A DNA stretch of 64,000 bases, from NCBI GenBank assembly GCA_018806915.1, contig JAGKQI010000078.1, positions 744,001 through 808,000 on the forward strand, read 5' to 3'. The notes below the pieces were generated by a model that was not told the origin of the DNA, searched no databases, and was given only the letters and a program-made list of their open reading frames with translations. This DNA comes from Phytophthora colocasiae (Eukaryota; Oomycota; Peronosporomycetes; Peronosporales; Peronosporaceae). Position numbers and translations under genes: made by a program. Positions 1 to 64,000 of this stretch are shown here, piece by piece (position 1 is the stretch's first letter; each line of letters opens with the position of its first letter).

Positions 1-345
1 TGGCTCTCAGTCCTTCAGCACTGATCTCATGCGACAGATAAGGAATCGTCAGCTTCCCGAACTCGCTCTTGGGCAAGCTCACAGAAATGTTCCAGTATCT
101 GAGTCTGAAAAGCAAGGCATTCAGGTCTTCACAAAGTTGATCCCAGGTGGGCGCCCCATGAGCAATGTCGTCAATGTAGGAACTTCGACCGAGTACCGGT
201 CCCATGAAGGACGGGACTGGGATGTTCCTCTGAAAGACAGTCATTTGGTCGGTGAGCACCGGAACCTCTGGCATGTGTTCATCAGAGTTCTGAAGTTGTT
301 CACCAGACATCAGACCATGTACGTCAGAGTTCTGGGGTTCTAACT
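1..345 (-). pseudogene. Element A reverse transcriptase, continuation past a frameshift
   Basis: On the minus strand this stretch continues the polymerase that ends at 346, but in another frame. It encodes the RT catalytic site (SSYIDDI) followed by HGAPTWDQLCEDL, matching element B near 34,080-34,145 except that B has a stop in place of the Q. The break is consistent with loss of one G in the GAGGAGG-like tract near 380-390. The element runs off the left edge of the window, so RNase H, integrase and the 3' LTR are not visible. Confidence 0.75.
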
Positions 346-2691
346 TCAGGAATTCCAGCACATCGGAGTCAACCTCAGCTCCTCTTCAGGTGACAATCGC
401 ACGAACCCCCACAGGCAGTTATCCAGCATAGCCTGGTACACCAGGGGGGCGTTCTTCAGACCGAAGGGCATTCTTACCCACTGGAAATGTCCAAATGGGC
501 AGATGAACGCTGAGATCAGCCTTGCACGCTCCGTCATTCGAATAGCCCAAAAACCACTCGCCATATCCAGACTCATAAACCACAGTGCTGCCTCAAAACC
601 AATCAACAGATCGTCTATCAGGGGCAACGGATAACGCGACAACTGGATAAAACCATTCACCACTCGATAATCAATGCACATGCGTATATCCACACCATTC
701 TTCTTGAGGACAATCACTATTGGTGATGCCCAAGGCGAAGTCGAGTACTCAATGAGTCCGGTCTCCAGGAGCTTCTTCAGCAGTTCGTACACTTTGATCA
801 TCAGGTGAGGGGCGACGGACCTCGGACGTTGGGCAACAGGTTTAGCGTCTCCCACGTCCAAGTCACAGACCACGCCCCTTGCCGGGGCAGGTGCGGCATT
901 GCCGTCTCCCAGAAAGATTTTCCGATGATACTTCAGGATGTCCCTGAGTTTCTGCTCCATCTCCGGCGTCGTTTTTCCGGGTACTCCGACGTCAGCCTTA
1001 TCGATGTCGCATTCGGGAGTCAGATCTTCCAATTCAGGTAGCATAACCAGTTGGTCACGTAATTGAGAGAGTAGCTCCGTTCCTTCCCGTATGTAGACAC
1101 CGGGTTCCAGATCCAATTCCTCATTCGTGACTCGCATGCACCGCTCGTACTCGGCTCGGAGCTTTTCCACAGGGGTGCCTGGCATACACTGGATTGGGAT
1201 GTCCCATGAACAGTCTGTCGGATCCTCATCTCCCGTGAACAGTTCACCAGAAACACTCAGGGTGACTTCATCCTCGACCATGTTACTCGGAATTCCAGAC
1301 GTGTTTCCGGAGTCTTTCGGAGTCGTTTGCTCTGATGACAATCCCAGATCTCTGGTGTTCACAGCGGTATCTCGGGTCTCCTCTCCTCCGGCATCCACCC
1401 AGTCATCTGTCTGCGTAGCCGCATCCAAAGCGAAACGAACTCGTTTTGTTCGTGGGACCGAAGTAGGCCTCACAAACTGTACTCGAGCATTGTCCAGCCT
1501 TGGGCGCTGTAAGATCTTAGTGGGCCACGGGTATACCGGATGATCCACACACGGAGGTTGAGGCATCAGATCCTCCAAGTCAGCTTCGGCCTTCAGGCGT
1601 CTCTTCGTCTCTGGTGACGGAGTGTTCTCCAGAATCAAAACTTCCCAGTCGCGGTAGGCTGCAGAGCCTGGCCGTACAAAGCGACCATGTCGTGGGAAAA
1701 ATCCATACTCCACAATCCTTGCAACGTCAGAAAATTCATTCACCCAAGTATTCTTGTCAGAAATGTTCACCACGCGCACCGCCACAGGCCATGACCGGGC
1801 TGCATAAATCAGCTGAGTCACCCAACGGTCTCCACGTCCCGCCCACACGACTTCTCGTTGCGGGTTCGTCGGACCATAAACAATGCGAACAACAAATTCT
1901 TCACCAGGTCTCAGAAGTACAGCTTCACTTGGTCTGATGGACCTGTTCCTGCCGATATGATCACTGGGCTCCCAGCTGCACATCATCACCACGACTTCAT
2001 CTGGCATAGATACCAGTCCCTCACGAACGCTGATCCTCAGACCAGCGGCGAACATGAATCCCATTCCCAATAGCACGTTTATACCTTCGCCGATATTCGC
2101 AACCCAGACATCAACAATGTAAACCACTCTCGGTCCGAGAGTCAGTTTGATCTCAGCACTGGCACCAATGTACGTCGGGACACCTCCCATCCCAGACACC
2201 CTTGTTTGTTTGTGTGACTTAAGCCTGAGTCCGAGCTTACGCGCAAAGTCGTAACTCAGGATGTTGATAGTCGCACCGGTGTCCAGGAGAATCTTGGTCC
2301 GATGATCATTGACAGCGCCATGCACCATGACCACATCACGCTTTGCAGGATCAGGGTAGTGATCCTCCCACCAGCCATAACATTCCCCGTCTTTCAGACG
2401 AAACTGGATTGTGTCGTCCGGAGGCGGTTCATTGTCTCTCGGAAAGTCCGGTGAACAGTCTCTCGGAAAGTCCGATGAACTGTCTCTCAGACGCGGAATT
2501 TCTGAAGGCACGGCTGATTCTTGAGCTAAAGCGGTCATGCAATGTTGATTTTTAGGTTGGGTTGTTTTCAGCTCCGGTCCTACGTACACTAGAACACATA
2601 ACTCTGGGGGTGTGCCTTGCCCGGCGCGTTTCGGATCCCCATCCGACGGGCTTGCTAGTTTTTTACTGTTTCCCAGAGTCAGCCTCGTCAC
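346..2691 (-). pseudogene. Element A pol: aspartic protease plus N-terminal reverse transcriptase
   Basis: A 781-residue ORF of a Ty3/gypsy-like element. The retropepsin active site is seen as LLDTGATINILS (about residue 135), followed by the conserved LLGMGF segment. RT follows from about residue 590: ETGLIEYSTSPWASPIVIV, CIDYRVVNGF, the first catalytic Asp in FMSLDMASGFW, and MPFGLKNAP. The ORF stops at 346 by a 1-nt frameshift before the YIDD motif. Its 5' end overlaps the end of gag (stop at 2663) in a different frame, so native expression probably needed frameshifting. Element B (31,633-34,150) is the paralogue in the same order. The frameshift makes this copy inactive. Confidence 0.88.
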
Positions 2692-4531
2692 CCAGGAGTC
2701 TCTCCAGTAGGTGATCCGGCAGGTCCTTCAGTGTACCTTGACGGGCTAGTTTCTTGAGGGATTCCAGAGTCTTGATGTCTTCGCATGGTCTCCCAGAGTG
2801 CACCTTTCCGCAGACCTCACACGGCGGTACTCGGCACATCCTGCTCGGGTGACCTTTCTCCTGACATCTGTCGCAGACAATGTCTCTCCAACAGTTCTCT
2901 TCAGAGTGACCCGATCGGCGGCACTTTTTGCAGAACTTGTTCCAGTAGTCAGGGTTATCGCGCCGTGTCTGCTGGAAGTCTTGACCTGACGATCCTCGGG
3001 GAGACTGGGGCGGCGGTCGCCATCCCATGTTGTCCATGACCCGATAAACTTCGTTTGTCAGAGCCTGAGTCCAATCAGCACCGCCAGGCGCCTGAGAGGC
3101 AGATTGTACACCAGACGAAGATTGTACGCCAGACATCTCGCGATCGTGCTCTGACGACGAAGCTCTGGCATCCTTCTCTTGAGTTCTGGTATCCACATCG
3201 ACATCGTCAGAGGCATTCGGGTCTGCTTCTCGGGCGACGTAAGTCTTCCCCATACGCTTCGGCTTAAACTGTCCGCGTGGGAGATTGTCCGCTCGGAAAT
3301 CCCGATGTCTGGTGGTCGTAGTGTCTTGATCAGCAGTTCGCCAGACATCTTCGTCCTGTTGCAGAGCATATTCCAAGTCCGAGATACTCCTGAACTTCCG
3401 GCCTTGTAACGCGATCTTCAGACGCTCGTCCTTCAGCTTGGTGATGTACCTCAGGACATGTTTCTCCAGGCGTCTGGAGGATTTTCTGAAGTCCACCTCA
3501 GCTTTTCCGGCGGCCGAGTTCAGGCGATAGAAGAAGTCCAACGGAGTCTCGGAACCCTTCATTTCCATCGTGAAATATCTCTCGGAGTATGATGACCGGG
3601 CCTTGCAATAGCGCCTGCGAAACTCCGACGATAATTCCTTCCAGTCACGGGAAACGCTCTTCGGAAGCTGGTTGAACCAATCTCTGGCAGACACTGGGAG
3701 CTTCAGCTTGAGTTCCTGTATGCGGGTCTTGTTCGTCCACGCTCCCTGAGATGCCATGTTCACGAAGCGCTCCCACCAGTGAACACGCTCCCGTAATGTC
3801 GCCCGGGGATCAAATTCTCCGATGATACTTGAGTTTATGAAGGGCCTCATAGTCAGCAGAGTCGCTCCAGCTTGTCCATGGGACGCAGAAGTCAGGTTGA
3901 CCACCTCCGGAGGATCCAAGTCATCAGAAGACGAATCACTTGAGTCCGAGCTTGAATCGCTGGAGCTTCCGCCCGGATCGGGATCATTCCTGCGTCTTCC
4001 AGGCTTTCGCGGAGCGTCCCGACCATCTTCGGAGCGTCTTTCACTCGGTTTCCGGTGTCCATCGCGCCTGGGAGTCGCTGGGCGCCTTCCTTCGGTCTTG
4101 ACCTCGGTCAGGGGAGCCGCTTGAGCCGTCTGGGTCGTCGTAGCGGCCGCGGTGGCCGCGCCATGCCTTCCAGCCTTCGCGCGCTTGGTTTCGGTCGATC
4201 TCCGTAGGGGAAGAGGCGCATGGAAGGCCTCCGTCGTTTTAATGGGTGTAACCCTACCCCTACTGGCGACTCCTTCTGATCCCCTAACCCCAGGTGTGCA
4301 ATCTCCCGTATCCCGACTGTTCACCAGAAGTCCGGTTGCCGGTTTAGGGTCATGTTCACCGGAGATCCGACTTGAAGTTGCTACTTCAGGGTGGGCGACC
4401 CCTTGAACTTGGGACAATGTTGCACGAAGGTTCCTCAATTCTGCGGCCTGGAAACGCTGCATGTTCTGGGAACTTTCTCGCCACGTCGTGCACCCGCTGT
4501 CGTAAGGTCTCCATTTGCGAAATCCAGTCAC
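2663..4531 (-). pseudogene. Element A gag, C-terminal part with tandem CCHC zinc knuckles
   Basis: 622 residues. The first ~200 are Ser/Arg/Asp-rich linker. A capsid-like domain follows (MRPFINSSIIGEFDPRA, WWERFVNMAS, KLPVSARDWF, FRRRYCKAR). Near the C-terminus are closely spaced Cys/His knuckles (CKKCRRSGHSEENC, CDRCQEKGHPSRMC, CEVCGKVH), which bind nucleic acid in retroelement gag proteins. The same sequence order occurs in element B (30,415-31,632). In this copy it lies in a different frame from the upstream gag ORF (4386-5825), so gag is broken. It ends ADSGKQ-stop, overlapping pol by 29 nt. Confidence 0.85.
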
Positions 4532-5825
4532 GTTTCAGCTCGTCTGCCCAACGCGCACGTTCGGCTTCGGCCTCGGCTTCCCGTTGTTTCCAGCGATCTG
4601 CAAACTCGGTCTCCAGACGCTGTACGTCGGAAAACTGTTCACCAGAAACTTGTTCGTCGGACACCTGTCTCTCAGACGATTTCGAATGGTACTTGAGCTT
4701 GGACTCTGACGCTTGACTCCGACGTTCTTCCAAGTCATCCGCGCGTCTCTGGGCTTCCAGTCTGGCGCTCTCAGACTCAAGTAGTCGGTCGGTAAGTGTC
4801 TGGATCTGCTGGCGCGTATCAAGTTCCCGTTGTTCACGTCGACGTTCACGCTCCATGGATTCCAGACGTTCTCTGGCCAGAAACTCCTTCTGCTCCTGTT
4901 CCATTCGACGCTGCCATTCCTGTTGCTGCCGCATAGCGTTCAATTCGATCTGCGCTGGGCCTGATCTCTGGGAACTTCGTGTGTGGCTTGACGCAACGGA
5001 ACTCAGGCGTCTGGAAGACACTTTCTGGCGATCCTCGCTCTTCAGACTCTGATGCCTGCTCTGGTGGCTCCTCCCACGACTCGAGACGGACGATGATGGA
5101 GCTTCCGGCGTCCGGTGAACAGAATCTCTGGTAGACAACTGTCTCTCGGACTTCACTTCTGGAAACTCCGGCTTCTCTTCCAACATCTCGAAGTCATCGG
5201 GCTCCGACTTCACCGGCATCAGTGTTCGTGTCACGTGGATTCCCATAGACTCTCCGGCGAGCATCCCTCCGGCTTCAGCACCTTGGGCGATCATCGCCAG
5301 ACCTCCGACAGACAACGGCATATGTGCAGACGCCCCTCGACTCATGGACATCAGCGACGAGTCTGTGGAACTTCCACGAGAGGTCTGGAGTCCCGACGAG
5401 TGGTCATCAGACGTACGCGAGGTCCCAATGACACTTGGCACAGGCGCATCAGTCGTCAGAGAGCTATCTCGATCTTCAGACATTGGTACACCAGACTCCA
5501 AACGAGTGCTATCAGAGTGTGTCTCGTATACTGGCAGCGAACTCAGCGACGGCGTCGACAGTGCAGATGGTGTCGACGAGACTTGCGGGCGCGGCGGACC
5601 ATGCTGCAGGCGCTTGGACTGCGGCGGTTCTCCACTGCTGGACCCGTCAGAACTATGTGTGACTCTGAGTCCGGTCACCCGGAGTCTCATGATCAGCTGT
5701 CGTCCTTGTAGGTCAGCCTCCTCATCGCGTAATATACCATCAGCTTCGCCTTGACGTGCTTCGTTGCCTGCTTTTGTGTCTTCTGGGAGTCGATTAACGC
5801 TGACCTGGCGGTCACAGTGGCCCAC
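4386..5825 (-). pseudogene. Element A gag, central coiled-coil and linker part
   Basis: 479 residues, Ser/Asp/Glu-rich in the first half (many SSG, SED and TSR blocks). A long Gln/Glu/Arg-rich helix spans about residues 290-400 (MEQEQKEFLARERLESMERE), very likely a coiled coil. It corresponds in position to residues ~500-900 of the uninterrupted gag frame in element B. It is frame-shifted with respect to both flanking gag ORFs (5693-6961 and 2663-4531), so two indels separate the three pieces. The helix may mediate gag multimerisation; that is inference. Confidence 0.72.
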
Positions 5826-6961
5826 TCAACCAGTTCTTCAGCAAGTCGGCTCTGAAGCTCCGTCGCCACACTGCGCACTTGAGGTTCGAAGATAGCAGAC
5901 GCTTGGGTCTGAGACCACCTCGGTAGCAGGTTCTGGAACTCAAATCCTGCTTCGTACAGCATCGTCTGAAGGACAGCGACGCATTCAGGTGCCGTCAGAG
6001 TATTCATCGAGATCTCGACGTATGACAAGTCTTGGATTCGGCCAAAGCTATGGCGCCTCAAGCAGAACTCCGATATCCAGATGTCTTCTGGAAATACTGA
6101 AGAACACCGCCACTTGATGTAGTCGCCCGTCGCTGCCGCAGCCTTCTGAAAGACATTTGCGTCAGGCTTCGCTGTTCGCCAGGCGTATTCGACGTTCGGC
6201 GGAACAATTTTTCCAGCGTCCATGTCTCTCCAGCGGCGGAACTCACGGCGTACGTACTTCAGGGCACGTTCTCCATCCAGCGAATCAGCCCTCCCAGACT
6301 CATCAGACGGTGTCTTCAGAGAATCTTCGGACTTCATCGGCATGTCATCAGACATCGGAGTGTCTTCGGACTTTGGAGTCTTCGAGACACGTTCATCAAC
6401 CAGTCCGGGTTCTGTCTTCACTTCCCCCACGGACTTCCCAGAAGCCGTCGACTCAGAACACAAGTCAATGACCTCCGAGAACTCAACCACGTCGGCGCCT
6501 CCCTCAGACGCCTCATCACCACCCTCACGGGCAGTGGCCACCTCGTCACCAGAAGCTTCAGCTTCGGACGGACCTTCCTCAGAACCTTGTTCGCCAGACA
6601 CATCGGGTGTCTCTTGGGCTTCAGGCTCCGCAGCAGGCTGGTCTTCGACCGCCGGTTCCGTGACGTTCACCTCCTCGACTGCTTCCTTTTCACGTGCAGC
6701 CTTCCTCTTCTCGCGTGACGCCTTCTGAACAGCATCCAAGTCGGGTTGTTCGTCAGGCGGAAGACCTTGAAGACGCTTCGACTGACGTGTCGCCACACTG
6801 CGACCACCGCGTCCCCGACGTCCTCCTCTTGTAGTTCCATGTGAAGCCATCTTGAATATAGACGCTTGACAGGAAACCCTCTCCTCAAACTCTCTTAGAT
6901 CCGGTGATATCACGATACCAAGATCCGGGCACGCGCACCAGTTGTCGCGAAGTCGGTGCAA
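5693..6961 (-). pseudogene. Element A gag, N-terminal part
   Basis: 422 residues as opened, but the likely start is the Met at 6850 (MASHGTTRGGRRGRG), because the region upstream contains the primer-binding site at 6923-6940. The N-terminus (basic GRRGRGGR, then SKRLQGLPPDEQPDLD and EKRKAAREKEA) matches element B (SRRLKGQQPEEHEDLD, AKRKAAQEAKE). A long acidic stretch follows, then a folded-looking region (ECVAVLQTMLYEAGFEFQNL) also present in B (ECIAVLQTMLFEAGFGFVNL). The gag of this family is therefore well over 1,000 residues, much larger than typical gypsy gag. Confidence 0.75.
6923..6940 (-). other. Primer-binding site of element A
   Basis: On the minus strand the 18-mer TGGTGCGCGTGCCCGGAT lies 2 nt inside the presumed LTR end. 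It complements a tRNA 3' end finishing in CCA (ATCCGGGCACGCGCACCA). Element B has the identical 18 nt at 27,218-27,235. The cognate tRNA cannot be named from the window. Confidence 0.8.
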
Positions 6962-8020
6962 CTTTTACCGCGGTGCAGGGGCGTACAGTGAACCTGGAAG
7001 TGTGACTACCGGTAGTGATACCAGAGTCGCACAGCAAGGTGGGCGTGTGTTACCTTGTACTGTCCTCGTAGGTTCGTTGTCTTGGTAATGAGACCCTCGC
7101 CGGGGTCGTGAGAGTGTTGGTGAGAGTGAGGGTTCCTTGCGTGGGCCGTCGGATGTCCTTCTGGTCCTCACAGGAGCGCTTGAGAGTCGAACGTTTTCCG
7201 GTGAACACTTGTGTACACCAGAGATTTCTGAAGTCAGAAGAGAGATTAATACAAAGGGAAGTCCAGTAATTAGACTTCCGAGATAACCGCAATATAGAGT
7301 TCCGATATACAAATATGTAGCTGCTCTTATTCTTTCCTGGCCCTTGAGCAGTGGGCTAGTTCTCCAGGTCAACTAGGGAAATGTTCACCAGACACCTGGT
7401 CTGTCTGGTATTCCCGTAACTTTCATGCACCACCCTCTAATATATAGAGGAAAATAAACCAATACACTATCAGTTATATAACAGTCTACCGAGCGTCTTG
7501 AGAGCGACTGTCTAGCTCCCAAAACCTGTCCAAACGTACAATATGAAATGGGCTACCGTTAGAGACAAGACAAACGACCCAACTAGTAAATGGAATAGGT
7601 GGGTCCTCTCAGGTCTCTACGTTACGCTGATCTCCACCTAAAGGGGCTTGATAAGTGAGAGATCACACGACTCAAAGCTTTGTCGTGGCCTTACACTTCC
7701 GAAGAACCGACGAATCGACCTTGGGGTTGTAACGCAAATTTAACTCGGGGGTACCGATCAAATTGAACTCTGGTTATCTATCTCGTATCTCTCTGTCTTC
7801 TGTCTTCCATATTCTCATATACACTTAGTCTCAGTATAACTCAGGAACTTTCACTTGGGCTCACTATGGTAGTCGATGCTGCAGATCTTGTCGAGTCGAC
7901 ACTTAATGATGTCATTACAGGGATGAGCAGGTTGCGTTTCACTTGATTGCGTGAGGTCGTGTTGGGTACACTTGGTTTCAGTATGGGGGTGGACTTCAGA
8001 GTGTCAGAGTCTGGTATCCT

Positions 8021-8296
8021 GTTCATCAGGGTCTGGAATCATGTGCGTCGGAGACATGTTCATCGGAACCATGTACTCCGGAATCATGTACATCAGAGTA
8101 GTAAATACCAGAGTCGTGACACTTGGGTCTGTTCATCGGAGTCTTGTACGTCAGAGTCTGTTCATCGGAAACTGGTAAATGTCTGGAATATTGCTTGTAT
8201 AAGCCGGACACATCAGACTTGTTTACCAGAATCATGTTCGTCAGACTCATGTACGTCGGACTTCATGTACGTCGGACTTCATGTACGTCGGACTTC
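8021..8296 (+). repeat. Degenerate 15-16 bp minisatellite inside LTR A
   Basis: About twelve copies of a unit resembling CATGTWCRTCRGAGT. Starts seen near 8022, 8042, 8057, 8072, 8087, 8130, 8145, 8159, 8235, 8250, 8266 and 8282. Spacing within each of three clusters is 14-16 bp, and the last three copies are nearly identical. The same word occurs in this element's coding DNA. Confidence 0.8.
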
Positions 8297-8664
8297 ATGG
8301 TGTGGTATCAGAGTTTCCATGCGTGATACCAGAAATCCATGAGTGTTTTTAGGGTGCGGAGCACGTATGCTACAACGCACGAAGTCCAATCGGGATATGC
8401 GCGGGGTGCGCTACGTCCGGTGCGCGATACTTGGTATCTTGTGGGTATAACTGTATTCCTTGAACCATCATCGTCACACAGGACGGCAACGGGATGAGGT
8501 CTCTCAGAGATACATTCTTCTGAGAGACTTTCTGCCAACCTTTAGGCACTCATCGTCGGGGAAAGTCCGGTGATCAGACTGAGTGTTATTGTCTCTCGGA
8601 GTTTGTGCACTTTTCCGAGGAACACTTCTGATCTCTTGGGCCCCTTTGCAGTACAGGTGAAGGT

Positions 8665-8676
8665 TAATATATAAAG
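8665..8676 (-). promoter_or_regulatory. Candidate TATA box in LTR A
   Basis: The minus strand reads TTTATATATTAA about 100 bp inside the candidate LTR start. Element B has TATATAAAT at 26,242 in its own LTR. The position fits an LTR U3 promoter; activity is not shown. Confidence 0.4.
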
Positions 8677-8987
8677 CAGTTTTCTTCCACAGACCCATCA
8701 TATTGTCACACGGGACATAACCTCGTCCCACATCTCCCTTTCTCCCACAATCCAGTATGTGTCCAATCACATCACAGCGTAACGTCCATATCCACTCAAA
8801 AAATCGTAATTAGCAACGTGTCACTCGATTATCTGCTCAGGAGAGGGCCGGGGCCTCGGCAGGAGGGGATCGTGCGGCGAGTCGTCAATGATGGGGGCAG
8901 GAGGAGGGGGAAGGGAGTGTCGACCCTTCCTCTTGTCTAAGGAACGACACCACTGGGAACGCTTTCACTCAGGGACGTGAAGGGATC

Positions 8988-9311
8988 GAAGCGTACCAGG
9001 ACGTAAAGTGAACGGTTAACGCTGTGGAAAGCGTAGGTGAAAGGATTGAAATAGCTGTGAATGAGACGGATATCGAAGGAGAGAAGTGCGGAACGGAGTG
9101 TTCCATGGAAAATGGCGAGCGTGAGGACTCGCGTAACTTTGGAGGGATTGAAGCGTACCAGGACGAGAAGAGAACGGCTAACGCTTTGAGTGGCATGAGT
9201 GAACGGATTACATTGGAAGTGAAAGAGAAGGATACCGCAGACGAGGAGAACGGAACGGAGTGTTCCGCCGGGAATGACGCACGCGAGGACCAGCGTGACT
9301 TTGAAGAGACA
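8988..9311 (+). repeat. 162-bp direct repeat, two copies
   Basis: GAAGCGTACCAGG at 8988 recurs at 9150, and GGAACGGAGTGTTCC at 9090 recurs at 9252, both exactly 162 bp (54 codons) apart. The repeat keeps the reading frame of the Glu-rich ORF starting at 9024. Confidence 0.75.
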
Positions 9312-10313
9312 AGTGTTACTACGAGGGAATTTATCTACAATGACCGCACGGAGAATACGCGGGAGGAGGAAGAGATGATGACAGAAGCTTTATTACCATT
9401 GGAAAGTCGAGTAGCAGAGGCTACCGCTGAGGAAGAGGATTATTTCTGTGATTACTATGCTGACTACAAGGAGATGGCCAGCTTAGAGGAGGGACAGCCT
9501 GTCGAGGTGACGGCGTCCGAAAGAGTGACAAGCAACATTCGTATGGAAAGTAGAGAACTACCTGAAGAGGAAACACTGCTCGACGAGGATCAAGAGACCG
9601 AGCGTGAAGAAGGATCGGAGAACGGAAAAGAAGATGGAGGGAACGGTGGAACGGTGGAACTGTGCCCCTCTGTGGCCGAACGGGGGTCCCTGAAGCCAGA
9701 GGTTATTAGAGCTTCGGAGGAACGGTTCGAGAGCGATGTGAGTGCGGTGAGGGTGTTATTCCAATGGCCACCCTACAAACCTACGGGGAAGCGCGAAGTT
9801 GTGCACGTGCAGTTCATGGATTCGGTTGGAAAGGGAACGGAGAACGCTTCCAAGGATGAGGACTCCCGAAGAGAAGAAGCGACGGGAGAGCAAGAAAGGC
9901 CGCCTCCCGATCCTGGTGAAGGCGATAACGGGATAAGGATTAAGGAAGAAACTATCTCTTCAGAGGACGCTGGCAGGCTGGTTAAGGTGAGCCTGTTAAA
10001 AGAAGAGAACGCTGTTGGCGGAACGGTTGGAATCGTTTCCGAATCGGAGGACCCCTTTAATGGTCGCAGTGTAGCTCCCGCGGCCATCGAACCCGAACCT
10101 CCGCCCGAAGAAACACCTGCTGCGAAGGGGAGCCCCAGTGCTAGGCTCTTCACAACTGAAGAATTGGACGCCCTGGAAGATGGAACTGAATCGCCTATTG
10201 GCGAGGAGAAGGAAGGAGAAGGGGGTCACCCAGTATTTAGTGCTGCTGGACACCTACGGAGTCGCGTGGATACCTGCTGGAACGCTTCTCCCGAACTACG
10301 ACGTTCTGATTAA
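9024..10313 (+). pseudogene. Relic C: Glu-rich retroelement-like ORF
   Basis: 429 residues, strongly acidic (long Glu/Asp runs), without a recognised enzyme motif. A short hydrophobic block SAVRVLFQWPPYKPTGKRE (about residues 240-260) interrupts the acidic sequence. The last ~35 residues appear frame-shifted: in another frame from about 10,225 the DNA reads YLVLLDTYGVAWIPAGTLL, which continues into the chromo-like tail below. The surrounding DNA is mobile relics, so this is most likely a decayed retroelement ORF. It could instead be an unrelated low-complexity gene. GGAACG is strikingly repeated throughout. Confidence 0.45.
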
Positions 10314-10479
10314 AGCGTTCGAGAACGCTCGACGCAAGGAAAAGGGACTCTCCGAACTTCGTCGCAGTGCTCGATTAGCAGAGGCTATCGTCGCTGTTGA
10401 CGAAGACAGCATGCTCTTCTGGGAGAGCGTGGTGAGTCTTGCCCTGTGGAAAAGTGAAGTGTGTGGAGTCAAGACGTGA
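10225..10479 (+). pseudogene. Relic C: chromodomain-like retroelement tail
   Basis: The frame contains YLVLLDTYGVAWIPAGTLLP, then a basic helix (KAFENARRKEKGLSELRRSA) and VDEDSMLFWESV, ending at 10,479. The aromatic/Trp pattern recalls the compact chromo-type modules at the C-terminus of some gypsy pol proteins; that assignment is inference. It follows the Glu-rich ORF after a frameshift near 10,225. Confidence 0.4.
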
Positions 10480-10677
10480 GAGGGAGTGATGAAAGGAACG
10501 GTTGTTCTCGGTGGAGAACTTTGGATTTGATTTACATTTACTACGCGCACGGTTGGGGACCGTGCTTATATTTTTGGGAAATACGTGTTACGGAACGGTA
10601 TCGATGGAACGCTTAGTGGAAATGGAGATTACGGCTATTACGCTTAAAGTTGGGACGCTAAGCTACCGTTCCTGAAC

Positions 10678-11160
10678 ATGAAGAAAATGAAAGGATGGAG
10701 TGATAAAAGAGGGACCTTGGACAGCATGCAACGGAACGCTTCGGAACGCTACCAGGCAAAAGAAGACAGCCTATTGCGCTTGAAGAAACCAATTGTTCGT
10801 GGTCGAGTGAAGGTGCAAGCGAGAGAAGAAGTTGATGCTCCCTCCTCATCAGACGAGGAACCTGACGGAGACCCCTTGGACTCGAATCTTGGAATGGCGG
10901 AACGCTTAAGAGGGATGGCCGACGAGGTCCAACACGGCGTCCACCGAGGACGGTGGACTTCTAGTCGGGGGGAATGTCCCGTATCCGGGATTGAGAGGGT
11001 GATTCCAGCGTCGTTGGACCTCGGTCGTGTGTCGGAAGGACCCAAGCGGCCTCGGCGTCTGGGTGACTCCGTCCGGGTACCGTTCCAATGGTACACTACC
11101 TTTGGTGGGACGCCTTCCTGCGATGATGGCGCTAGGCGGCGACGTGGAGGTCCAAGGTGA
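10678..11160 (+). CDS. Hypothetical Arg-rich ORF in relic C
   Basis: 160 residues, basic, low hydrophobicity, with SSSDEEPDGDPLDSNLGMAE in the middle and a closing RRRRGGPR. The segment RVPFQWYTT resembles RVLFQWPP of the Glu-rich ORF at 9024-10313, suggesting both derive from the same element type. No known domain is recognised; it may be a decayed gag fragment. From 11,160 to 11,470 no gene is seen. Confidence 0.25.
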   Translation: MKKMKGWSDKRGTLDSMQRNASERYQAKEDSLLRLKKPIVRGRVKVQAREEVDAPSSSDEEPDGDPLDSNLGMAERLRGMADEVQHGVHRGRWTSSRGECPVSGIERVIPASLDLGRVSEGPKRPRRLGDSVRVPFQWYTTFGGTPSCDDGARRRRGGPR

Positions 11161-11475
11161 GAGGTAGCAGAAGATGGATGAGGCTTAGTCCCTGGTGGAC
11201 TGCAAGGACGGATGGCATGCCGCGGAGGCTCGGTGAGTGAGAGAGGCGGGGTGTCGTCTCTAGGAGCGTGGTACTATGCTGCGCATTTCATTCTTTAGTT
11301 TTTAGTTACGAATTTCCCTAGTCAAGTGAACAAGATCAAGAATCGACGTATATTGCATTTACTCAAGGACTTACTCTTCTCTTCTTTACTCTACTTCTAG
11401 ACCCCACTCAGGACCGTACTCATTTAACAGCCACAGGTACCGACCCCGACAAGGGAGGTGCGTGACACGTAGCGT

Positions 11476-11629
11476 TCATGGTATAAATTGCTCGAGCACT
11501 GGATAAAGCTCAAGCGCTTTGCTTTCTACTCCTTCTCTACTCCTTCCACGACCAAGTTGACCTCGAGGCTCTACACTTCTCCCAATAAGTGGATTCACAT
11601 ACTGTTCCTGGTTTCCTTCTCGTTTAACA
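11476..11629 (-). pseudogene. 3' part of an ORF split by element D
   Basis: On the minus strand, immediately outside the 3' LTR of element D, the reading frame runs from AVKREGNQEQYVNPLIGR to a stop at 11,476. Removing D plus one copy of the 4-bp target duplication joins this in frame to the ORF at 21,412-21,757 (ending ...VVAIQEA). The function of the joined ORF is not recognised. Confidence 0.6.
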
Positions 11630-11633
11630 GCTT

Positions 11634-12717
11634 TGTGACGAGCCCAATACGCCTGTTCGCTAGCGGATCGTAATTGCTGACAATGGTTATCTGCGTTTGT
11701 CTCGCCGGGTTCTTCGTTTGCGGGGCTAATTCTCAATCAACAACAACACACTGCTGGCTCAGTCACCTGCCTCAGAACTTCGTTCCTATTTGTATTCAAA
11801 TGTACTAGGGTAGAGCTTCCGTCCTCACGTTCGTCCGTCCGTCCGTTCAATCGTTCGTTCACTCTAGACGACTTGCTTGTATCAACAGCACTAATAACTG
11901 TCCTTGGATTCCTCACTGATGTTGTTACTGGTGCTGTCGACTCGTTCCAACCGAGTTCGTCGCCAACTTCACGCACAGGATCCGTCCAAAGTTCAGTCGT
12001 ATCAGCCTTCGCTTCGCTCGTCCGTCCAAAGTTACCCACTCGTCCTATTCCTACTACGTTCGTTCGTCCACTCTACTTTCGTTCGTTCGTTCGTTCGTTC
12101 GTTCGTTCGTTCGTTCGTTCGTTCGTTCGTTCGTTCCTTCAGTCGTTGCCTCTCGGAGTACAAATTCCCGAACTACCTTATCGTTTTCCCGTCGGTCACC
12201 GGCCTCTCAGAGCACAGATCCCGAGGTACCTTCGTTCGTTCACCTTCCTCCCAGCGCGCAATCTCCGAAGTCGTTCGTCTGTCCGCTTACTGCCAGCGTG
12301 CAGATTACCAAGTCGTTCATCCGTCAATTCAGCCGCTTGTTCCTCAGAACGCAGTTTGCGAAGTACTTCTCGCCGTCGGTGCAAATTGCGAAGTCGTTCG
12401 TTCACTTGCCGCCCAGCTCACAGATTGCAGAGTGTTTGTCTCGACCGCTTGCTCCTCAGAGCTCAAATTCCGAAGTGCCGTTCGTCCGTCCGTTCATTCA
12501 TTGGTTGTTGGCTACACGCCAGTTCCAACGTCGACTGCGATCCTCTTCGTGCAGCCATACACCACTCGCCAGATCCGCACGCGTTCACCGTTCTCGCTCA
12601 TTCGCTGGTTAGCGATCTTCTCCGTCAAATTCAACCTAGGTCCGTTATTTCAATCGTCCAGCGATCTTCTTGCATCGTCAACTTCAACGTGAGGCGTTCA
12701 CTTCTCATCCTATTACA
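11634..12717 (-). repeat. 3' LTR of element D
   Basis: 1,084 bp, beginning TGTAATAGGATGAG and ending TTGGGCTCGTCACA on the minus strand. It matches the inverted 5' LTR part (17,417-18,391, plus) and the 5' LTR start fragment (21,312-21,407, minus). It contains a (CGTT)n tract of about 57 bp at 12,080-12,136. Long ORFs across the LTR (FVRSFVRS repeats) only reflect this tetranucleotide. Confidence 0.88.
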
Positions 12718-12735
12718 CGCCTTCTCCTACTCTAG
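12718..12735 (-). other. Polypurine tract of element D
   Basis: On the minus strand AGAGTAGGAGAAGGCG directly precedes the LTR start TGTAATAGG. Position and purine content fit the plus-strand priming site of an LTR retrotransposon. Confidence 0.65.
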
Positions 12736-12817
12736 ACTCTTCCACGACTCTGGCGGCCTGATAGAACTTTTTATAGTCTCGCATAGAGACCCAGAATGTC
12801 CCGTCATCCCGTTCAGA

Positions 12818-13744
12818 TCACTGACTATTTTGTCGTTCGTCATTTTCCCGTAGAGGTTGCAACTCCACCGCAAGGACATATTGTCCGGCTGCATTTCTTC
12901 TTCGTCGTCTCCGAAGTTCCACCAGCATTCCACGTTGTTCGTTCGGTTCGTTCGGGCTCGGAATTGCTCGTTCCTTTCGTTTTGGTATTCGTCCAACCTT
13001 GACTGCATCAACTTGGGCCGTCGTTGCTCGATCAGTCGCTCCGGCCGTCGTCGTAATCGTTTCGTGCTCGAGCGATCCTTCATCAGTCAATACTTCGATG
13101 ATATCATCACCAACGTTCTGCAGCACTTGCCCAGGGTGATGATACTGCACCAAAAACGAAACGTGAGCTATTAACAGCTCTCCTCCTCCGTCCTGATCTT
13201 CTCGTCGCAGCAGTAGGTTATCGTAGCCAGCAGGTTCAATCACTCGAGCCGGTCTGATCCAAGAGTGTACAAATTTGGAAGCTTTCGGTCCTCTCGGAGG
13301 CCGAAACACCCACACCCTGTCGCCTGGTTCAAATTCTCGTTCTGTTCGTGCTTTCCGATCATAGTACTTCGCCTGTCGAGCTTGTTCTCGTTCTCGTGCT
13401 AGTTCCGCACATTCATGACTCACCTTCAACGTCTTCAGCAGCTTCTGATGATGTTCTAATAGGTCACCAGCTTCGGTCACATGTGTCCTTCGCAATAACT
13501 CGTTCGGCGTACACAATTTTCGTCCCATCATCAATTCATTAGGCGACAACGCCACTGTCGAGTGTTTTCCAGAGTTGTATGAGTAGACCGCGAAATCCAC
13601 CCAGTTGTCCCAGTCACATTGTCGTTCGTCGCTCATATAAGTTGCTACACAATCCTTCCATGTCCTGTGGAACCGTTCTACAAGTCCGATCATCTGAGGT
13701 CGATACGGTACTGAATTCGTCTGTTGAGCCTGCAATAGTCTCAC
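12818..13744 (-). pseudogene. Element D integrase, C-terminal part
   Basis: 308 residues starting within the integrase core: QQTNSVPYRPQMIGLVERF contains the Glu of the DDE triad. TWKDCVATYMSD, FAVYSYNSGKHSTVALSPNE and a GPF/GxxVWV-type module follow (FEPGDRVWVFRPPRGPKASK), as usual for gypsy integrase C-termini. The tail is basic and low complexity. A one-base frameshift near 13,741 separates it from the upstream pol ORF. Confidence 0.88.
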
Positions 13745-15969
13745 CAGTTGACTTTGCCTGTCAACTCAGGAGCTCCGTCCGTCAACAGCTCTCGGAAAGG
13801 TCCAAATTTGAGGACAAACTCCTTCATCAAGAAACTCGCAACTTTGTCCGCTTCATGAGTCTCCATCGTCGTTGCCACTGCATATCGTGTCACGTATTCC
13901 AGCGCTGCGATCACATATCTTGGTCCGTTCTCACCAACAGGTAAGGGTCCTGCTACGTCTAAGGCCCAGCGATCACCAACGTCTCCCCCTCGTAAACTTT
14001 GCAATGGAGGCACAATTTCTTTTGGTTTCGCTTTTCGGCTACCGCATTCTTGACATCCTCGTACCCAACATTTCACGTCTTTTGTTAAGTTCGGCCACCA
14101 GTATATCTGAGCAATTCTAGCTTGAGTGTGCGTCGTTCGTAAGTGTCCAGCCCAGATTGAGTCATGACATTCTTTGAACACAATCGGTCGTAACATTGCA
14201 GGCAGTATCACCCGGATACCGTTCATCGTTTCAATCACTGCCATGCCATAGTCCGTCGTCACTCTCATATCTCGGTACTCGCCGTCTTTGATCAACCTTT
14301 GGACCAGCTTACTCTCCATTTGTGCTTCACAGATTTCTTCATCAGTCAGTTGCAAGGTGTCGCCTTGTTCACGTCTCCGTCGGCGTTCTTCACGTGCTCG
14401 CTCGTATTCACTCCATCGTATACCGTTCGCATTCGTCTGTGTCACCGTCGTAATGGCATCTGGCCCTCGTATCGACGCCATGCTCGTTGTCAGCGGCATT
14501 CCTGGTTCGTCTGCTGCATTTCGTGGTACGTCTACTTCATGATCGGTGTTGATGTCTTCCGCGGCTAACGTATTCTTGGTAGGCGGCGCTCTTCGTATCT
14601 CCTTCGTCGTTCGTTCGCGAGTTGGTTGCTCCATAGACATCTCTGTCAACACCGCATCATCGTCGTACATCCTTTGCACCTCCGTCGTCTTGTCAGGGGT
14701 CCGTTTCAATGCTTCACTTCGCGACAATGGCTTCTTCGCGTCCACATTCTCCAACAGCAGCTTCTTGGCCATCATTTTCTGCCGTTTTCCAGTCTTAGCG
14801 CTTCGAATCTGCTCCGTCGTCGTCATATAGCGTCCGTCACTCATGTTTGTCGCCATGGTTACTTCCGTTAGCTTCGTCTTGTCGTCACCAGTCCTTCGTT
14901 TCATTCGTTTCCGCCGTCCTGCTGCAGCTAACGTCTTCGATACAACAGGGGCTCTGGACAACGCGTCGGCAACAACATTTGTACTACCCGGTCGGTATTC
15001 AACAGCAAAGTCATACTCTTGAAGAGTCAAAGCCCAGCGGTGCAATTTGCCCGTAAGATTCGTACTAATGATCAACCATTTCAACGCTGCGTGATCCGTC
15101 ACAACTACAAATCGTCGTCCGTACAGATAAGGTCTGAAAAGTTTGATAGCCCATACAACAGCGAGACATTCTAACTCAGTAATGCCATACTTCGCTTCAG
15201 CTTCGTTGTTAACCTTGCTTGCATAAGCCACAGGCTGCCATCCGTCACCTCCATCTTGCATCAGGCTCGCTCCCAGTCCTGTCGTAGAAGCATCCGTACT
15301 CAATCGAAACGGCAATCGAAAATCCGGATATCGCAACACCGGCTTCGTCGTCAATATTTTCTTCACTGCGAGGAACGCCTCCTCTTGCGAAGCACCCCAC
15401 TTCCATTTTACCTTTTTCCGCAACAACTTCGTCAACGGCTCCATCAAAGTACCGAATCCCGGCACGAATTTTCTGTAATAACCCGCGAGATGCATGAATC
15501 TCTTCACCTCTCCAGCATCGTTCGGCTTCGAGAAATCCCGTACTGCAGTCACCAATCGATCCAGTGGTCGTACGCCTTCCTTCGACAATTCGTGGCTTAA
15601 GTACTCCATCGCCTCAGCAGCAAACACACACTTCTTCAACTTGAGCGTCAAACCCGCTTGAGATAGTCGCTCCAACACACAAGCCAGCTCGATCACGTGT
15701 CGCTCAATTCCACCTCTCGTATAGATCACGATATCGTCAAGGTACACCAGACAAGTTGACCAAGTAAGACCTCTCAGTACTCCGTTCATCATTCGTTGAA
15801 ACGTGGATGGTGCGTTCATCAGTCCAAAAGGCTTCCTTAGGAACTGATACAATCCTTGTTTCGTCATGAAAGCCGTCTTGACTTTATCTCGTAGTGCCAT
15901 ATAAATCTGCCAGTTGCCCGCCTTCAAATCAAGTGTCGAGAATAACAGTGCTCCACCAAGCGCTTCCAA
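13741..15969 (-). pseudogene. Element D reverse transcriptase, RNase H and integrase N-terminal part
   Basis: 742 residues. RT motifs are [27 protein letters not shown] and the catalytic CLVYLDDIVIYT, at normal gypsy spacing. RNase H follows (LSTDASTTGLGASL, ELECLAVVWAIKLFRPYLYG, VVTDHAALKWL, NVVADALSR). After a ~190-residue Lys/Thr-rich linker comes an HHCC-type zinc region (WAGHLRTTHTQARI, CWVRGCQEC) and the first two integrase Asp (DRWALDVAGPLP, LLTDGAPE). The N-terminal RT part lies in another frame (15,924-16,274) and the C-terminal integrase in a third. Confidence 0.92.
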
Positions 15970-16274
15970 TGTTTCGTCAATCGTGGCAAAGGGTAGACAT
16001 CTTTTCGTGTAATTTTGTTCAGCGCTCGGTAATCAACGCAGAATCTGACTTCTTCATCCTTCTTACGTACTAACACGACAGGAAAACCCCAAGCACCGTT
16101 TCCTTCTTCGATCACTCCGGCCGCCAACATCTTTTTCACATTTTCCTCGATGATCGCGTCGTCAGCGTGAGCTTGTCGTCTTCTCTTCATCATAATGGGT
16201 GCAGCATCGCCAGTATCAATGTGATGTTCCACTGGTAGTGCCGTCGGTGGCGGACAATCACCCGTAGTTTCCAC
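15924..16274 (-). pseudogene. Element D reverse transcriptase, N-terminal part
   Basis: 116 residues holding [40 protein letters not shown] and [20 protein letters not shown], the classical start of gypsy RT. It is in frame with the protease ORF but separated from it by one TAA stop (16,293-16,295). A one-base loss near 15,990 shifts it from the rest of RT. Confidence 0.88.
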
Positions 16275-16292
16275 CAGATTCCGATAGGCTCG

Positions 16293-17252
16293 TTATAACT
16301 TCAAAACCAACTCCTGACTGTCACCAATTCTCACGTGATCTTCGTCTTCAAGGGGCTTTTGACTGCTTATTCCATCTAGCCAGTTCTTTACTCTGTCACG
16401 CTGTAACTCACCGTTGATCTCGAGGATCTCCATATCATCGTCAATCGGTATCCAAACTCCGAGCTCTTTCTTCGAGGGTAACTTCGTTCTTCCCCGTGCT
16501 GCATTAATCATTGGCACCACTGCTTTTCCGTTCTCGGCACGCGTCACCGTCGAAGCCAACATCACGGCGCCTGCGCATCGCGTTGGTACAAACACGCCAA
16601 GTTCCCCGTCCGGAGCAGCAACAGATACTTCAACAGGTGTCACCGCATTCCCAGTCAACTGCGTACGTCTCGTCATCCAAACTGCTGCAATGCGTGCACT
16701 TGCACCGTCGCCAGATACTTCATTCGTCCGAAAAGGAATAATAAATCTCCGCTCCTTCTCTCGATATGTCAACTCGTTGCGTTCGAAATCTAGCTTAGCG
16801 CCATGTTGCTTTAGGAAGTCCACTCCCAGCAAAAACTCGTCATCACATCCGTCAACAACACAGATAGTTTCACCAAACACCGTTCGTAGATGAAAACGCC
16901 ACACGCCAACCACGTCCAGCAAAAACCCGCCGATTCCATCAACGAAGTCCACCGGTGTTTCAACGTCCAGTCGGTCTCCATGCTGCATCCATCCGGTACC
17001 TGCTACTGTATACCGCGCACAACTATCGAGCTTAACGTCTTTCCACGTACGATTCACGCGCACTTTCGCCGTCGATAAACCATCTACGGAGAGTACATAT
17101 TCTTCATCGTCATCGTTCGTCACTGTGATCGTCGTTGTTGGCTCGCGCGTCTTCTTCACCAGTTTTACAGGGTTTGTTTGCTCCTGTTCATGTCCTACGG
17201 CCGTCACAGGGATCGCCTCTCGTCCGCGTCGTCGCTCAGCCAGCCTTCGCAA
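16293..17252 (-). pseudogene. Element D retropepsin-like protease
   Basis: 319 residues. The active-site region reads VKLDSCARYTVAG; the usual DS/TGA triplet appears as DSCA, so the conserved Gly is replaced by Cys. FLLGVDFLKQHGAKLDFERN is the hallmark (I/L)LGxDFL segment of gypsy proteases. The basic N-terminus (RRLAERRRGREA) extends upstream in frame to about 17,330, where an A7 tract precedes a shifted frame. The reading frame continues into RT after a single stop. Confidence 0.78.
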
Positions 17253-17416
17253 TGCTGTGTCAGCTTCATTCCGTCGTGTTTGTGCTAACCGTTCGCGTCG
17301 ATCATCTTTGCGTTTTTTTAACTTCCCGCTGGCCCTTCAACTTTTCCTGTCGGCGCTATCGAGCTGCTCGTCGTGCGTTCCGTCATTGTAACCGTCGTTC
17401 TGCAGTCACACGTCGG

Positions 17417-18391
17417 GCTAACCAGCGAATGAGCAACGAGAACGGTGAACGCGTGCGGATCTGGCGAGTGGTGTATGGCTGCACGAAGAGGATCGCAGTC
17501 GACGTTGGAACTGGCGTGTAGCCAACAACCAATGAATGAACGGACGGACGAACGGCACTTCGGAATTTGAGCTCTGAGGAGCAAGCGGTCGAGACAAACA
17601 CTTTGCAATCTGTGAGCTGGGCGGCAAGTGAACGAACGACTTCGCAATTTGCACCGACGGCGAGAAGTACTTCGCAAACTGCGTTCTGAGGAACAAGCGG
17701 CTGAATTGACGGATGAACGACTTGGTAATCTGCACGCTGGCAGTAAGCGGACAGACGAACGACTTCGGAGATTGCGCGCTGGGAGGAAGGTGAACGAACG
17801 AAGGTACCTCGGGATCTGTGCTCTGAGAGGCCGGTGACCGACGGGAAAACGATAAGGTAGTTCGGGAATTTGTACTCCGAGAGGCAACGACTGAAGGAAC
17901 GAACGAACGAACGAACGAACGAACGAACGAACGAACGAACGAACGAAAGTAGAGTGGACGAACGAACGTAGTAGGAATAGGACGAGTGGGTAACTTTGGA
18001 CGGACGAGCGAAGTGGAGGCTGATACGACTGAATTTTGGACGGATCCTGTGCGTGAAGTTGGCGACGAACTCGGTTGGAACGAGTCGACAGCACCAGTAA
18101 CAACATCAGTGAGGAATCCAAGGACAGTTATTAGCGCTGTTGATACAAGCAAGTCGTCTAGAGTGAACGAACGATTGAACGGACGGACGGACGAACGTGA
18201 GGACGGAAGCTCTACCCTAGTACATTTGAATACAAATAGGAACGAAGTTCCGAGGCAGGTGACTGAGCCAGCAGTGTGTTGTTGTTGATTGAGAATTAGC
18301 CCCGCAAACGAAGAACCCGGCGAGACAAACGCAGATAACCATTGTCAGCAATTACGATCCGCTAGCGAACAGGCGTATTGGGTTCGTCACA
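17417..18391 (+). repeat. 5' LTR of element D, main part, inverted
   Basis: 975 bp, in plus orientation although pol is on the minus strand. It begins at GCTAACCAGCG, matching the complement of 12,613 in the 3' LTR, and ends TTCGTCACA at 18,391. The missing first ~96 bp are at 21,312-21,407 in minus orientation; about 8 bp are lost between them. Its (GAAC)n tract is about 51 bp against about 57 bp in the 3' LTR. Confidence 0.88.
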
Positions 18392-18409
18392 TGGTGGTCA
18401 TACAGGGGC
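18392..18409 (+). other. Primer-binding site of element D
   Basis: TGGTGGTCATACAGGGGC follows the LTR end (...GTCACA) without a spacer. The 3' LTR at 11,634 is followed instead by host sequence, so this is where LTR identity stops and internal sequence starts. The complement ends in CCA, as expected for a tRNA primer. Confidence 0.6.
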
Positions 18410-18450
18410 TACTAGCGAAGAAACGTGAATTGAGAAAGAAACGAAACACG

Positions 18451-20812
18451 ATGGGAACGAGAACGGCTACGGTTGGGACCACGACGAGACTGCTCGAACG
18501 ACGCGAGGCAGGAAGACCGGGCCCAAAGCCAAACTGAAGTCGAAGAGAAACATGAAGATAACGACGTTGATGATGGAACAGCGATACGAACGGGTGATGA
18601 ACGGCGGCCGAACGATGAAACGGAAGGCGTTGACATGTCGGAACGAGCAGTGGAACCTGCCAGTGATGCTGCCACGGAACTGTATGAGGATCTATCAGAC
18701 GACATGCAGGAACCGACAGAGGCAGAAATCGTCAACCTGGCGCACAATGAGAAAGCTGGGAGCTGTAGCCGCTAAAACGGGAACAGGAACGAAGGTATCA
18801 GCCAGGTTAAAGAAATTGGCGACTGACCTGCAGCAAGTAACGACTCAGCTGGCTACCCCGAGAGCAATATCAATTAGTGAAACAGTTGAACAGGTCGATG
18901 AAGCACTGGAATGAGAACGTGACGTCAATGAGACCTGCGAACGGCTGGATATCGACCTCCACCAGCAGATACCAGAGCGACGAAGCCGTGAAGAACGAGA
19001 ACCACCAGCACGACGTGTGCAGTACGATGCATCCAGAACGGCCAAAAGAGTTAACCGGCGGGGTAACGATAGCGACGTTGGCGAGGAACGATCAAGTAGT
19101 GACTCCGAGTCAAGACGGCGCCCACGTGCCGAACAGCCAGCCAGACGATACCGGAATAGCAACAATGCTGATGATACTGAAGAGCGGAGACCACGAAGAC
19201 GTGAACGAAGTGATGGAAGTCGACGTTGGGAAGAACCACGTCGTGGAGATCGTCACCACCGGGAACGACGAGATGAACGACATCCGCGACGACGTTTACA
19301 GAGAGCAGCACCAGGCGGAGATTCATCCGATGGAGCTAGCAGCTTGAATGACGATAGTTCCGGCAGTGATCGACGGGGACGGCGTGACCGAAGTAATAGC
19401 CGAAGCAGTAGTCGAAGCAGTAGTCGAAGCAGTAGCTCGGAGAGTCGAATCAGTTCCGACGGAGCCAGTGATTCGAGTGATCTGGGACGGGATAACCGTC
19501 GTCGCATCCGAGAACCCCGAAGACATGACAGACGACGTGAACGCCATGAACGAGAACGACGACATCGGGTGCAAAACATCAAAGATCTGGAACTCCCGAG
19601 TTTCACACCGACGCCGAGAGCATCAGTATTGACGTGGGTGGACAGGATCGACTTGGCGTTGAAGGGAGCCAAAGAATCGGGACGAGGTGAATGGTCAGAC
19701 CACTCCTTGTACTTTATCCTCGGTAACAAGTTGATAGAGAGCGCAGCGAGATGGTGGGTGAACATGGATAGAAGACTACATCGACGAGATCGCACCTGGA
19801 CGAAATTGAAAGTGGCATTGTTACGGACCTCGTGTGAATAAGTCTGCTGCTGAAGCTCGAGTGATTCCACAAGGAACCATATGCGGATTTTGCAGCGGGA
19901 TTTCGCGAAGCTGCGGGCAGGAATGAGGTCAGTGAACGAGTGTTTCTGGCACAGTTCTATCGACGCATTGATCGGACGGTCAGACAACTGGTCAAACAGC
20001 CACCGGTGCCTCGAACCTTGGAAGAAGCTGTGGAGAAAGCCACTGAAATTGATGATCCAATGGACTATGCGACCGGAAATCAGCTCGGGACACAGAATTA
20101 AACCCGACCACCATCAGGAGGCGACGGCCGAATGGTAGTGATTCCTGGGGTAGGCACGTTGACGTTGCCGGCGGAAAGACTCGAGGACGAGGCGAAAAGT
20201 AGCGAAATGGCAGCAGGCACGACGGATGCACTCGCCATCTGCAACAACCAACAGGGCGTGTACAACTGGCCTGCTGGAGTGTTTGAATTCCCACCGGGGC
20301 AAAAATGGAATGGAAGATTCTGGGTAGCGACTGGAAACAATGGAAAGAAGCGCGCTGACAAAAAGAAGACTAAGCAGAAATCTAAAGCAGACGTGCCATC
20401 GTCTAAGGAACGGAAGAAAACGAAACGCGTGGTTCCGGATACCAGTAGTGAAGATGAGCAGGACGAACCGAGAATGAAGCGGCCGAAGACGACGACGACC
20501 CCATCCACTGCAGCTGTGAAGAATGGCAACAGCAGACGAACCAACGCACGGGGTGACTCGAATGGCGGGGAGTCAACAAAGTACGGAAGGCAAGGACGAA
20601 CCGATAACCCGAACCGACCATGTTTTCATTGCGGACAGAATAGCCATTGGTCATCGCAGTGCCCAAACGAGCCGAAGTGCTGTGCGTGCAACCAGAGAGG
20701 ACACTTTGCGAGGGATTGCCCTAACGACATCGCTAAGAAACGTAACGACGAGTATCTGCGGAAGCGAGCTGAGGAAACGAAGGAGTCATCGGAAAACGAC
20801 AACCGGGCGTAG
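18451..20812 (+). pseudogene. Element D gag, broken in several frames, with CCHC knuckles
   Basis: The likely start is the ATG at 18,451 (MGTRTATVG). Coding-like pieces follow in changing frames: an acidic region (18,530-18,770), an Arg/Ser/Asp-rich region (19,017-19,590), a capsid-like part (LELPSFTPTPRASVLTWVDR, FILGNKLIESAARWWVNMDR) to 19,841, then after a frameshift a helical part around 19,880-20,100. The last ORF (20,132-20,812) has two knuckles, CFHCGQNSHWSSQC and CCACNQRGHFARDC. At least four frame changes show decay. It lies in the inverted block and belongs upstream of the minus-strand pol. Confidence 0.78.
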
Positions 20813-20818
20813 TAACGG

Positions 20819-21311
20819 AGGTACTCTCCGACAACGAAGTTGGCGTTACAAGACGATGGAATAGTGCAAACGATGAAGCAGTTAAGGAATGGAGGTGATA
20901 AACGTGATGAGAGCCGAGCGGCTATCTACGTAGCTACAGTACGACCCGACGAGGAAATATTGACGGATACGGTTGGAAGGACTGTCGGAAATTGAGATCG
21001 CCGGTACGAACAAGGGCAATGGTGATTCGAGTGCGACGAACGAGGATTCCAAAGACACGACGGTGACGACGAAGCCCAACGAACGAGTACAACGCGAGTA
21101 TGAATCGGTCTCGACAACTACGTTGGACGGTTCGAACGCTGGAGAAGGCGCGGACGGTGCTACGGAGTGTGGTACCGGTACGGTTGGGGTCGGATCTGGA
21201 GTAGGCGGAAGCAAATGAATTGACGAAGCTCCGGCTACCAGTGATGAAGTCCATACTGGAGAAGGCGCGATGACTGAGGGTCTAGATGGAGAAGAACGAG
21301 CCGTGAAGCGA
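20819..21311 (+). pseudogene. Element D gag-pol linker remnant
   Basis: Frames after gag contain protein-like stretches: RDESRAAIYVATVRPDEEIL near 20,905-20,960, and a Gly/Thr/Glu-rich ORF at 20,973-21,218 (SEIEIAGTNKGNGDSSATN). These probably led into protease before the inversion. The block ends near 21,311, where the 5' LTR start fragment begins in opposite orientation. Confidence 0.5.
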
Positions 21312-21407
21312 CCGTCTAATTCAATCCAGGTCCGTCATTTCAATCGTCCAGCGATCTTCTAGCATCGTCAACTTCAACGTGAGGCGTTCACTTCTCATCC
21401 TATTACA
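21312..21407 (-). repeat. First ~96 bp of the 5' LTR of element D
   Basis: On the minus strand it begins TGTAATAGGATGAG at 21,407, matching the 3' LTR start at 12,717 nearly base for base down to about 21,312. The homology then stops and inverted internal sequence begins. The target duplication GCTT lies just outside. Confidence 0.85.
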
Positions 21408-21411
21408 GCTT

Positions 21412-21757
21412 CTTGTATCGCTACAACGGCTGTTCTTGGTGTAAGAACTTCCATTTGCTCATGACGAAGTTGATTCTTGATTCTTCGACCAGTAGCAGGT
21501 CGTTTCGGTAGTTTTGTAGGTTCTGATGAAGTTGCTCGAGCTGTAGACGGTCTGGAAGGTAGAATACTTCGATGTTGACGACAATCGATAGACGTCAAGA
21601 AGGCCCATTGAGCTGTAGATGGGTAGGATAGTTCCTGACGAAGTTTACGATGAGGTGCTGAAGATCCACTGGTAGTTCCTATTCTACTCCCGTCACTGTA
21701 AGCTCTCGCTGATACGATCGTCCTCGGTGATTCAGAAGCTAATGGAGGTCCGTACAT
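21412..21757 (-). pseudogene. 5' part of the ORF interrupted by element D
   Basis: The minus-strand ORF starts MYGPPLASESPRTIVSARAY and runs to VVAIQEA, where the LTR of D begins. With D removed it continues in frame at 11,629 for about 50 residues. It is Ser/Arg/Pro-rich with no domain recognised; it could be a host gene or an older retroelement gag. From 21,760 to 22,700 no supported gene is seen. Confidence 0.5.
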
Positions 21758-22707
21758 CGTGGAAGCGTTTATTTTCTTTGAAACCTATTCTCACTATTCT
21801 TGGGTTCCCACAAACTTACAGAACTATTTAAAGAGAATGAAATGGTTTCCATCTCAAAAGAAAATTCCGATGATGAGCTGGAGAATGCAGTCTTTCGTGA
21901 AAAGCAGTCAATGACAGGTGATACACCTTCCCCGACGATTTCTCGTTTGTTGTGCTGTCTGCGGAATCGCTGTATCCGTGGAACTTGTGTGGTTATCCCG
22001 TCTTTACTCTCCTTACTGGTGTTTTTAAGTCTCCCATCCAGTACTACTACCAGTGCGAGACGAGTTTCCTTGATTTTAGCTGTTGCTCCACCGGTCATTC
22101 AAAATGAAAGATGGGGGGTAAAGACTGCTTAGAGCGTTCCCACCGGTAACGATCTTAGTTGTCAATTCGTGACCCATATCGCGGCCGTTCCGACATCCCT
22201 ACATTTTTCGACAAGCAGGAAACTCGCCAAAGCCAGGGCAAATCGGAAATAGTGAAAAATCGTAAGTTATACATTATGTACAGTACATTTATCGTTTCAA
22301 GTCAGCTTTCATACTTTCATACAACCGCGAGGAAATCGCCTCTAGAGGCCTCTGGACCGAGAAAAACGCTATTTTGTATATTCATGCATATTTGCTCCAG
22401 AGCACATGTGCACAGGAGGCGGCATATTCATTAATGAGACCGGCTTCGCGGCAGAGGGGCTACAATTAGAAGCAGTCCAGCTCCTACAAGGCATATTATT
22501 GGCTCATGCATGGTCCAATCAGAAGCTATAGTCAATGATAAGTTTTGATTGGTAAGTCCATCAACCAATAACCAATCGCCTTCTGTCCCAACGAAAGCTA
22601 TTGTCTGCCAGTTTGCCGAAACGTGGCCCACGTTCCCAGTCTTCTTTTTTCAGAGCTCACGATCAAGCCTCAGCAGACGTCGACTCCAGCCCCCCCCCCT
22701 CAACTCC

Positions 22708-22778
22708 AACACCGTAGCTCAATGGCAAGAGCGTAGAGCTTCGGCTCTGAGGTGCCTGTTCAATTCAGGCCGGTGTTA
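22708..22778 (+). tRNA. tRNA-like sequence, probably a pseudogene or SINE head
   Basis: 71 nt. The 7-bp acceptor stem (AACACCG/CGGTGTT) is perfect, the D arm is GCTC-AATGGCAA-GAGC, and the T arm is GCCTG-TTCAATT-CAGGC (perfect 5 bp). The anticodon region folds only as TAGAG-CTTCGG-CTCTG with a 6-nt loop, one base short. If the missing base is at position 38 the anticodon would read TCG (Arg). The perfect outer arms with a defective anticodon loop suggest a tRNA pseudogene or tRNA-derived short element rather than a working tRNA. Confidence 0.5.
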
Positions 22779-23007
22779 TCATTCAAGTTTGGCGCTAGGT
22801 TGTGGTGCAGCGGCCCTTGCGCTTCAGTACCGTGCATCTGCACTACTATGGCCGCGTCGTGTTCCTGCTGTGTCGTGCCTCTGGTCGCTGCTGATACAAT
22901 GAAGTGCTGCTGCAGATGAGTACTGGAAATCCTGTGTCCTGTGAGGTTTTGGCGCTGTGGTGGTGGTGCGTTTTTTTTAAATGAATTACAGATGCGATCT
23001 AACCGGT

Positions 23008-24579
23008 TTATACATGTCCTACACTGGCTAGGATGTCTTGGGTGTCCGCAGGTGCAGGATCAGCGATTCTTCCGACAGCAACTAGCGTCCTGTATGCTGC
23101 GATGTGATCGTCGAAGACGCCGCTCTTGTGAAGTGGGCGCAGAACGCGCAAGACGCTCCCAGCTCCCTTCGCATTGACGTTCCGCGACTTTAAGAAGTCA
23201 AGCACTGCTTTCTCAGCCCGACGGCCGGTGTCCAACACTTGGTCCTTGTAGTCCGGAGCGTTGGGGTCGAGCGCGAAGCCTTCAGTCAGGAAGAGCTTCA
23301 TGACGTGGCGATACTCTGACTTCTTCTGGCGATCGGCAGAGTTCCAGACACGAGGCACCCGCGTGTACCATTCAAACCAGGCACTGGACAGGTTTGTAGT
23401 CGCTTTCTTTCTGCGCTTAAGTCTTGGCTCTTGATCTAACGTGGTTTGTTCTTGTGGTTGTTCTTCGGGTGCTTGTTTTCGTTTAAATTTTAGAAACGCG
23501 GATTCGACGATAGTAAGGCGCGCAGAGAGGGCTCGGTTTGAGGCGATAAGCTCATCAACGACAGCGAGAAGATGATGATGTACTTGGCATGTGTGCGTCT
23601 TGTCCTCCTGTTCTTGTTCTTTTACAGGTTCGGGTGAAGCTTGCTCATCAAGCGCTACCGACAAGACTAGCGCGTCCGCCCCCGGGATCTCCGATGAGCT
23701 CAAGCACTCTCCTACGCGATCTACGACTCGGGCGTCCGGAGCGAGCGCTTTCAACCTCGGGTAGTAGCGGACCAGGTACGCAGTGAGGACGGTGAGGACC
23801 TTGCTTCTAACGTTAAGATTGCTTTCCTTGAGTCCTGTACAGGTGCTAAACAAGAATTGACTCAAGCATGCCAGCCGCTCTTGAGCTCTATGGTCCAGCG
23901 CTGCAGTCTCAAGAACGACAGGAGCTGCGTCGGCCTCCCACCCGCTCAGCACTCGCGCAACCTTCCGGTCCTCCCGCGGCGTGTTGTACACGTAGGCAAA
24001 GCCTTTGTTGACCTTGCTCATGTCCCACGCACCGCGGTCGAAGATCCACTGGGCAGCAAGGCGATCATCTCCGTTGGCATGTTGGGCGCCTCCGCGCCCG
24101 AAGGAGTGGGATGTCAAGTCGGTGTTGGCTCCAGCGGGCTCAGCAACGCGCTTGAGGAGGCGGTTAACGTACGCCTGAACACCGTCCTCTCCACGGGTTT
24201 TCTCCCCTGCATTCGACTTTGTTGTGCTGCTCACTTGTGCTTCTTTGCTTGTAGGATCGGGGCTTGGGCGACAGCTGGGCCCAGGAGCAGCAATCGTAGA
24301 CGAAGGTGCCATCCTTCCGACCCTGAGTAACGCTGGATCGGCTTCGAGCAAGTCCTGCAATGCCACACCGGGGACTAGCGGATCCTCACTTGCCGCCGCA
24401 AGCTCTGGGAGCTGGCTGAGCAGAGCTGGGCAGGGCGCGGTCTGCATCACGAGAGCTACTGCGAGCGAGTGGATTGGGCATGTAAGGAAGTCCTCTTTAT
24501 CAGGTACGAGCGTTAACCCTTTCGCGGTAAAAGGGCTATTTCTTCGCCATTTGAGGCATATTACAAACCAAGGTGGAGA
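23008..24579 (-). pseudogene. Crypton-type tyrosine recombinase, 5' truncated
   Basis: The frame is open from 24,579; the first Met is at 24,450, but conserved-looking sequence precedes it (KGLTLVPDKEDFLTCPIHSL), so the true start is lost. The C-terminal catalytic region is clear: LTSHSFGRGGAQHANGD, then WIFDRGAWDMSKVNKGFAYV with a candidate Tyr nucleophile. The usual HxxR reads HSFG, so the second catalytic Arg is replaced by Gly. After a Gln/Glu-rich linker comes SSAWFEWYTRVPRVWNSADR, resembling the GCR1_C-type DNA-binding module reported in Crypton proteins. It is a DNA transposon remnant and probably inactive. Confidence 0.72.
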
Positions 24580-24787
24580 TCAACCCGGTAAAAGAGCGAG
24601 AAAATCGCCCTTCAGGCACTACAGCTGTTTTAGTCTATCGTGTTTTATTTCTTCCAATCAGATCAAACTAGTCTTGAGAGGTGGCTTTCGTGCAGGCGTT
24701 TTGTTCATTTTCACGATCTCACATTTTTTCTTGCAGCACATAGCACACGAAATTCCCATCTTAAATTTATCTTGCAGTGATAAATGA

Positions 24788-25650
24788 GTGGCCTTGATAC
24801 AGAAGAACTGGCATACAAAGTTTAAAATGAATGCACCACTACCTGCCAAACACTGCATACAAACCTTGAGATGTATGCACTCTAATATTACCATGCGGAC
24901 AAGCTTCGATGGCTGGGAGGACAAGCAGCTAGCGCGAATTGCGCTTCAGTTCGAGCTAGAAGGCTTACGGATAACATGGAGCTATGTGGCACGGCGGATG
25001 GTTAAGTCAAAGCGTACACCAGGAGAGCTGAGGTTACGGCTGAAGAGTCTGAAGCGGACGTATGGCAAGACGATGAGGGAGTTTCCGCCGTGTTTTTTTG
25101 GAGATATCAAGCACTCAAGTACACCTCGCACGATTGTGGCTGGCCGGCACCTCACACTGCTCGAGTCTAAGCAACATAGTTGGCATCGCTCCACCAATAC
25201 GTCTCCAACGGTTGTTGAGCAGGAGCGTGCCTATTCCAAGCCGCCACTGACCGAGAAATTGCATGCCACTCGGGTGGAACGCGCCAAAGAGGCACCGCTT
25301 CTGTCGTGCTCTTCGCCACACCCCCAGCTGGAATCAACTCCGCCAGGACAGCCTAAATCCGCTGTCGAAACTTGCGCAACGAGTGCGCCACGATCAGAAG
25401 GCGCCCTGTTGAGTCTGAACGAAGCTACTCAAGTCATGTCTACACTATTCAGTGGAGTGAGTAGAGGCGATATCCGCCAGTATACTGGCCAAGTCCACAG
25501 CAACGCTGGAGAGGTTCTTCCCGCTAACGTTGGCGACCTACTCGACGCGATGGGCCAGTCCGCGACAATGACATTTTTCTCGACATTGGAGCAGGAATCG
25601 GCAATGTGATCTGTGAAGCTGTGGATTCAAATTTTCTATCTGGACACCGC
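24788..25650 (+). pseudogene. Myb/SANT-like plus methyltransferase-like gene, truncated
   Basis: The ORF to 25,609 has 273 residues. Around residues 38-100, FDGWEDKQLARIALQFELEG, ITWSYVARRMV and LRLRLKSLKRTYG look like a Myb/SANT-type helix bundle. The middle is Ser/Pro-rich. Near 25,555 a frameshift occurs: the other frame reads NDIFLDIGAGIGNVICE, a glycine-rich SAM-binding motif I as in DOT1-like and other class I methyltransferases. The sequence then runs into element B LTR DNA, so the catalytic domain is cut off. It is therefore a pseudogene combining DNA-binding and methyltransferase-like parts. The start may be the Met at 24,893 (MRTSFDGWED). Confidence 0.5.
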
Positions 25651-27215
25651 CTCCCAGAGCCACCCAATATGTCGAGAGGTGATTGGCTGAGGCATCGAGT
25701 ACCTGGGACTGAGCTGTGGAACACATTTTCACCTTATTTCTTTAGGACTTCCGGAATCCGGACTTCCAGAATCCGGATGCCCGACCATGATCGGAGTCCA
25801 CTATTCAGGAATCAAGTCCACCATGTGGTGCCCAAGTGAATTCCTGGTGCGTACTTCCGGAATCCAGATCCAGATTTCGGGAATCTGGATGCCATTCCAG
25901 TCAGGGCTAAGGGCTCAAGAATCCAGTCGCCCATACACAGACCAAGTGTATTCCGGATACATGCTTCCAGTGCTGAACTGAGGACTTCCGGATTCCAAGG
26001 ATCGGTAATCCAGATGACCAAGGGCGTCCGGACCCTGCCTGATTTGTACCCAGTATGGACATTGAGGTTCGGAGTATACTCAAGCCAAGTCAAGACCGCC
26101 CGACCAAGACGACCAACCAGGATGTGTTCGGCACCATCCGGAATTCTTCGGGGTTCCGCGCCAGAGACACGCGCCTCCTGATGAGTGTGCGCTTCCTATA
26201 GTGAACACAAGATGTTAGCAGAATCTTTAGCAGAAGACTTGTATATAAATAACAGAGAGTTCAATTTGCCACCAAGGGCGCAAGTGGTCTTCTGGAAGGT
26301 TTTCCTGGAAGATACTGCAAAGCACTGCGGACCAGCCTCTTGTCAGAGGGCTTCGAGTTAGCTGAGCCAGCGTACGGCCGCGTCGACTGCGTACATCGCC
26401 GCGGGACTCTCCACCAAAGGCTCGAGACCAAGTTGGGTAAGTGATCCGGCGGCGCATCCGGAAGGGATCTTCCTATTTCATATTCCAGTTGGAATCCGGA
26501 TTCCGGATTCACATTTCATATTATAACTGCGTTTTGGGAGGTTGTTAGTAGTTGGCCCCTTGGAACTGTATTGAATTAACTACTGTGTGATTGGACGTTT
26601 GCATCTGGATTCCTAGTCTAGATTGCATTTGGATTTTGGATATTTGGATATACAGGCATCTGGATATCCTGATCTTGGATATTGTCTTCCGGAAACCAAG
26701 TGGTTATTCGGAAGTGGTGCGCTTGTTAGGGTCCCGGAACTGAGTCAGTGTTCCGGAAGTAGACCCCGTCGACTGGCATTGGGAGCGCCCACCGCTCGAG
26801 GGCCACAAAGAATAAGAGCGGCTGCGTGTTTTGCATATTAACTCTCTGTATTGTATTGGTTAACTGTTGGAAGAGGACTCTGCTAATAGTCTTTTGCCTT
26901 CCAGAAAACCAACTGCATTTGGAAGTACTTTTGGTACTTTGGATCTTTGGATCTGATCACACCTGAAAGTAACTCACCTGGTGATACCCTTCGGATACTC
27001 GAAGACAAACGACACCAAGGAGAATAACCACAAGGTCACACGCCAACTCCGCCTTCCGGATACCCATTTGGATCCCGGAAGGTAGAGACTGACCCCAGTT
27101 CTCAAGTGTCATCTGGAAGTTTCCTTCCAGAATCGGACTGGCCACCAGCTATATGTTCTGGGTGACCAGGTTTTTCTTTCAGAAAGTCCGGAAAGTGTTC
27201 ACCCACCTCGTCACA
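25650..27215 (+). repeat. 5' LTR of element B (outer boundary approximate)
   Basis: Non-coding DNA upstream of the PBS at 27,218. The inner edge at 27,215 gives an LTR end ...TCACA two bases before the PBS, like element A. The outer edge is unclear (TGTGGAAC at 25,716 is one candidate). A TATA box lies at 26,242. The word TTCCGGAATCC and variants recur across it, as in the coding region. Confidence 0.5.
26242..26250 (+). promoter_or_regulatory. Candidate TATA box in LTR B
   Basis: TATATAAAT within the LTR, upstream of gag. It is the counterpart of the TATA-like sequence in LTR A. Confidence 0.4.
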
Positions 27216-27217
27216 GC

Positions 27218-27239
27218 TGGTGCGCGTGCCCGGATTCGA
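27218..27239 (+). other. Primer-binding site of element B
   Basis: TGGTGCGCGTGCCCGGAT matches element A exactly over 18 nt, and the match to a tRNA-like 3' end extends into TCGA, the complement of a T-loop TTCGA. It lies 2 nt from the presumed LTR end. Confidence 0.82.
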
Positions 27240-27300
27240 TACCGAAAGGATTTTACCGAGTTATTTTTATATTTTTTTTGATTAGTTTCAGAGGTTCTGA

Positions 27301-30300
27301 GTGCTAACTAACTTTCTGATCGTAGTTGTGATGGTTGGAAGTGAAAGCGCACGCAGAGGAGGAGACGCGGATTCTGGAAGCGGAATGGCATCCAGATCGT
27401 CGCGTCGGTTGAAGGGGCAGCAGCCTGAAGAGCATGAGGATTTGGATACTATCATTAAGAAAGCTCGTCAGGCCAACGCTGCGAAGCGAAAGGCTGCCCA
27501 AGAGGCGAAGGAGTCGTCGGATCATCTGGAAGAAGAATCTGAATCCTCCGTTCAGGAAGCGCACCACGCAAGTCTGGATGGAAGTGATTCGGAAGAGATT
27601 TCGGAAGGAGACGACGACCCTGAGCAGGAGGAATCTGGATCCATGTCGGATCTGGATGCAGAAGAGTCCGGATCAGAAGGTGATCCGGATGTGGAAGCCG
27701 AGAACGAGTCCGGTCTGGAGGAGTTCACGGCTGGTGAGGAGTCTGAGGTCGTCGGAAGTGATGCTGAAGATTCTGGAAGAGAAGCGTCGGGAGATGATGC
27801 TGTCGAGACCGAAGACCCTACGGAGGATGGAGTTCAGGACTCTCCTCCGGAAGGTGCGAATCCAGATGCCGAACCTGATGTTCGAGAAGAGTCGCCACGC
27901 GTCAAGCAGGAAGCTCGCCCGTTGTCGCCGGTTCAGGAAGAAACTGTGCTTGAGGATACCAACATGTCTTCGCCAGTGATTCCGGAAATCCGGATGCCAA
28001 CATTGTATCCTGATGAGCCGCCGTTCTCGGCGCCCCCAGACGCGCCTCGTCAAGAAGCTACCAGGTTTGGTATTCCGGATTCCAGAATGAAAGAATCTCC
28101 GGAAGCACCGCCGGGGACGCCGGAAGTCCAGATGAGCGGAATCCAGATGAAGGCATATGTGGCTGAACAAGTGAGGCGTTGGGAACGTGACAACTCCGAA
28201 AGGAGCTTCGCACCTGATGTCGGATATGATTGGCCGCCACTATACCTGAATCCTGAAGGTTTCATTCAGGCTGCCTCGATGACTTCGGAACACCTGAACC
28301 GCCGGATGTTGATGCCGGCTCAGACGGACGCCTGGATTTCAGAACTCCAGATTCAACGTCGGTCATTTGGAAGGGCACAAGATCTTCAGGGTGCCATGAT
28401 CCCGCCGAAGGAGTTTTCGCCTCGTGAATGCATCGCAGTCCTGCAGACAATGCTTTTCGAAGCGGGATTTGGATTTGTGAATTTGGTGCCTGGATGGTTC
28501 CGGACGCGAGTTTTCAAAGTGCATCCGGATCTGGTTCGGCAAGTTGTTGGGGAGATGTTGCAGCTATTGGTCGTGGAGATAATCGAATGGAGACAACTAG
28601 TGACGCGAGCTCAGGAGTACGCCCGGATCCTGATGGCAACTGGAAGGGAACGACTTTGTCAAGTACATCCGGAAGCCCAATTTCAGGGTGAAGGTGTATT
28701 CATGTCGGATTACGAGGTATCTCTGCTGGGACGAGACTTCACTAGACAACTGAAGGCATCTGGATTCCGGAAGGTTCGGAGTCCTCGCGGACCCACCTAT
28801 CAGGAAATCCGGCCGAAGCGAGTGCAACGTGTGATGCCTCGGCCACCGCCGTCGTCAATCCCGTCGCCGTCGCCCTCATCCCTGCAGTCTGTGCCATCTT
28901 CGCTAGTCCGGAATCTGGAAGCGGATCTGGAATCCGGAAGTCACATGTCTTCGTACCATAGTCTTTCTGATAGGACGAATTCGGCACGTACCTCCAGTAT
29001 GTTCGAGACTTCCGGAGGATCAAGTGAGTCAATGGCGAGTGCGACTTCCGGAACTCGGACTTCCAGAGAGAGCACCTCGGATTCTTCTGGATTCGGGATG
29101 AGCAGAAGTGCAGGAACGCATATGCCATTCTCCGCCTTCAGGCCGATGGCGATGACCGCACGGGGATCTGGAAGTGCTGCGCCGATGGATTCTGGCATCC
29201 CTTTCCAGATTTCCCACAGGAACCCGGATGCCGAAGATCAAGACGTCCCGCAGGGATCAGACTTGAATCGCGAGAAGCCCAGGAAGAAGCGTACAAAGTC
29301 ATCTTCAAGGAGGCGAGAAATGCTTCAGGAATCCCAGGCTGCAGAAGCATCTCGATCACGAGGCATTCAGAAGTCTGGGAGTTGGGATCGTGAAGTTCCA
29401 GAAACTTCAGCAAGGTCTGAGCGCTCTTCGAAGTCCGCCAGTTCTGAACCCACGCAAGTTGCCCTGAACACCATGTTCCAACTTCAGAAGGTCATGGCCA
29501 GGATGGAAGATCAGCAAGGGTCTGCGCTGGAGAGGATGTCAGGCGATCTGGATGCGAAGCTTGAACGCCTTCTGGATTCCAAGTTTCAAAGACTCTTCCA
29601 GAAGAAGGAAGCGATCCCAGATCTGGTCTCTGACGAGGATTCACGCTTGACAGTCAAGAATCTGGAGGTTCGGTCATCCGGACACCAATCTCACATGCGG
29701 CACCCGGAAGCAGTTCGAGGTTCCGCCGCCAAGTCGAGCTCCTCCAAGGACGCAAAGGTGAAGGAGCTTCAGCAATAACTCGAAGCCTCGGAGTCTGCGC
29801 GGAAGAAGGAAGGAGAAGCAGCGAGGGCTGTCCAGAAGTTTTTGGCCACCCAAGTTCGCGACCTGAAATCGGTGGCTGCCAAGGCCCCTGTCGCAGCTGA
29901 GACAGATGGGCGTAATCATGATTCTCAGGAATCAGGTGCGTCCCATCATCCGACTCTGTACCCAGTATCCAGTAACGCATCCCGAGGTGCATCCCATCTG
30001 AGTTCTCGTAAAACAGATGTTGGGAATCCAGATGAAGCCTTTGCCGCACAGCTTGAGGCAGCTCTCCAACTGGTCACTCGTGAATCCAAGACCCCTAGGG
30101 CTCAAGTGGCCAAGTCCTCGACACCCCAGGCGCTCGTGCTGAAGAAGGAATCGACATCCAGAAGGAGAGAGGCGTCTGGAAGCGAGAGCCGGGGTATCCG
30201 GAAGCGTTCAGGTGAGGATGGCTCGTAGAAGCGTTCGTCCAAGGAGTCTGGATCGTCGAAGCGGGGTTCAACGTCCAAGCGTGAGAAGGGTGGAACTTCC

Positions 30301-31632
30301 AGAAGGAAATCCCCTTCAGGATATCCAAGTTCTTCGGATCCAAGTTCCGAATCGAGTAGCTCTTCGGATTCCGGAAGTTCGGATAGCAGTTCGTTCGAAG
30401 ACAAGACCCCTGCGGTGACGACGACCAAGTCCGGAGGGACGATGACATACATGTTCAAGCCATTCGTGAATGCAAGCAATTTGGAAGACTTCGATGAGAA
30501 GGCGGCGCTGGCCACTCGGATGCGCTGGCTGGAACGCTTCCAGAGTATGTCCGTTCAGGGTGGCTGGGCCTATAACGTGAAAATCTACGAGATGAAGCTC
30601 AAGTTGTCTCCGGCCGTCCGGAACTGGAGAGCGAATCTGGATCCGAAGGTCCGTCGCAACTGGAAAGGATTCCTGAAGGCTTTCAAGGAGTGCTACTGTA
30701 AGGCGAGGACTTCGGATGCAGAAAGGTACTATACGATGGTTCAGAAGAAGCATGAGACGCCTTTGGATTTCTATTACTGCCTGAACAAGGTGGCTGATAG
30801 AGCCGGTATCCGGATCGACGGATCGACCAAGCTCCGTGAGCAGCATCTGAAGGCCTTCACCAAGAAGCTTCTGGATTCTAGACTCCGGACTACCCTCCAA
30901 GGTCAACGCCTTCGGAGTTTGGAAGATGTCGAGTACGTCCTGAAGCAACATGAAGAACTGAATTTGGAAGACGACTACGACACTCCACCTCCGAAGCGGG
31001 TTTTCCGGGCGGATAACGTACCTCGTGAGAAGTTTCGCCCAAAGCGTTCCGGATCCGGAAGAGCATACACTGCTCAGAGTGACGCTGACTCTGAAGATCC
31101 TGGCCGACACGTCCGTTTTCAGGATGAGGAAGACAAGATGACTCTGGAAGCCTCGAAAGCATCTGCGTCTACGAAGTCTGGCGATCCAGATTCTGGATTC
31201 CCGACCATGGATGATCTCTCAGATACCGTCTTCAAGATTCTTCAACAGGGAGGCTGGAGGCCCCGATCCCCTTCAGGACGCCAAGGTGACCAACAATCTT
31301 CGGAGCATCAAGACTCCAGACGCCAAGGTTTCCGGAATCCGAATTACAGTGCAAGGTACTGTTAGAACTGCCGCAATTTCGGACATGTCAAGGAGGATTG
31401 TTGGGCAGATATCGAGTGTGAACGCTGTCATCGGAAGGGCCATCCTGTGCGATTCTGTCGGATGCGTCAGTGTGATTTCTGCAACAAGTATCACGATGGA
31501 CATTGTGAAGAGCTGAAGGCCCTTCGGGATCTCAAATGTCTCGTTCAACAAGGAGCTTTGGATATACCGACTGCTATCCGGAAGAAACTTCTGGATGGAG
31601 ATGCAGATTCTGGGGAACAACCGTTAAACTAG
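27301..31632 (+). pseudogene. Element B gag, one frame with three in-frame stops
   Basis: One reading frame of 1,444 codons, interrupted by TAA (29,776-29,778), TAG (30,226-30,228) and TAG (31,363-31,365) with no frameshift. The start is probably an ATG near 27,331 (MVGSESARRGG). Segments: basic then acidic N-terminus; ECIAVLQTMLFEAGFGFVNL; Ser-rich linkers; helix LNTMFQLQKVMARMEDQQGS; capsid-like part (YMFKPFVNASNLEDFDEKAA, VRNWRANLDPKVRRNWKGFL, YCKARTSDAERYYTM); zinc knuckles (NCRNFGHVKEDC, CERCHRKGHPVRFC). The third stop lies inside the first knuckle. Element A gag is the homologue, broken instead by frameshifts. Confidence 0.82.
31623..31629 (+). promoter_or_regulatory. Candidate -1 ribosomal frameshift site between gag and pol of element B
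   Basis: The gag frame ends CCG TTA AAC TAG. The heptamer G-TTA-AAC fits the X-XXY-YYZ type of slippery sequence in its GTTAAAC form, known from some RNA viruses. A -1 slip leads directly into the pol frame (VKLGSPLDGDPERAG). A downstream stem was not assessed. Confidence 0.5.
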
Positions 31633-33476
31633 GAAGCCCGCTGGATGGGGATCCAGAACGCGCCGGGCTCAAGAAAACCCCAGAATTGTGTGTCTTAGCG
31701 TACGTTGGTCCAGAGTTGAAACGACAAGTTAACCATCAATGCATGACTGTGACTTAAGATGTCGACTTTCTCCTTCCAGATTCCAAACTTCCGGATGACA
31801 ATGATTTCGGAAGGTCGGATGATTGGAATCCTGACAATCTTGATGACACTCCAATGGAATTCAGATTTAAGCCTGGTGAAAGTTACGGATGGTGGGAAGA
31901 ACACCGTTCGGAGACGTCGAAGAGAGTTGCGATGGTGCATGGTGCAGTGAGCAATGTCAGGACAGACATCCTTCTGGATTCCGGAGCTTCCGTGAGCATG
32001 CTGAGTTTGGATCTTGCGCGTAGACTCAAACTCAAGCTGGATTTTGGAAAACAGCTTCGGGTATCCGGATTGGGAGGCGTCCCGACGATCATCACTGCCC
32101 GAACCGAAGTGAAACTTACCCTGGGTTTGAATGTGGTTTACATTCTGGAACTTTGGGTGGCGAATATTGGTGAAGGTGTTGACGTGTTGCTTGGAATGGA
32201 TTTTATGTATTCTGCTGGAGTGCGGTTGTGCATTCGTGAAGGACTGGTCCAACTTCCTGATGAAAAAAACGTTATGCTTTCCGGAAGAACTTTCGACCAG
32301 CAGAAGAAGGGATTACGTTTGGAAGTCCGGAGTCCGGAAACCCTGATACTTGGACCAGGTGAACAAGCTGTCGTCCGGATTAATTACGGGCAGAGCAATC
32401 CGCAACGTGAAGTGGTCTGGGCTGGCAGAGGTGATCGCTGGGTGACGCAGCTGATATATGGGGCGAAGTCCTGGGCGGTCGCTGTGAAGGTGGTAAATAT
32501 TTCGGATAAGGATGTTTGGATCGACACAAACACCCCGGTCGCCAAGATTGTGGAATACGGATGCTATCCATTTGGAAGGTTCGTCAGACCTGGACTTCGG
32601 AGGTATCGTGAATGGGAAGTTCTGATCTACGAGAACACCAATTCTCATCAGGAAGTATTACGTCGACGGAGATACCTTCAGGCGATCCAAGCTTCCCAAC
32701 CCCCAAGTGTCCAGAAGCCGGAATATCCCTGGCCCAAGAAACTTTTGATGAGACCTCCCAGGGGTGGTTCTGAAGTCCGCATGGTTCGACTACAAGATCC
32801 CCCGAAGGACATTCAGAAAGGTGAAAGGCCACTTCCAGATGCCGTCGTTTCGGAATTCCAGAATCCTGATAGCATATTGACTGTAAATGAACATCGGGAG
32901 GGAATTTCGAATGAGACTTCAGGAAGACAACAGGTTCCAGAAGGCGATGGTTTTCTGGATTCCGACGGTGACGAGTGGTTTGATGCGATCTCCATGGATG
33001 AGAATGTGCCAAGGGACGAGATTCCAGACGGTTTGCCTGACGCAGAAGAGGATTCTGTAAAGGATCCATCAGGAAGACAATTTAATCTGGAAGTTGTGAA
33101 GAAGGCCATCCTGAAGTTGGAAACGAAGTTTGTCAGGTGTCTGCATCTGAATGCGGAAGAGCTCGCCTTGGAGCCAGCTGTGTATGTGCATGAAGGGAGT
33201 GATATGTTGTCACACTTGAAGGATCAACTCGTCATGCTTCCGGAAGTACACGAGCTAAGTCCGAAGTATGATATCGAGAAGGCAGATGTGGGAGAATCCG
33301 GAAAGACTACTCCAGAAGAAGAGCGAAAGCTTCGAGGAATCCTGAAACAACATCGCAGTATCTTTCTGGGCGACGGAAATGCAGCTCCAGCCCCCGCCAG
33401 AGGTGTGATTTGCGATCTGGATGTTGGAACGGCTAAACCTGTCGCGCAACGCCACGTGCTATCGCTCCTCACTTAG
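31633..33476 (+). pseudogene. Element B pol: protease and start of reverse transcriptase
   Basis: The pol frame begins by overlapping the end of gag (VKLGSPLDGDPERAG), has one TAA at 31,755-31,757, then runs openly to 33,476. The protease active site is LLDSGASVSMLSLDLARRL, followed by LLGMDFMYSAGVRL. The RT lead-in is TPEEERKLRGILKQHRSIFL and GNAAPAPARGVICDLDVG. It ends by loss of one C near 33,452, which shifts the frame; RT resumes at 33,485. It aligns throughout with element A pol (346-2691). Confidence 0.85.
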
Positions 33477-33484
33477 CGGTCAAA

Positions 33485-34280
33485 GTGTACGAACTTCTGA
33501 AGAAGCTTTTGGAAACTGGATTGATCGAGCACTCGGAATCTCCATGGGCATCCCCGATTGTTATTGTCCTGAAGAAGAACGGTGTTGACATCCGGATGTG
33601 TATTGACTATCGAGTGGTAAACGGATTTATTGTGTTATCCAACTATCCGCTTCCCCTGATTGACGATCTCCTGATTGGCTTCGAAAGCGCAATGTGGTTC
33701 ATGAGTTTGGATATGGCCAGTGGATTCTGGGCTATCAGGATGTCTGAACGTGCCAAGCTGATCTCCGCTTTCGTGTGCCCCTTTGGACACTTTCAGTGGA
33801 TCCGGATGCCATTCGGTTTGAAGAACGCCCCTTTGGTATATCAGGCAGTAATCAATAACTGCTTGTGGGGGTTTGTGCGCCTATTCCCGGAAGAGGAAGC
33901 AGAAGTGGATCAGGAAGTCTTGGATTTTCTGAAGTTGACTCCATCTGGAAATCTGGATTCTGGAAGTTTGGAATCCGGAAGTTCCCCTTCAGGAATCCAA
34001 GTGCCAATTCTCTCAGATACAATGACCGTGTTCCAGAGGAATATCCCAGCTCCTTCACAGATGAACCCGGTACTGGGACGCAGTTCGTATATCGACGATA
34101 TCGCTCACGGAGCGCCGACTTGGGATTAGTTATGTGAAGATCTGGATGCACTACTATTCAGGCTGCGTTATTGGAACATCTCGGTGACCTCCCGAAGAGT
34201 GAATTTGGAAAGCTAGCCATCCCGTACCTGTCCCACGAAATCAGTGCTGAAGGAATCCGAGCTACCCCGAAGATTGCAAA
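33485..34280 (+). pseudogene. Element B reverse transcriptase with a palm insertion, 3' truncated
   Basis: RT motifs are ETGLIEHSESPWASPIVIVL, CIDYRVVNGF, MWFMSLDMASGFWAIRM, MPFGLKNAPLVYQAV and the catalytic SSYIDDIAHGAPTW. Between FGLKNAP and YIDD there are about 92 residues, against 28 in element D, so about 64 residues are inserted at this position. A TAG follows GAPTWD (34,127-34,129), and another frameshift near 34,185 precedes KSEFGKLAIPYLSHEISAEG. Similarity to pol ends near 34,280-34,320, where LINE sequence on the other strand begins. RNase H, integrase and the 3' LTR are absent. Confidence 0.85.
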
Positions 34281-34315
34281 AGGTGCTTTGGCCATGAACT
34301 TCATGAGTTCTACTT

Positions 34316-35168
34316 GAGGACGGTCGTCCCAGTCCAGTCCGATCAGAAGTTTTTGTACCGCTGGGGATAACCTTGTAGCTCCCAGTTTTGAAATCTCCAG
34401 TTGGTCTTCCTTCCGGGGTCCTCCACTCTCGATAATACTTTGGAGCTCTTGGCGATCTTGAGTCGTGAGTCCTTGTTGATTTATAGCTTTCTCAAGCTGC
34501 TCAGTCATGTTTCTAGAAAGCGATTCCATTGAGGCTACCTCATTCTGCTCGATTTCTCCTGAGATAGATCCTCCTGTTGTACACTTCTGCAACCCTTCTG
34601 CCATATCCGCCAACGAACGCTTCTTCTTTTCACTCCCCTCACTCAACGCTATTGGAAGTGTTTCCACGTTATCCTCCATTTGTACGTTTTCTTCCTGTCC
34701 AAATTTTAGCCAGGAGTAATGCTGTGTTCCGTATTGGAGAACAATTGGAAGGTGCTGGGTGACTGTCGGATGTTTACACTGATGCTGTAAACGCTTTAAC
34801 CATTCTTTCGGCTCGATGTTGAATTCCCCTGCTGTTTCAATCTCGAATTCTGCGGTTGTTCGCTTGAGTGGTTCAAACACTTGAAAACTGGGACATTGTA
34901 GACCATCCCGTGCTACAATAACGTAAATGGGTCGTTTCAGGAGTTTACACGTAAGCCATAAGGTTAGCTCGGATCCCCAAAGTGTTTTCGCTAGGAAAGA
35001 TGTACGTTTTGAGCTAGTTGAACAGATATCCTCTACCTGTTCCATCAACATCCTCTTGGATTCGTCCACTGTCAATTCAGCTGCTTGATCTACCCACCTC
35101 TGTAGGAGCGCCTTTCGATTCTCATGGGGATACTCTTCTTCATACCCATGGGATAATGCCATCACCAT
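34316..35168 (-). pseudogene. LINE ORF1: C-terminal half of an OTU-like cysteine protease
   Basis: Minus-strand ORF. It shows SFLAKTLWGSELTLWLTCKL and RPIYVIVA, typical of the OTU fold, and LPIVLQYGTQHYSWLKFG containing the candidate catalytic His (HYSW). The catalytic Cys lies in the preceding ORF (35,162-36,649), in another frame with a 7-nt overlap, so the domain is split by a one-base shift. The C-terminal ~140 residues are a Gln/Glu-rich helical tail. Below ~34,316 the ORF only continues antisense to element B. The LINE endonuclease and RT parts are missing. Confidence 0.65.
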
Positions 35169-36649
35169 ACCCTTTTCAATTTCGCAGTAATACTCTCGAT
35201 TGCCGCGGTTCCTTCAGACGTCCTGAAAGTTTCAGATAGCAAGGCCATTGCAATCGCGAAATACTGGCAGTTTCCAGTTGCTGGTGTCATAGTGGGGAAT
35301 AGACCACAAGCGTCTATTACTCTCTGCCCCGACTCCGTGGAGAGATCTAGGCTCTCAATGTCCAACTCTTGAAGACATCTCGTTAGCTCCCAGTTTGGCT
35401 GTTGGTCCCGTCGAGCTAGCGCCTCCATGATTAGTCTCTGCTGTCGTGAGAGTGCTTGGGGACGTCTGATGTTTCTCGGTTCTGTCGAGCTCGCCTTGTC
35501 CTCCTCTGCAGATTCCATCTGTGATCCATCCTCACTAACTAAATCGATATCTTCCTGGTTCTCTGATACATTTGTTTCTGGGTTTTCTGCATTTGTTTTC
35601 ATATAATCACGTACAAACGGTTTTGTTGCTTTGCCTCGTCGCCCTTGTGACTTTGGCATAAACCATTTCGATCCCTCTCCTTGTTGTTCGTCCTGCGTCG
35701 ATTTCTTCTCCTCGGCCGTGTCTCGCTCCTTCTGAGAATACTCCTGCGTTTCCTGAGCACCTGCTGCCCCCTCGTTCTTCATTTTCCGCTCTTGTAATGC
35801 CTTCCACATATGCTGAAGCTCTTCAAAGCTGGTTACTGTGGATTTTCCTTTTTTCAGTAGCTTAAGCTCCGTTGCTGTCACTGTCAGGCAGCTACTTTCT
35901 GCTTTCCAGTGATCAGATGATGCTCTACATTGCGCAACAGTGTGACCAGGCCTTCCACAGTTATAGCAGGGTGGTGCTGGGTTATTTCCTGCGTGATTGA
36001 CTAATATTTTAGTTCCAACCCAATTGATAAAGCGAATTCCATCCAGAAACGCTGGGCAAGCCGGAGACTTGAAGTAAATCTCCCAAGCTCCTGTTTGGAA
36101 CGTCTGTCTTCCCCATTTTGGCTCTTGAAATGTCGTAAATTCTTCGTTGAACTTGGACCTTATGTAGGCGTCCAACCCAGCTTCGTCCAGAAATCGCGAA
36201 ACATTGAGAAGCTTCACTTTGTAGCGATCATGTTGACGTTCGTTCGTCAATCCATCTCGACCCACTTGGCGACTCCACACCCTTGCAGCTTGTTCCTCCA
36301 CTGACCCATCCTCCAGTATATCGTCCGGGTGTGCGTTAGTGAGCAAGAATCGTCTGCTACGAAATGGCACCGATTTATAAACCCTTGCCCATTTATTAGC
36401 TGCTTCTCGAGTCCAGAAAATCAGGTGTACTGAGTGCTGTTGAGCGTTATAGCATACCTGTTTAGTCTCTCCCAGCATTTGCGTGAGCTCTCCTAAATCA
36501 AAGTCTCTGCGTTTTGCGCCCTGTAGCATGGCATTGCACAGCCTTTCACGGGTTTGGAAGTCTGCATACACCGGGAATTGGTTTGGTAGACGGAACAACA
36601 GCTCACCCTCCACTTGAGCATGTATGGTGTTCTGGATTAGCCTCAACAT
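35162..36649 (-). pseudogene. LINE ORF1: RNA-binding-like region, CCHC knuckle, OTU N-terminal half
   Basis: 495 residues. The first ~210 have mixed alpha/beta character (LIFWTREAANKWARVYKSVP, WEIYFKSPACPAFLDGIRFI), like the RRM-like or DUF4283-type part of LINE ORF1 proteins. A CCHC knuckle follows (PPCYNCGRPGHTVAQC, about residue 235). After an acidic, low-complexity linker comes LFPTMTPATGNCQYFAIAMA, matching the OTU catalytic Cys block (GNC). The ORF then ends by frameshift into the next ORF. OTU or other cysteine proteases have been reported in some retrotransposons. Confidence 0.68.
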
Positions 36650-36653
36650 AGTA

Positions 36654-37503
36654 TTATCCGCCGTTCGCTTCCAGAAACTGTGGTAATGACTGCGCGAGTA
36701 TAGTGCCTTCTAGCATTCCCTGTACAATACGTTCCTCCACTTCTGTAGGTGCTCTTAGTTCCGTTGGAAAGTCGTAGGGGGTTTCGAACTCTCTCCGCAT
36801 AGTTGCGATCTCTTCAGATGAATATACATCCGTTTTGAACTGGACAATGGTAGACGGCTTTTCTTCCATAGGATCGTCCGTATCCGCTGGGGTTGGGCTC
36901 AGGAGCGGATTGTGCGACCAGGGATTCTCAGTTTGGGCGCGCTGCACTTTGAGGTTACTTTCCTTCAACTGAATAATATCCAACAAAAGTACTTCTGCTA
37001 TTGTAGACCGATACTGCAATATCCCGAAGCATCCGTTGCCATTGTTGGATCGTACCATCGTGTTGACTAACCAGCGTATCAAACAGTCGCAGCAGTTGCA
37101 TGATCTCCTCATTCTCAAGATTGGGATAGTGTGCTTTTTCCTCAGGCAACTCTGTCTTCTTTTGCTGTAAAAACACACTGGAAAACATGTTCTGCACCAG
37201 TCCCTCTTCGTGGTACTCTTGTTCCCACGCGTCTTGTGTTCTACACTCCAGCAATTTTTCATACATAGCTTCAAATGACAGGGAACTATGCTTTGTCTCC
37301 CACACATCTTCGACTTCGTCGTAGACTGAGCGTTGATTTTCTTCGTCTGCTCTGGTTCCCCCCAAATCGCTTTTCGCAACCTTCATCTCTTCGGTTGTAT
37401 TTCCTTGTTTACCGGACTTATCTCTTGGAGGGTTCTCTGCTAAAGCAGCTTCAGAAGCGCTTTTCAGCGCACCTGGATCAGGAGGATCTCCACTAGCCCC
37501 CAT
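36654..37503 (-). pseudogene. LINE 5' ORF, split by a frameshift
   Basis: Two overlapping frames form one protein. 37,503-~37,000 gives MGASGDPPDPGALKSASEAA and LLECRTQDAWEQEYHEEGLV; ~36,990-36,654 continues with LLLDIIQLKESNLKVQRAQT to ALPQF-like helices and a stop at 36,654. The shift lies near 36,990. Acidic and helical, with no enzyme motif. The stop at 36,654 is followed within a few bases by the Met of the knuckle-bearing ORF in another frame, so the two may be one broken ORF1 or natively overlapping ORFs. Confidence 0.55.
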
Positions 37504-37557
37504 GTTGCGTTACGACTTTCAGGAAGATCGCAATGCTTCAAATAGAGGATCGTATAG

Positions 37558-37816
37558 TCAATCAAGGTCGAGTCGTTGAAGAGTCGCTGGAAAGCTGATC
37601 TCAATACTGCTAGGTGATGCACTCCCACGCACCACTGATTTGTTCTTGTGCGGCAGATCGAAGTGAACGACCGGTCGCAAATTCGGAAGTGTCCCGGAAT
37701 TGCTGTCCCATGTGTAACCCAAAGTCATAGTGCGAATCACCGTAGAACTCGAAGATTTCATCCGCGTATGCGCCCAGCAAGACGCTCCACAGCACTAGCA
37801 GCACTAGCAGCTCCAT
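37558..37816 (-). pseudogene. Remnant of a secreted-protein gene, cut by the LINE
   Basis: The minus-strand ORF from 37,816 starts with a clear signal peptide (MELLVLLVLWSVLLGAYADE), followed by IFEFYGDSHYDFGLHMGQQF, a pattern reminiscent of the N-terminus of acyltransferase/peptidase C45-like secreted proteins. The frame stops at 37,610, while the overlapping frame (to 37,558) looks coding, so a frameshift or unseen intron is likely. LINE sequence begins at about 37,503. The gene is divergent from the J-protein gene with a 118-bp gap. Confidence 0.4.
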
Positions 37817-37934
37817 TCACACACAAATCTGATTCTGTTTAAAACATTTGTGATTTATATAGTACTATTATTTCTGTGATTTGGTCCCAAAAAGTATTAG
37901 CCGTTAGGTCCAATCGGTCGCAGTAGTATCTATC

Positions 37935-38888
37935 ATGGCCCGTGAAGAAGGTTCCAAGCGTCGACGCCGCAGTGCCCAAAAAGAAACTGCAGGTAGGGAA
38001 GCGTCGGTCATCGACTTGACAGGTGAAGAACATACAGAACCAGCTAAGAAGAAGCAGAAAGTGATGCAGAACCCGAAGCATTTGGAATCAGACGACTATT
38101 TCGAAGTACTAGGGCTTCGACGTTCTGCCTCAGATGCAGACGTCAAGAAAGCGTATCGGAAGCTGGCGGTGCAATGGCATCCGGATAAAAACCGCTCGAA
38201 TCCTCGAGCTGAAGAGTTTTTCAAGAAGATCAGCGAAGCTTACGAGGTTTTAAGTGATCGTGAGAAGAGAAAAGTGTATGAGGATGTCGGAAAACCAGGA
38301 CTTGATACAACTATTCCACCGGAACACAGAGACGACAAGCATTTCGGGTTCCACAGTGGATTCGGACCACGGTTCTCGACGCAACATGCCCGTGATATAT
38401 TTGAAGCATTCTTTGGTGGTCAAGACCCTTTTGAAGCCTTTTTCGGAGGGGAACAACGACGACGAACGTCGTTTCAAGAAGGAAGGGACCCTTTTGAAGC
38501 GATGGGCTTTGGATCAATGGGAATGGGCATGGATATGCGTGGATTCGGTCAGATGGGCAATATGTCCATGACTGACTCGTTCTTTAGCAGTGATTTTGGA
38601 GCAAAGGACGGATCCAGTCGCGTGTTTTCGACTAGTACCAGCTCATCGAGTTCGAGTTTCACGGATCGTAATGGCCACACTGTTACGAAGAAGACAACGA
38701 CAACCACTGGAACAGATGGACGCAGCGAAACCGTGACGGAGGAGTATCGTGATGGGAAACTGGTAAAATCAACGTCTTCGTCTACTGGGAGTCGCTTGGC
38801 TGGTGCTGGACGGATGCACCTGGAGAAAAACTCGAGTCAGAACGAGATGAAGAGCTACCAGCGCCGTGGATCACGCCCGAAATATTGA
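37935..38888 (+). CDS. DNAJB6-like J-domain co-chaperone
   Basis: 317 residues, single exon. The N-terminal ~50 residues are basic (KRRRR, KKKQK) and contain [13 protein letters not shown], a SUMO-interaction-like VIDLT followed by acidic residues. The J-domain spans about 53-122 with the HPD motif (VQWHPDKN) needed to stimulate Hsp70. A Gly/Phe/Met-rich region follows ([15 protein letters not shown]). The C-terminal part ([35 protein letters not shown]) resembles the Ser/Thr-rich region of DNAJB2/6/8 proteins that hold back aggregation. No zinc-finger or type I C-terminal domain is present. The basic motifs suggest nuclear localisation. Downstream to 39,305 no gene is seen. Confidence 0.85.
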
Positions 38889-39305
38889 GTAAAGGAAGGA
38901 GCTGAGGTAGTGACTCGTAGCGAAGTATTTACTCGATCAAGTTCATGATGTTTCTGCAATCGGTTCAACTGATTCAGTTGTGAGTTTATATTTTCATGCT
39001 TATTATCGAGCACATGTTCTCTTCATTCCGTCTCTACTGTAGCAATACTTTTTACGCAAAATGACTATGCATTTCTACTACATGTTTGTTAAAGCGTTCT
39101 TGCCGTTGTACATCGCAATGCAATGATCGCATAAGCCGCGTACTCCACGTATTGCGGTGTTAGGAACAGGATGTTGAACGAACGATATGGACATTTGCAT
39201 TATCAGCCAAAACAAGTGCATTTTCAATCTCGATTCTTTAGTCGGCTTCAAAGCTGTGGTGATTCTTGAGTTCTTGTCTATCTCCTCAGGTATCATACTT
39301 GCATT

Positions 39306-41082
39306 CTAAGCTGAGGTGAGCTGCTGCTTATGCTGAATTTCTCGTTGAATCGTCTGTACCAAGAAATCGATGAATTCGGAGACAGTTGCAGTTCGTGACT
39401 ACCAACATGTCAAGTTAGTGCATGTCGATATATGTATCTGCGCCGAGCGTACCTGAATGAAGAAAGCATGCGTCTGGAAAGGGAGTTTGCGTAGTGCTCG
39501 TCCGCTGAATCCCTCAGCCATTTCTGCAGCTTGCAACAATCCCATCGATAGTTCCAGATCTTCAGTACCATTTTCTGTGCCACTTGTCATTTGGTCCACA
39601 ACTCGTTTTCTTGATGCTTTTCTTCGCATTAGCTCTTGGTATGCAAACAAACGTTGCGCGGTGGGCTGAAGGATTCTTACTCGCCGAAGTTCTTCGATAC
39701 AGCTCCGTAAAATACCATAGCGTGCGTGACACGACGGGAGTCCGATGTATCTGCAACACAAAAACGAACATTTAACCCTTCCTGGTAATTGTAGTATGGC
39801 TGAAGTCGACGTACTGCTTGATATCTGCTCTGTCCACAAACGCAATGTCGATAGCTTCAGTAATGTTGGACGTCGTGAGAATCAACACGTTCGAATGTCG
39901 TTTCAACGCATCTAGCTGGGTTAGCAGTGCGTTGACCACGCGAATTGCATCAGACGGCTCGGATCCACTCACTGCAGACTTGCGAGCTGCCGTTAGCGAC
40001 TCCACCTCATCTAACCATACAGGTTAAGCATTGTTATGATGGAGCCCGAATAAATGTTGCTCGAATACAAAAACGTACCGATTAACACACAAATGAGCGA
40101 TTCCTCGTCCTCCACCAGCTCTTGGATCTGACGGAAAAGTTTCATTACCAGCTTTCCACTCTCAGAAAACCACTTCACAAAACGATTTGTTAAAGAAGTA
40201 GTCATTTCCAACAGCTTCCTAGAACGCACCTTGCTGAATAAACTGTGCGCGTTGATCTCCAATAGGACAGCATTAGGGTATCTACCACGTAAAAGCTCAG
40301 TCAGCACTGCATTTTCCAATAGTCCACACTAAAACTTACCTGGACGCGAGACGAATACTAAGCTTGTGGGCCAGGGCCTTGCACAAACTAGTCTTCCCTG
40401 TACCGGGCGGCCCATGCAGCAAAACCACCCGATTCCACGAGATAATGTGTGGATTCACTTTAGAATCCGAGAAGAGCATCGCTGTCATCGCGTAGTCCAA
40501 TACATTTCGCTTCACTTCTGAATCGAAAATGAGGGAATCCCAGAGGCCGTCGAAGCTCGCAGAGGGAAGAACCGTTTGTTGACAAGTCGCCACATTTTCA
40601 TCGTCGTCTGTTGTTTCTTCGGCTGGTGCTTCCTACAAACCACAGAATAAAAATACCTATTTATCAACAATAACAAACAAATATAAAACGCAAAACTACC
40701 CACGTCACTGAGCTTGAACACATGCATCACTAAGTGAGCATCCGAGCTTGGAACGCCAGTGCCAATTACATCTTCACTCTCCTCTCCATCAAATTCAGTA
40801 ACGTTGATGCATTCCACGTGTGGATTAAGTGGCGAATCACCCGGTAAAGCGATAACACCTGCATCATTGTATGTTAGAATATTATTTAACTGATAATAAC
40901 TAAAAATATATATTTAGGATAAAGCTCCCCCTACCTTTGATGAAGAATGAACAGGTAGCGCCGAGATATTCCGCAATGGCTACACTAACTTGCACGAAGT
41001 CAGCAGCACTCTCCTGTCTCATACATACTTCCACTAACAGCCAGGTCGTCTTATTAACCAGCCAATTAAGGGCAAGACACAC
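39306..41082 (-). CDS. TRIP13: TRIP13/PCH2 AAA+ ATPase, multi-exon
   Basis: AAA+ remodeller of HORMA proteins in the meiotic and spindle checkpoints. Exons (minus): ~41,082-~40,926; ~40,857-40,704; 40,632-~40,337; ~40,270-40,230; 40,172-40,079; 40,010-39,815; 39,750-39,453; 39,398-39,306. Introns with checked GT-AG and phase: 39,399-39,452, 39,751-39,814, 40,011-40,078, 40,633-40,703; further introns lie near 40,270-40,336 and ~40,858-40,925. A 57-bp in-frame segment (40,173-40,229) may be retained or spliced. Motifs: Walker [21 protein letters not shown], Walker B/sensor [51 protein letters not shown] tail [12 protein letters not shown]. The exact 5' end is uncertain (upstream Met or exon). 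Divergent from the GAF/IQ gene. Confidence 0.88.
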
Positions 41083-41141
41083 GCACCATGCACATGACGC
41101 AACACCTTCATTGCAAATAAAAATAATTTGACCTAAACCTT

Positions 41142-41167
41142 ATGTAGCCATTTATAAATGGCTACAT
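41142..41167. promoter_or_regulatory. 26-bp perfect palindrome in the TRIP13 / GAF-IQ divergent promoter
   Basis: The half-site ATGTAGCCATTTA is followed at once by its exact reverse complement. A further copy of TATAAATGGCTACA lies 3' of it (about 41,171-41,184). It sits between the divergent starts of TRIP13 and the GAF/IQ gene, so it may act on both. Confidence 0.75.
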
Positions 41168-41204
41168 CTTTATAAATGGCTACACAACATTCAAGACATC
41201 TTCA

Positions 41205-43533
41205 ATGGCGGACAATGACATCGAGAGGGAATCTACTGCGGACGGGAGTGGTGATGCACCTATCAAGAACTGTAAAGACCCAGAGATACGGAGGTTATCA
41301 GTAACTTCGTTATTGAGGCAATACTCGCCGTCCTTACTTAGTTCCATCGGTGATATGGACCTGGTCGAACTGTCATTGATAGATGTCCTTACACAAGCCG
41401 CTGCGGATGTATTGGGCTCAATTCCAGCACAACGCTGCGTTGTGTATATTTATGATAAGGATGCGAATCTATTGAAACCTCAAGTGGTGGTAGACTACCA
41501 CGATACGGGCCTGGAGGAGGATGCAGTACAAGTGAAAACAGAAGAGATGGATACATCATCTCTAGTCAGCTTTCCTCCAGTCGTGGGGATGATCAGCTCC
41601 TGTTTCCTCCAGAGACGTTGTCTGCGAATGCAAGAACCGAATCCAGTACGACCAAAGTTGTGTTAACATTCTCTTTAGGTAAAAAAACTAATTTGTTGAT
41701 TGTAGCACCGTTCCTTTCATCGGGAGTATGATGTTCCAAAAGATATGCTGGTGGACTCGGTCCTCTGTGCTCCTGTTATCCTCTACCATCGAGCAACTGC
41801 AGTGATTCAGGTAGAGTATAATATATTAAACCGAATGATCATCGTGTCTAAACTTCTTGGTTAGCTTTTGAATCGCTTAGATACAGCTCGAGAGCGAAAT
41901 TCTTTTGCTGAAGTTGAGCGAGCCGCAACACCTCATGATGTTAAGCACGAATCAACCAGTGAAGTCAGGCTACGAAGGCTCAAGACAGTCAAAACTGTGC
42001 TGACGGGTTTTTCCTCCAAGGATGAGCAGAAGTTGCTACACTTTACCACGCACATCGCCGTGAGTTTGCAAAACGTTGATGCGCCTTGGTCATACCTTTG
42101 ATATTAACCCCTCATCTGCCTTTGCCATACAGCAAACCATTGAAACCAATGCCAAGAAGGTCGCTACTATCCGTAGCCACGCCAAAATTCGAGAAGACAA
42201 GGCCAAGCAGGCACTGGAACTACTTAATGCCCTCAATGGCAAAGCTGTAGCCCATGTCAACAGTACGGATATGCTTCTATCAACTGATGACGGAGGAAGC
42301 ACCTATATGCGCCGTACAACCATCACACGACTGTCATCACAACGTTCGGAGATGAATGACATGCTAAGAACTCTTGTTGTCATCATGCGGGTGCAGGCGC
42401 TTTTTCGAGGACGACGTGTTCGTCGAGCTGAAAAGTTCGCTGAAGAGCTGGAAAAGTTTCGGCGACAACGTGAGCGGATGAAAACGTTACTAGTAATGCA
42501 ACGTGTAGTTTCCGGCCCGGATCCTCCGAAGTCAAAAGTTCGTGAGGGTTCGCCTACTGGAAAAGTTCGGAAACCAGCGTCTCGCTCCAAAAAACAAGAT
42601 ACGAGTAAAGAGCCTTTGAAAGCTCCACCATCTCCTAATCCTCCTTCAACGCCAAGCACCCCACGTCCACGTCCACCACCACAACCTGAAGCTCCATCAC
42701 CTCATCCGCAGACACAGCTCACGCGCATTCAGAAACGAAGAATGAGCGCAGTGAAAATCCAAAAGGTTTTCCGTCGACATCGACAGAGACGGAAAGCAAT
42801 AGAACCACCAAATCCTGCCAAGCCTGTTGCAGTATCAAAAGAAGTCGTCAGTGCTGTGAAAGTGCAGTCGTTCATTCGGGGAAATTTGGTTCGGAAAAGG
42901 CTTCGACGGTCGCTGTTGTCTGTGAAAGGCCCACGTATTGTATGCTTACGAGTTGCAAGCGCCTCTGAGCCGGTATCGAATCAAACCAGCCACAACGCTC
43001 CATTACGGTCGCAAACTTGTGTTTATGCCATGCCGGGGCGTCCAAACAAAGCCCCTCCAGCACAAAGACGCATCTCATACAACCAAGATCAACTTGACAA
43101 TGAACTCCGTCCACAGAAAACGTCAGGTATCGCTCTTGCATCGAGGAGGCTTGTGGCATTATGCAAGGGAGACGCCACTAGACTCCACAAGTCTCCTCTC
43201 TGTCGGTCAAGACCTCGCTGGGATCGATTGGTACCGTCAGTGGTTTGGGAGACAACTGAGAACCCAGGACTGACTCCAGGTGTTGAATTCGTCAAGCAGC
43301 ATCGACTGGAAAACAGAAAAGAAGACTCGCTCCGTGGAGCTTCCATTACGACCGATACGAATCAAAAAGCAAGCATTCGGTTACCAGTTTTAACTTCACA
43401 GCCACAACCGGCCTCTTCTCTCTTGTGCTGTCTTCTTCCTGTCAGCAATGGACTGATTGCAGCTCGACCGATTTCTCAAACAAACCGCAAAGTACATGTA
43501 GTTCGAACCAAACGGAGACATTCACCAGAGTGA
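41205..43533 (+). CDS. GAF-domain protein with three IQ motifs
   Basis: Exons 41,205-41,645, 41,706-41,810, 41,865-42,059 and 42,133 onward, with GT-AG introns in phase 0 (60, 54 and 73 bp). The first three exons form a GAF-like domain (RCVVYIYDKDANLLKPQVVV, DSVLCAPVILYHRATAVIQ, LLNRLDTARERNSFAEVE, FSSKDEQKLLHFTTHIA); GAF domains bind cyclic nucleotides or other small ligands. Exon 4 has IQ calmodulin-binding motifs VQALFRGRRVRRAEK, IQKVFRRHRQRRKA and VQSFIRGNLVRKRL, with a Pro-rich linker between the first two. After about 42,930 this frame becomes Ser/Pro/Arg-rich, while another frame (to 43,273) contains IDWYRQWFGRQL and looks coding. A frameshift or unseen intron is therefore likely, and the C-terminus here is doubtful. 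Confidence 0.65.
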
Positions 43534-43671
43534 TCTGCTGCAAGCCATGTCGCTTCGAATGACGCGATGTGTTCAAGTTGCTGATCAGCTTCAACAGCTC
43601 CGTCTCTCTTCGATTAAAGTGCTTCAACATCCGATTAAAAACACCCGCCGGGTCAGCGATGGATAAAGACC
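42938..43671 (+). pseudogene. Alternative-frame continuation of the GAF/IQ gene
   Basis: From 42,938 the +1 frame reads AYELQAPLSRYRIKPATTLH, later IDWYRQWFGRQL, and after stops ELPLRPIRIKKQAFGYQF and FEPNGDIHQSDLLQAMSLRM (EF-hand-like spacing) to a stop near 43,671. These aromatic-containing stretches look more coding than the annotated frame. Several stops interrupt them, so either introns are missed or the 3' half is decaying. Confidence 0.4.
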
Positions 43672-44927
43672 CCGTCCAGAATGAGACTACAGTAGAGACT
43701 GCAGTTAGTTGAGCATCTAAGAGTGAAGATATGTCATCGCCTGCAATTAATACGCGCCGTGCAGCATCAGCAAATTGAGCGCAAGTTGATGCCTCAATCG
43801 CTCCGAAATATCAGAGACCAAGTTGGACATGCATCCGGCTCTCGTCTGCACATACGGTGTAGAACTTTGCTAATCAAGAACAGCACGAATGTTTGGTTGG
43901 AGGACGTTTCCTTGCTGCTGAAGCCCAGCCTGGACTGCAATATTGCAGCAATGCGACCATGTGCATGTGCGAGCTCAGCTCGATTTGCAGCACAATCACA
44001 GCGCATGTAAGTGTGATACCGGTAATAACTGCAGCCCTAGTAGCGTCGCTGTAGGCTACAGCCTGTAGCTCAATCTCTGCATCTGATCCCTTGTCTTCAA
44101 CAGCAACCACCAGCAAACACGCTTTTTGAACAGCAGCTCTTCAAAGGAGAGCTCCATGTTGTTCAGAGAATTTTACGTTGGGAACCGAAGCGGTCAGACT
44201 GAGTGCCACTCAGAGTGGACCGCAACAAGCGATGCAAATCAATGCCACGCACTTCGGATACAGTACGTGCACTCCATCTCCCTCTTGTCTGAATCAGACA
44301 GTCTGATACACATCAAGTCGGTGACGAGCTTTCCACATTGCGTCGCACCTTGATACATACAGTACAGTACATACAGCCAGCCGACACTATGCCACATTTG
44401 AGTTGAGCCTACCAGCAGCAATATGAACGGAGGCATGCGGGAGTCGATGCGGAAGTATGTACTGGAAGAGACAGTGAGGCTGGAGGCACCAAACGGTGTA
44501 CCGCACTGATTGCACCACAGAAAATAAACCGGTAGAACCGATTGAAATATAACCAATCATATTCGTTACCGTTGTCAAAACTGGTTGCTTACCGGAAACA
44601 TAGACAAAGCTTCAGGTGTTTGTGTGCCTCGAGATTCGGGCTTTGCGGAGAAGGAGGAGCAACGTCCCCAGTTGTTGGGCGCTTTGGAGTGCCAGAAAGC
44701 AAAAAGAGCGAGCAACCACAAGGGGGGAAAGGGAAAAAGGAATTCTTCCCTTTGTCTTCTTTAAAACAAGAGGAAACAAAAGCACTTCGCGACACTTTTT
44801 GACGGCTGCCACCTGTTTCATTTACACTCAATCCGATTGTCTCTTCGTCAGTGGACGAGTGACCATCACTCTTGTTTTCCGCCTTGTCCGCATTTCCGCT
44901 TCAGTATTGAAACCCCCACAGTGAATC
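43672..44927. other. Intergenic region with possible gene fragments
   Basis: Short helical stretches appear in shifting plus-strand frames (KICHRLQLIRAVQHQQIERK near 43,730; KGELHVVQRILRWEP near 44,140). They could be remnants of the upstream gene, but no continuous model can be supported. From about 44,300 to 44,927 the DNA looks like 5' flank of the kinase gene. Confidence 0.3.
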
Positions 44928-47471
44928 ATGGCGCACATGTTGGAGGCGCGTATGATGTCGCGTAACTCGTCAGCTTCGAGCCTTACAGCGGGGGCACGTG
45001 CCAGTCGTCGTAAGTCTTCGATCAGTGGGCCGTCTACTAATACCAGCACAGTCTCCAGCACGCCACGTAGTCGACGACCATCACTCTCGCGCAATACAAG
45101 CAGCAGTAGCGGCAGTAACTTGGCTGCAGCGGCCGCTAACTTCGGTACGGCGTCTTTGAGCAATGGGAAGAGCAAGTCCAGACCCAAGAGCAACTCCATG
45201 ACGACTCCGAACCTCATTGATCTCAAGACGATCACGGCCGAAGAGGTGGAGTGGGAAGGCTATTTGTACAAGCAACGCAAGATCGTCAAGAGCTGGACGC
45301 CACGGTACATTACACTGCAGAATCGTACGGTATCGGTGTACAAGTCCAAGAATCATGCGTTGGCGAAGGAACAGCATCGCGGACGCTGGGTGATCAAGCA
45401 GATTCTGAGCTCTTTGCCCTCTGCAGGCTTCGGAGGCTCGAAATTGAAGCCGGAAGAGCTGGGTTTCAGCTTCCTGGCGACCAATGGCAACTTGATTCAC
45501 TTCATTGCAGCTTCTGCAGTGGAGAAGGCCATGTGGATGCACATGATGCAGCTGAGTCTGCATAACACGACGGCGAGAGAGGCTTCACTGCTGCAACAAG
45601 GACGTCCCAGAGACGTTCCACCCACGCCGACGCCACGCTCAGCAGACGAGGTCGTGTCGATCGAGTCGTCGATTACGACGCACCTCGCGGAGAAATTCTT
45701 GGCGGATTTGGTGCATCTTCTGACAGGGGCGTCGCCGGAAAACGCTATTGACCGCTTGCCATCGTTCTTGCGCCAGCTCAGCAAGGACGTTGAGCTGCTC
45801 TTTGATCTGGAGACGTGTGAGACTACACAACCTTCCTGCGTGTTCAAGGGCATCTACCATGGACGTGAAGGCTTTGTGCATTTCGCAGCGCTGTACTCGA
45901 GCAAGTATCTCTTGGCGACGGATGTGAACGAGGAGGTTCTTCACAAAGCGGACGATGACGACCATCACGCATTCGCGTATTCGGGTCACCGTCTCATTAA
46001 CACGGTCTCCGGATCCACTACTGAAGGGAAGTTTGGACTGCAGATCACATTCACTCCGGCGCGGCGTATTTCTCGTATTGTCCTGTCTTTCCGTCAACGC
46101 AGTGCCTCGGCTTCCAAGAATCGACGTGTTACGACGAACCCCATGGCAGTCGCAGAGCATCCGGCTTGCTTCCACCAGTATTGTCTTACGAAGCGTTCAT
46201 TGGCGCTTTCGTTCTCCGATTTCGATGTTGTTGGTGTACTTGGCCAAGGTGGATTTGGTACGGTCGTGCTGGTGCAACGCCATCTCAACCCGGACGAGTA
46301 TTTCGCTATCAAGATTATTGACAAGCAGTCTGGAGCGGAGAGCGCACTGAAGGAGCGACGCATTTTGTCTGGCGTTCGCCACCCGTTCTTGACGTGTTTG
46401 CGCTTTGCTTTCCAGACGCAAACGAAGCTGTACCTCGGCATGGACTACTACAAGGGCGGTAACTTGTATTTGCATATGCATTCCTCGAAAATGGATCCGA
46501 ATGTATCGACGAGCAGTGGACGACGATTCTCTGTGGAACGCGCTCGGTTCTACGCTGCAGAACTTGCGATTGCTCTTTCGTACCTGCACGCGCATGGTAT
46601 TATCTACCGCGACTTGAAGCCTGACAACATTATGCTCGACAAGACGGGCAACATCCGTCTTGTTGACTTCGGTATCTCGAAACAGTTGCGCCTTGAAGGC
46701 GGACCTGGAAGCCACAACTACTCCCAGGCCGGAACTGTTGCAGGGTCTCCTGCCTATATTGCCCCAGAGCAGCTTCTCACACAGAAGCCACAGTATGGCA
46801 TGGAAGCGGATTGGTGGAGCTATGGCGTCTTGCTGTACGAGATGCTGACTGGCAGCACTCCGTTCTTCGACCCCAATATTTCACAGATGTACAAGAAGAT
46901 CCAAACCGCCGATGTGAAGTACGAGAGATACCCGCCTATCGACGATGACGCCATTGATCTGCTGCAGAAGCTGCTTGTTCGCGACCCCGCGGAACGCATT
47001 GACATCGATGGTGTCCGTTCTCACCAGTTCTTTGCTTCGATCAACTGGGAGAAGCTGGAGATGAAGGAAGTGGAGCCACCTTTCATCCCGCCGACTGAAG
47101 AGCTGATGCAGAATGTGCACGAGCATTTCCGCAACATGAATATCGATGAAACAATTGGCGAGAACCCGAAGGCAATTAACGGAAAGAAGGCATCAACCGT
47201 TGCGAACGCCAATGACGAGTCGCACTTCGATGAGTTTAGCTTTGCGTACGACAGGACTCGCGATACGTTCGATGACCTCTCCATGGCAGACGAAGGATGG
47301 TTGGTGCGACAACTGCAGGAAGGCGCAGCGATGCGCGGTCGCTTGAACGCCAGTGACACGGACCCTGTGGCGGACGAGTTGGGCAGTGAGGACGAAATTA
47401 CGCACCCGATCCTGAACGGCCAGGACAGCAGCGAAAGTGACGAGCCGGAGGTCGAAGTCACGAACATCTAA
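44928..47471 (+). CDS. PH-domain AGC-type Ser/Thr kinase with an NTF2-like insert
   Basis: 847 residues, single exon. A Ser/Arg-rich N-terminus (1-105) is followed by a PH domain at about 107-225 (WEGYLYKQRKIVKSWTPRYI ... AMWMHMMQLSLHN), which binds phosphoinositides or proteins. Residues ~245-400 (LLTGASPENAIDRLPSFLRQ, VFKGIYHGREGFVHFAALYS) look like an NTF2/SnoaL-like fold. The kinase domain spans about 422-700: GQGGFGTVVLV, AIKIIDK, IIYRDLKPDNIM, LVDFGISK, AGSPAYIAPEQ, DWWSYGVLLYEM, all catalytic residues present. AGC-type tail PPFIPPTEE is seen. APE reads APE(Q) as usual. An acidic C-terminus follows. Likely a membrane-recruited signalling kinase; substrates unknown. Confidence 0.88.
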   Translation: MAHMLEARMMSRNSSASSLTAGARASRRKSSISGPSTNTSTVSSTPRSRRPSLSRNTSSSSGSNLAAAAANFGTASLSNGKSKSRPKSNSMTTPNLIDLKTITAEEVEWEGYLYKQRKIVKSWTPRYITLQNRTVSVYKSKNHALAKEQHRGRWVIKQILSSLPSAGFGGSKLKPEELGFSFLATNGNLIHFIAASAVEKAMWMHMMQLSLHNTTAREASLLQQGRPRDVPPTPTPRSADEVVSIESSITTHLAEKFLADLVHLLTGASPENAIDRLPSFLRQLSKDVELLFDLETCETTQPSCVFKGIYHGREGFVHFAALYSSKYLLATDVNEEVLHKADDDDHHAFAYSGHRLINTVSGSTTEGKFGLQITFTPARRISRIVLSFRQRSASASKNRRVTTNPMAVAEHPACFHQYCLTKRSLALSFSDFDVVGVLGQGGFGTVVLVQRHLNPDEYFAIKIIDKQSGAESALKERRILSGVRHPFLTCLRFAFQTQTKLYLGMDYYKGGNLYLHMHSSKMDPNVSTSSGRRFSVERARFYAAELAIALSYLHAHGIIYRDLKPDNIMLDKTGNIRLVDFGISKQLRLEGGPGSHNYSQAGTVAGSPAYIAPEQLLTQKPQYGMEADWWSYGVLLYEMLTGSTPFFDPNISQMYKKIQTADVKYERYPPIDDDAIDLLQKLLVRDPAERIDIDGVRSHQFFASINWEKLEMKEVEPPFIPPTEELMQNVHEHFRNMNIDETIGENPKAINGKKASTVANANDESHFDEFSFAYDRTRDTFDDLSMADEGWLVRQLQEGAAMRGRLNASDTDPVADELGSEDEITHPILNGQDSSESDEPEVEVTNI

Positions 47472-47586
47472 GCTCAGCATGAGCGCTCCGGCAAGGAGTA
47501 CGTAAGGATCGCGTTTTGAAGCGAAAATGAGTGAAACAAAACTGCCGACAATGTATTCACAACGGAGAAGTCGGGAAAAGGGTCAG

Positions 47587-48166
47587 CATTAGATAACGAA
47601 AATATTTTTGTTCGTGAATCAGCACTTGAAAGAAAAGTTTGACACCGTTCTCTGTTTCTTTCGGACCGAAATGGCGGCTGGGCTTGCGGACGTGACTTCT
47701 TGCTCGGTGTCGCTATCAATGAAGACACAACAGGCGACGGATACCACGACGAGTCGGACGAGGAGGTGTACTTGGAAGGACGCTGCTTCTGTCATTGACG
47801 GGGTTGGAGCTGCTTTGAGTTTGGAAAAGCTTCTGAACAGCTTCGGAAGCTGCTCGAGCGATACTTTCAGCATCTGAAGTGAAAGCAGCTAAACCCATCG
47901 CTCCGTTACTCCCTTCCCTTCGAGGCGTGAAGCCTGGAGTAAGCGACTGAGGCATACCCGAGGCCTCAGCTACAACAGCGTCAGCTGCTGCCATTTGAGA
48001 CTCGTGGCACTGGAATTGGAGAATGAAAACCTTCATTGGCGTAATGTAGCACCGGTTGTAGAACTTGATGATGTCTCCACGTGATTTATCGTTCTCCAAG
48101 ATGATACCGTGGGTCACACCATCACCACTGCGCGACGAAGCGAGGGGGCTGCTACCTGCTGGGTTG
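47587..48166 (-). pseudogene. Partial duplicate of the retinoblastoma gene 3' end
   Basis: 580 bp nearly identical to 49,162-50,154 (3' flank plus C-terminal coding of the Rb gene). It contains NRCYITPMKVFILQFQCHES and the Ser-rich segment, but lacks about 60 bp near 47,640 and about 330 bp near 47,728, including the terminal intron. Both joints look like simple deletions. It is adjacent to the kinase gene and in the same orientation as Rb. A non-functional copy. Confidence 0.88.
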
Positions 48167-48326
48167 GTAATGGAGTTGAATTTCACGTCATATAGCGCGA
48201 GGAGAGCACATACACTGAAGTAGTAATCTCAGGTGGGGAATCCATGGGGTTGGTTTCGTCAAGAGTGTATGTCCACTCTATGAGAAGTTTCCACGCGTTC
48301 TGCCAACACGACCAGAATGAGAAAAG

Positions 48327-49004
48327 GTGAAAGAAAGCGATGTCCTCCTTTGGGTGCGTCGTTTCTTAAAGTCAAAACACTTGAAGTCTGCTTTGCGACC
48401 AAGGGCACAAAATCCATTGGTGTTTTCCTCATCATTCCAGAAGATGACCAAAACGAGTAACAAGGCGGACGAAATGGCCAAGGTGAACAAGTTCCGTGTG
48501 GCGAATAAACCGCCTGCAACTTTGTTCAGGGCAATGGCTGCTGCTGGTGCCGTGGTGGAGGAGGTGGACAAAGGTCACCACCTCGTACGTGTTAGCGACG
48601 TCGACTCCGAAGCATGGAGGCTTTACAAGGAGTGGTCTCTCGGAAAGACCGACCTTTTGGTTCTGGCAGGTATTGGCCCAACGCCTGAGATCGCTGCGTC
48701 CTGTGCGTGTCCTCCTCCCGAGCAATACTGTAAGATTCAACATGCAACGACCTCGATCATTCATCAAATGGCGGCGTCGATAGCAGACGGTCAAGCGGTT
48801 GAGCTTCCTGGTCTGTTTCAAGCTCCGATGGTGCCGGCCAAATATTGCTGCGGGGAAGTAGCCGTGTCCGCACTGGTACAGGCGATCTCCAACCCCGGCC
48901 CAAACTACCCAGTCATCGACGCCATGCAGGCTGGACATTATATATGCCACTTGCACCACATGTGGCACAGCACATGGATCACGGTTCCTGTCTTCAGAAG
49001 CTAG
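48327..49004 (+). CDS. Hypothetical protein between the two Rb copies
   Basis: 225 residues as opened. A later Met at 48,447 (MTKTSNKADEMAKVNKFRVA) or 48,474 may be the true start, because the first 40 residues are basic and unstructured. The rest is mixed (RAMAAAGAVVEEVDKGHHLV, LGKTDLLVLAGIGPTPEIAA, PAKYCCGEVAVSALVQAISN). It contains several Cys and His but no recognised pattern. No transmembrane segment. The antisense ORF (48,278-48,571) is judged a shadow. Function unknown. Confidence 0.4.
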   Translation: MKESDVLLWVRRFLKSKHLKSALRPRAQNPLVFSSSFQKMTKTSNKADEMAKVNKFRVANKPPATLFRAMAAAGAVVEEVDKGHHLVRVSDVDSEAWRLYKEWSLGKTDLLVLAGIGPTPEIAASCACPPPEQYCKIQHATTSIIHQMAASIADGQAVELPGLFQAPMVPAKYCCGEVAVSALVQAISNPGPNYPVIDAMQAGHYICHLHHMWHSTWITVPVFRS

Positions 49005-49277
49005 GAGGACAGAAGCGTCGCTAAGTGCTTTCTATAGGCCGTAGGTCGTACATGTAGTAACTCAGTGATGATGAAGAACGTTTTCTCTTTACTGTACTCG
49101 TTTGGGAGGGTCCAAGGCCTACATTACACTGAACGGGGTTGTCCTCAACATTCACGTTGCTCATTAGATAACGATAATATTTTTGTTCGAGAATCAGCAG
49201 TCAGCACTTGAAAGAAAAGTTTGACACTATTACGCATAGTTTACAGAGTGGTGCAAGTACAATCGGGAACATCATGG

Positions 49278-52200
49278 CTACAATACCGTTCTCTGTTTCT
49301 TTCGGACCGGAGTGGCGGCTGGGCTTGCGGACGTGACTTCTTGCTCGGTGTCGCTATCAATGACAAGATCTGGAGCTCGGACACGACGTAAGTTCGCTGG
49401 TGCAGTATTGACAGCTCGATTGATCAAAGCAAGGTCCTGCAAGATAAAAAAACAGAGTATCAGACAAAGAGTACCTGTAACGAAACGCCAAATATGAGGA
49501 CTCACCCGTGCAGGACTTTCGCCAATCGCATACAAAGCGTGTGAGCGTGGTGTCAACTCCGACCGCCGATCCAAACGAACTTGCTGCAAAGGAGACATGA
49601 AGACATTAGAAGACTTGACACGCTTCGGAGACGTCTGGTTCATTGACACTGGCAGTGTCTGCACTTCTGCGGAAGTAAACAGTTGCAGTGCAGACACAAC
49701 AGGCGACGACACAAATGGCGACGAGCGGATACCACGACGAGTCGGACGTGGAGGTGTACTTGGAAGGACGCTGCTTCTGTCATTGACGGGGTTGGAGCTG
49801 CTTTGAGTCTGGAAAAGCTTCTGAACAGCTTCGGAAGCTGCTCGAGCGATACTTTCAGCATCTGAAGTGGAAGCAGCTAAACCCATCGCTCCGTTACTCC
49901 CTTCCCTTCGAGGCGTGAAGCCTGGAGTAAGCGACTGAGGCATACCCGAGGCCTCAGCTACAACAGCGTCAGCTGCTGCCATTTGAGACTCGTGGCACTG
50001 GAATTGGAGAATAAAAACCTTCATTGGCGTAATGTAGCACCGGTTGTAGAACTTGATGATGTCTCCACGTGATTTATCGTTCTCCAAGATGATATCGTGG
50101 GTCACACCATCACCACTGCGCGACGAAGCGAGGGGGCTGCTACCTGCTGGGTTGATAGCAGTGATATTCTGACGATTTAACTGTTTGTAACACGCCAGCA
50201 AGCGCTTGAAGGACATTGTAGCCGCTGCTTGAGAGACGTTCCTCCCCCGCGAAACCTTACACACCGCATAAATATTGCACAATACAATCAGGTCCAGATG
50301 CCGGTCTCTCAACAAGTACTGATGCGACGTGATGCACTCCTTCACTGCAGTCCAGATCTGATTTTGATCCGTCGAGTCCAAATTCAAAAGACTGCAGAGC
50401 TGGTAAATCCTGGAAGCTGCGCGAGATAAAACCATTCGGAAAAAGAGTCGAAGCACAGGAGCATGACCGGCTGGGGCAGTAGGAGTCACATCCGACATTC
50501 TTGAAGAAGAAGCTGAAAGGGGCGTGCCAGGAGCAGAATTGGGTAAGCGGTGGGATCCAGCCAGGAGCTGATAGAGTGCAGAGTCTGATTTCCACACGGC
50601 CGAGTCCAAAATGCGGTTCTTGACATCACCCATGTGCTTCTTCAACGCCGAAGGCAGCTTTGGCGCGTACTTGACGAAGCTTTCGCTGGTAGTCACGAAG
50701 TGGAACGCGTTCACTTGCAAATGGTCCAGCAGAAACGGGTACGAGATCGTAATTAAAGAGTGTGCCTTCAATACGACCTCAGCACTGCAAGCGAACAGCG
50801 CAGCAAGGAACACTTCATTGTTCAGTAGCTTGGAGAAATCGTTGTTGCGTAGGCGCTCACGCTCTGCCAACAGCAATGGCTCAAGTACTCGATAGAAGAG
50901 CACAATCGACAGGTTCGTTGAGCGTTTCAAGCTGTCATCCACGCCCGATAAGAAGTTCCGTGCGTTGCCATTTTCATCAGCATCCCCCTCCTGCTCATCA
51001 TCTATCACCAACGTCGCTGTAGAGCGAACTCTTGTCGCCGTTACTCGACTTGTGCCTCTAGCAGCCAGTAACAAGTCCGAGCGTTCTTGTAAAACCCTTG
51101 CAATTCGTCCCGTTGGGTCAACAGCACACTCCGAGAAGAATTGGTGAAGCTGTGGTGTCACAGGCATTAATACGGTACTGGACAGTGTTTCACGCAACCA
51201 ACTGTTCGTTTCTACTGCTGCAGAAACTGGAGTTCGCATCCCTGGAGACGGATGAGGACTCGCACCTGAGAAGAAAAACCGCGATCCACCAGGTGAATCC
51301 TGCCACTGCAATGAATGCACCAACGGTGAATTGATCCCACGACCTTGGAACGACTGGCGATGGCGTGGTGGAGTCATCATTCCCCTTGAAAGTGGAGTCG
51401 ACGGTGCACTCTCTCGTCGTCGAGCCATCATGTTGCGTCGCACAGGTGAAAGCATCCCATGCGTAGCACTGCGACCGGTACTCAACCTACCACTCGAGTC
51501 GGTGGTAGAATTGGATGGGCTGTTGCCATTATCCGTTTGAGACAACCCCAAAATTGTATGTCGAATACGCGCATCCAGGAAAAAACGCTCGTCCAACTTT
51601 CCACAACCATCCAAATAGTCCTCTTTGTACCTCTCCGAGAGTCTCTGAACGTTCGCTTCAAGTACCCCGTCCGCAAAAAGCGTCATACTCAACACCGTGT
51701 GCTCCCCAGCTTCCTTCTGCATGACATCTTCATCTCTCAGTTGCTGCAGTACTAGTCCCAAATGATCCGAAGCTCGAGAAACATCGGTAACATCCACTTT
51801 CGGTGCCGTGCAAAGAGCTTCCAGTATCTGAGCACTAGTCTTCACTCCTCCGGCAGATTTCACTGGCGATGCTTTACCATCTCCTAATGCTCCCATTGCA
51901 CTCAACGCAGCAGCAACTTCAGCTTCTACCGATGCTTGAGACGCCTGCGCATTGGTGATAACCAAATGCAGAGTAGCCAGTAACAAATTGTACAGTTGAC
52001 CCAGTCCAGAATAATGGTCTCCCAGCCTTCTTTTAGCCAGTAAGAAGAGCAACCAGCCTCCTTCAAAGAGTTTCCTGTGTCTTGATCTTGTCTTCAGCTG
52101 CTGTTGATCCACCACACTCTCCGGTTCCGGATCCATTGGAGTCAAACTCAAATTTCGTTTCTCAATTAATTTCTTGGGCGTCAGAGCTTCCCAGAGCACT

Positions 52201-52646
52201 CGGAACTTCTCAAACAGCAGCGTTGCAATAGTGAACTCCTCCTTAAGCAACGTAATAGCAGTCAACAGCTCCGGTTCCAGTAGCAGTCGATTAAAGAGAC
52301 TCGTGAAATATAGTAGGAATTCCTGCAATCCGACACCTGTTTCAGCCAATAACTGCACTAAATCCCAGTCCATCGCCACGCCAGAGTGTTGGTCTTCTTC
52401 ATTCTTCTCCTGTTTGATCTCCTGCGTCATTTGTGTAGCTACAACAGCCACTAAAGCCCAGATCTTGTCCGGTTCATTCTCTTTACTTCGCCTATTGCTT
52501 TCATCTGCACTGATGGACGACGCAGACGGTAGAATCTGGTCGTATAAAGTCTGAGAGTTCTGCAGTAGATCCGAGTCCTGTCGGATCGAAGCCATTGCGC
52601 CTAAAGCCGACGCAGAAGCGAAGAAGCGACTGAGCATTCCCGCCAT
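49278..52646 (-). CDS. Retinoblastoma-family pocket protein
   Basis: The open frame is 1,122 residues. The N-terminal part (about 80-210, WALVAVVATQMTQEIKQ, LLAETGVGLQEFLLYFTSLF) matches the Rb N-terminal cyclin-like domain. Pocket A is at about 480-720 (TPQLHQFFSECAVDPTGRIA, NLSIVLFYRVLEPLLLAERE) and pocket B at about 745-900 (LRLFFRMVLSRAASRIYQLC, DLIVLCNIYAVCKV, IIKFYNRCYITPMKVFILQF). The C-terminus has LTPRSHALYAIGESPAR, like the TPRS-IGES motif of animal Rb. A 70-bp GT-AG intron (49,437-49,506, phase 0) probably separates SPAR from DLALINRAV; the ORF happens to stay open through it. Represses E2F-type cell-cycle genes in other eukaryotes. Confidence 0.9.
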   Translation of the reverse strand: MAGMLSRFFASASALGAMASIRQDSDLLQNSQTLYDQILPSASSISADESNRRSKENEPDKIWALVAVVATQMTQEIKQEKNEEDQHSGVAMDWDLVQLLAETGVGLQEFLLYFTSLFNRLLLEPELLTAITLLKEEFTIATLLFEKFRVLWEALTPKKLIEKRNLSLTPMDPEPESVVDQQQLKTRSRHRKLFEGGWLLFLLAKRRLGDHYSGLGQLYNLLLATLHLVITNAQASQASVEAEVAAALSAMGALGDGKASPVKSAGGVKTSAQILEALCTAPKVDVTDVSRASDHLGLVLQQLRDEDVMQKEAGEHTVLSMTLFADGVLEANVQRLSERYKEDYLDGCGKLDERFFLDARIRHTILGLSQTDNGNSPSNSTTDSSGRLSTGRSATHGMLSPVRRNMMARRRESAPSTPLSRGMMTPPRHRQSFQGRGINSPLVHSLQWQDSPGGSRFFFSGASPHPSPGMRTPVSAAVETNSWLRETLSSTVLMPVTPQLHQFFSECAVDPTGRIARVLQERSDLLLAARGTSRVTATRVRSTATLVIDDEQEGDADENGNARNFLSGVDDSLKRSTNLSIVLFYRVLEPLLLAERERLRNNDFSKLLNNEVFLAALFACSAEVVLKAHSLITISYPFLLDHLQVNAFHFVTTSESFVKYAPKLPSALKKHMGDVKNRILDSAVWKSDSALYQLLAGSHRLPNSAPGTPLSASSSRMSDVTPTAPAGHAPVLRLFFRMVLSRAASRIYQLCSLLNLDSTDQNQIWTAVKECITSHQYLLRDRHLDLIVLCNIYAVCKVSRGRNVSQAAATMSFKRLLACYKQLNRQNITAINPAGSSPLASSRSGDGVTHDIILENDKSRGDIIKFYNRCYITPMKVFILQFQCHESQMAAADAVVAEASGMPQSLTPGFTPRREGSNGAMGLAASTSDAESIARAASEAVQKLFQTQSSSNPVNDRSSVLPSTPPRPTRRGIRSSPFVSSPVVSALQLFTSAEVQTLPVSMNQTSPKRVKSSNVFMSPLQQVRLDRRSELTPRSHALYAIGESPARVSPHIWRFVTGTLCLILCFFILQDLALINRAVNTAPANLRRVRAPDLVIDSDTEQEVTSASPAATPVRKKQRTVL

Positions 52647-52772
52647 TTCGAGGCTTCAAGGAGCACTTTGGACTGGTCAGAAAGCGGGAAAAAATAATAT
52701 CGAGAATAGCAGGTTTTCAACTTGTTATATTATTTTTTCTTATATAAAAACAAATAAAATGTTTGAGATAAG

Positions 52773-53588
52773 TTATCTCGAGTGTTCAAGCTGCTGGATG
52801 AGTGACCTGCGCTCTGCTAGGTAGAATTGCAAGTCTTCACTAAGACGTTGAGCTTTACCCACTGTAGAACGAGCACTGTCGTTCGTATGAGCCAATAATT
52901 CGTCTTCCACATGTTGAATTTGTTGCCGAATGTGCCGCAACAAGTTGAACGTGTCCACTCGGTCTGTTAACGACATTTCCACGTGAATTTGAGGTGGTTG
53001 AGGCTGTGTTGGCGTCGTAGGGGTAGTAGGGGTAGTAGGGCTCTCCGGTTCATCAGTTGGTGATGGAGAATGTTGATGGTTTGATTCTACCGGACTCACA
53101 GGCTGCAGGAACGCGTTGGTCGCATTGGTATCAGTGGACATCGATGCAGCATCGTCCGCTGCATCTGATTCTACCCTTTGGCGCTTGTCACGGATGAGGA
53201 AGGTTAAATTCTCCTCTGTTGATGGTTGATTCTCCACGTTTTCGTTCTCCTTTTGCTGTTGATTCTGTTCCATCAGAGTCTCCGCTGGTCTCTTCTTCCT
53301 GTAGCTCTCAGGCACATGTCCGTTCAGTTTCTGCTGTGCAATGAGCTCCGTCATAAAGTCCTTTGGTCGGTTCTTGTAGTACCGTACGCCCAGATACGCA
53401 CATACTTTTCGCAGCTCTCGATACGTGATTTTAGATGTCTCCCGGCCCTGAACTGAGTACGCGTAAGGTACGACACACACGTCGCCGTTTTCGTCCACTT
53501 GCTGTCGTTCGCGGATCTCCACGTCGTCCAGCGTTAGCGTCTCCGTGAAGGTCCACTCGGAGTAGATCTCTTCTCCCTGTCTTGGCAT
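52773..53588 (-). CDS. Hypothetical charged protein
   Basis: 271 residues, single exon, 127 bp upstream of Rb in the same direction. The N-terminal ~100 residues look folded (EEIYSEWTFTETLTLDDVEI, SKITYRELRKVCAYLGVRYY), with a helix-turn-helix or SAP-like spacing in the second stretch. A Gln/Asn-rich region, a Pro/Thr repeat (TTPTTPTTPTQPQPP) and a C-terminal coiled coil (FNLLRHIRQQIQHVEDELLA) follow. The tail suggests oligomerisation, and the basic KKRP and KRQR motifs a nuclear place. No family is recognised. 53,589-53,760 holds only a GTAGAACGGTA-rich stretch. Confidence 0.7.
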   Translation of the reverse strand: MPRQGEEIYSEWTFTETLTLDDVEIRERQQVDENGDVCVVPYAYSVQGRETSKITYRELRKVCAYLGVRYYKNRPKDFMTELIAQQKLNGHVPESYRKKRPAETLMEQNQQQKENENVENQPSTEENLTFLIRDKRQRVESDAADDAASMSTDTNATNAFLQPVSPVESNHQHSPSPTDEPESPTTPTTPTTPTQPQPPQIHVEMSLTDRVDTFNLLRHIRQQIQHVEDELLAHTNDSARSTVGKAQRLSEDLQFYLAERRSLIQQLEHSR

Positions 53589-53760
53589 GGCGAATGTGGG
53601 AGGGAAGTGAAAAAACTACCGTGTTCTACCGGTAGTTTCGGTAGAACGGTATAAAAATGTATCGGTATCTTTGCTTTTGGCTACATTTTTCCCAATACAG
53701 CGTGTGAGTGAGTGACCAGGAGCTCCACCAGGGCCTACTCAGCTACCAGCAACTTGTGTT

Positions 53761-54060
53761 ATGTTCAATAAGATACCAATGTCCTTATTTGTTATTAAAC
53801 TACACGATGGGGAACTGGAAACGACTCGGTGGTTGATGGAGAACAATACGACTGGGCGATGCAGTCTGAATTGTTGCGTCTTTATGAACACCATTGAGGT
53901 TGTTGAAGTTTTGGTGGTCCAGTGGCTTCATGGCATGAAGTTCATGCACATCGAACACACCAGCTGCACTGGATATGCTTTCATCGCGACGAATCGAGCA
54001 GCGACGGAAGCAGCTGGTGCAATTCCATCCAGTAAAGGTACATGTAGCGCGAACGAGTGA
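53761..54060 (+). pseudogene. Ankyrin-gene fragment, degenerate
   Basis: The 99-residue ORF holds DGELETTRWLMENN, matching NGDLETIQWLMEKY in the intact ankyrin gene at about 55,880, then VVEVLVVQWLHGMKF. After that it loses the repeat pattern. A relic of a neighbouring duplication of the ankyrin family. Confidence 0.5.
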
Positions 54061-54329
54061 GTTTATGCCCCGTCGATAACTTATCGTTTATGTGATACTG
54101 TACTTTGTGGAGGGCGGCAGTTGGCCAGCAGTGACGGCTTTTATCTCGCGCTTTGAGTCTTCGGCATCGCGTGCGGCATTTGCGGGATCTTTATGAAGAT
54201 TTGTCTTCTGCAAAAGTGGTTGGCCCTAACGGGATCGTCTAAGGTCCGTGTCCAGCCCTTCCTGGCTTGCCTTTGATAGGCGTTAAGCGGTCGATTTCTA
54301 TTGTTCTCCTTCCCAGATTGACCGAGTTC

Positions 54330-55000
54330 AAAGTGCTTGCTTTACTCGGGCTCCCTCACTAATATCGCATCACGTCGACAACAACACGATGTATCCTATA
54401 ACGGATACCGTGTTAGCTTTGAAAGCATTACGCCAAGTGGTGTTGCCGATTTATGCGGACTCTCAATTTCGACTTGGCTGGAAATTGCTCCTAACACGAT
54501 CACGATTTTTGTTTTTACGAAGGTCTGGATATGTCTGGGATTAATTGTGCATACCCATGCTGTGAGGCTGTCGAGAAGGATCGACACCTCCATTTCGAGT
54601 GTCCTCCGGCAAAAAAACCTCTGGGGTTATATCGCCACCGACTGGGGTGCTTTCATGGCAGGGCCACTGACGGGGCCGAAAATCTGTCTCCTCCAGCATC
54701 CTCCATGGACGCCACTTGCAGAGGACACAGAAACTATTGGCGTTCTTTGGCTGATTACTTGCAGTTTGACGCTGCATACCATTTGGACCGCACGGAACAA
54801 GCACCAGTTTGAAAATGGCTCACCTCTCAAGCCTATGTCCACGCTCTTCCGATCTACTCGATCTTTAGTGCTCACTTCCGTGCGCTTTTACTTCCCGGAT
54901 TCTTCACGTTTCGGCAAATTTATCAATGACCACCCTCGGGCCTTTTCTCTCTGTCCTCGCTCTACGAACGACTACATGTACGCCCCCCCCCCATTTAAGA
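54330..55000 (+). pseudogene. LINE reverse transcriptase C-terminal relic
   Basis: Pieces in shifting frames: LALKALRQVVLPIYADSQFR (near 54,430); MSGINCAYPCCEAVEKDRHL then HFECPPAKKPLGLYRH (54,531-54,630), the zinc-binding region found downstream of LINE RTs; and LTLHTIWTARNKHQFENGSP (near 54,770-54,830), the IWxxRNxxxFE-type tail. Frameshifts and stops throughout. No endonuclease or catalytic RT part is visible, so this is a 5'-truncated, decayed copy. Confidence 0.6.
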
Positions 55001-55590
55001 AACCCCATTGAGAAGTAATGCTGCTCATCGGATTGTGACAATTTGCGAAGGCTGCTGCAATTCCGCACTATCGATCTGTTAAAATACGTACATGTAGCCG
55101 GGCTCGGACGTACAGGTTTCTGCCTCAATAAAGAAGTTGGAGTCTGCATGCAAATGGCAAGGTTATAAGAAATAGACAAGACAGTTCGATTTAAAATTAT
55201 TGTCAGTTCATAAAATGGTGATATGCAGCTCGGAAGGTTATCGGTTTTTTAGGCTTCTTTATTGAGGCAGAAGACTGTACTACACAAGTGTTGATGGTCA
55301 ACCAAATACTGTAAACGAGGTTCAACAGCACAAGGATAAATTTGCAGGTGTGACACGACTATGAGCCACGAGTGCGCTGTGCGAAAGTAGTTCATCAGTA
55401 CTGAAGATGCCTTCCCTGACAAATCCTCAGTGAGTCACAAGCGTAATACAGGAGGGCCCCATACATGTACAGTATTTCGACAAGCCATAATACACCATGG
55501 AGTTTACAAACGTTCGTAAGCCTTCCTCCCCGATCTGAATTGGTCTCACGCGTTGGTAGTTTACAATCCATTCAGACCAGAAGCCAGCAA
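55001..55590. other. Intergenic, upstream of the ankyrin gene
   Basis: No supported ORF. It contains TACATGTA at 55,089 and 55,462 (another at 54,973), and would hold the ankyrin gene promoter. Confidence 0.5.
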
Positions 55591-55591
55591 C

Positions 55592-57409
55592 ATGAAATCG
55601 CTCGCTTTCCATGAGCCCCCACTGCTGCGAACCGCGAGCATCGTGACCCGCTACTGCTTCCCTGAAACTTGCGGCGAACTCCCCCACGTAACAGCGCAAC
55701 TCGATGCGTTCTTAAATCACTTCTCCGGCATTTGGACCATCGTCACAGCGTACGAACACACCAAAAGCTTGCGTTGGGTCAAACATTTTGCTGCTCGAGA
55801 GCCAGCAGAGGCCCATGACCAGTTCTACCGACGATGGCTACTGAGTCGAACCGCAGAACTTGCTGCTTGGAATGGAGATCTCGAGACGATTCAGTGGTTG
55901 ATGGAGAAATATCTGCCGAGAGAGCAGGTCGACTTTGTAGCCGCTGCTGCTGCTGCACGTGGTCACCTCGATATATTGCTGTGGCTACATGAACATCATC
56001 GAGAACGCGTTTGCTTCGGTGGTTTGGAGATGACGGAGGCTCTGAGGAATGATCACGAGCATATCGTCAAATGGCTTCGGGAGAATGGTCATGTTGATGG
56101 TCGGGCTTGCAAGTTCTCCGTGCTTTGTGCTGCTGCCAACGCTGGTAATCTGGATATCGTCAAGTGGGTAGACAACGACGGCGAAACGCAGTACAAACTG
56201 TATGGACAATTACCGCCGGCGTGTTTTACTCTTCCTCGCAAAAATGCACTGTCCGTTTTGAAGTACTTATCTTCTCGAGATCTAGGAGCGATCAGGCCAG
56301 AGATGCTTCTGGCAGCGACAACCACTGGTAACCTCGAGATCGTGAAATGGCTACATTCCGAGCAAGCTTTGGCACTCACTGTGGAGACAATGCGCGATGC
56401 TGCTGTCAACGGCCACTTCGATTTGATCAAGTGGATGTTTAAGATGGAGCCAAGCATTTGTGATGTATCTGTGATGGAGAGTGCTGCGAAGTTCGGATCG
56501 TTGGAGATTATCCAGTGGATCCATGAAAATTGGTCTGGTAGTGCTGGCACTGGTGTGATGGACACTGCTGCGAGGTATGGACATCTCGAATTGGTGAAGT
56601 GGTTGCATTATCATACTGAAGGCTGCTCGGAGTCGGCCATGGATGGCGCTGCAGCGAATGGACATTTGGAAATCGTCAAATGGCTACATGAACATCGAAG
56701 CGAAGGATGTGGAGTGTTGGCGATGGATTCTGCGGCTGGCAATGGCCATTTGAATGTTGTGAAGTGGCTGCATGAGAACCGAAGTGAAGGTTGCTCAACC
56801 AAAGCGATGGACGAAGCAGCTCGACGGGGCCATCTTCCAGTGGTAAAATGGCTACATCAACATCGAGATGAAGGCTGTACGACACTGGCTATGAGTTTCG
56901 CAGCCCAACATGACCACTTGGAGATTTTGAAATGGCTGCATTGTCATCGATTTGAAGGATGCACAGTCCAAGCTATGGATCTAGCAGCGAAGTTCGGCCA
57001 CATCAACGTTGTGAAGTGGCTGCACAGACATCGCAAGGAAGGTTGCACTTACAATGCGATGGATGGAGCTGCTGAGTTCGGCCACCTACACGTTGTGAGA
57101 TGGCTACATTTCAACCGTGAAGAAGGATGTTCAAGTGTTGCAATGACCAATGCGATACTCAATGGACATTTCGACGTGGTGATGTTCCTGCATGGTCATC
57201 GCTCAGAAGGGTGCAAATTCGGTGAGGATCTGGTGCGACCAACACTTCGAAAGGCAGTGGCATCGTTTTTCCGCCCCTTGATGAAAGATGTTGCCCTGGA
57301 ACTTCAGCAGTGGACGAGAAGAAACTACAGAGATAAAGTTCGAGGTTGCAACTTCCTTGGATTTGAATTCGATTGGCTTTTCCGTTGCCAACAGCGCATG
57401 GACGAATAG
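55592..57409 (+). CDS. Ankyrin-repeat protein, expanded oomycete type
   Basis: The ORF opens at 55,553, but the Met at 55,592 (MKSLAFHEPPLLRTASIVTR) is the likelier start, giving 605 residues. An N-terminal helical region (to ~105) is followed by about 15 ankyrin-like repeats of ~33-38 residues with the consensus AMDxAAxxGHLxVVKWLHxH and a repeated REGC/SEGC turn. The repeats are most regular in 330-540 and decay at both ends. Ankyrin stacks bind proteins; no enzyme domain is attached. Single exon, no signal peptide. A degenerate fragment of the same family lies at 53,761. Confidence 0.85.
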   Translation: MKSLAFHEPPLLRTASIVTRYCFPETCGELPHVTAQLDAFLNHFSGIWTIVTAYEHTKSLRWVKHFAAREPAEAHDQFYRRWLLSRTAELAAWNGDLETIQWLMEKYLPREQVDFVAAAAAARGHLDILLWLHEHHRERVCFGGLEMTEALRNDHEHIVKWLRENGHVDGRACKFSVLCAAANAGNLDIVKWVDNDGETQYKLYGQLPPACFTLPRKNALSVLKYLSSRDLGAIRPEMLLAATTTGNLEIVKWLHSEQALALTVETMRDAAVNGHFDLIKWMFKMEPSICDVSVMESAAKFGSLEIIQWIHENWSGSAGTGVMDTAARYGHLELVKWLHYHTEGCSESAMDGAAANGHLEIVKWLHEHRSEGCGVLAMDSAAGNGHLNVVKWLHENRSEGCSTKAMDEAARRGHLPVVKWLHQHRDEGCTTLAMSFAAQHDHLEILKWLHCHRFEGCTVQAMDLAAKFGHINVVKWLHRHRKEGCTYNAMDGAAEFGHLHVVRWLHFNREEGCSSVAMTNAILNGHFDVVMFLHGHRSEGCKFGEDLVRPTLRKAVASFFRPLMKDVALELQQWTRRNYRDKVRGCNFLGFEFDWLFRCQQRMDE

Positions 57410-57592
57410 TCATGTTCACACATCGATTCTACTCATCGACAAGGAGAAATCAGAGTAAACAACGTAAAGTTAACAAGTAAAGAGACCTTCTGGAATACTT
57501 GCATTCGTAGATATACTGTGGGGTGGGGTTTACTATACTAACTAACTAAGTTAGCTTGTTGAACGCTGGGTTTTCGCTTTAGAATCCCATTT

Positions 57593-58117
57593 TTACCATG
57601 GCAACAGAGCCTTCTCCACGATCGAAATTTGCTTTTCCAACAGGCTAAACCCTGTGAAGTTCTCTAGCAGGGTCGATTTTACCAAAACTTCCACCGTATC
57701 AGCTTTATGCGTTTCTCCAGTCTCCATTTTGGTTTCCTGCCGGTCGAGGCCTCTGTTCTCGTCGTAAATTTGGCCAGCCCGGTTCAAGTCGTTCAAGGCG
57801 TCGACAGCTGCGTTCATGCTGATGCGAGCAGCGTTCACTTCCGACTGTGAGGGATTTTTACTCTTAGAGATCCGCTTTGCCACTTGCCTCAGTTCTGATA
57901 CCATTTCCTTCACGACACGGATATCCACCTTCAGACAGTACTTGGACGTGCTGCGATAGTGAAAACCCGGGAGATTGCGACTGTCAAACTTGCCAAGACT
58001 TTTCTTCAGCACTTTTAAACACTTGGACACGTCGTCTGCAGTCTGAAGCAGGAGACGCTCCAGCATGGAGAACTCTTGGACGAGGGCGGTACTGCGTCTG
58101 GTAACTGTCTCACCCAT
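57593..58117 (-). CDS. Hypothetical small helical protein
   Basis: 174 residues, single exon. Mostly helical with heptad-like stretches (ALVQEFSMLERLLLQTADDV, SKCLKVLKKSLGKFD, NAARISMNAAVDALNDLN) and a conserved-looking LPGFHYRSTSKYCLK. No membrane segment or signal peptide. The length and start context (MGETVTRRSTALVQEF) look normal. Family not recognised. Confidence 0.65.
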   Translation of the reverse strand: MGETVTRRSTALVQEFSMLERLLLQTADDVSKCLKVLKKSLGKFDSRNLPGFHYRSTSKYCLKVDIRVVKEMVSELRQVAKRISKSKNPSQSEVNAARISMNAAVDALNDLNRAGQIYDENRGLDRQETKMETGETHKADTVEVLVKSTLLENFTGFSLLEKQISIVEKALLPW

Positions 58118-58251
58118 TGTTCAAAGTGTCGGCTTGAGGAGGGGGGGGAAGGGAGGACTCGAACCCCTTATATTAGGTACTTATTTCGAAGCCTGTTCGA
58201 AACAGGCGCATTGACGTCTAAGCAAGGTTACTCCTAACTAATTTCCTACGG

Positions 58252-58536
58252 CTACTCGGTTACCCTTAGTCTATGACCGGTACGCTTGAATTTCTTGGGA
58301 ATTTTGCCCAATGGGCCACCGTTGATGAGCCCCCAGCCGGTGCCTGGCCGGGTAGAGTACTGCGACCGCGCCAACTCCTTGAGTCTTGTCTCCGTGTTGT
58401 TGTGCCTTGATTGGTCCCGATGTCTTAGAGAAGAGCTTGTGAGTGATGGGAAATGAACAGAGAAGGGCAGCGGTGAGAGAGGAGAGCAGAAGTCGAAAAG
58501 GGCGACGGAGGCGTCGGCTTGAGGCTTTGGTGGCAC
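58252..58536 (-). CDS. Possible small protein (doubtful)
   Basis: 94-residue ORF. The C-terminal half (ELARSQYSTRPGTGWGLING then PLGKIPKKFKRTGHRLRVTE) looks like a conserved basic protein, while the first half is Ser/Leu-rich and could be out of frame. An overlapping frame (58,271-58,663) is also open. It could be the last exon of a small gene. Confidence 0.25.
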   Translation of the reverse strand: MPPKPQADASVALFDFCSPLSPLPFSVHFPSLTSSSLRHRDQSRHNNTETRLKELARSQYSTRPGTGWGLINGGPLGKIPKKFKRTGHRLRVTE

Positions 58537-58998
58537 GTTTCAAAGTGATCCGACAGCCATCAAACAACAAACATGCTGTCTCACTCCGAGATTTAAGTTT
58601 TGCAATTTTATCCAAATATACAATGAAATCGAGTGTTTTCAATATCTGAGATTTATTACCCATGGATTAGAAACGTGAGGATATGAGATCTAACAGGAAA
58701 TACAAATGATGCGTACATACGGAACCTACATGTAAGTAACTGTTTGTAGTGTGTCGTTGAGCAATTTGCTGTCATTCATTTCCTCAACCGTCCTTCATTC
58801 GACGATGGAACTTGTCCATTTGTATCGGCTTCATTTCAATGTGCTAGTAGTACTGTTTGTCATCTTGCACATGTAGATAGGAACTTTCACATTTGATTCA
58901 CATTACGATAGCGTGTGTGCATATCTGAGGGGGATCCACTCATTGTAGTCTGCCTCATCAGCTCTTAGCCATCCTAACTTACATATATCCGATGTCAT
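58537..58998. other. Intergenic
   Basis: No supported gene. Contains TACATGTA at 58,727 and the likely 3' flank of the transporter gene. Confidence 0.5.
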
Positions 58999-61119
58999 TT
59001 ACACCGGGTTGCTAGCCGTCGACGTCTCCTTGTCCGCAAGAGGTGGCAGTTTACGCAACATCCGCACAGCATCTTCCAGAGAAATGGTCGGGTCGTTCGC
59101 GAGAATGCGTTTGAGAAGATTCGTAGCAGCCAGGAGGTCATACAGACGGCTTTTAGCGTTCGAGATACCGAAGCGCACGCCTCGAACCGCCAACTTCTCC
59201 TGCGTGTCGGACAGCACCTGGATCGTCGTAGCATCCATGTCGTTCATGTGGAATGTGTCCAGTACAACACCACGAGTTGTAATTCCCAGTGTCGATAGCC
59301 TCGCCATCTCACGTTCAATGAACTGAGCTACACGCTCGCAGTTAGCGAAGTACAGGGAGCTCTCAACTCGAACGGCAATGATATCACCAAGGTGGTTTGC
59401 CTCTGGGAAGTTCTCACGGTCGACAAAGCGACCGTTGTCCAGCTCACCCAGAATGGCAACCGGCTGCACCTTTGACTTCCACATGAGCGCCAGGATCGAG
59501 CAGATGATAGAAGCAATCAAACCGTTGAGCACGCCCAAACCCAAAGTCAGAGTGAAGGAGGCAGCCCACACGAAGAACTCGTCACGCTTGACACGGAACA
59601 GCCACTTAGCCTCACGGAACTCAACCAGCGTCCAACCGGCAACGATAATGATCGACGCCAACGTGGCGCTCGGCAGATAGTACAGCGTTCCCGTCAATGT
59701 GTAAAGAGCAAGAATCACAATGAGGCACGTAATAATTGACGCCAGTTGAGTGTGTGCGTTCTGCAGGTTCACAGCCGTACGGGACATACCGCCCGTAGGG
59801 GGCATAGCCTGGAAGAAGCCGCACACGACGCTGGCAATACCAATACCGGTCAGTTCTTGCTCTGTGTTAATGTCTTCACCACGTTGAATAGCCAGACGCT
59901 TGGACATGGCAATACTCGAAAGGAAAACCACTACGGACACTGTCGCGGCATGGTAGAAGATGGTACCGAAGCGGTCACCGTCAATCAGGTGCGACGTGAA
60001 GCCGTACCAGGGAACTTTAGGCTCAGGGAAGCCACCAGGGATATCTCCAGTTAATTTCAGGTGTGAAGGACCAAGAGCATAGCCGACAATGCCACCGAAA
60101 ATGCAAACCACTAGAGGACCCAGATCACATAGAGTGCGCATGAGGAAAATGGCCAAGAGCACACCCTTGGACTTGGGAGGCTGCTCTACAGTGACTCCGT
60201 TCTTGCCAGCATCTGCGTGAGAGTCACGTTCCTCTTGAGGAGTGTGTTGAGCTTGGTACGCTGTGAACTGCTGGTCCGTGAGCGAGAATCCGTGACTCGA
60301 GGCATTGGCGTGTTGAATGAACCGCTCTTCCTCCTCTGGCTTGCCCTTCTCCTTGACTTGTGGTGTTTCACTCTCGAATAGCTGCATGAGTACTGGAGAC
60401 GGGAAGTAGCGTCTCTTAACGAGCTTCACTGTGATCAAGTAAGCGATCGACACGGCAGCAACTGCAAAAGCATTCATGTTGGTATCTCCGATGTGATTGA
60501 AAATCTGGTACACCGTAGCAGGAGGGTAGTCCTGAGACTTGAATTTGATGCCAAGAGCATTGGAAACTTGTGATAACATGATAAGTAGACCACCAGCCGA
60601 GATGAAGCCTCCCATGACCGGACGTGAGAAGAAATCAGCAATTTGGCTCAGATTCAAGATGCGAACCAGCAGCAAAATGCATCCACTGAGGAAGGCGATC
60701 ATAATACCAGTTGCCACACGTTCGTCCTGGTCTTCAATGTCTTCAATTGTCGAACCGACAAGCAATGAAACTTCAGAACCGCTAGCCACGGACAAGACCG
60801 TACTGGAGCCAAAGATGGCATAAACCAACGGGGCTGTAGCAGCCGTGTAGAGACCGTGATGTGCCGGTACGTGCATGATCGTAGACAGTGACACTTCTTG
60901 CGGAATGAGCATCATAGCGACAGTAATTCCAGCCACAATGTCGAACTTGAGATCCCGTTGCACACTGTAGTTGGGCAGCCAGCGGAAGATCGGAGCGTAG
61001 TGCTGCACCTTTTGCTGCCAAGTAGGCTTGGGCATCGCGTAGCGGTCGCTCACACGACGTGGCTGCAATCCGGTCAACGCACTGAGCCAAGACATGGACA
61101 AGTTTTTTTTTACGGACAC
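58999..61119 (-). CDS. SLC26/SulP-family anion transporter with STAS domain
   Basis: 706 residues, single exon. The SulP transport domain (about 60-540) begins with DIVAGITVAMMLIPQEVSLS and contains SGSEVSLLVGSTIE, PVMGGFISAGGLLIMLSQVS and a family-typical FQAMPPTGGMSRTAVNLQ. Multiple hydrophobic helices indicate a plasma or internal membrane protein. The STAS domain (about 565-680) includes ESSLYFANCERVAQFIEREM and GVVLDTFHMNDMDATTIQVL. A polar ~80-residue loop (FESETPQVKEKGKPEEEERF ... TVEQPPKSKG) interrupts the membrane part around residue 250-330, longer than usual. Likely exchanges sulfate, bicarbonate or related anions; the substrate cannot be told from sequence. Confidence 0.92.
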   Translation of the reverse strand: MSVKKNLSMSWLSALTGLQPRRVSDRYAMPKPTWQQKVQHYAPIFRWLPNYSVQRDLKFDIVAGITVAMMLIPQEVSLSTIMHVPAHHGLYTAATAPLVYAIFGSSTVLSVASGSEVSLLVGSTIEDIEDQDERVATGIMIAFLSGCILLLVRILNLSQIADFFSRPVMGGFISAGGLLIMLSQVSNALGIKFKSQDYPPATVYQIFNHIGDTNMNAFAVAAVSIAYLITVKLVKRRYFPSPVLMQLFESETPQVKEKGKPEEEERFIQHANASSHGFSLTDQQFTAYQAQHTPQEERDSHADAGKNGVTVEQPPKSKGVLLAIFLMRTLCDLGPLVVCIFGGIVGYALGPSHLKLTGDIPGGFPEPKVPWYGFTSHLIDGDRFGTIFYHAATVSVVVFLSSIAMSKRLAIQRGEDINTEQELTGIGIASVVCGFFQAMPPTGGMSRTAVNLQNAHTQLASIITCLIVILALYTLTGTLYYLPSATLASIIIVAGWTLVEFREAKWLFRVKRDEFFVWAASFTLTLGLGVLNGLIASIICSILALMWKSKVQPVAILGELDNGRFVDRENFPEANHLGDIIAVRVESSLYFANCERVAQFIEREMARLSTLGITTRGVVLDTFHMNDMDATTIQVLSDTQEKLAVRGVRFGISNAKSRLYDLLAATNLLKRILANDPTISLEDAVRMLRKLPPLADKETSTASNPV

Positions 61120-62745
61120 TTGTGGGGCGCGAGGTAAAACCAGGAATGATCAAGTGGCAAATGTGCTAATGTGGCTTTACGACTAACCTTGTGACCACCG
61201 ACCGGTCTAGCTTTAGTCACTAGTACGGTATCCGCTGAACTGTACGGAAAACTGAAGTGGGATTCAGCTTTGACCAGTGTTTGGTAAGGACATGCATCAG
61301 GTGGCTGGTTCATGGTTTCTTGTCATGTGATTGGTTGTTTCCTTCTAGATTGTGCCCAATCAATGCAATGCAAAACTTGCCGTCAAAGATTTTTGGCAAT
61401 TGCAACCTTTCGTGCTGTTAATCTGTTAGTCGACTTGAGAGCATTTTGCACCAGCAGTAGCTTTACCTTGATTGTATCATTGCTGTTTGTAGCAGACGGC
61501 TGGCGTCGTGATGGGGATGACACGCCAGTGCCATGGAGGTTCCAAGCACCTGCATGTTTGGACAACCGATTGGATTCGAAGACGTATCGGGATGGACACG
61601 GATATGTCTGCAATGAGGACTGACATTGGACCGCTGTGACATCGTTGCTTGCAAGCTGCAACTTGCGCTTTGCTGATTACGATTTGCTACTTGTTTCGAC
61701 CAAAGCCCACGACCAAAGCGCCACGTGAGCATGAGGAAACACTGTGGCTAGCGTTAAAATGTAGCATGTCAACACTCCATGTGATCTAAGCACCAGTGTA
61801 CCATGTAGGCTGCCATTTTGAGGGCCTGCTCTATTTTGCAAAAAGGTTACTGCAAATGGTGTTACAACGAGTCAGCAGTGTATCTTGCAAAGAGTATTGC
61901 GTGCAAAAGCAATCTACACCGCATCTACCGATGAACTTGTACTTCTATTTGTTTTCGAAGTTGTGTTGTACGTACAAATTCGATTTCATGAGGACTGAGC
62001 TACATGCACCTCTGCAACTCGTTTTTTGCTGCCCTTTAGGTTCTACTCATCTGCACGAACAACAAATTAGGCTCACCTTTGCCGAGTACCTCTAACTAGT
62101 ACCTGCTCATTTCAAGGCAAGAAGGTTAGAAACCACAAGCAGATAATTTTGAAAAATAAACTATTGCTTGTCGCTTTCACCCCGCGCGACGAGTACAGTA
62201 AACGATGATCTTAAGAGCCAGTAGCATCACACAGAGAGCGATCACTGTTTGGCATCAATGTTGTCGGCAAGTTTGATCCATGCCATGGCCTCCATTTCCG
62301 TAGGACTTCCAAATATTGCTCGAGGAACGGCATCCGCGGAAGGACGACTTGCCAACCTCTTGGTATTGAGCACAAACTAGAATTATGACCTGATGTTATC
62401 AAGTAAGAGTCCTGCGCTAGAACGTTGGTTTGGAATTTACCGTAAATGGGTTTGCGTTCCATTCACGGTTTAAAATTTCGCGCAGTAAACGATTAATCAA
62501 ACCAAAAATTTGGTTTCAGCGATATCGCGTCCTGAGAGCCAGCAGTATCCCAAACCGATCGATCGCTGTTTGGCATCCATGCTCCTATTGTCCGTTTAGG
62601 CTTGTTCGGTTCCCGATGATCACATCGAAAAAGGCCCGGATAGATTTCGTGAAGCGCCCCGCTGGTTATCACAACGACAACTTGTCAATACATGACAGCT
62701 ACAGCATACTTAATACTCACTTATGTGCACGGGTAGGGATCACCG
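61120..62745. other. Intergenic, with a degenerate direct duplication
   Basis: No supported gene; the ORFs present (for example 61,312-61,623 and 61,796-62,095) show no recognisable domain. Two related ~50-bp stretches, AGAGCCAGTAGCATCAC at 62,214 and its variant at 62,537, both run into GCTGTTTGGCATC-like sequence about 323 bp apart. Confidence 0.45.
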
Positions 62746-63110
62746 CTAGAACCTGAACTGTCTGGTCTTTATGTCTATGTTTTTTTCTGGGAGGTCGAAT
62801 TTAGGGTAACCCACTTGAAGACCTCGATACATCACACTGTAGGTAACCACAGCTCGCCCAATTTCCGTTCTTTCAGTGAGAGCACCGAGTGCGCGTGCGT
62901 CTTCATCTGTCACTGCATGCCACGTCCTGGTGATGGGATCGTTAGATCGATAGAGATCCAACTTGGTCCAGCGAGGTAGACCTTTGCGCGCCTTGATGAT
63001 CTTTTTTAGCTGGTCCACGCTGTTTTTTCTGGAGGTAACGTGACCGTGATACCATCGCCATGTCCAAGTACGATGCAGTTCACAACCTTGCATAGCGCTG
63101 GCAATCCTAG
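62746..63110 (-). pseudogene. Crinkler-like N-terminal fragment, downstream copy
   Basis: The minus strand reads VVNCIVLGHGDGITVTLPPE, then after a frameshift in an A6 tract NSVDQLKKIIKARKGLPRW, LDLYRSNDPITRTWHAVTDE and further to 62,746. The order (beta strand, VDxLKKxIKxx helix, LxLYR/LxLFLAK-like strand, W) fits the ubiquitin-like translocation domain of Crinkler (CRN) proteins of oomycetes. No C-terminal effector domain follows. Homologous to the copy at 63,186-63,428. Confidence 0.45.
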
Positions 63111-63185
63111 AATGTGAATAACCCTTTTTGTTCGTTTTGCTGGAAAGTTGAGTTCGGCGCTACTCAGTCGAAGAAGGGGATTCAT

Positions 63186-63428
63186 CACTTCGTAGCCGTC
63201 CACGGCTTGCTCAAGTTCCGCTATACCAGTAACTCTTGAGCGCGCTTTGCTGTTACTTCACACCATTTGTTCGTGGTGGGGTCGAAGGCTCGATAGAGAC
63301 GCAACTCCCAGAGCGAAAGGTGTCTTGATAATGTCCGTTAAAAATTTCACGCTGTTGTTCGCCTCCAGTTTGACAGTGATGATGCCACCTTGTCCTAGCA
63401 TGATGCATTTCAAGACTATCGTCGGCAT
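63186..63428 (-). pseudogene. Crinkler-like N-terminal fragment, upstream copy
   Basis: From a Met at 63,428 the minus strand reads MPTIVLKCIMLGQGGIITVK and NSVKFLTDIIKT; a frame change near 63,320 then gives LWELRLYRAFDPTTNKWCEV and TAKRAQELLV. It parallels the neighbouring copy residue by residue over about 75 positions. Broken frames show decay. Remaining DNA to 64,000 holds no supported gene. Confidence 0.45.
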
Positions 63429-63449
63429 AGGATTCGAACTTGTGTGATA

Positions 63450-64000
63450 GAGAGAAGATTTTGGAATGAGCTCAAGTTCTACCTAGTAGTCACTTAAACT
63501 TGATCTATACTTTTTAACACAGTTCTTTACCTTTGAGTATGTAATGCTGAACTCAAGAGAAGAATCCTTTCAACGCGAAGTCCCATAAATCTTCGCTCCG
63601 ACGGAAACAAAAAAGCTTTGTTAGCCAAAGAATGGTGTAAAGTGACAACTACTTTTTACATTACTTGAATGAGTCAACGACTCATCGAACTAGCGGCAAC
63701 GCGAAAGCAATATGCACGTACAAGTTATGAGTAAATAGTCTAAGAACATGTCGTGTAAATACTTGACTAAAGACTTGCATCAATTGTCAATAGAGCAAGA
63801 AAAGCATCACGCTGAAATATTTTGGAAGCTCTACATGTAATACTTAGTAGTGCTGGTCAAATCTTGATGAGGATTCTCGACACAAGTTTCGAATACTTGC
63901 TGGTTTTGGAGGAAAGCATTCCGGTCGAGCAGCACAACGTTCTGTGAATCTTTCCCCAAAGTAGTTAAGCAAATTCTTCCTCTTGAACGTTAAGGCAAAC
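63450..64000. other. Intergenic edge
   Basis: AT-richer sequence with no supported gene; TACATGTA at 63,832. Confidence 0.5.

Follow-up and report, generated by a model that had tools for sequence, protein, structure and literature searches.

A reversed inner segment in a Ty3/Gypsy-type LTR retrotransposon of Phytophthora colocasiae, and a candidate central polypurine tract array in its relatives

Positions 11634-21407 of the window, the whole 64 kb stretch of DNA analysed here (contig C8, 744001-808000, + strand, in a 92.5 Mb assembly of 105 contigs), hold one Ty3/Gypsy-type LTR retrotransposon with a reversed inner segment, as demonstrated by self-comparison and by comparison with relatives. 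A single target duplication encloses the element, and its breakpoints can be placed against relatives that were never flipped. We consider it probable that the inserted element suffered two breaks, that the fragment between them was end-joined in inverted orientation, and that gene conversion later acted between the LTR arms. The initial annotation, made from the sequence alone, had described an inversion inside one LTR retrotransposon, and this description stands: it accounts for the two LTR halves, for the lone target duplication, for the existence of unflipped relatives and for the breakpoint bookkeeping. The flip is an accident in a decayed element, not a mechanism, and a purine-rich motif array in the second open reading frame (ORF2) is the more promising lead.

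Structure, insertion site and breakpoints

Self-comparison of the window aligned 11634-12613 with 18391-17417 in inverted orientation at 98% identity, and 12622-12717 with 21312-21407 in direct orientation at 95% (Table 1). Together with homology to relatives on contigs C27 and C20, this bears out the initial assignment of pol and the 3' LTR to the minus strand and of most of the 5' LTR, the putative primer-binding site and gag to the plus strand. The ~96 bp reported as missing from the 5' LTR do lie at 21312-21407 (-), with 5/96 differences from the 3' LTR. Both LTRs of the element have TG...CA ends, the target duplication is short, and a Pfam search of the pol piece 13741-16032 (-) found RVT_1, RT_RNaseH, Integrase_H2C2 and rve in that order, the rve match being weak and below its cut-off; the order of RT, RNase H and integrase places the element in the Ty3/Gypsy type. 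Directly after the LTR, the sequence TGGTGG... is found in the window, in C27 and in a further relative on C17. Most of the named organisms among the 120 protein matches listed were Phytophthora species, with 38-76% identity across some or all of the query, and a few were Pythium, a frog and a fish; on these matches the host is probably a Phytophthora or close oomycete. Decay of the coding pieces is evident from 10 stops over 12 alignments with the C17 query, plus several frame changes. In C27 and C17 (L069, L075), there is a 40-nt overlap, in the -1 frame, between the stop-to-stop gag frame and ORF2, an arrangement that would suit a programmed frameshift.

Table 1 Features of the flipped element in window coordinates
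Feature	Position	Strand	Basis
Left target-site duplication GCTT	11630-11633	.	single GCTT in 22/22 paralogous empty sites
3' LTR, 1084 bp, TG...CA ends	11634-12717	-	self-comparison
3' polypurine tract region, ending GGAGAAGGCG directly at the LTR	12718-12737	-	GGAGAAGGCGTGTAAYAGG at 39 places in the assembly
Unflipped part: remaining ORF2, RT-RNaseH-integrase and downstream ORF pieces, decayed	12718-17415	-	collinear with C27 and C20; stops and frame changes
One-base filler at the 17416/17417 junction	17416	.	fits neither the LTR nor the pol side
Inverted segment, 3895 bp	17417-21311	+	self-comparison, unflipped relatives
5' LTR from ~nt 105 to its end, 975 bp, inside the inverted segment	17417-18391	+	match to 3' LTR
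Putative primer-binding-site region, starting TGGTGG	18392-18415	+	nearly identical in C27 and C17
gag remnants with stops and frame changes	18539-20809	+	CCHC zinc knuckle in 20102-20812
Start of ORF2, severed at the breakpoint	20762-21311	+	matches to C17 and C27 ORF2
Candidate central PPT array (21141-21150; 21198-21207, one mismatch; 21258-21267)	21141-21267	+	in frame in ORF2
First 96 nt of 5' LTR, original orientation	21312-21407	-	match to 3' LTR
Right target-site duplication GCTT	21408-21411	.	same 22/22 empty sites

The element sits in a host repeat (11468-11633 and 21412-22100) of which many copies, at 79-97% identity, lie on C8 at ~378-728 kb, some of them spaced 1.975 kb apart; none of the matches listed fell on another contig. 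In 22/22 paralogous copies examined, the left flank up to 11633 is contiguous with 21412, and each of these empty sites carries GCTT once. The GCTT flanks, already noted in the initial annotation, are therefore a true target duplication made by a single insertion. Two nested or adjacent elements were considered and rejected: there is no second LTR set or duplication, and the gag, pol and LTR content amounts to a single set. A search of the assembly for an uninverted allele, using 2 kb of the right flank, matched only the window itself at full length. Two further features of the window were recorded. A 1.2 kb stretch (22174-23411) is repeated on C10, C67 and C49 at 93-95% identity and contains a tRNA-like gene (22708-22778) to which ARAGORN assigned no amino acid; outside the flipped element, 47587-48169 and 49162-50157 are direct repeats, in three pieces, at 86-97% identity.

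At the LTR break, 8 bp (12614-12621 of the 3' LTR) are missing between the two 5' LTR parts, whose breakpoints fall at nt 96/105; base 21312 fits either side, so that the loss amounts to 8-9 bp. At the other break, the equivalents of 21311 and 17415 are adjacent, with nothing between them, both in L040 on C20 (positions 1502 and 1501) and in L007 on C27 (positions 1500 and 1501), which means that no base was lost there and that 17416 was added. Flipping 17417-21311 rebuilds the element as first proposed, with the deficit of about 8 bp now refined to 8-9 bp lost and one base added. The breakpoint originally put in the 5' LTR is likewise correct; the one put between gag and pol has moved. In C27 the gag ORF ends at 154357 and the break equivalent is 154930, and this homology locates the break ~570 bp beyond the gag ORF end, within ORF2 and upstream of RT.

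The relatives are contiguous across both breakpoints, as a simple inversion predicts: the ORF2 break in L040 and L007, and the LTR break in the window's own 3' LTR and in the nine relative LTRs shown. The pieces of the window element line up with C27 150750-160725 as a single flip predicts; the LTRs of this relative differ at 2/1082 positions and its own 4-bp duplication, CCTT, is present on both sides. The closest relatives are 81% identical with the gag query and 93% with the pol query, and BLAST e-values make a chance origin of the matches irrelevant. When the junctions themselves were searched for in the assembly, only the window spanned 17416/17417 among the 18 matches to a 200-base query, and only the window spanned 21311/21312 beyond the ambiguous base among the 40 matches to a 300-base query, for which 40 of 47 candidates were scored. 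Two sequence motifs at the breaks were discarded. The inverted microhomology TCGCT/AGCGA is 5 bp long and is equalled by 30% of random 30 x 30 pairs, and GGAGAAG at the LTR break (LTR nt 95-101), which resembles the polypurine tract (PPT) core, is not kept in the nine relatives shown.

A candidate central PPT array in ORF2

The 10-mer GGAGAAGGCG occurs three times in the 64 kb window against 0.14 expected; one occurrence is the 3' PPT, and the other two flank a one-mismatch copy a short way upstream of the ORF2 break. The same array, in the form T-GGAGAAGGC-G, is located near the ORF2 start in L069, L071, L075, L077 and L080-L094 as well as in the window. For the 3' PPT, the pattern GGAGAAGGCGTGTAAYAGG was found at 39 places in the assembly versus none for a reversed-pattern control. 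Among 24 element stretches (20 fetched loci plus the window, C27, C20 and C17), 20 have the triplet at spacings of 54-57 and 58-63 bp. A spaced two-copy pattern gave 42 matches in the assembly versus none in the control; being one base too narrow for a spacing of 54, it missed C32. Four stretches stood outside the codon counts: L095 and L096 with one copy each, T-preceded and beside the basic region, and L078 and L079 with no copy at one mismatch or fewer. In the latter two, the stretch fetched missed the array, which is located elsewhere in both elements.

The motif copies keep the ORF2 reading frame and in most cases encode GEG, and their codons are more fixed than the neighbours'. Among 43 conserved four-fold-degenerate columns in eight diverged representatives, a single codon was used in 6/8 of those in or touching the motif versus 3/35 elsewhere (Fisher 0.0003), the columns having been picked after the motif was seen. 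In ten representatives, the second Gly codon was GGC at 29/30 motif sites, a count that includes one probably mispicked site, versus 18/112 other in-frame Gly codons, and the base preceding the motif was T at 30/30; restricting such counts to elements with recognisable copies slightly favours the motif. With the same caveat about post hoc columns, the array thus repeats the 3' PPT core internally and is constrained at the nucleotide level. A coding repeat as the sole cause does not suffice: the peptide GEG is conserved, yet its codons are fixed beyond those around them. RNA structure as the reason for motif conservation gained no support, since RNAalifold on 11 sequences gave seven pairs and no two-sided change.

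Collectively, these patterns of conservation suggest that the array may be a candidate central PPT, a second start point for DNA copying. According to the excerpted text of a review, a central PPT has not been identified in Ty3, and in foamy viruses an excerpt of PMC7828637 describes four purine-rich elements, one of them reported as a second start. If functional, the array would be the first such signal in the Ty3/Gypsy superfamily known to us from a limited literature search. Elsewhere in the assembly, C100:3128617-3128678 carries two PPT-core copies with a linker unlike the others listed and no pol match nearby, and perhaps represents a distant family with the same array.

Origin of the reversed segment

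The two parts of the 5' LTR differ from the 3' LTR to unequal degrees. The 96-bp end piece has 5/96 differences, whereas the inverted arm has seven substitutions across 972 aligned bases as well as 11 indel columns (Fisher 0.0025, a post hoc contrast that rests on five differences). In our reading of the relatives, the 3' LTR and the end piece account for two each of the five changes, with one ambiguous; being divided between both sides, they show that the end piece is not one badly mutated copy. An insertion only 0.7% old should carry ~1-2 stops by our own estimate, and 10 are observed; as an argument for age the stop count is soft, because the element could already have been defective when it inserted. 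Taken together, the divergence contrast and the many stops most simply suggest an old insertion, with homogenisation of the inverted arms following the flip. The conversion would end at the flip junction, where homology ends, and if so the flip is older than the conversion. Homogenisation of this kind, if real, would mean that dating by LTR divergence understates age (0.7% versus 5%, for one LTR pair).

Gag and pol matches lying within 15 kb of one another formed 25 pairs (drawn from 40 gag matches, three small extras of 43 being omitted, and 41 pol matches), of which 23 were strand-concordant and two, the window and a locus on C4, discordant; the search hits are lower bounds, and only flips that separate gag from pol markers are detectable. 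Counted from the array instead, 22 of 24 loci had a pol match within 12 kb and one, C4, was discordant; this count used 24 of the 41 pol matches, and the window falls outside it because its middle copy is mismatched. In C4, the segment corresponding to C17 107212-109905 is reversed; at the break 107211/107212 (C17 coordinates) both bases are kept, one extra base is present at the far junction, and ~2.4 kb is missing beyond it. Because the locus is composite, its 3' part being 87.5% like C17 and the remainder 97% or more, it is a supporting and not a clean second case, and a C17-like 5' LTR was not found in the stretch fetched. Within C4:703500-718500 (L073/L074), the reversed pol segment of 2.7 kb and the 2.4 kb deletion are accompanied by a tandem array of ~803-bp units at 714444-716364 that is unmatched in the C17 stretches, and parts of the region are 97-99% and 87% identical to C17.

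Our preferred reading, which we hold to be probable, begins with an ordinary Ty3/Gypsy-type element that would have inserted at GCTT. One double-strand break would then have fallen in its 5' LTR (~nt 96-104) and a second in the N-terminal part of ORF2, freeing a fragment of 3.9 kb that was presumably end-joined in reverse, with nothing lost and one base added at the ORF2 break and 8-9 bp lost at the LTR break. Gene conversion between the inverted LTR arms may have followed, sparing the 96-bp end piece. The lossless reuse of both ends of the ORF2 break and the one-base filler favour end joining of a cut double strand, a mechanism that we infer from the anatomy of the junctions; adjacency at one break and a one-base filler recur in C4, as expected if both cut ends are reused. 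The breaks, as read from a single assembly of one haplotype and isolate, most likely followed insertion.

Breakage of the unintegrated cDNA is a sub-case, and the evidence does not separate it from breakage after insertion. Here, a plus-strand discontinuity at a central PPT just before the ORF2 break would be the weak point; host end joining would have flipped the fragment, and the product would then have integrated by its intact LTR ends. Both LTR ends are intact and were used, as integration requires, and the last of the three PPT-core copies, a motif under synonymous constraint, is found 44 bp upstream of the ORF2 break; according to excerpts of PMC6588551 and PMC11014653, HIV-1 pipelines also count internally inverted proviruses as one class of defective ones. 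The proximity is suggestive only: by our own estimate, ~2-5% of random breaks would land no more than ~100 bp downstream of a copy, which leaves the association weak, and in C4 the break comes ~740 bp beyond the position of the array (C17 coordinates), against a fragile site. We consider this sub-case unlikely, and even more so the broader proposal that a conserved triple central PPT in ORF2 creates a break-prone plus-strand gap or flap and that internal flips are scars of pre-integration breakage, which we regard as distinctly doubtful.

The inverted LTR arms raise a different set of possibilities, since an assembler could be misled by 975-bp arms at 98% identity, and such arms could also turn pol round in vivo. 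An isomer arising through these arms, or a history of circle capture, is possible: a one-LTR circle opened at the ORF2 site and captured in a solo LTR would give the order pol-LTR-gag, after which a crossover between 11634-12613 and 17417-18391, or an assembly switch, would interconvert the arrangements. An end piece derived from an older solo LTR would account for the 5/96 divergence. This route needs two or three events instead of one, and arms from different copies should be ~5% apart, yet they differ by 0.7%, so that conversion would still be required; we give it little probability. There is a slim chance that the flip is an assembly error and the unflipped element the real one. The locus is rich in repeats, but inverted matches between the break sites reach no more than 5 bp, one base was added and 8-9 bp lost, and with relatives only 81% (gag) and 93% (pol) identical a mis-join would lack an obvious template.

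Retroviral DNA is known to become rearranged when reverse transcriptase switches templates. As the origin of this inversion, template switching is very improbable, for the polymerase would have had to resume at the exact next base (21311 to 17415) and to do so again in C4 (107211/107212), and the microhomology at the breaks is not significant. Autointegration, in which an element's own LTR end attacks an internal site, yields deletion or inversion circles according to an excerpt of PMC2644782. It is scarcely credible here: neither breakpoint lies at an LTR end (nt 96/105 and ORF2), a 4-bp duplication is absent at both junctions, and insertion into the chromosomal target made use of both LTR ends. 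The initial annotation had allowed that the flip arose at insertion, by one of these two routes, or later; exact adjacency and the lack of LTR-end junctions count against both routes and favour cutting and rejoining of double-stranded DNA.

The cut and inverted rejoining that we favour leaves a single scar in a dead element. The case is nevertheless clean, with one duplication, 22 empty sites and relatives that bring the breakpoints to base level. It exemplifies a cut-and-rejoin rearrangement, followed probably by mutual homogenisation of the inverted LTR arms.

Comparison with known systems

Inversions at the 5' end of LINE-1 elements are produced by twin priming, in target-primed elements without LTRs. 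They resemble the present case in that one flank of the reversed piece is nearly adjacent in sequence; twin priming is inapplicable to the window element, which was inserted by integrase with both LTR ends.

A nearer likeness is found in HIV-1, whose internal inversions are classified and counted among defective proviruses, as described in excerpts of PMC6588551 and PMC11014653: there, as in the window, an LTR-flanked element has its inner segment reversed. The window differs in that one break is inside the 5' LTR, that the element is an oomycete-type Ty3/Gypsy element, and that the breakpoints are resolved to the base against relatives. The inversion circles of autointegration, in the excerpt of PMC2644782, likewise contain reversed segments; they arise when reactive LTR ends attack inside the DNA and their products are circles, and neither feature is present in the window. 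In titles and abstract openings of the literature, we found no report of a comparable internal inversion in an LTR retrotransposon or of a central PPT in Phytophthora. For the array, the counterparts are the central PPTs of HIV and Ty1 and PPT A-D of foamy virus, which in the excerpts of PMC5371799 and PMC7828637 are internal purine-rich copies of the plus-strand primer, as is the array in the window. What sets the window apart from HIV, Ty1 and foamy virus is a candidate array of three in-frame copies with the same core, near the ORF2 start of a Ty3/Gypsy-type element.
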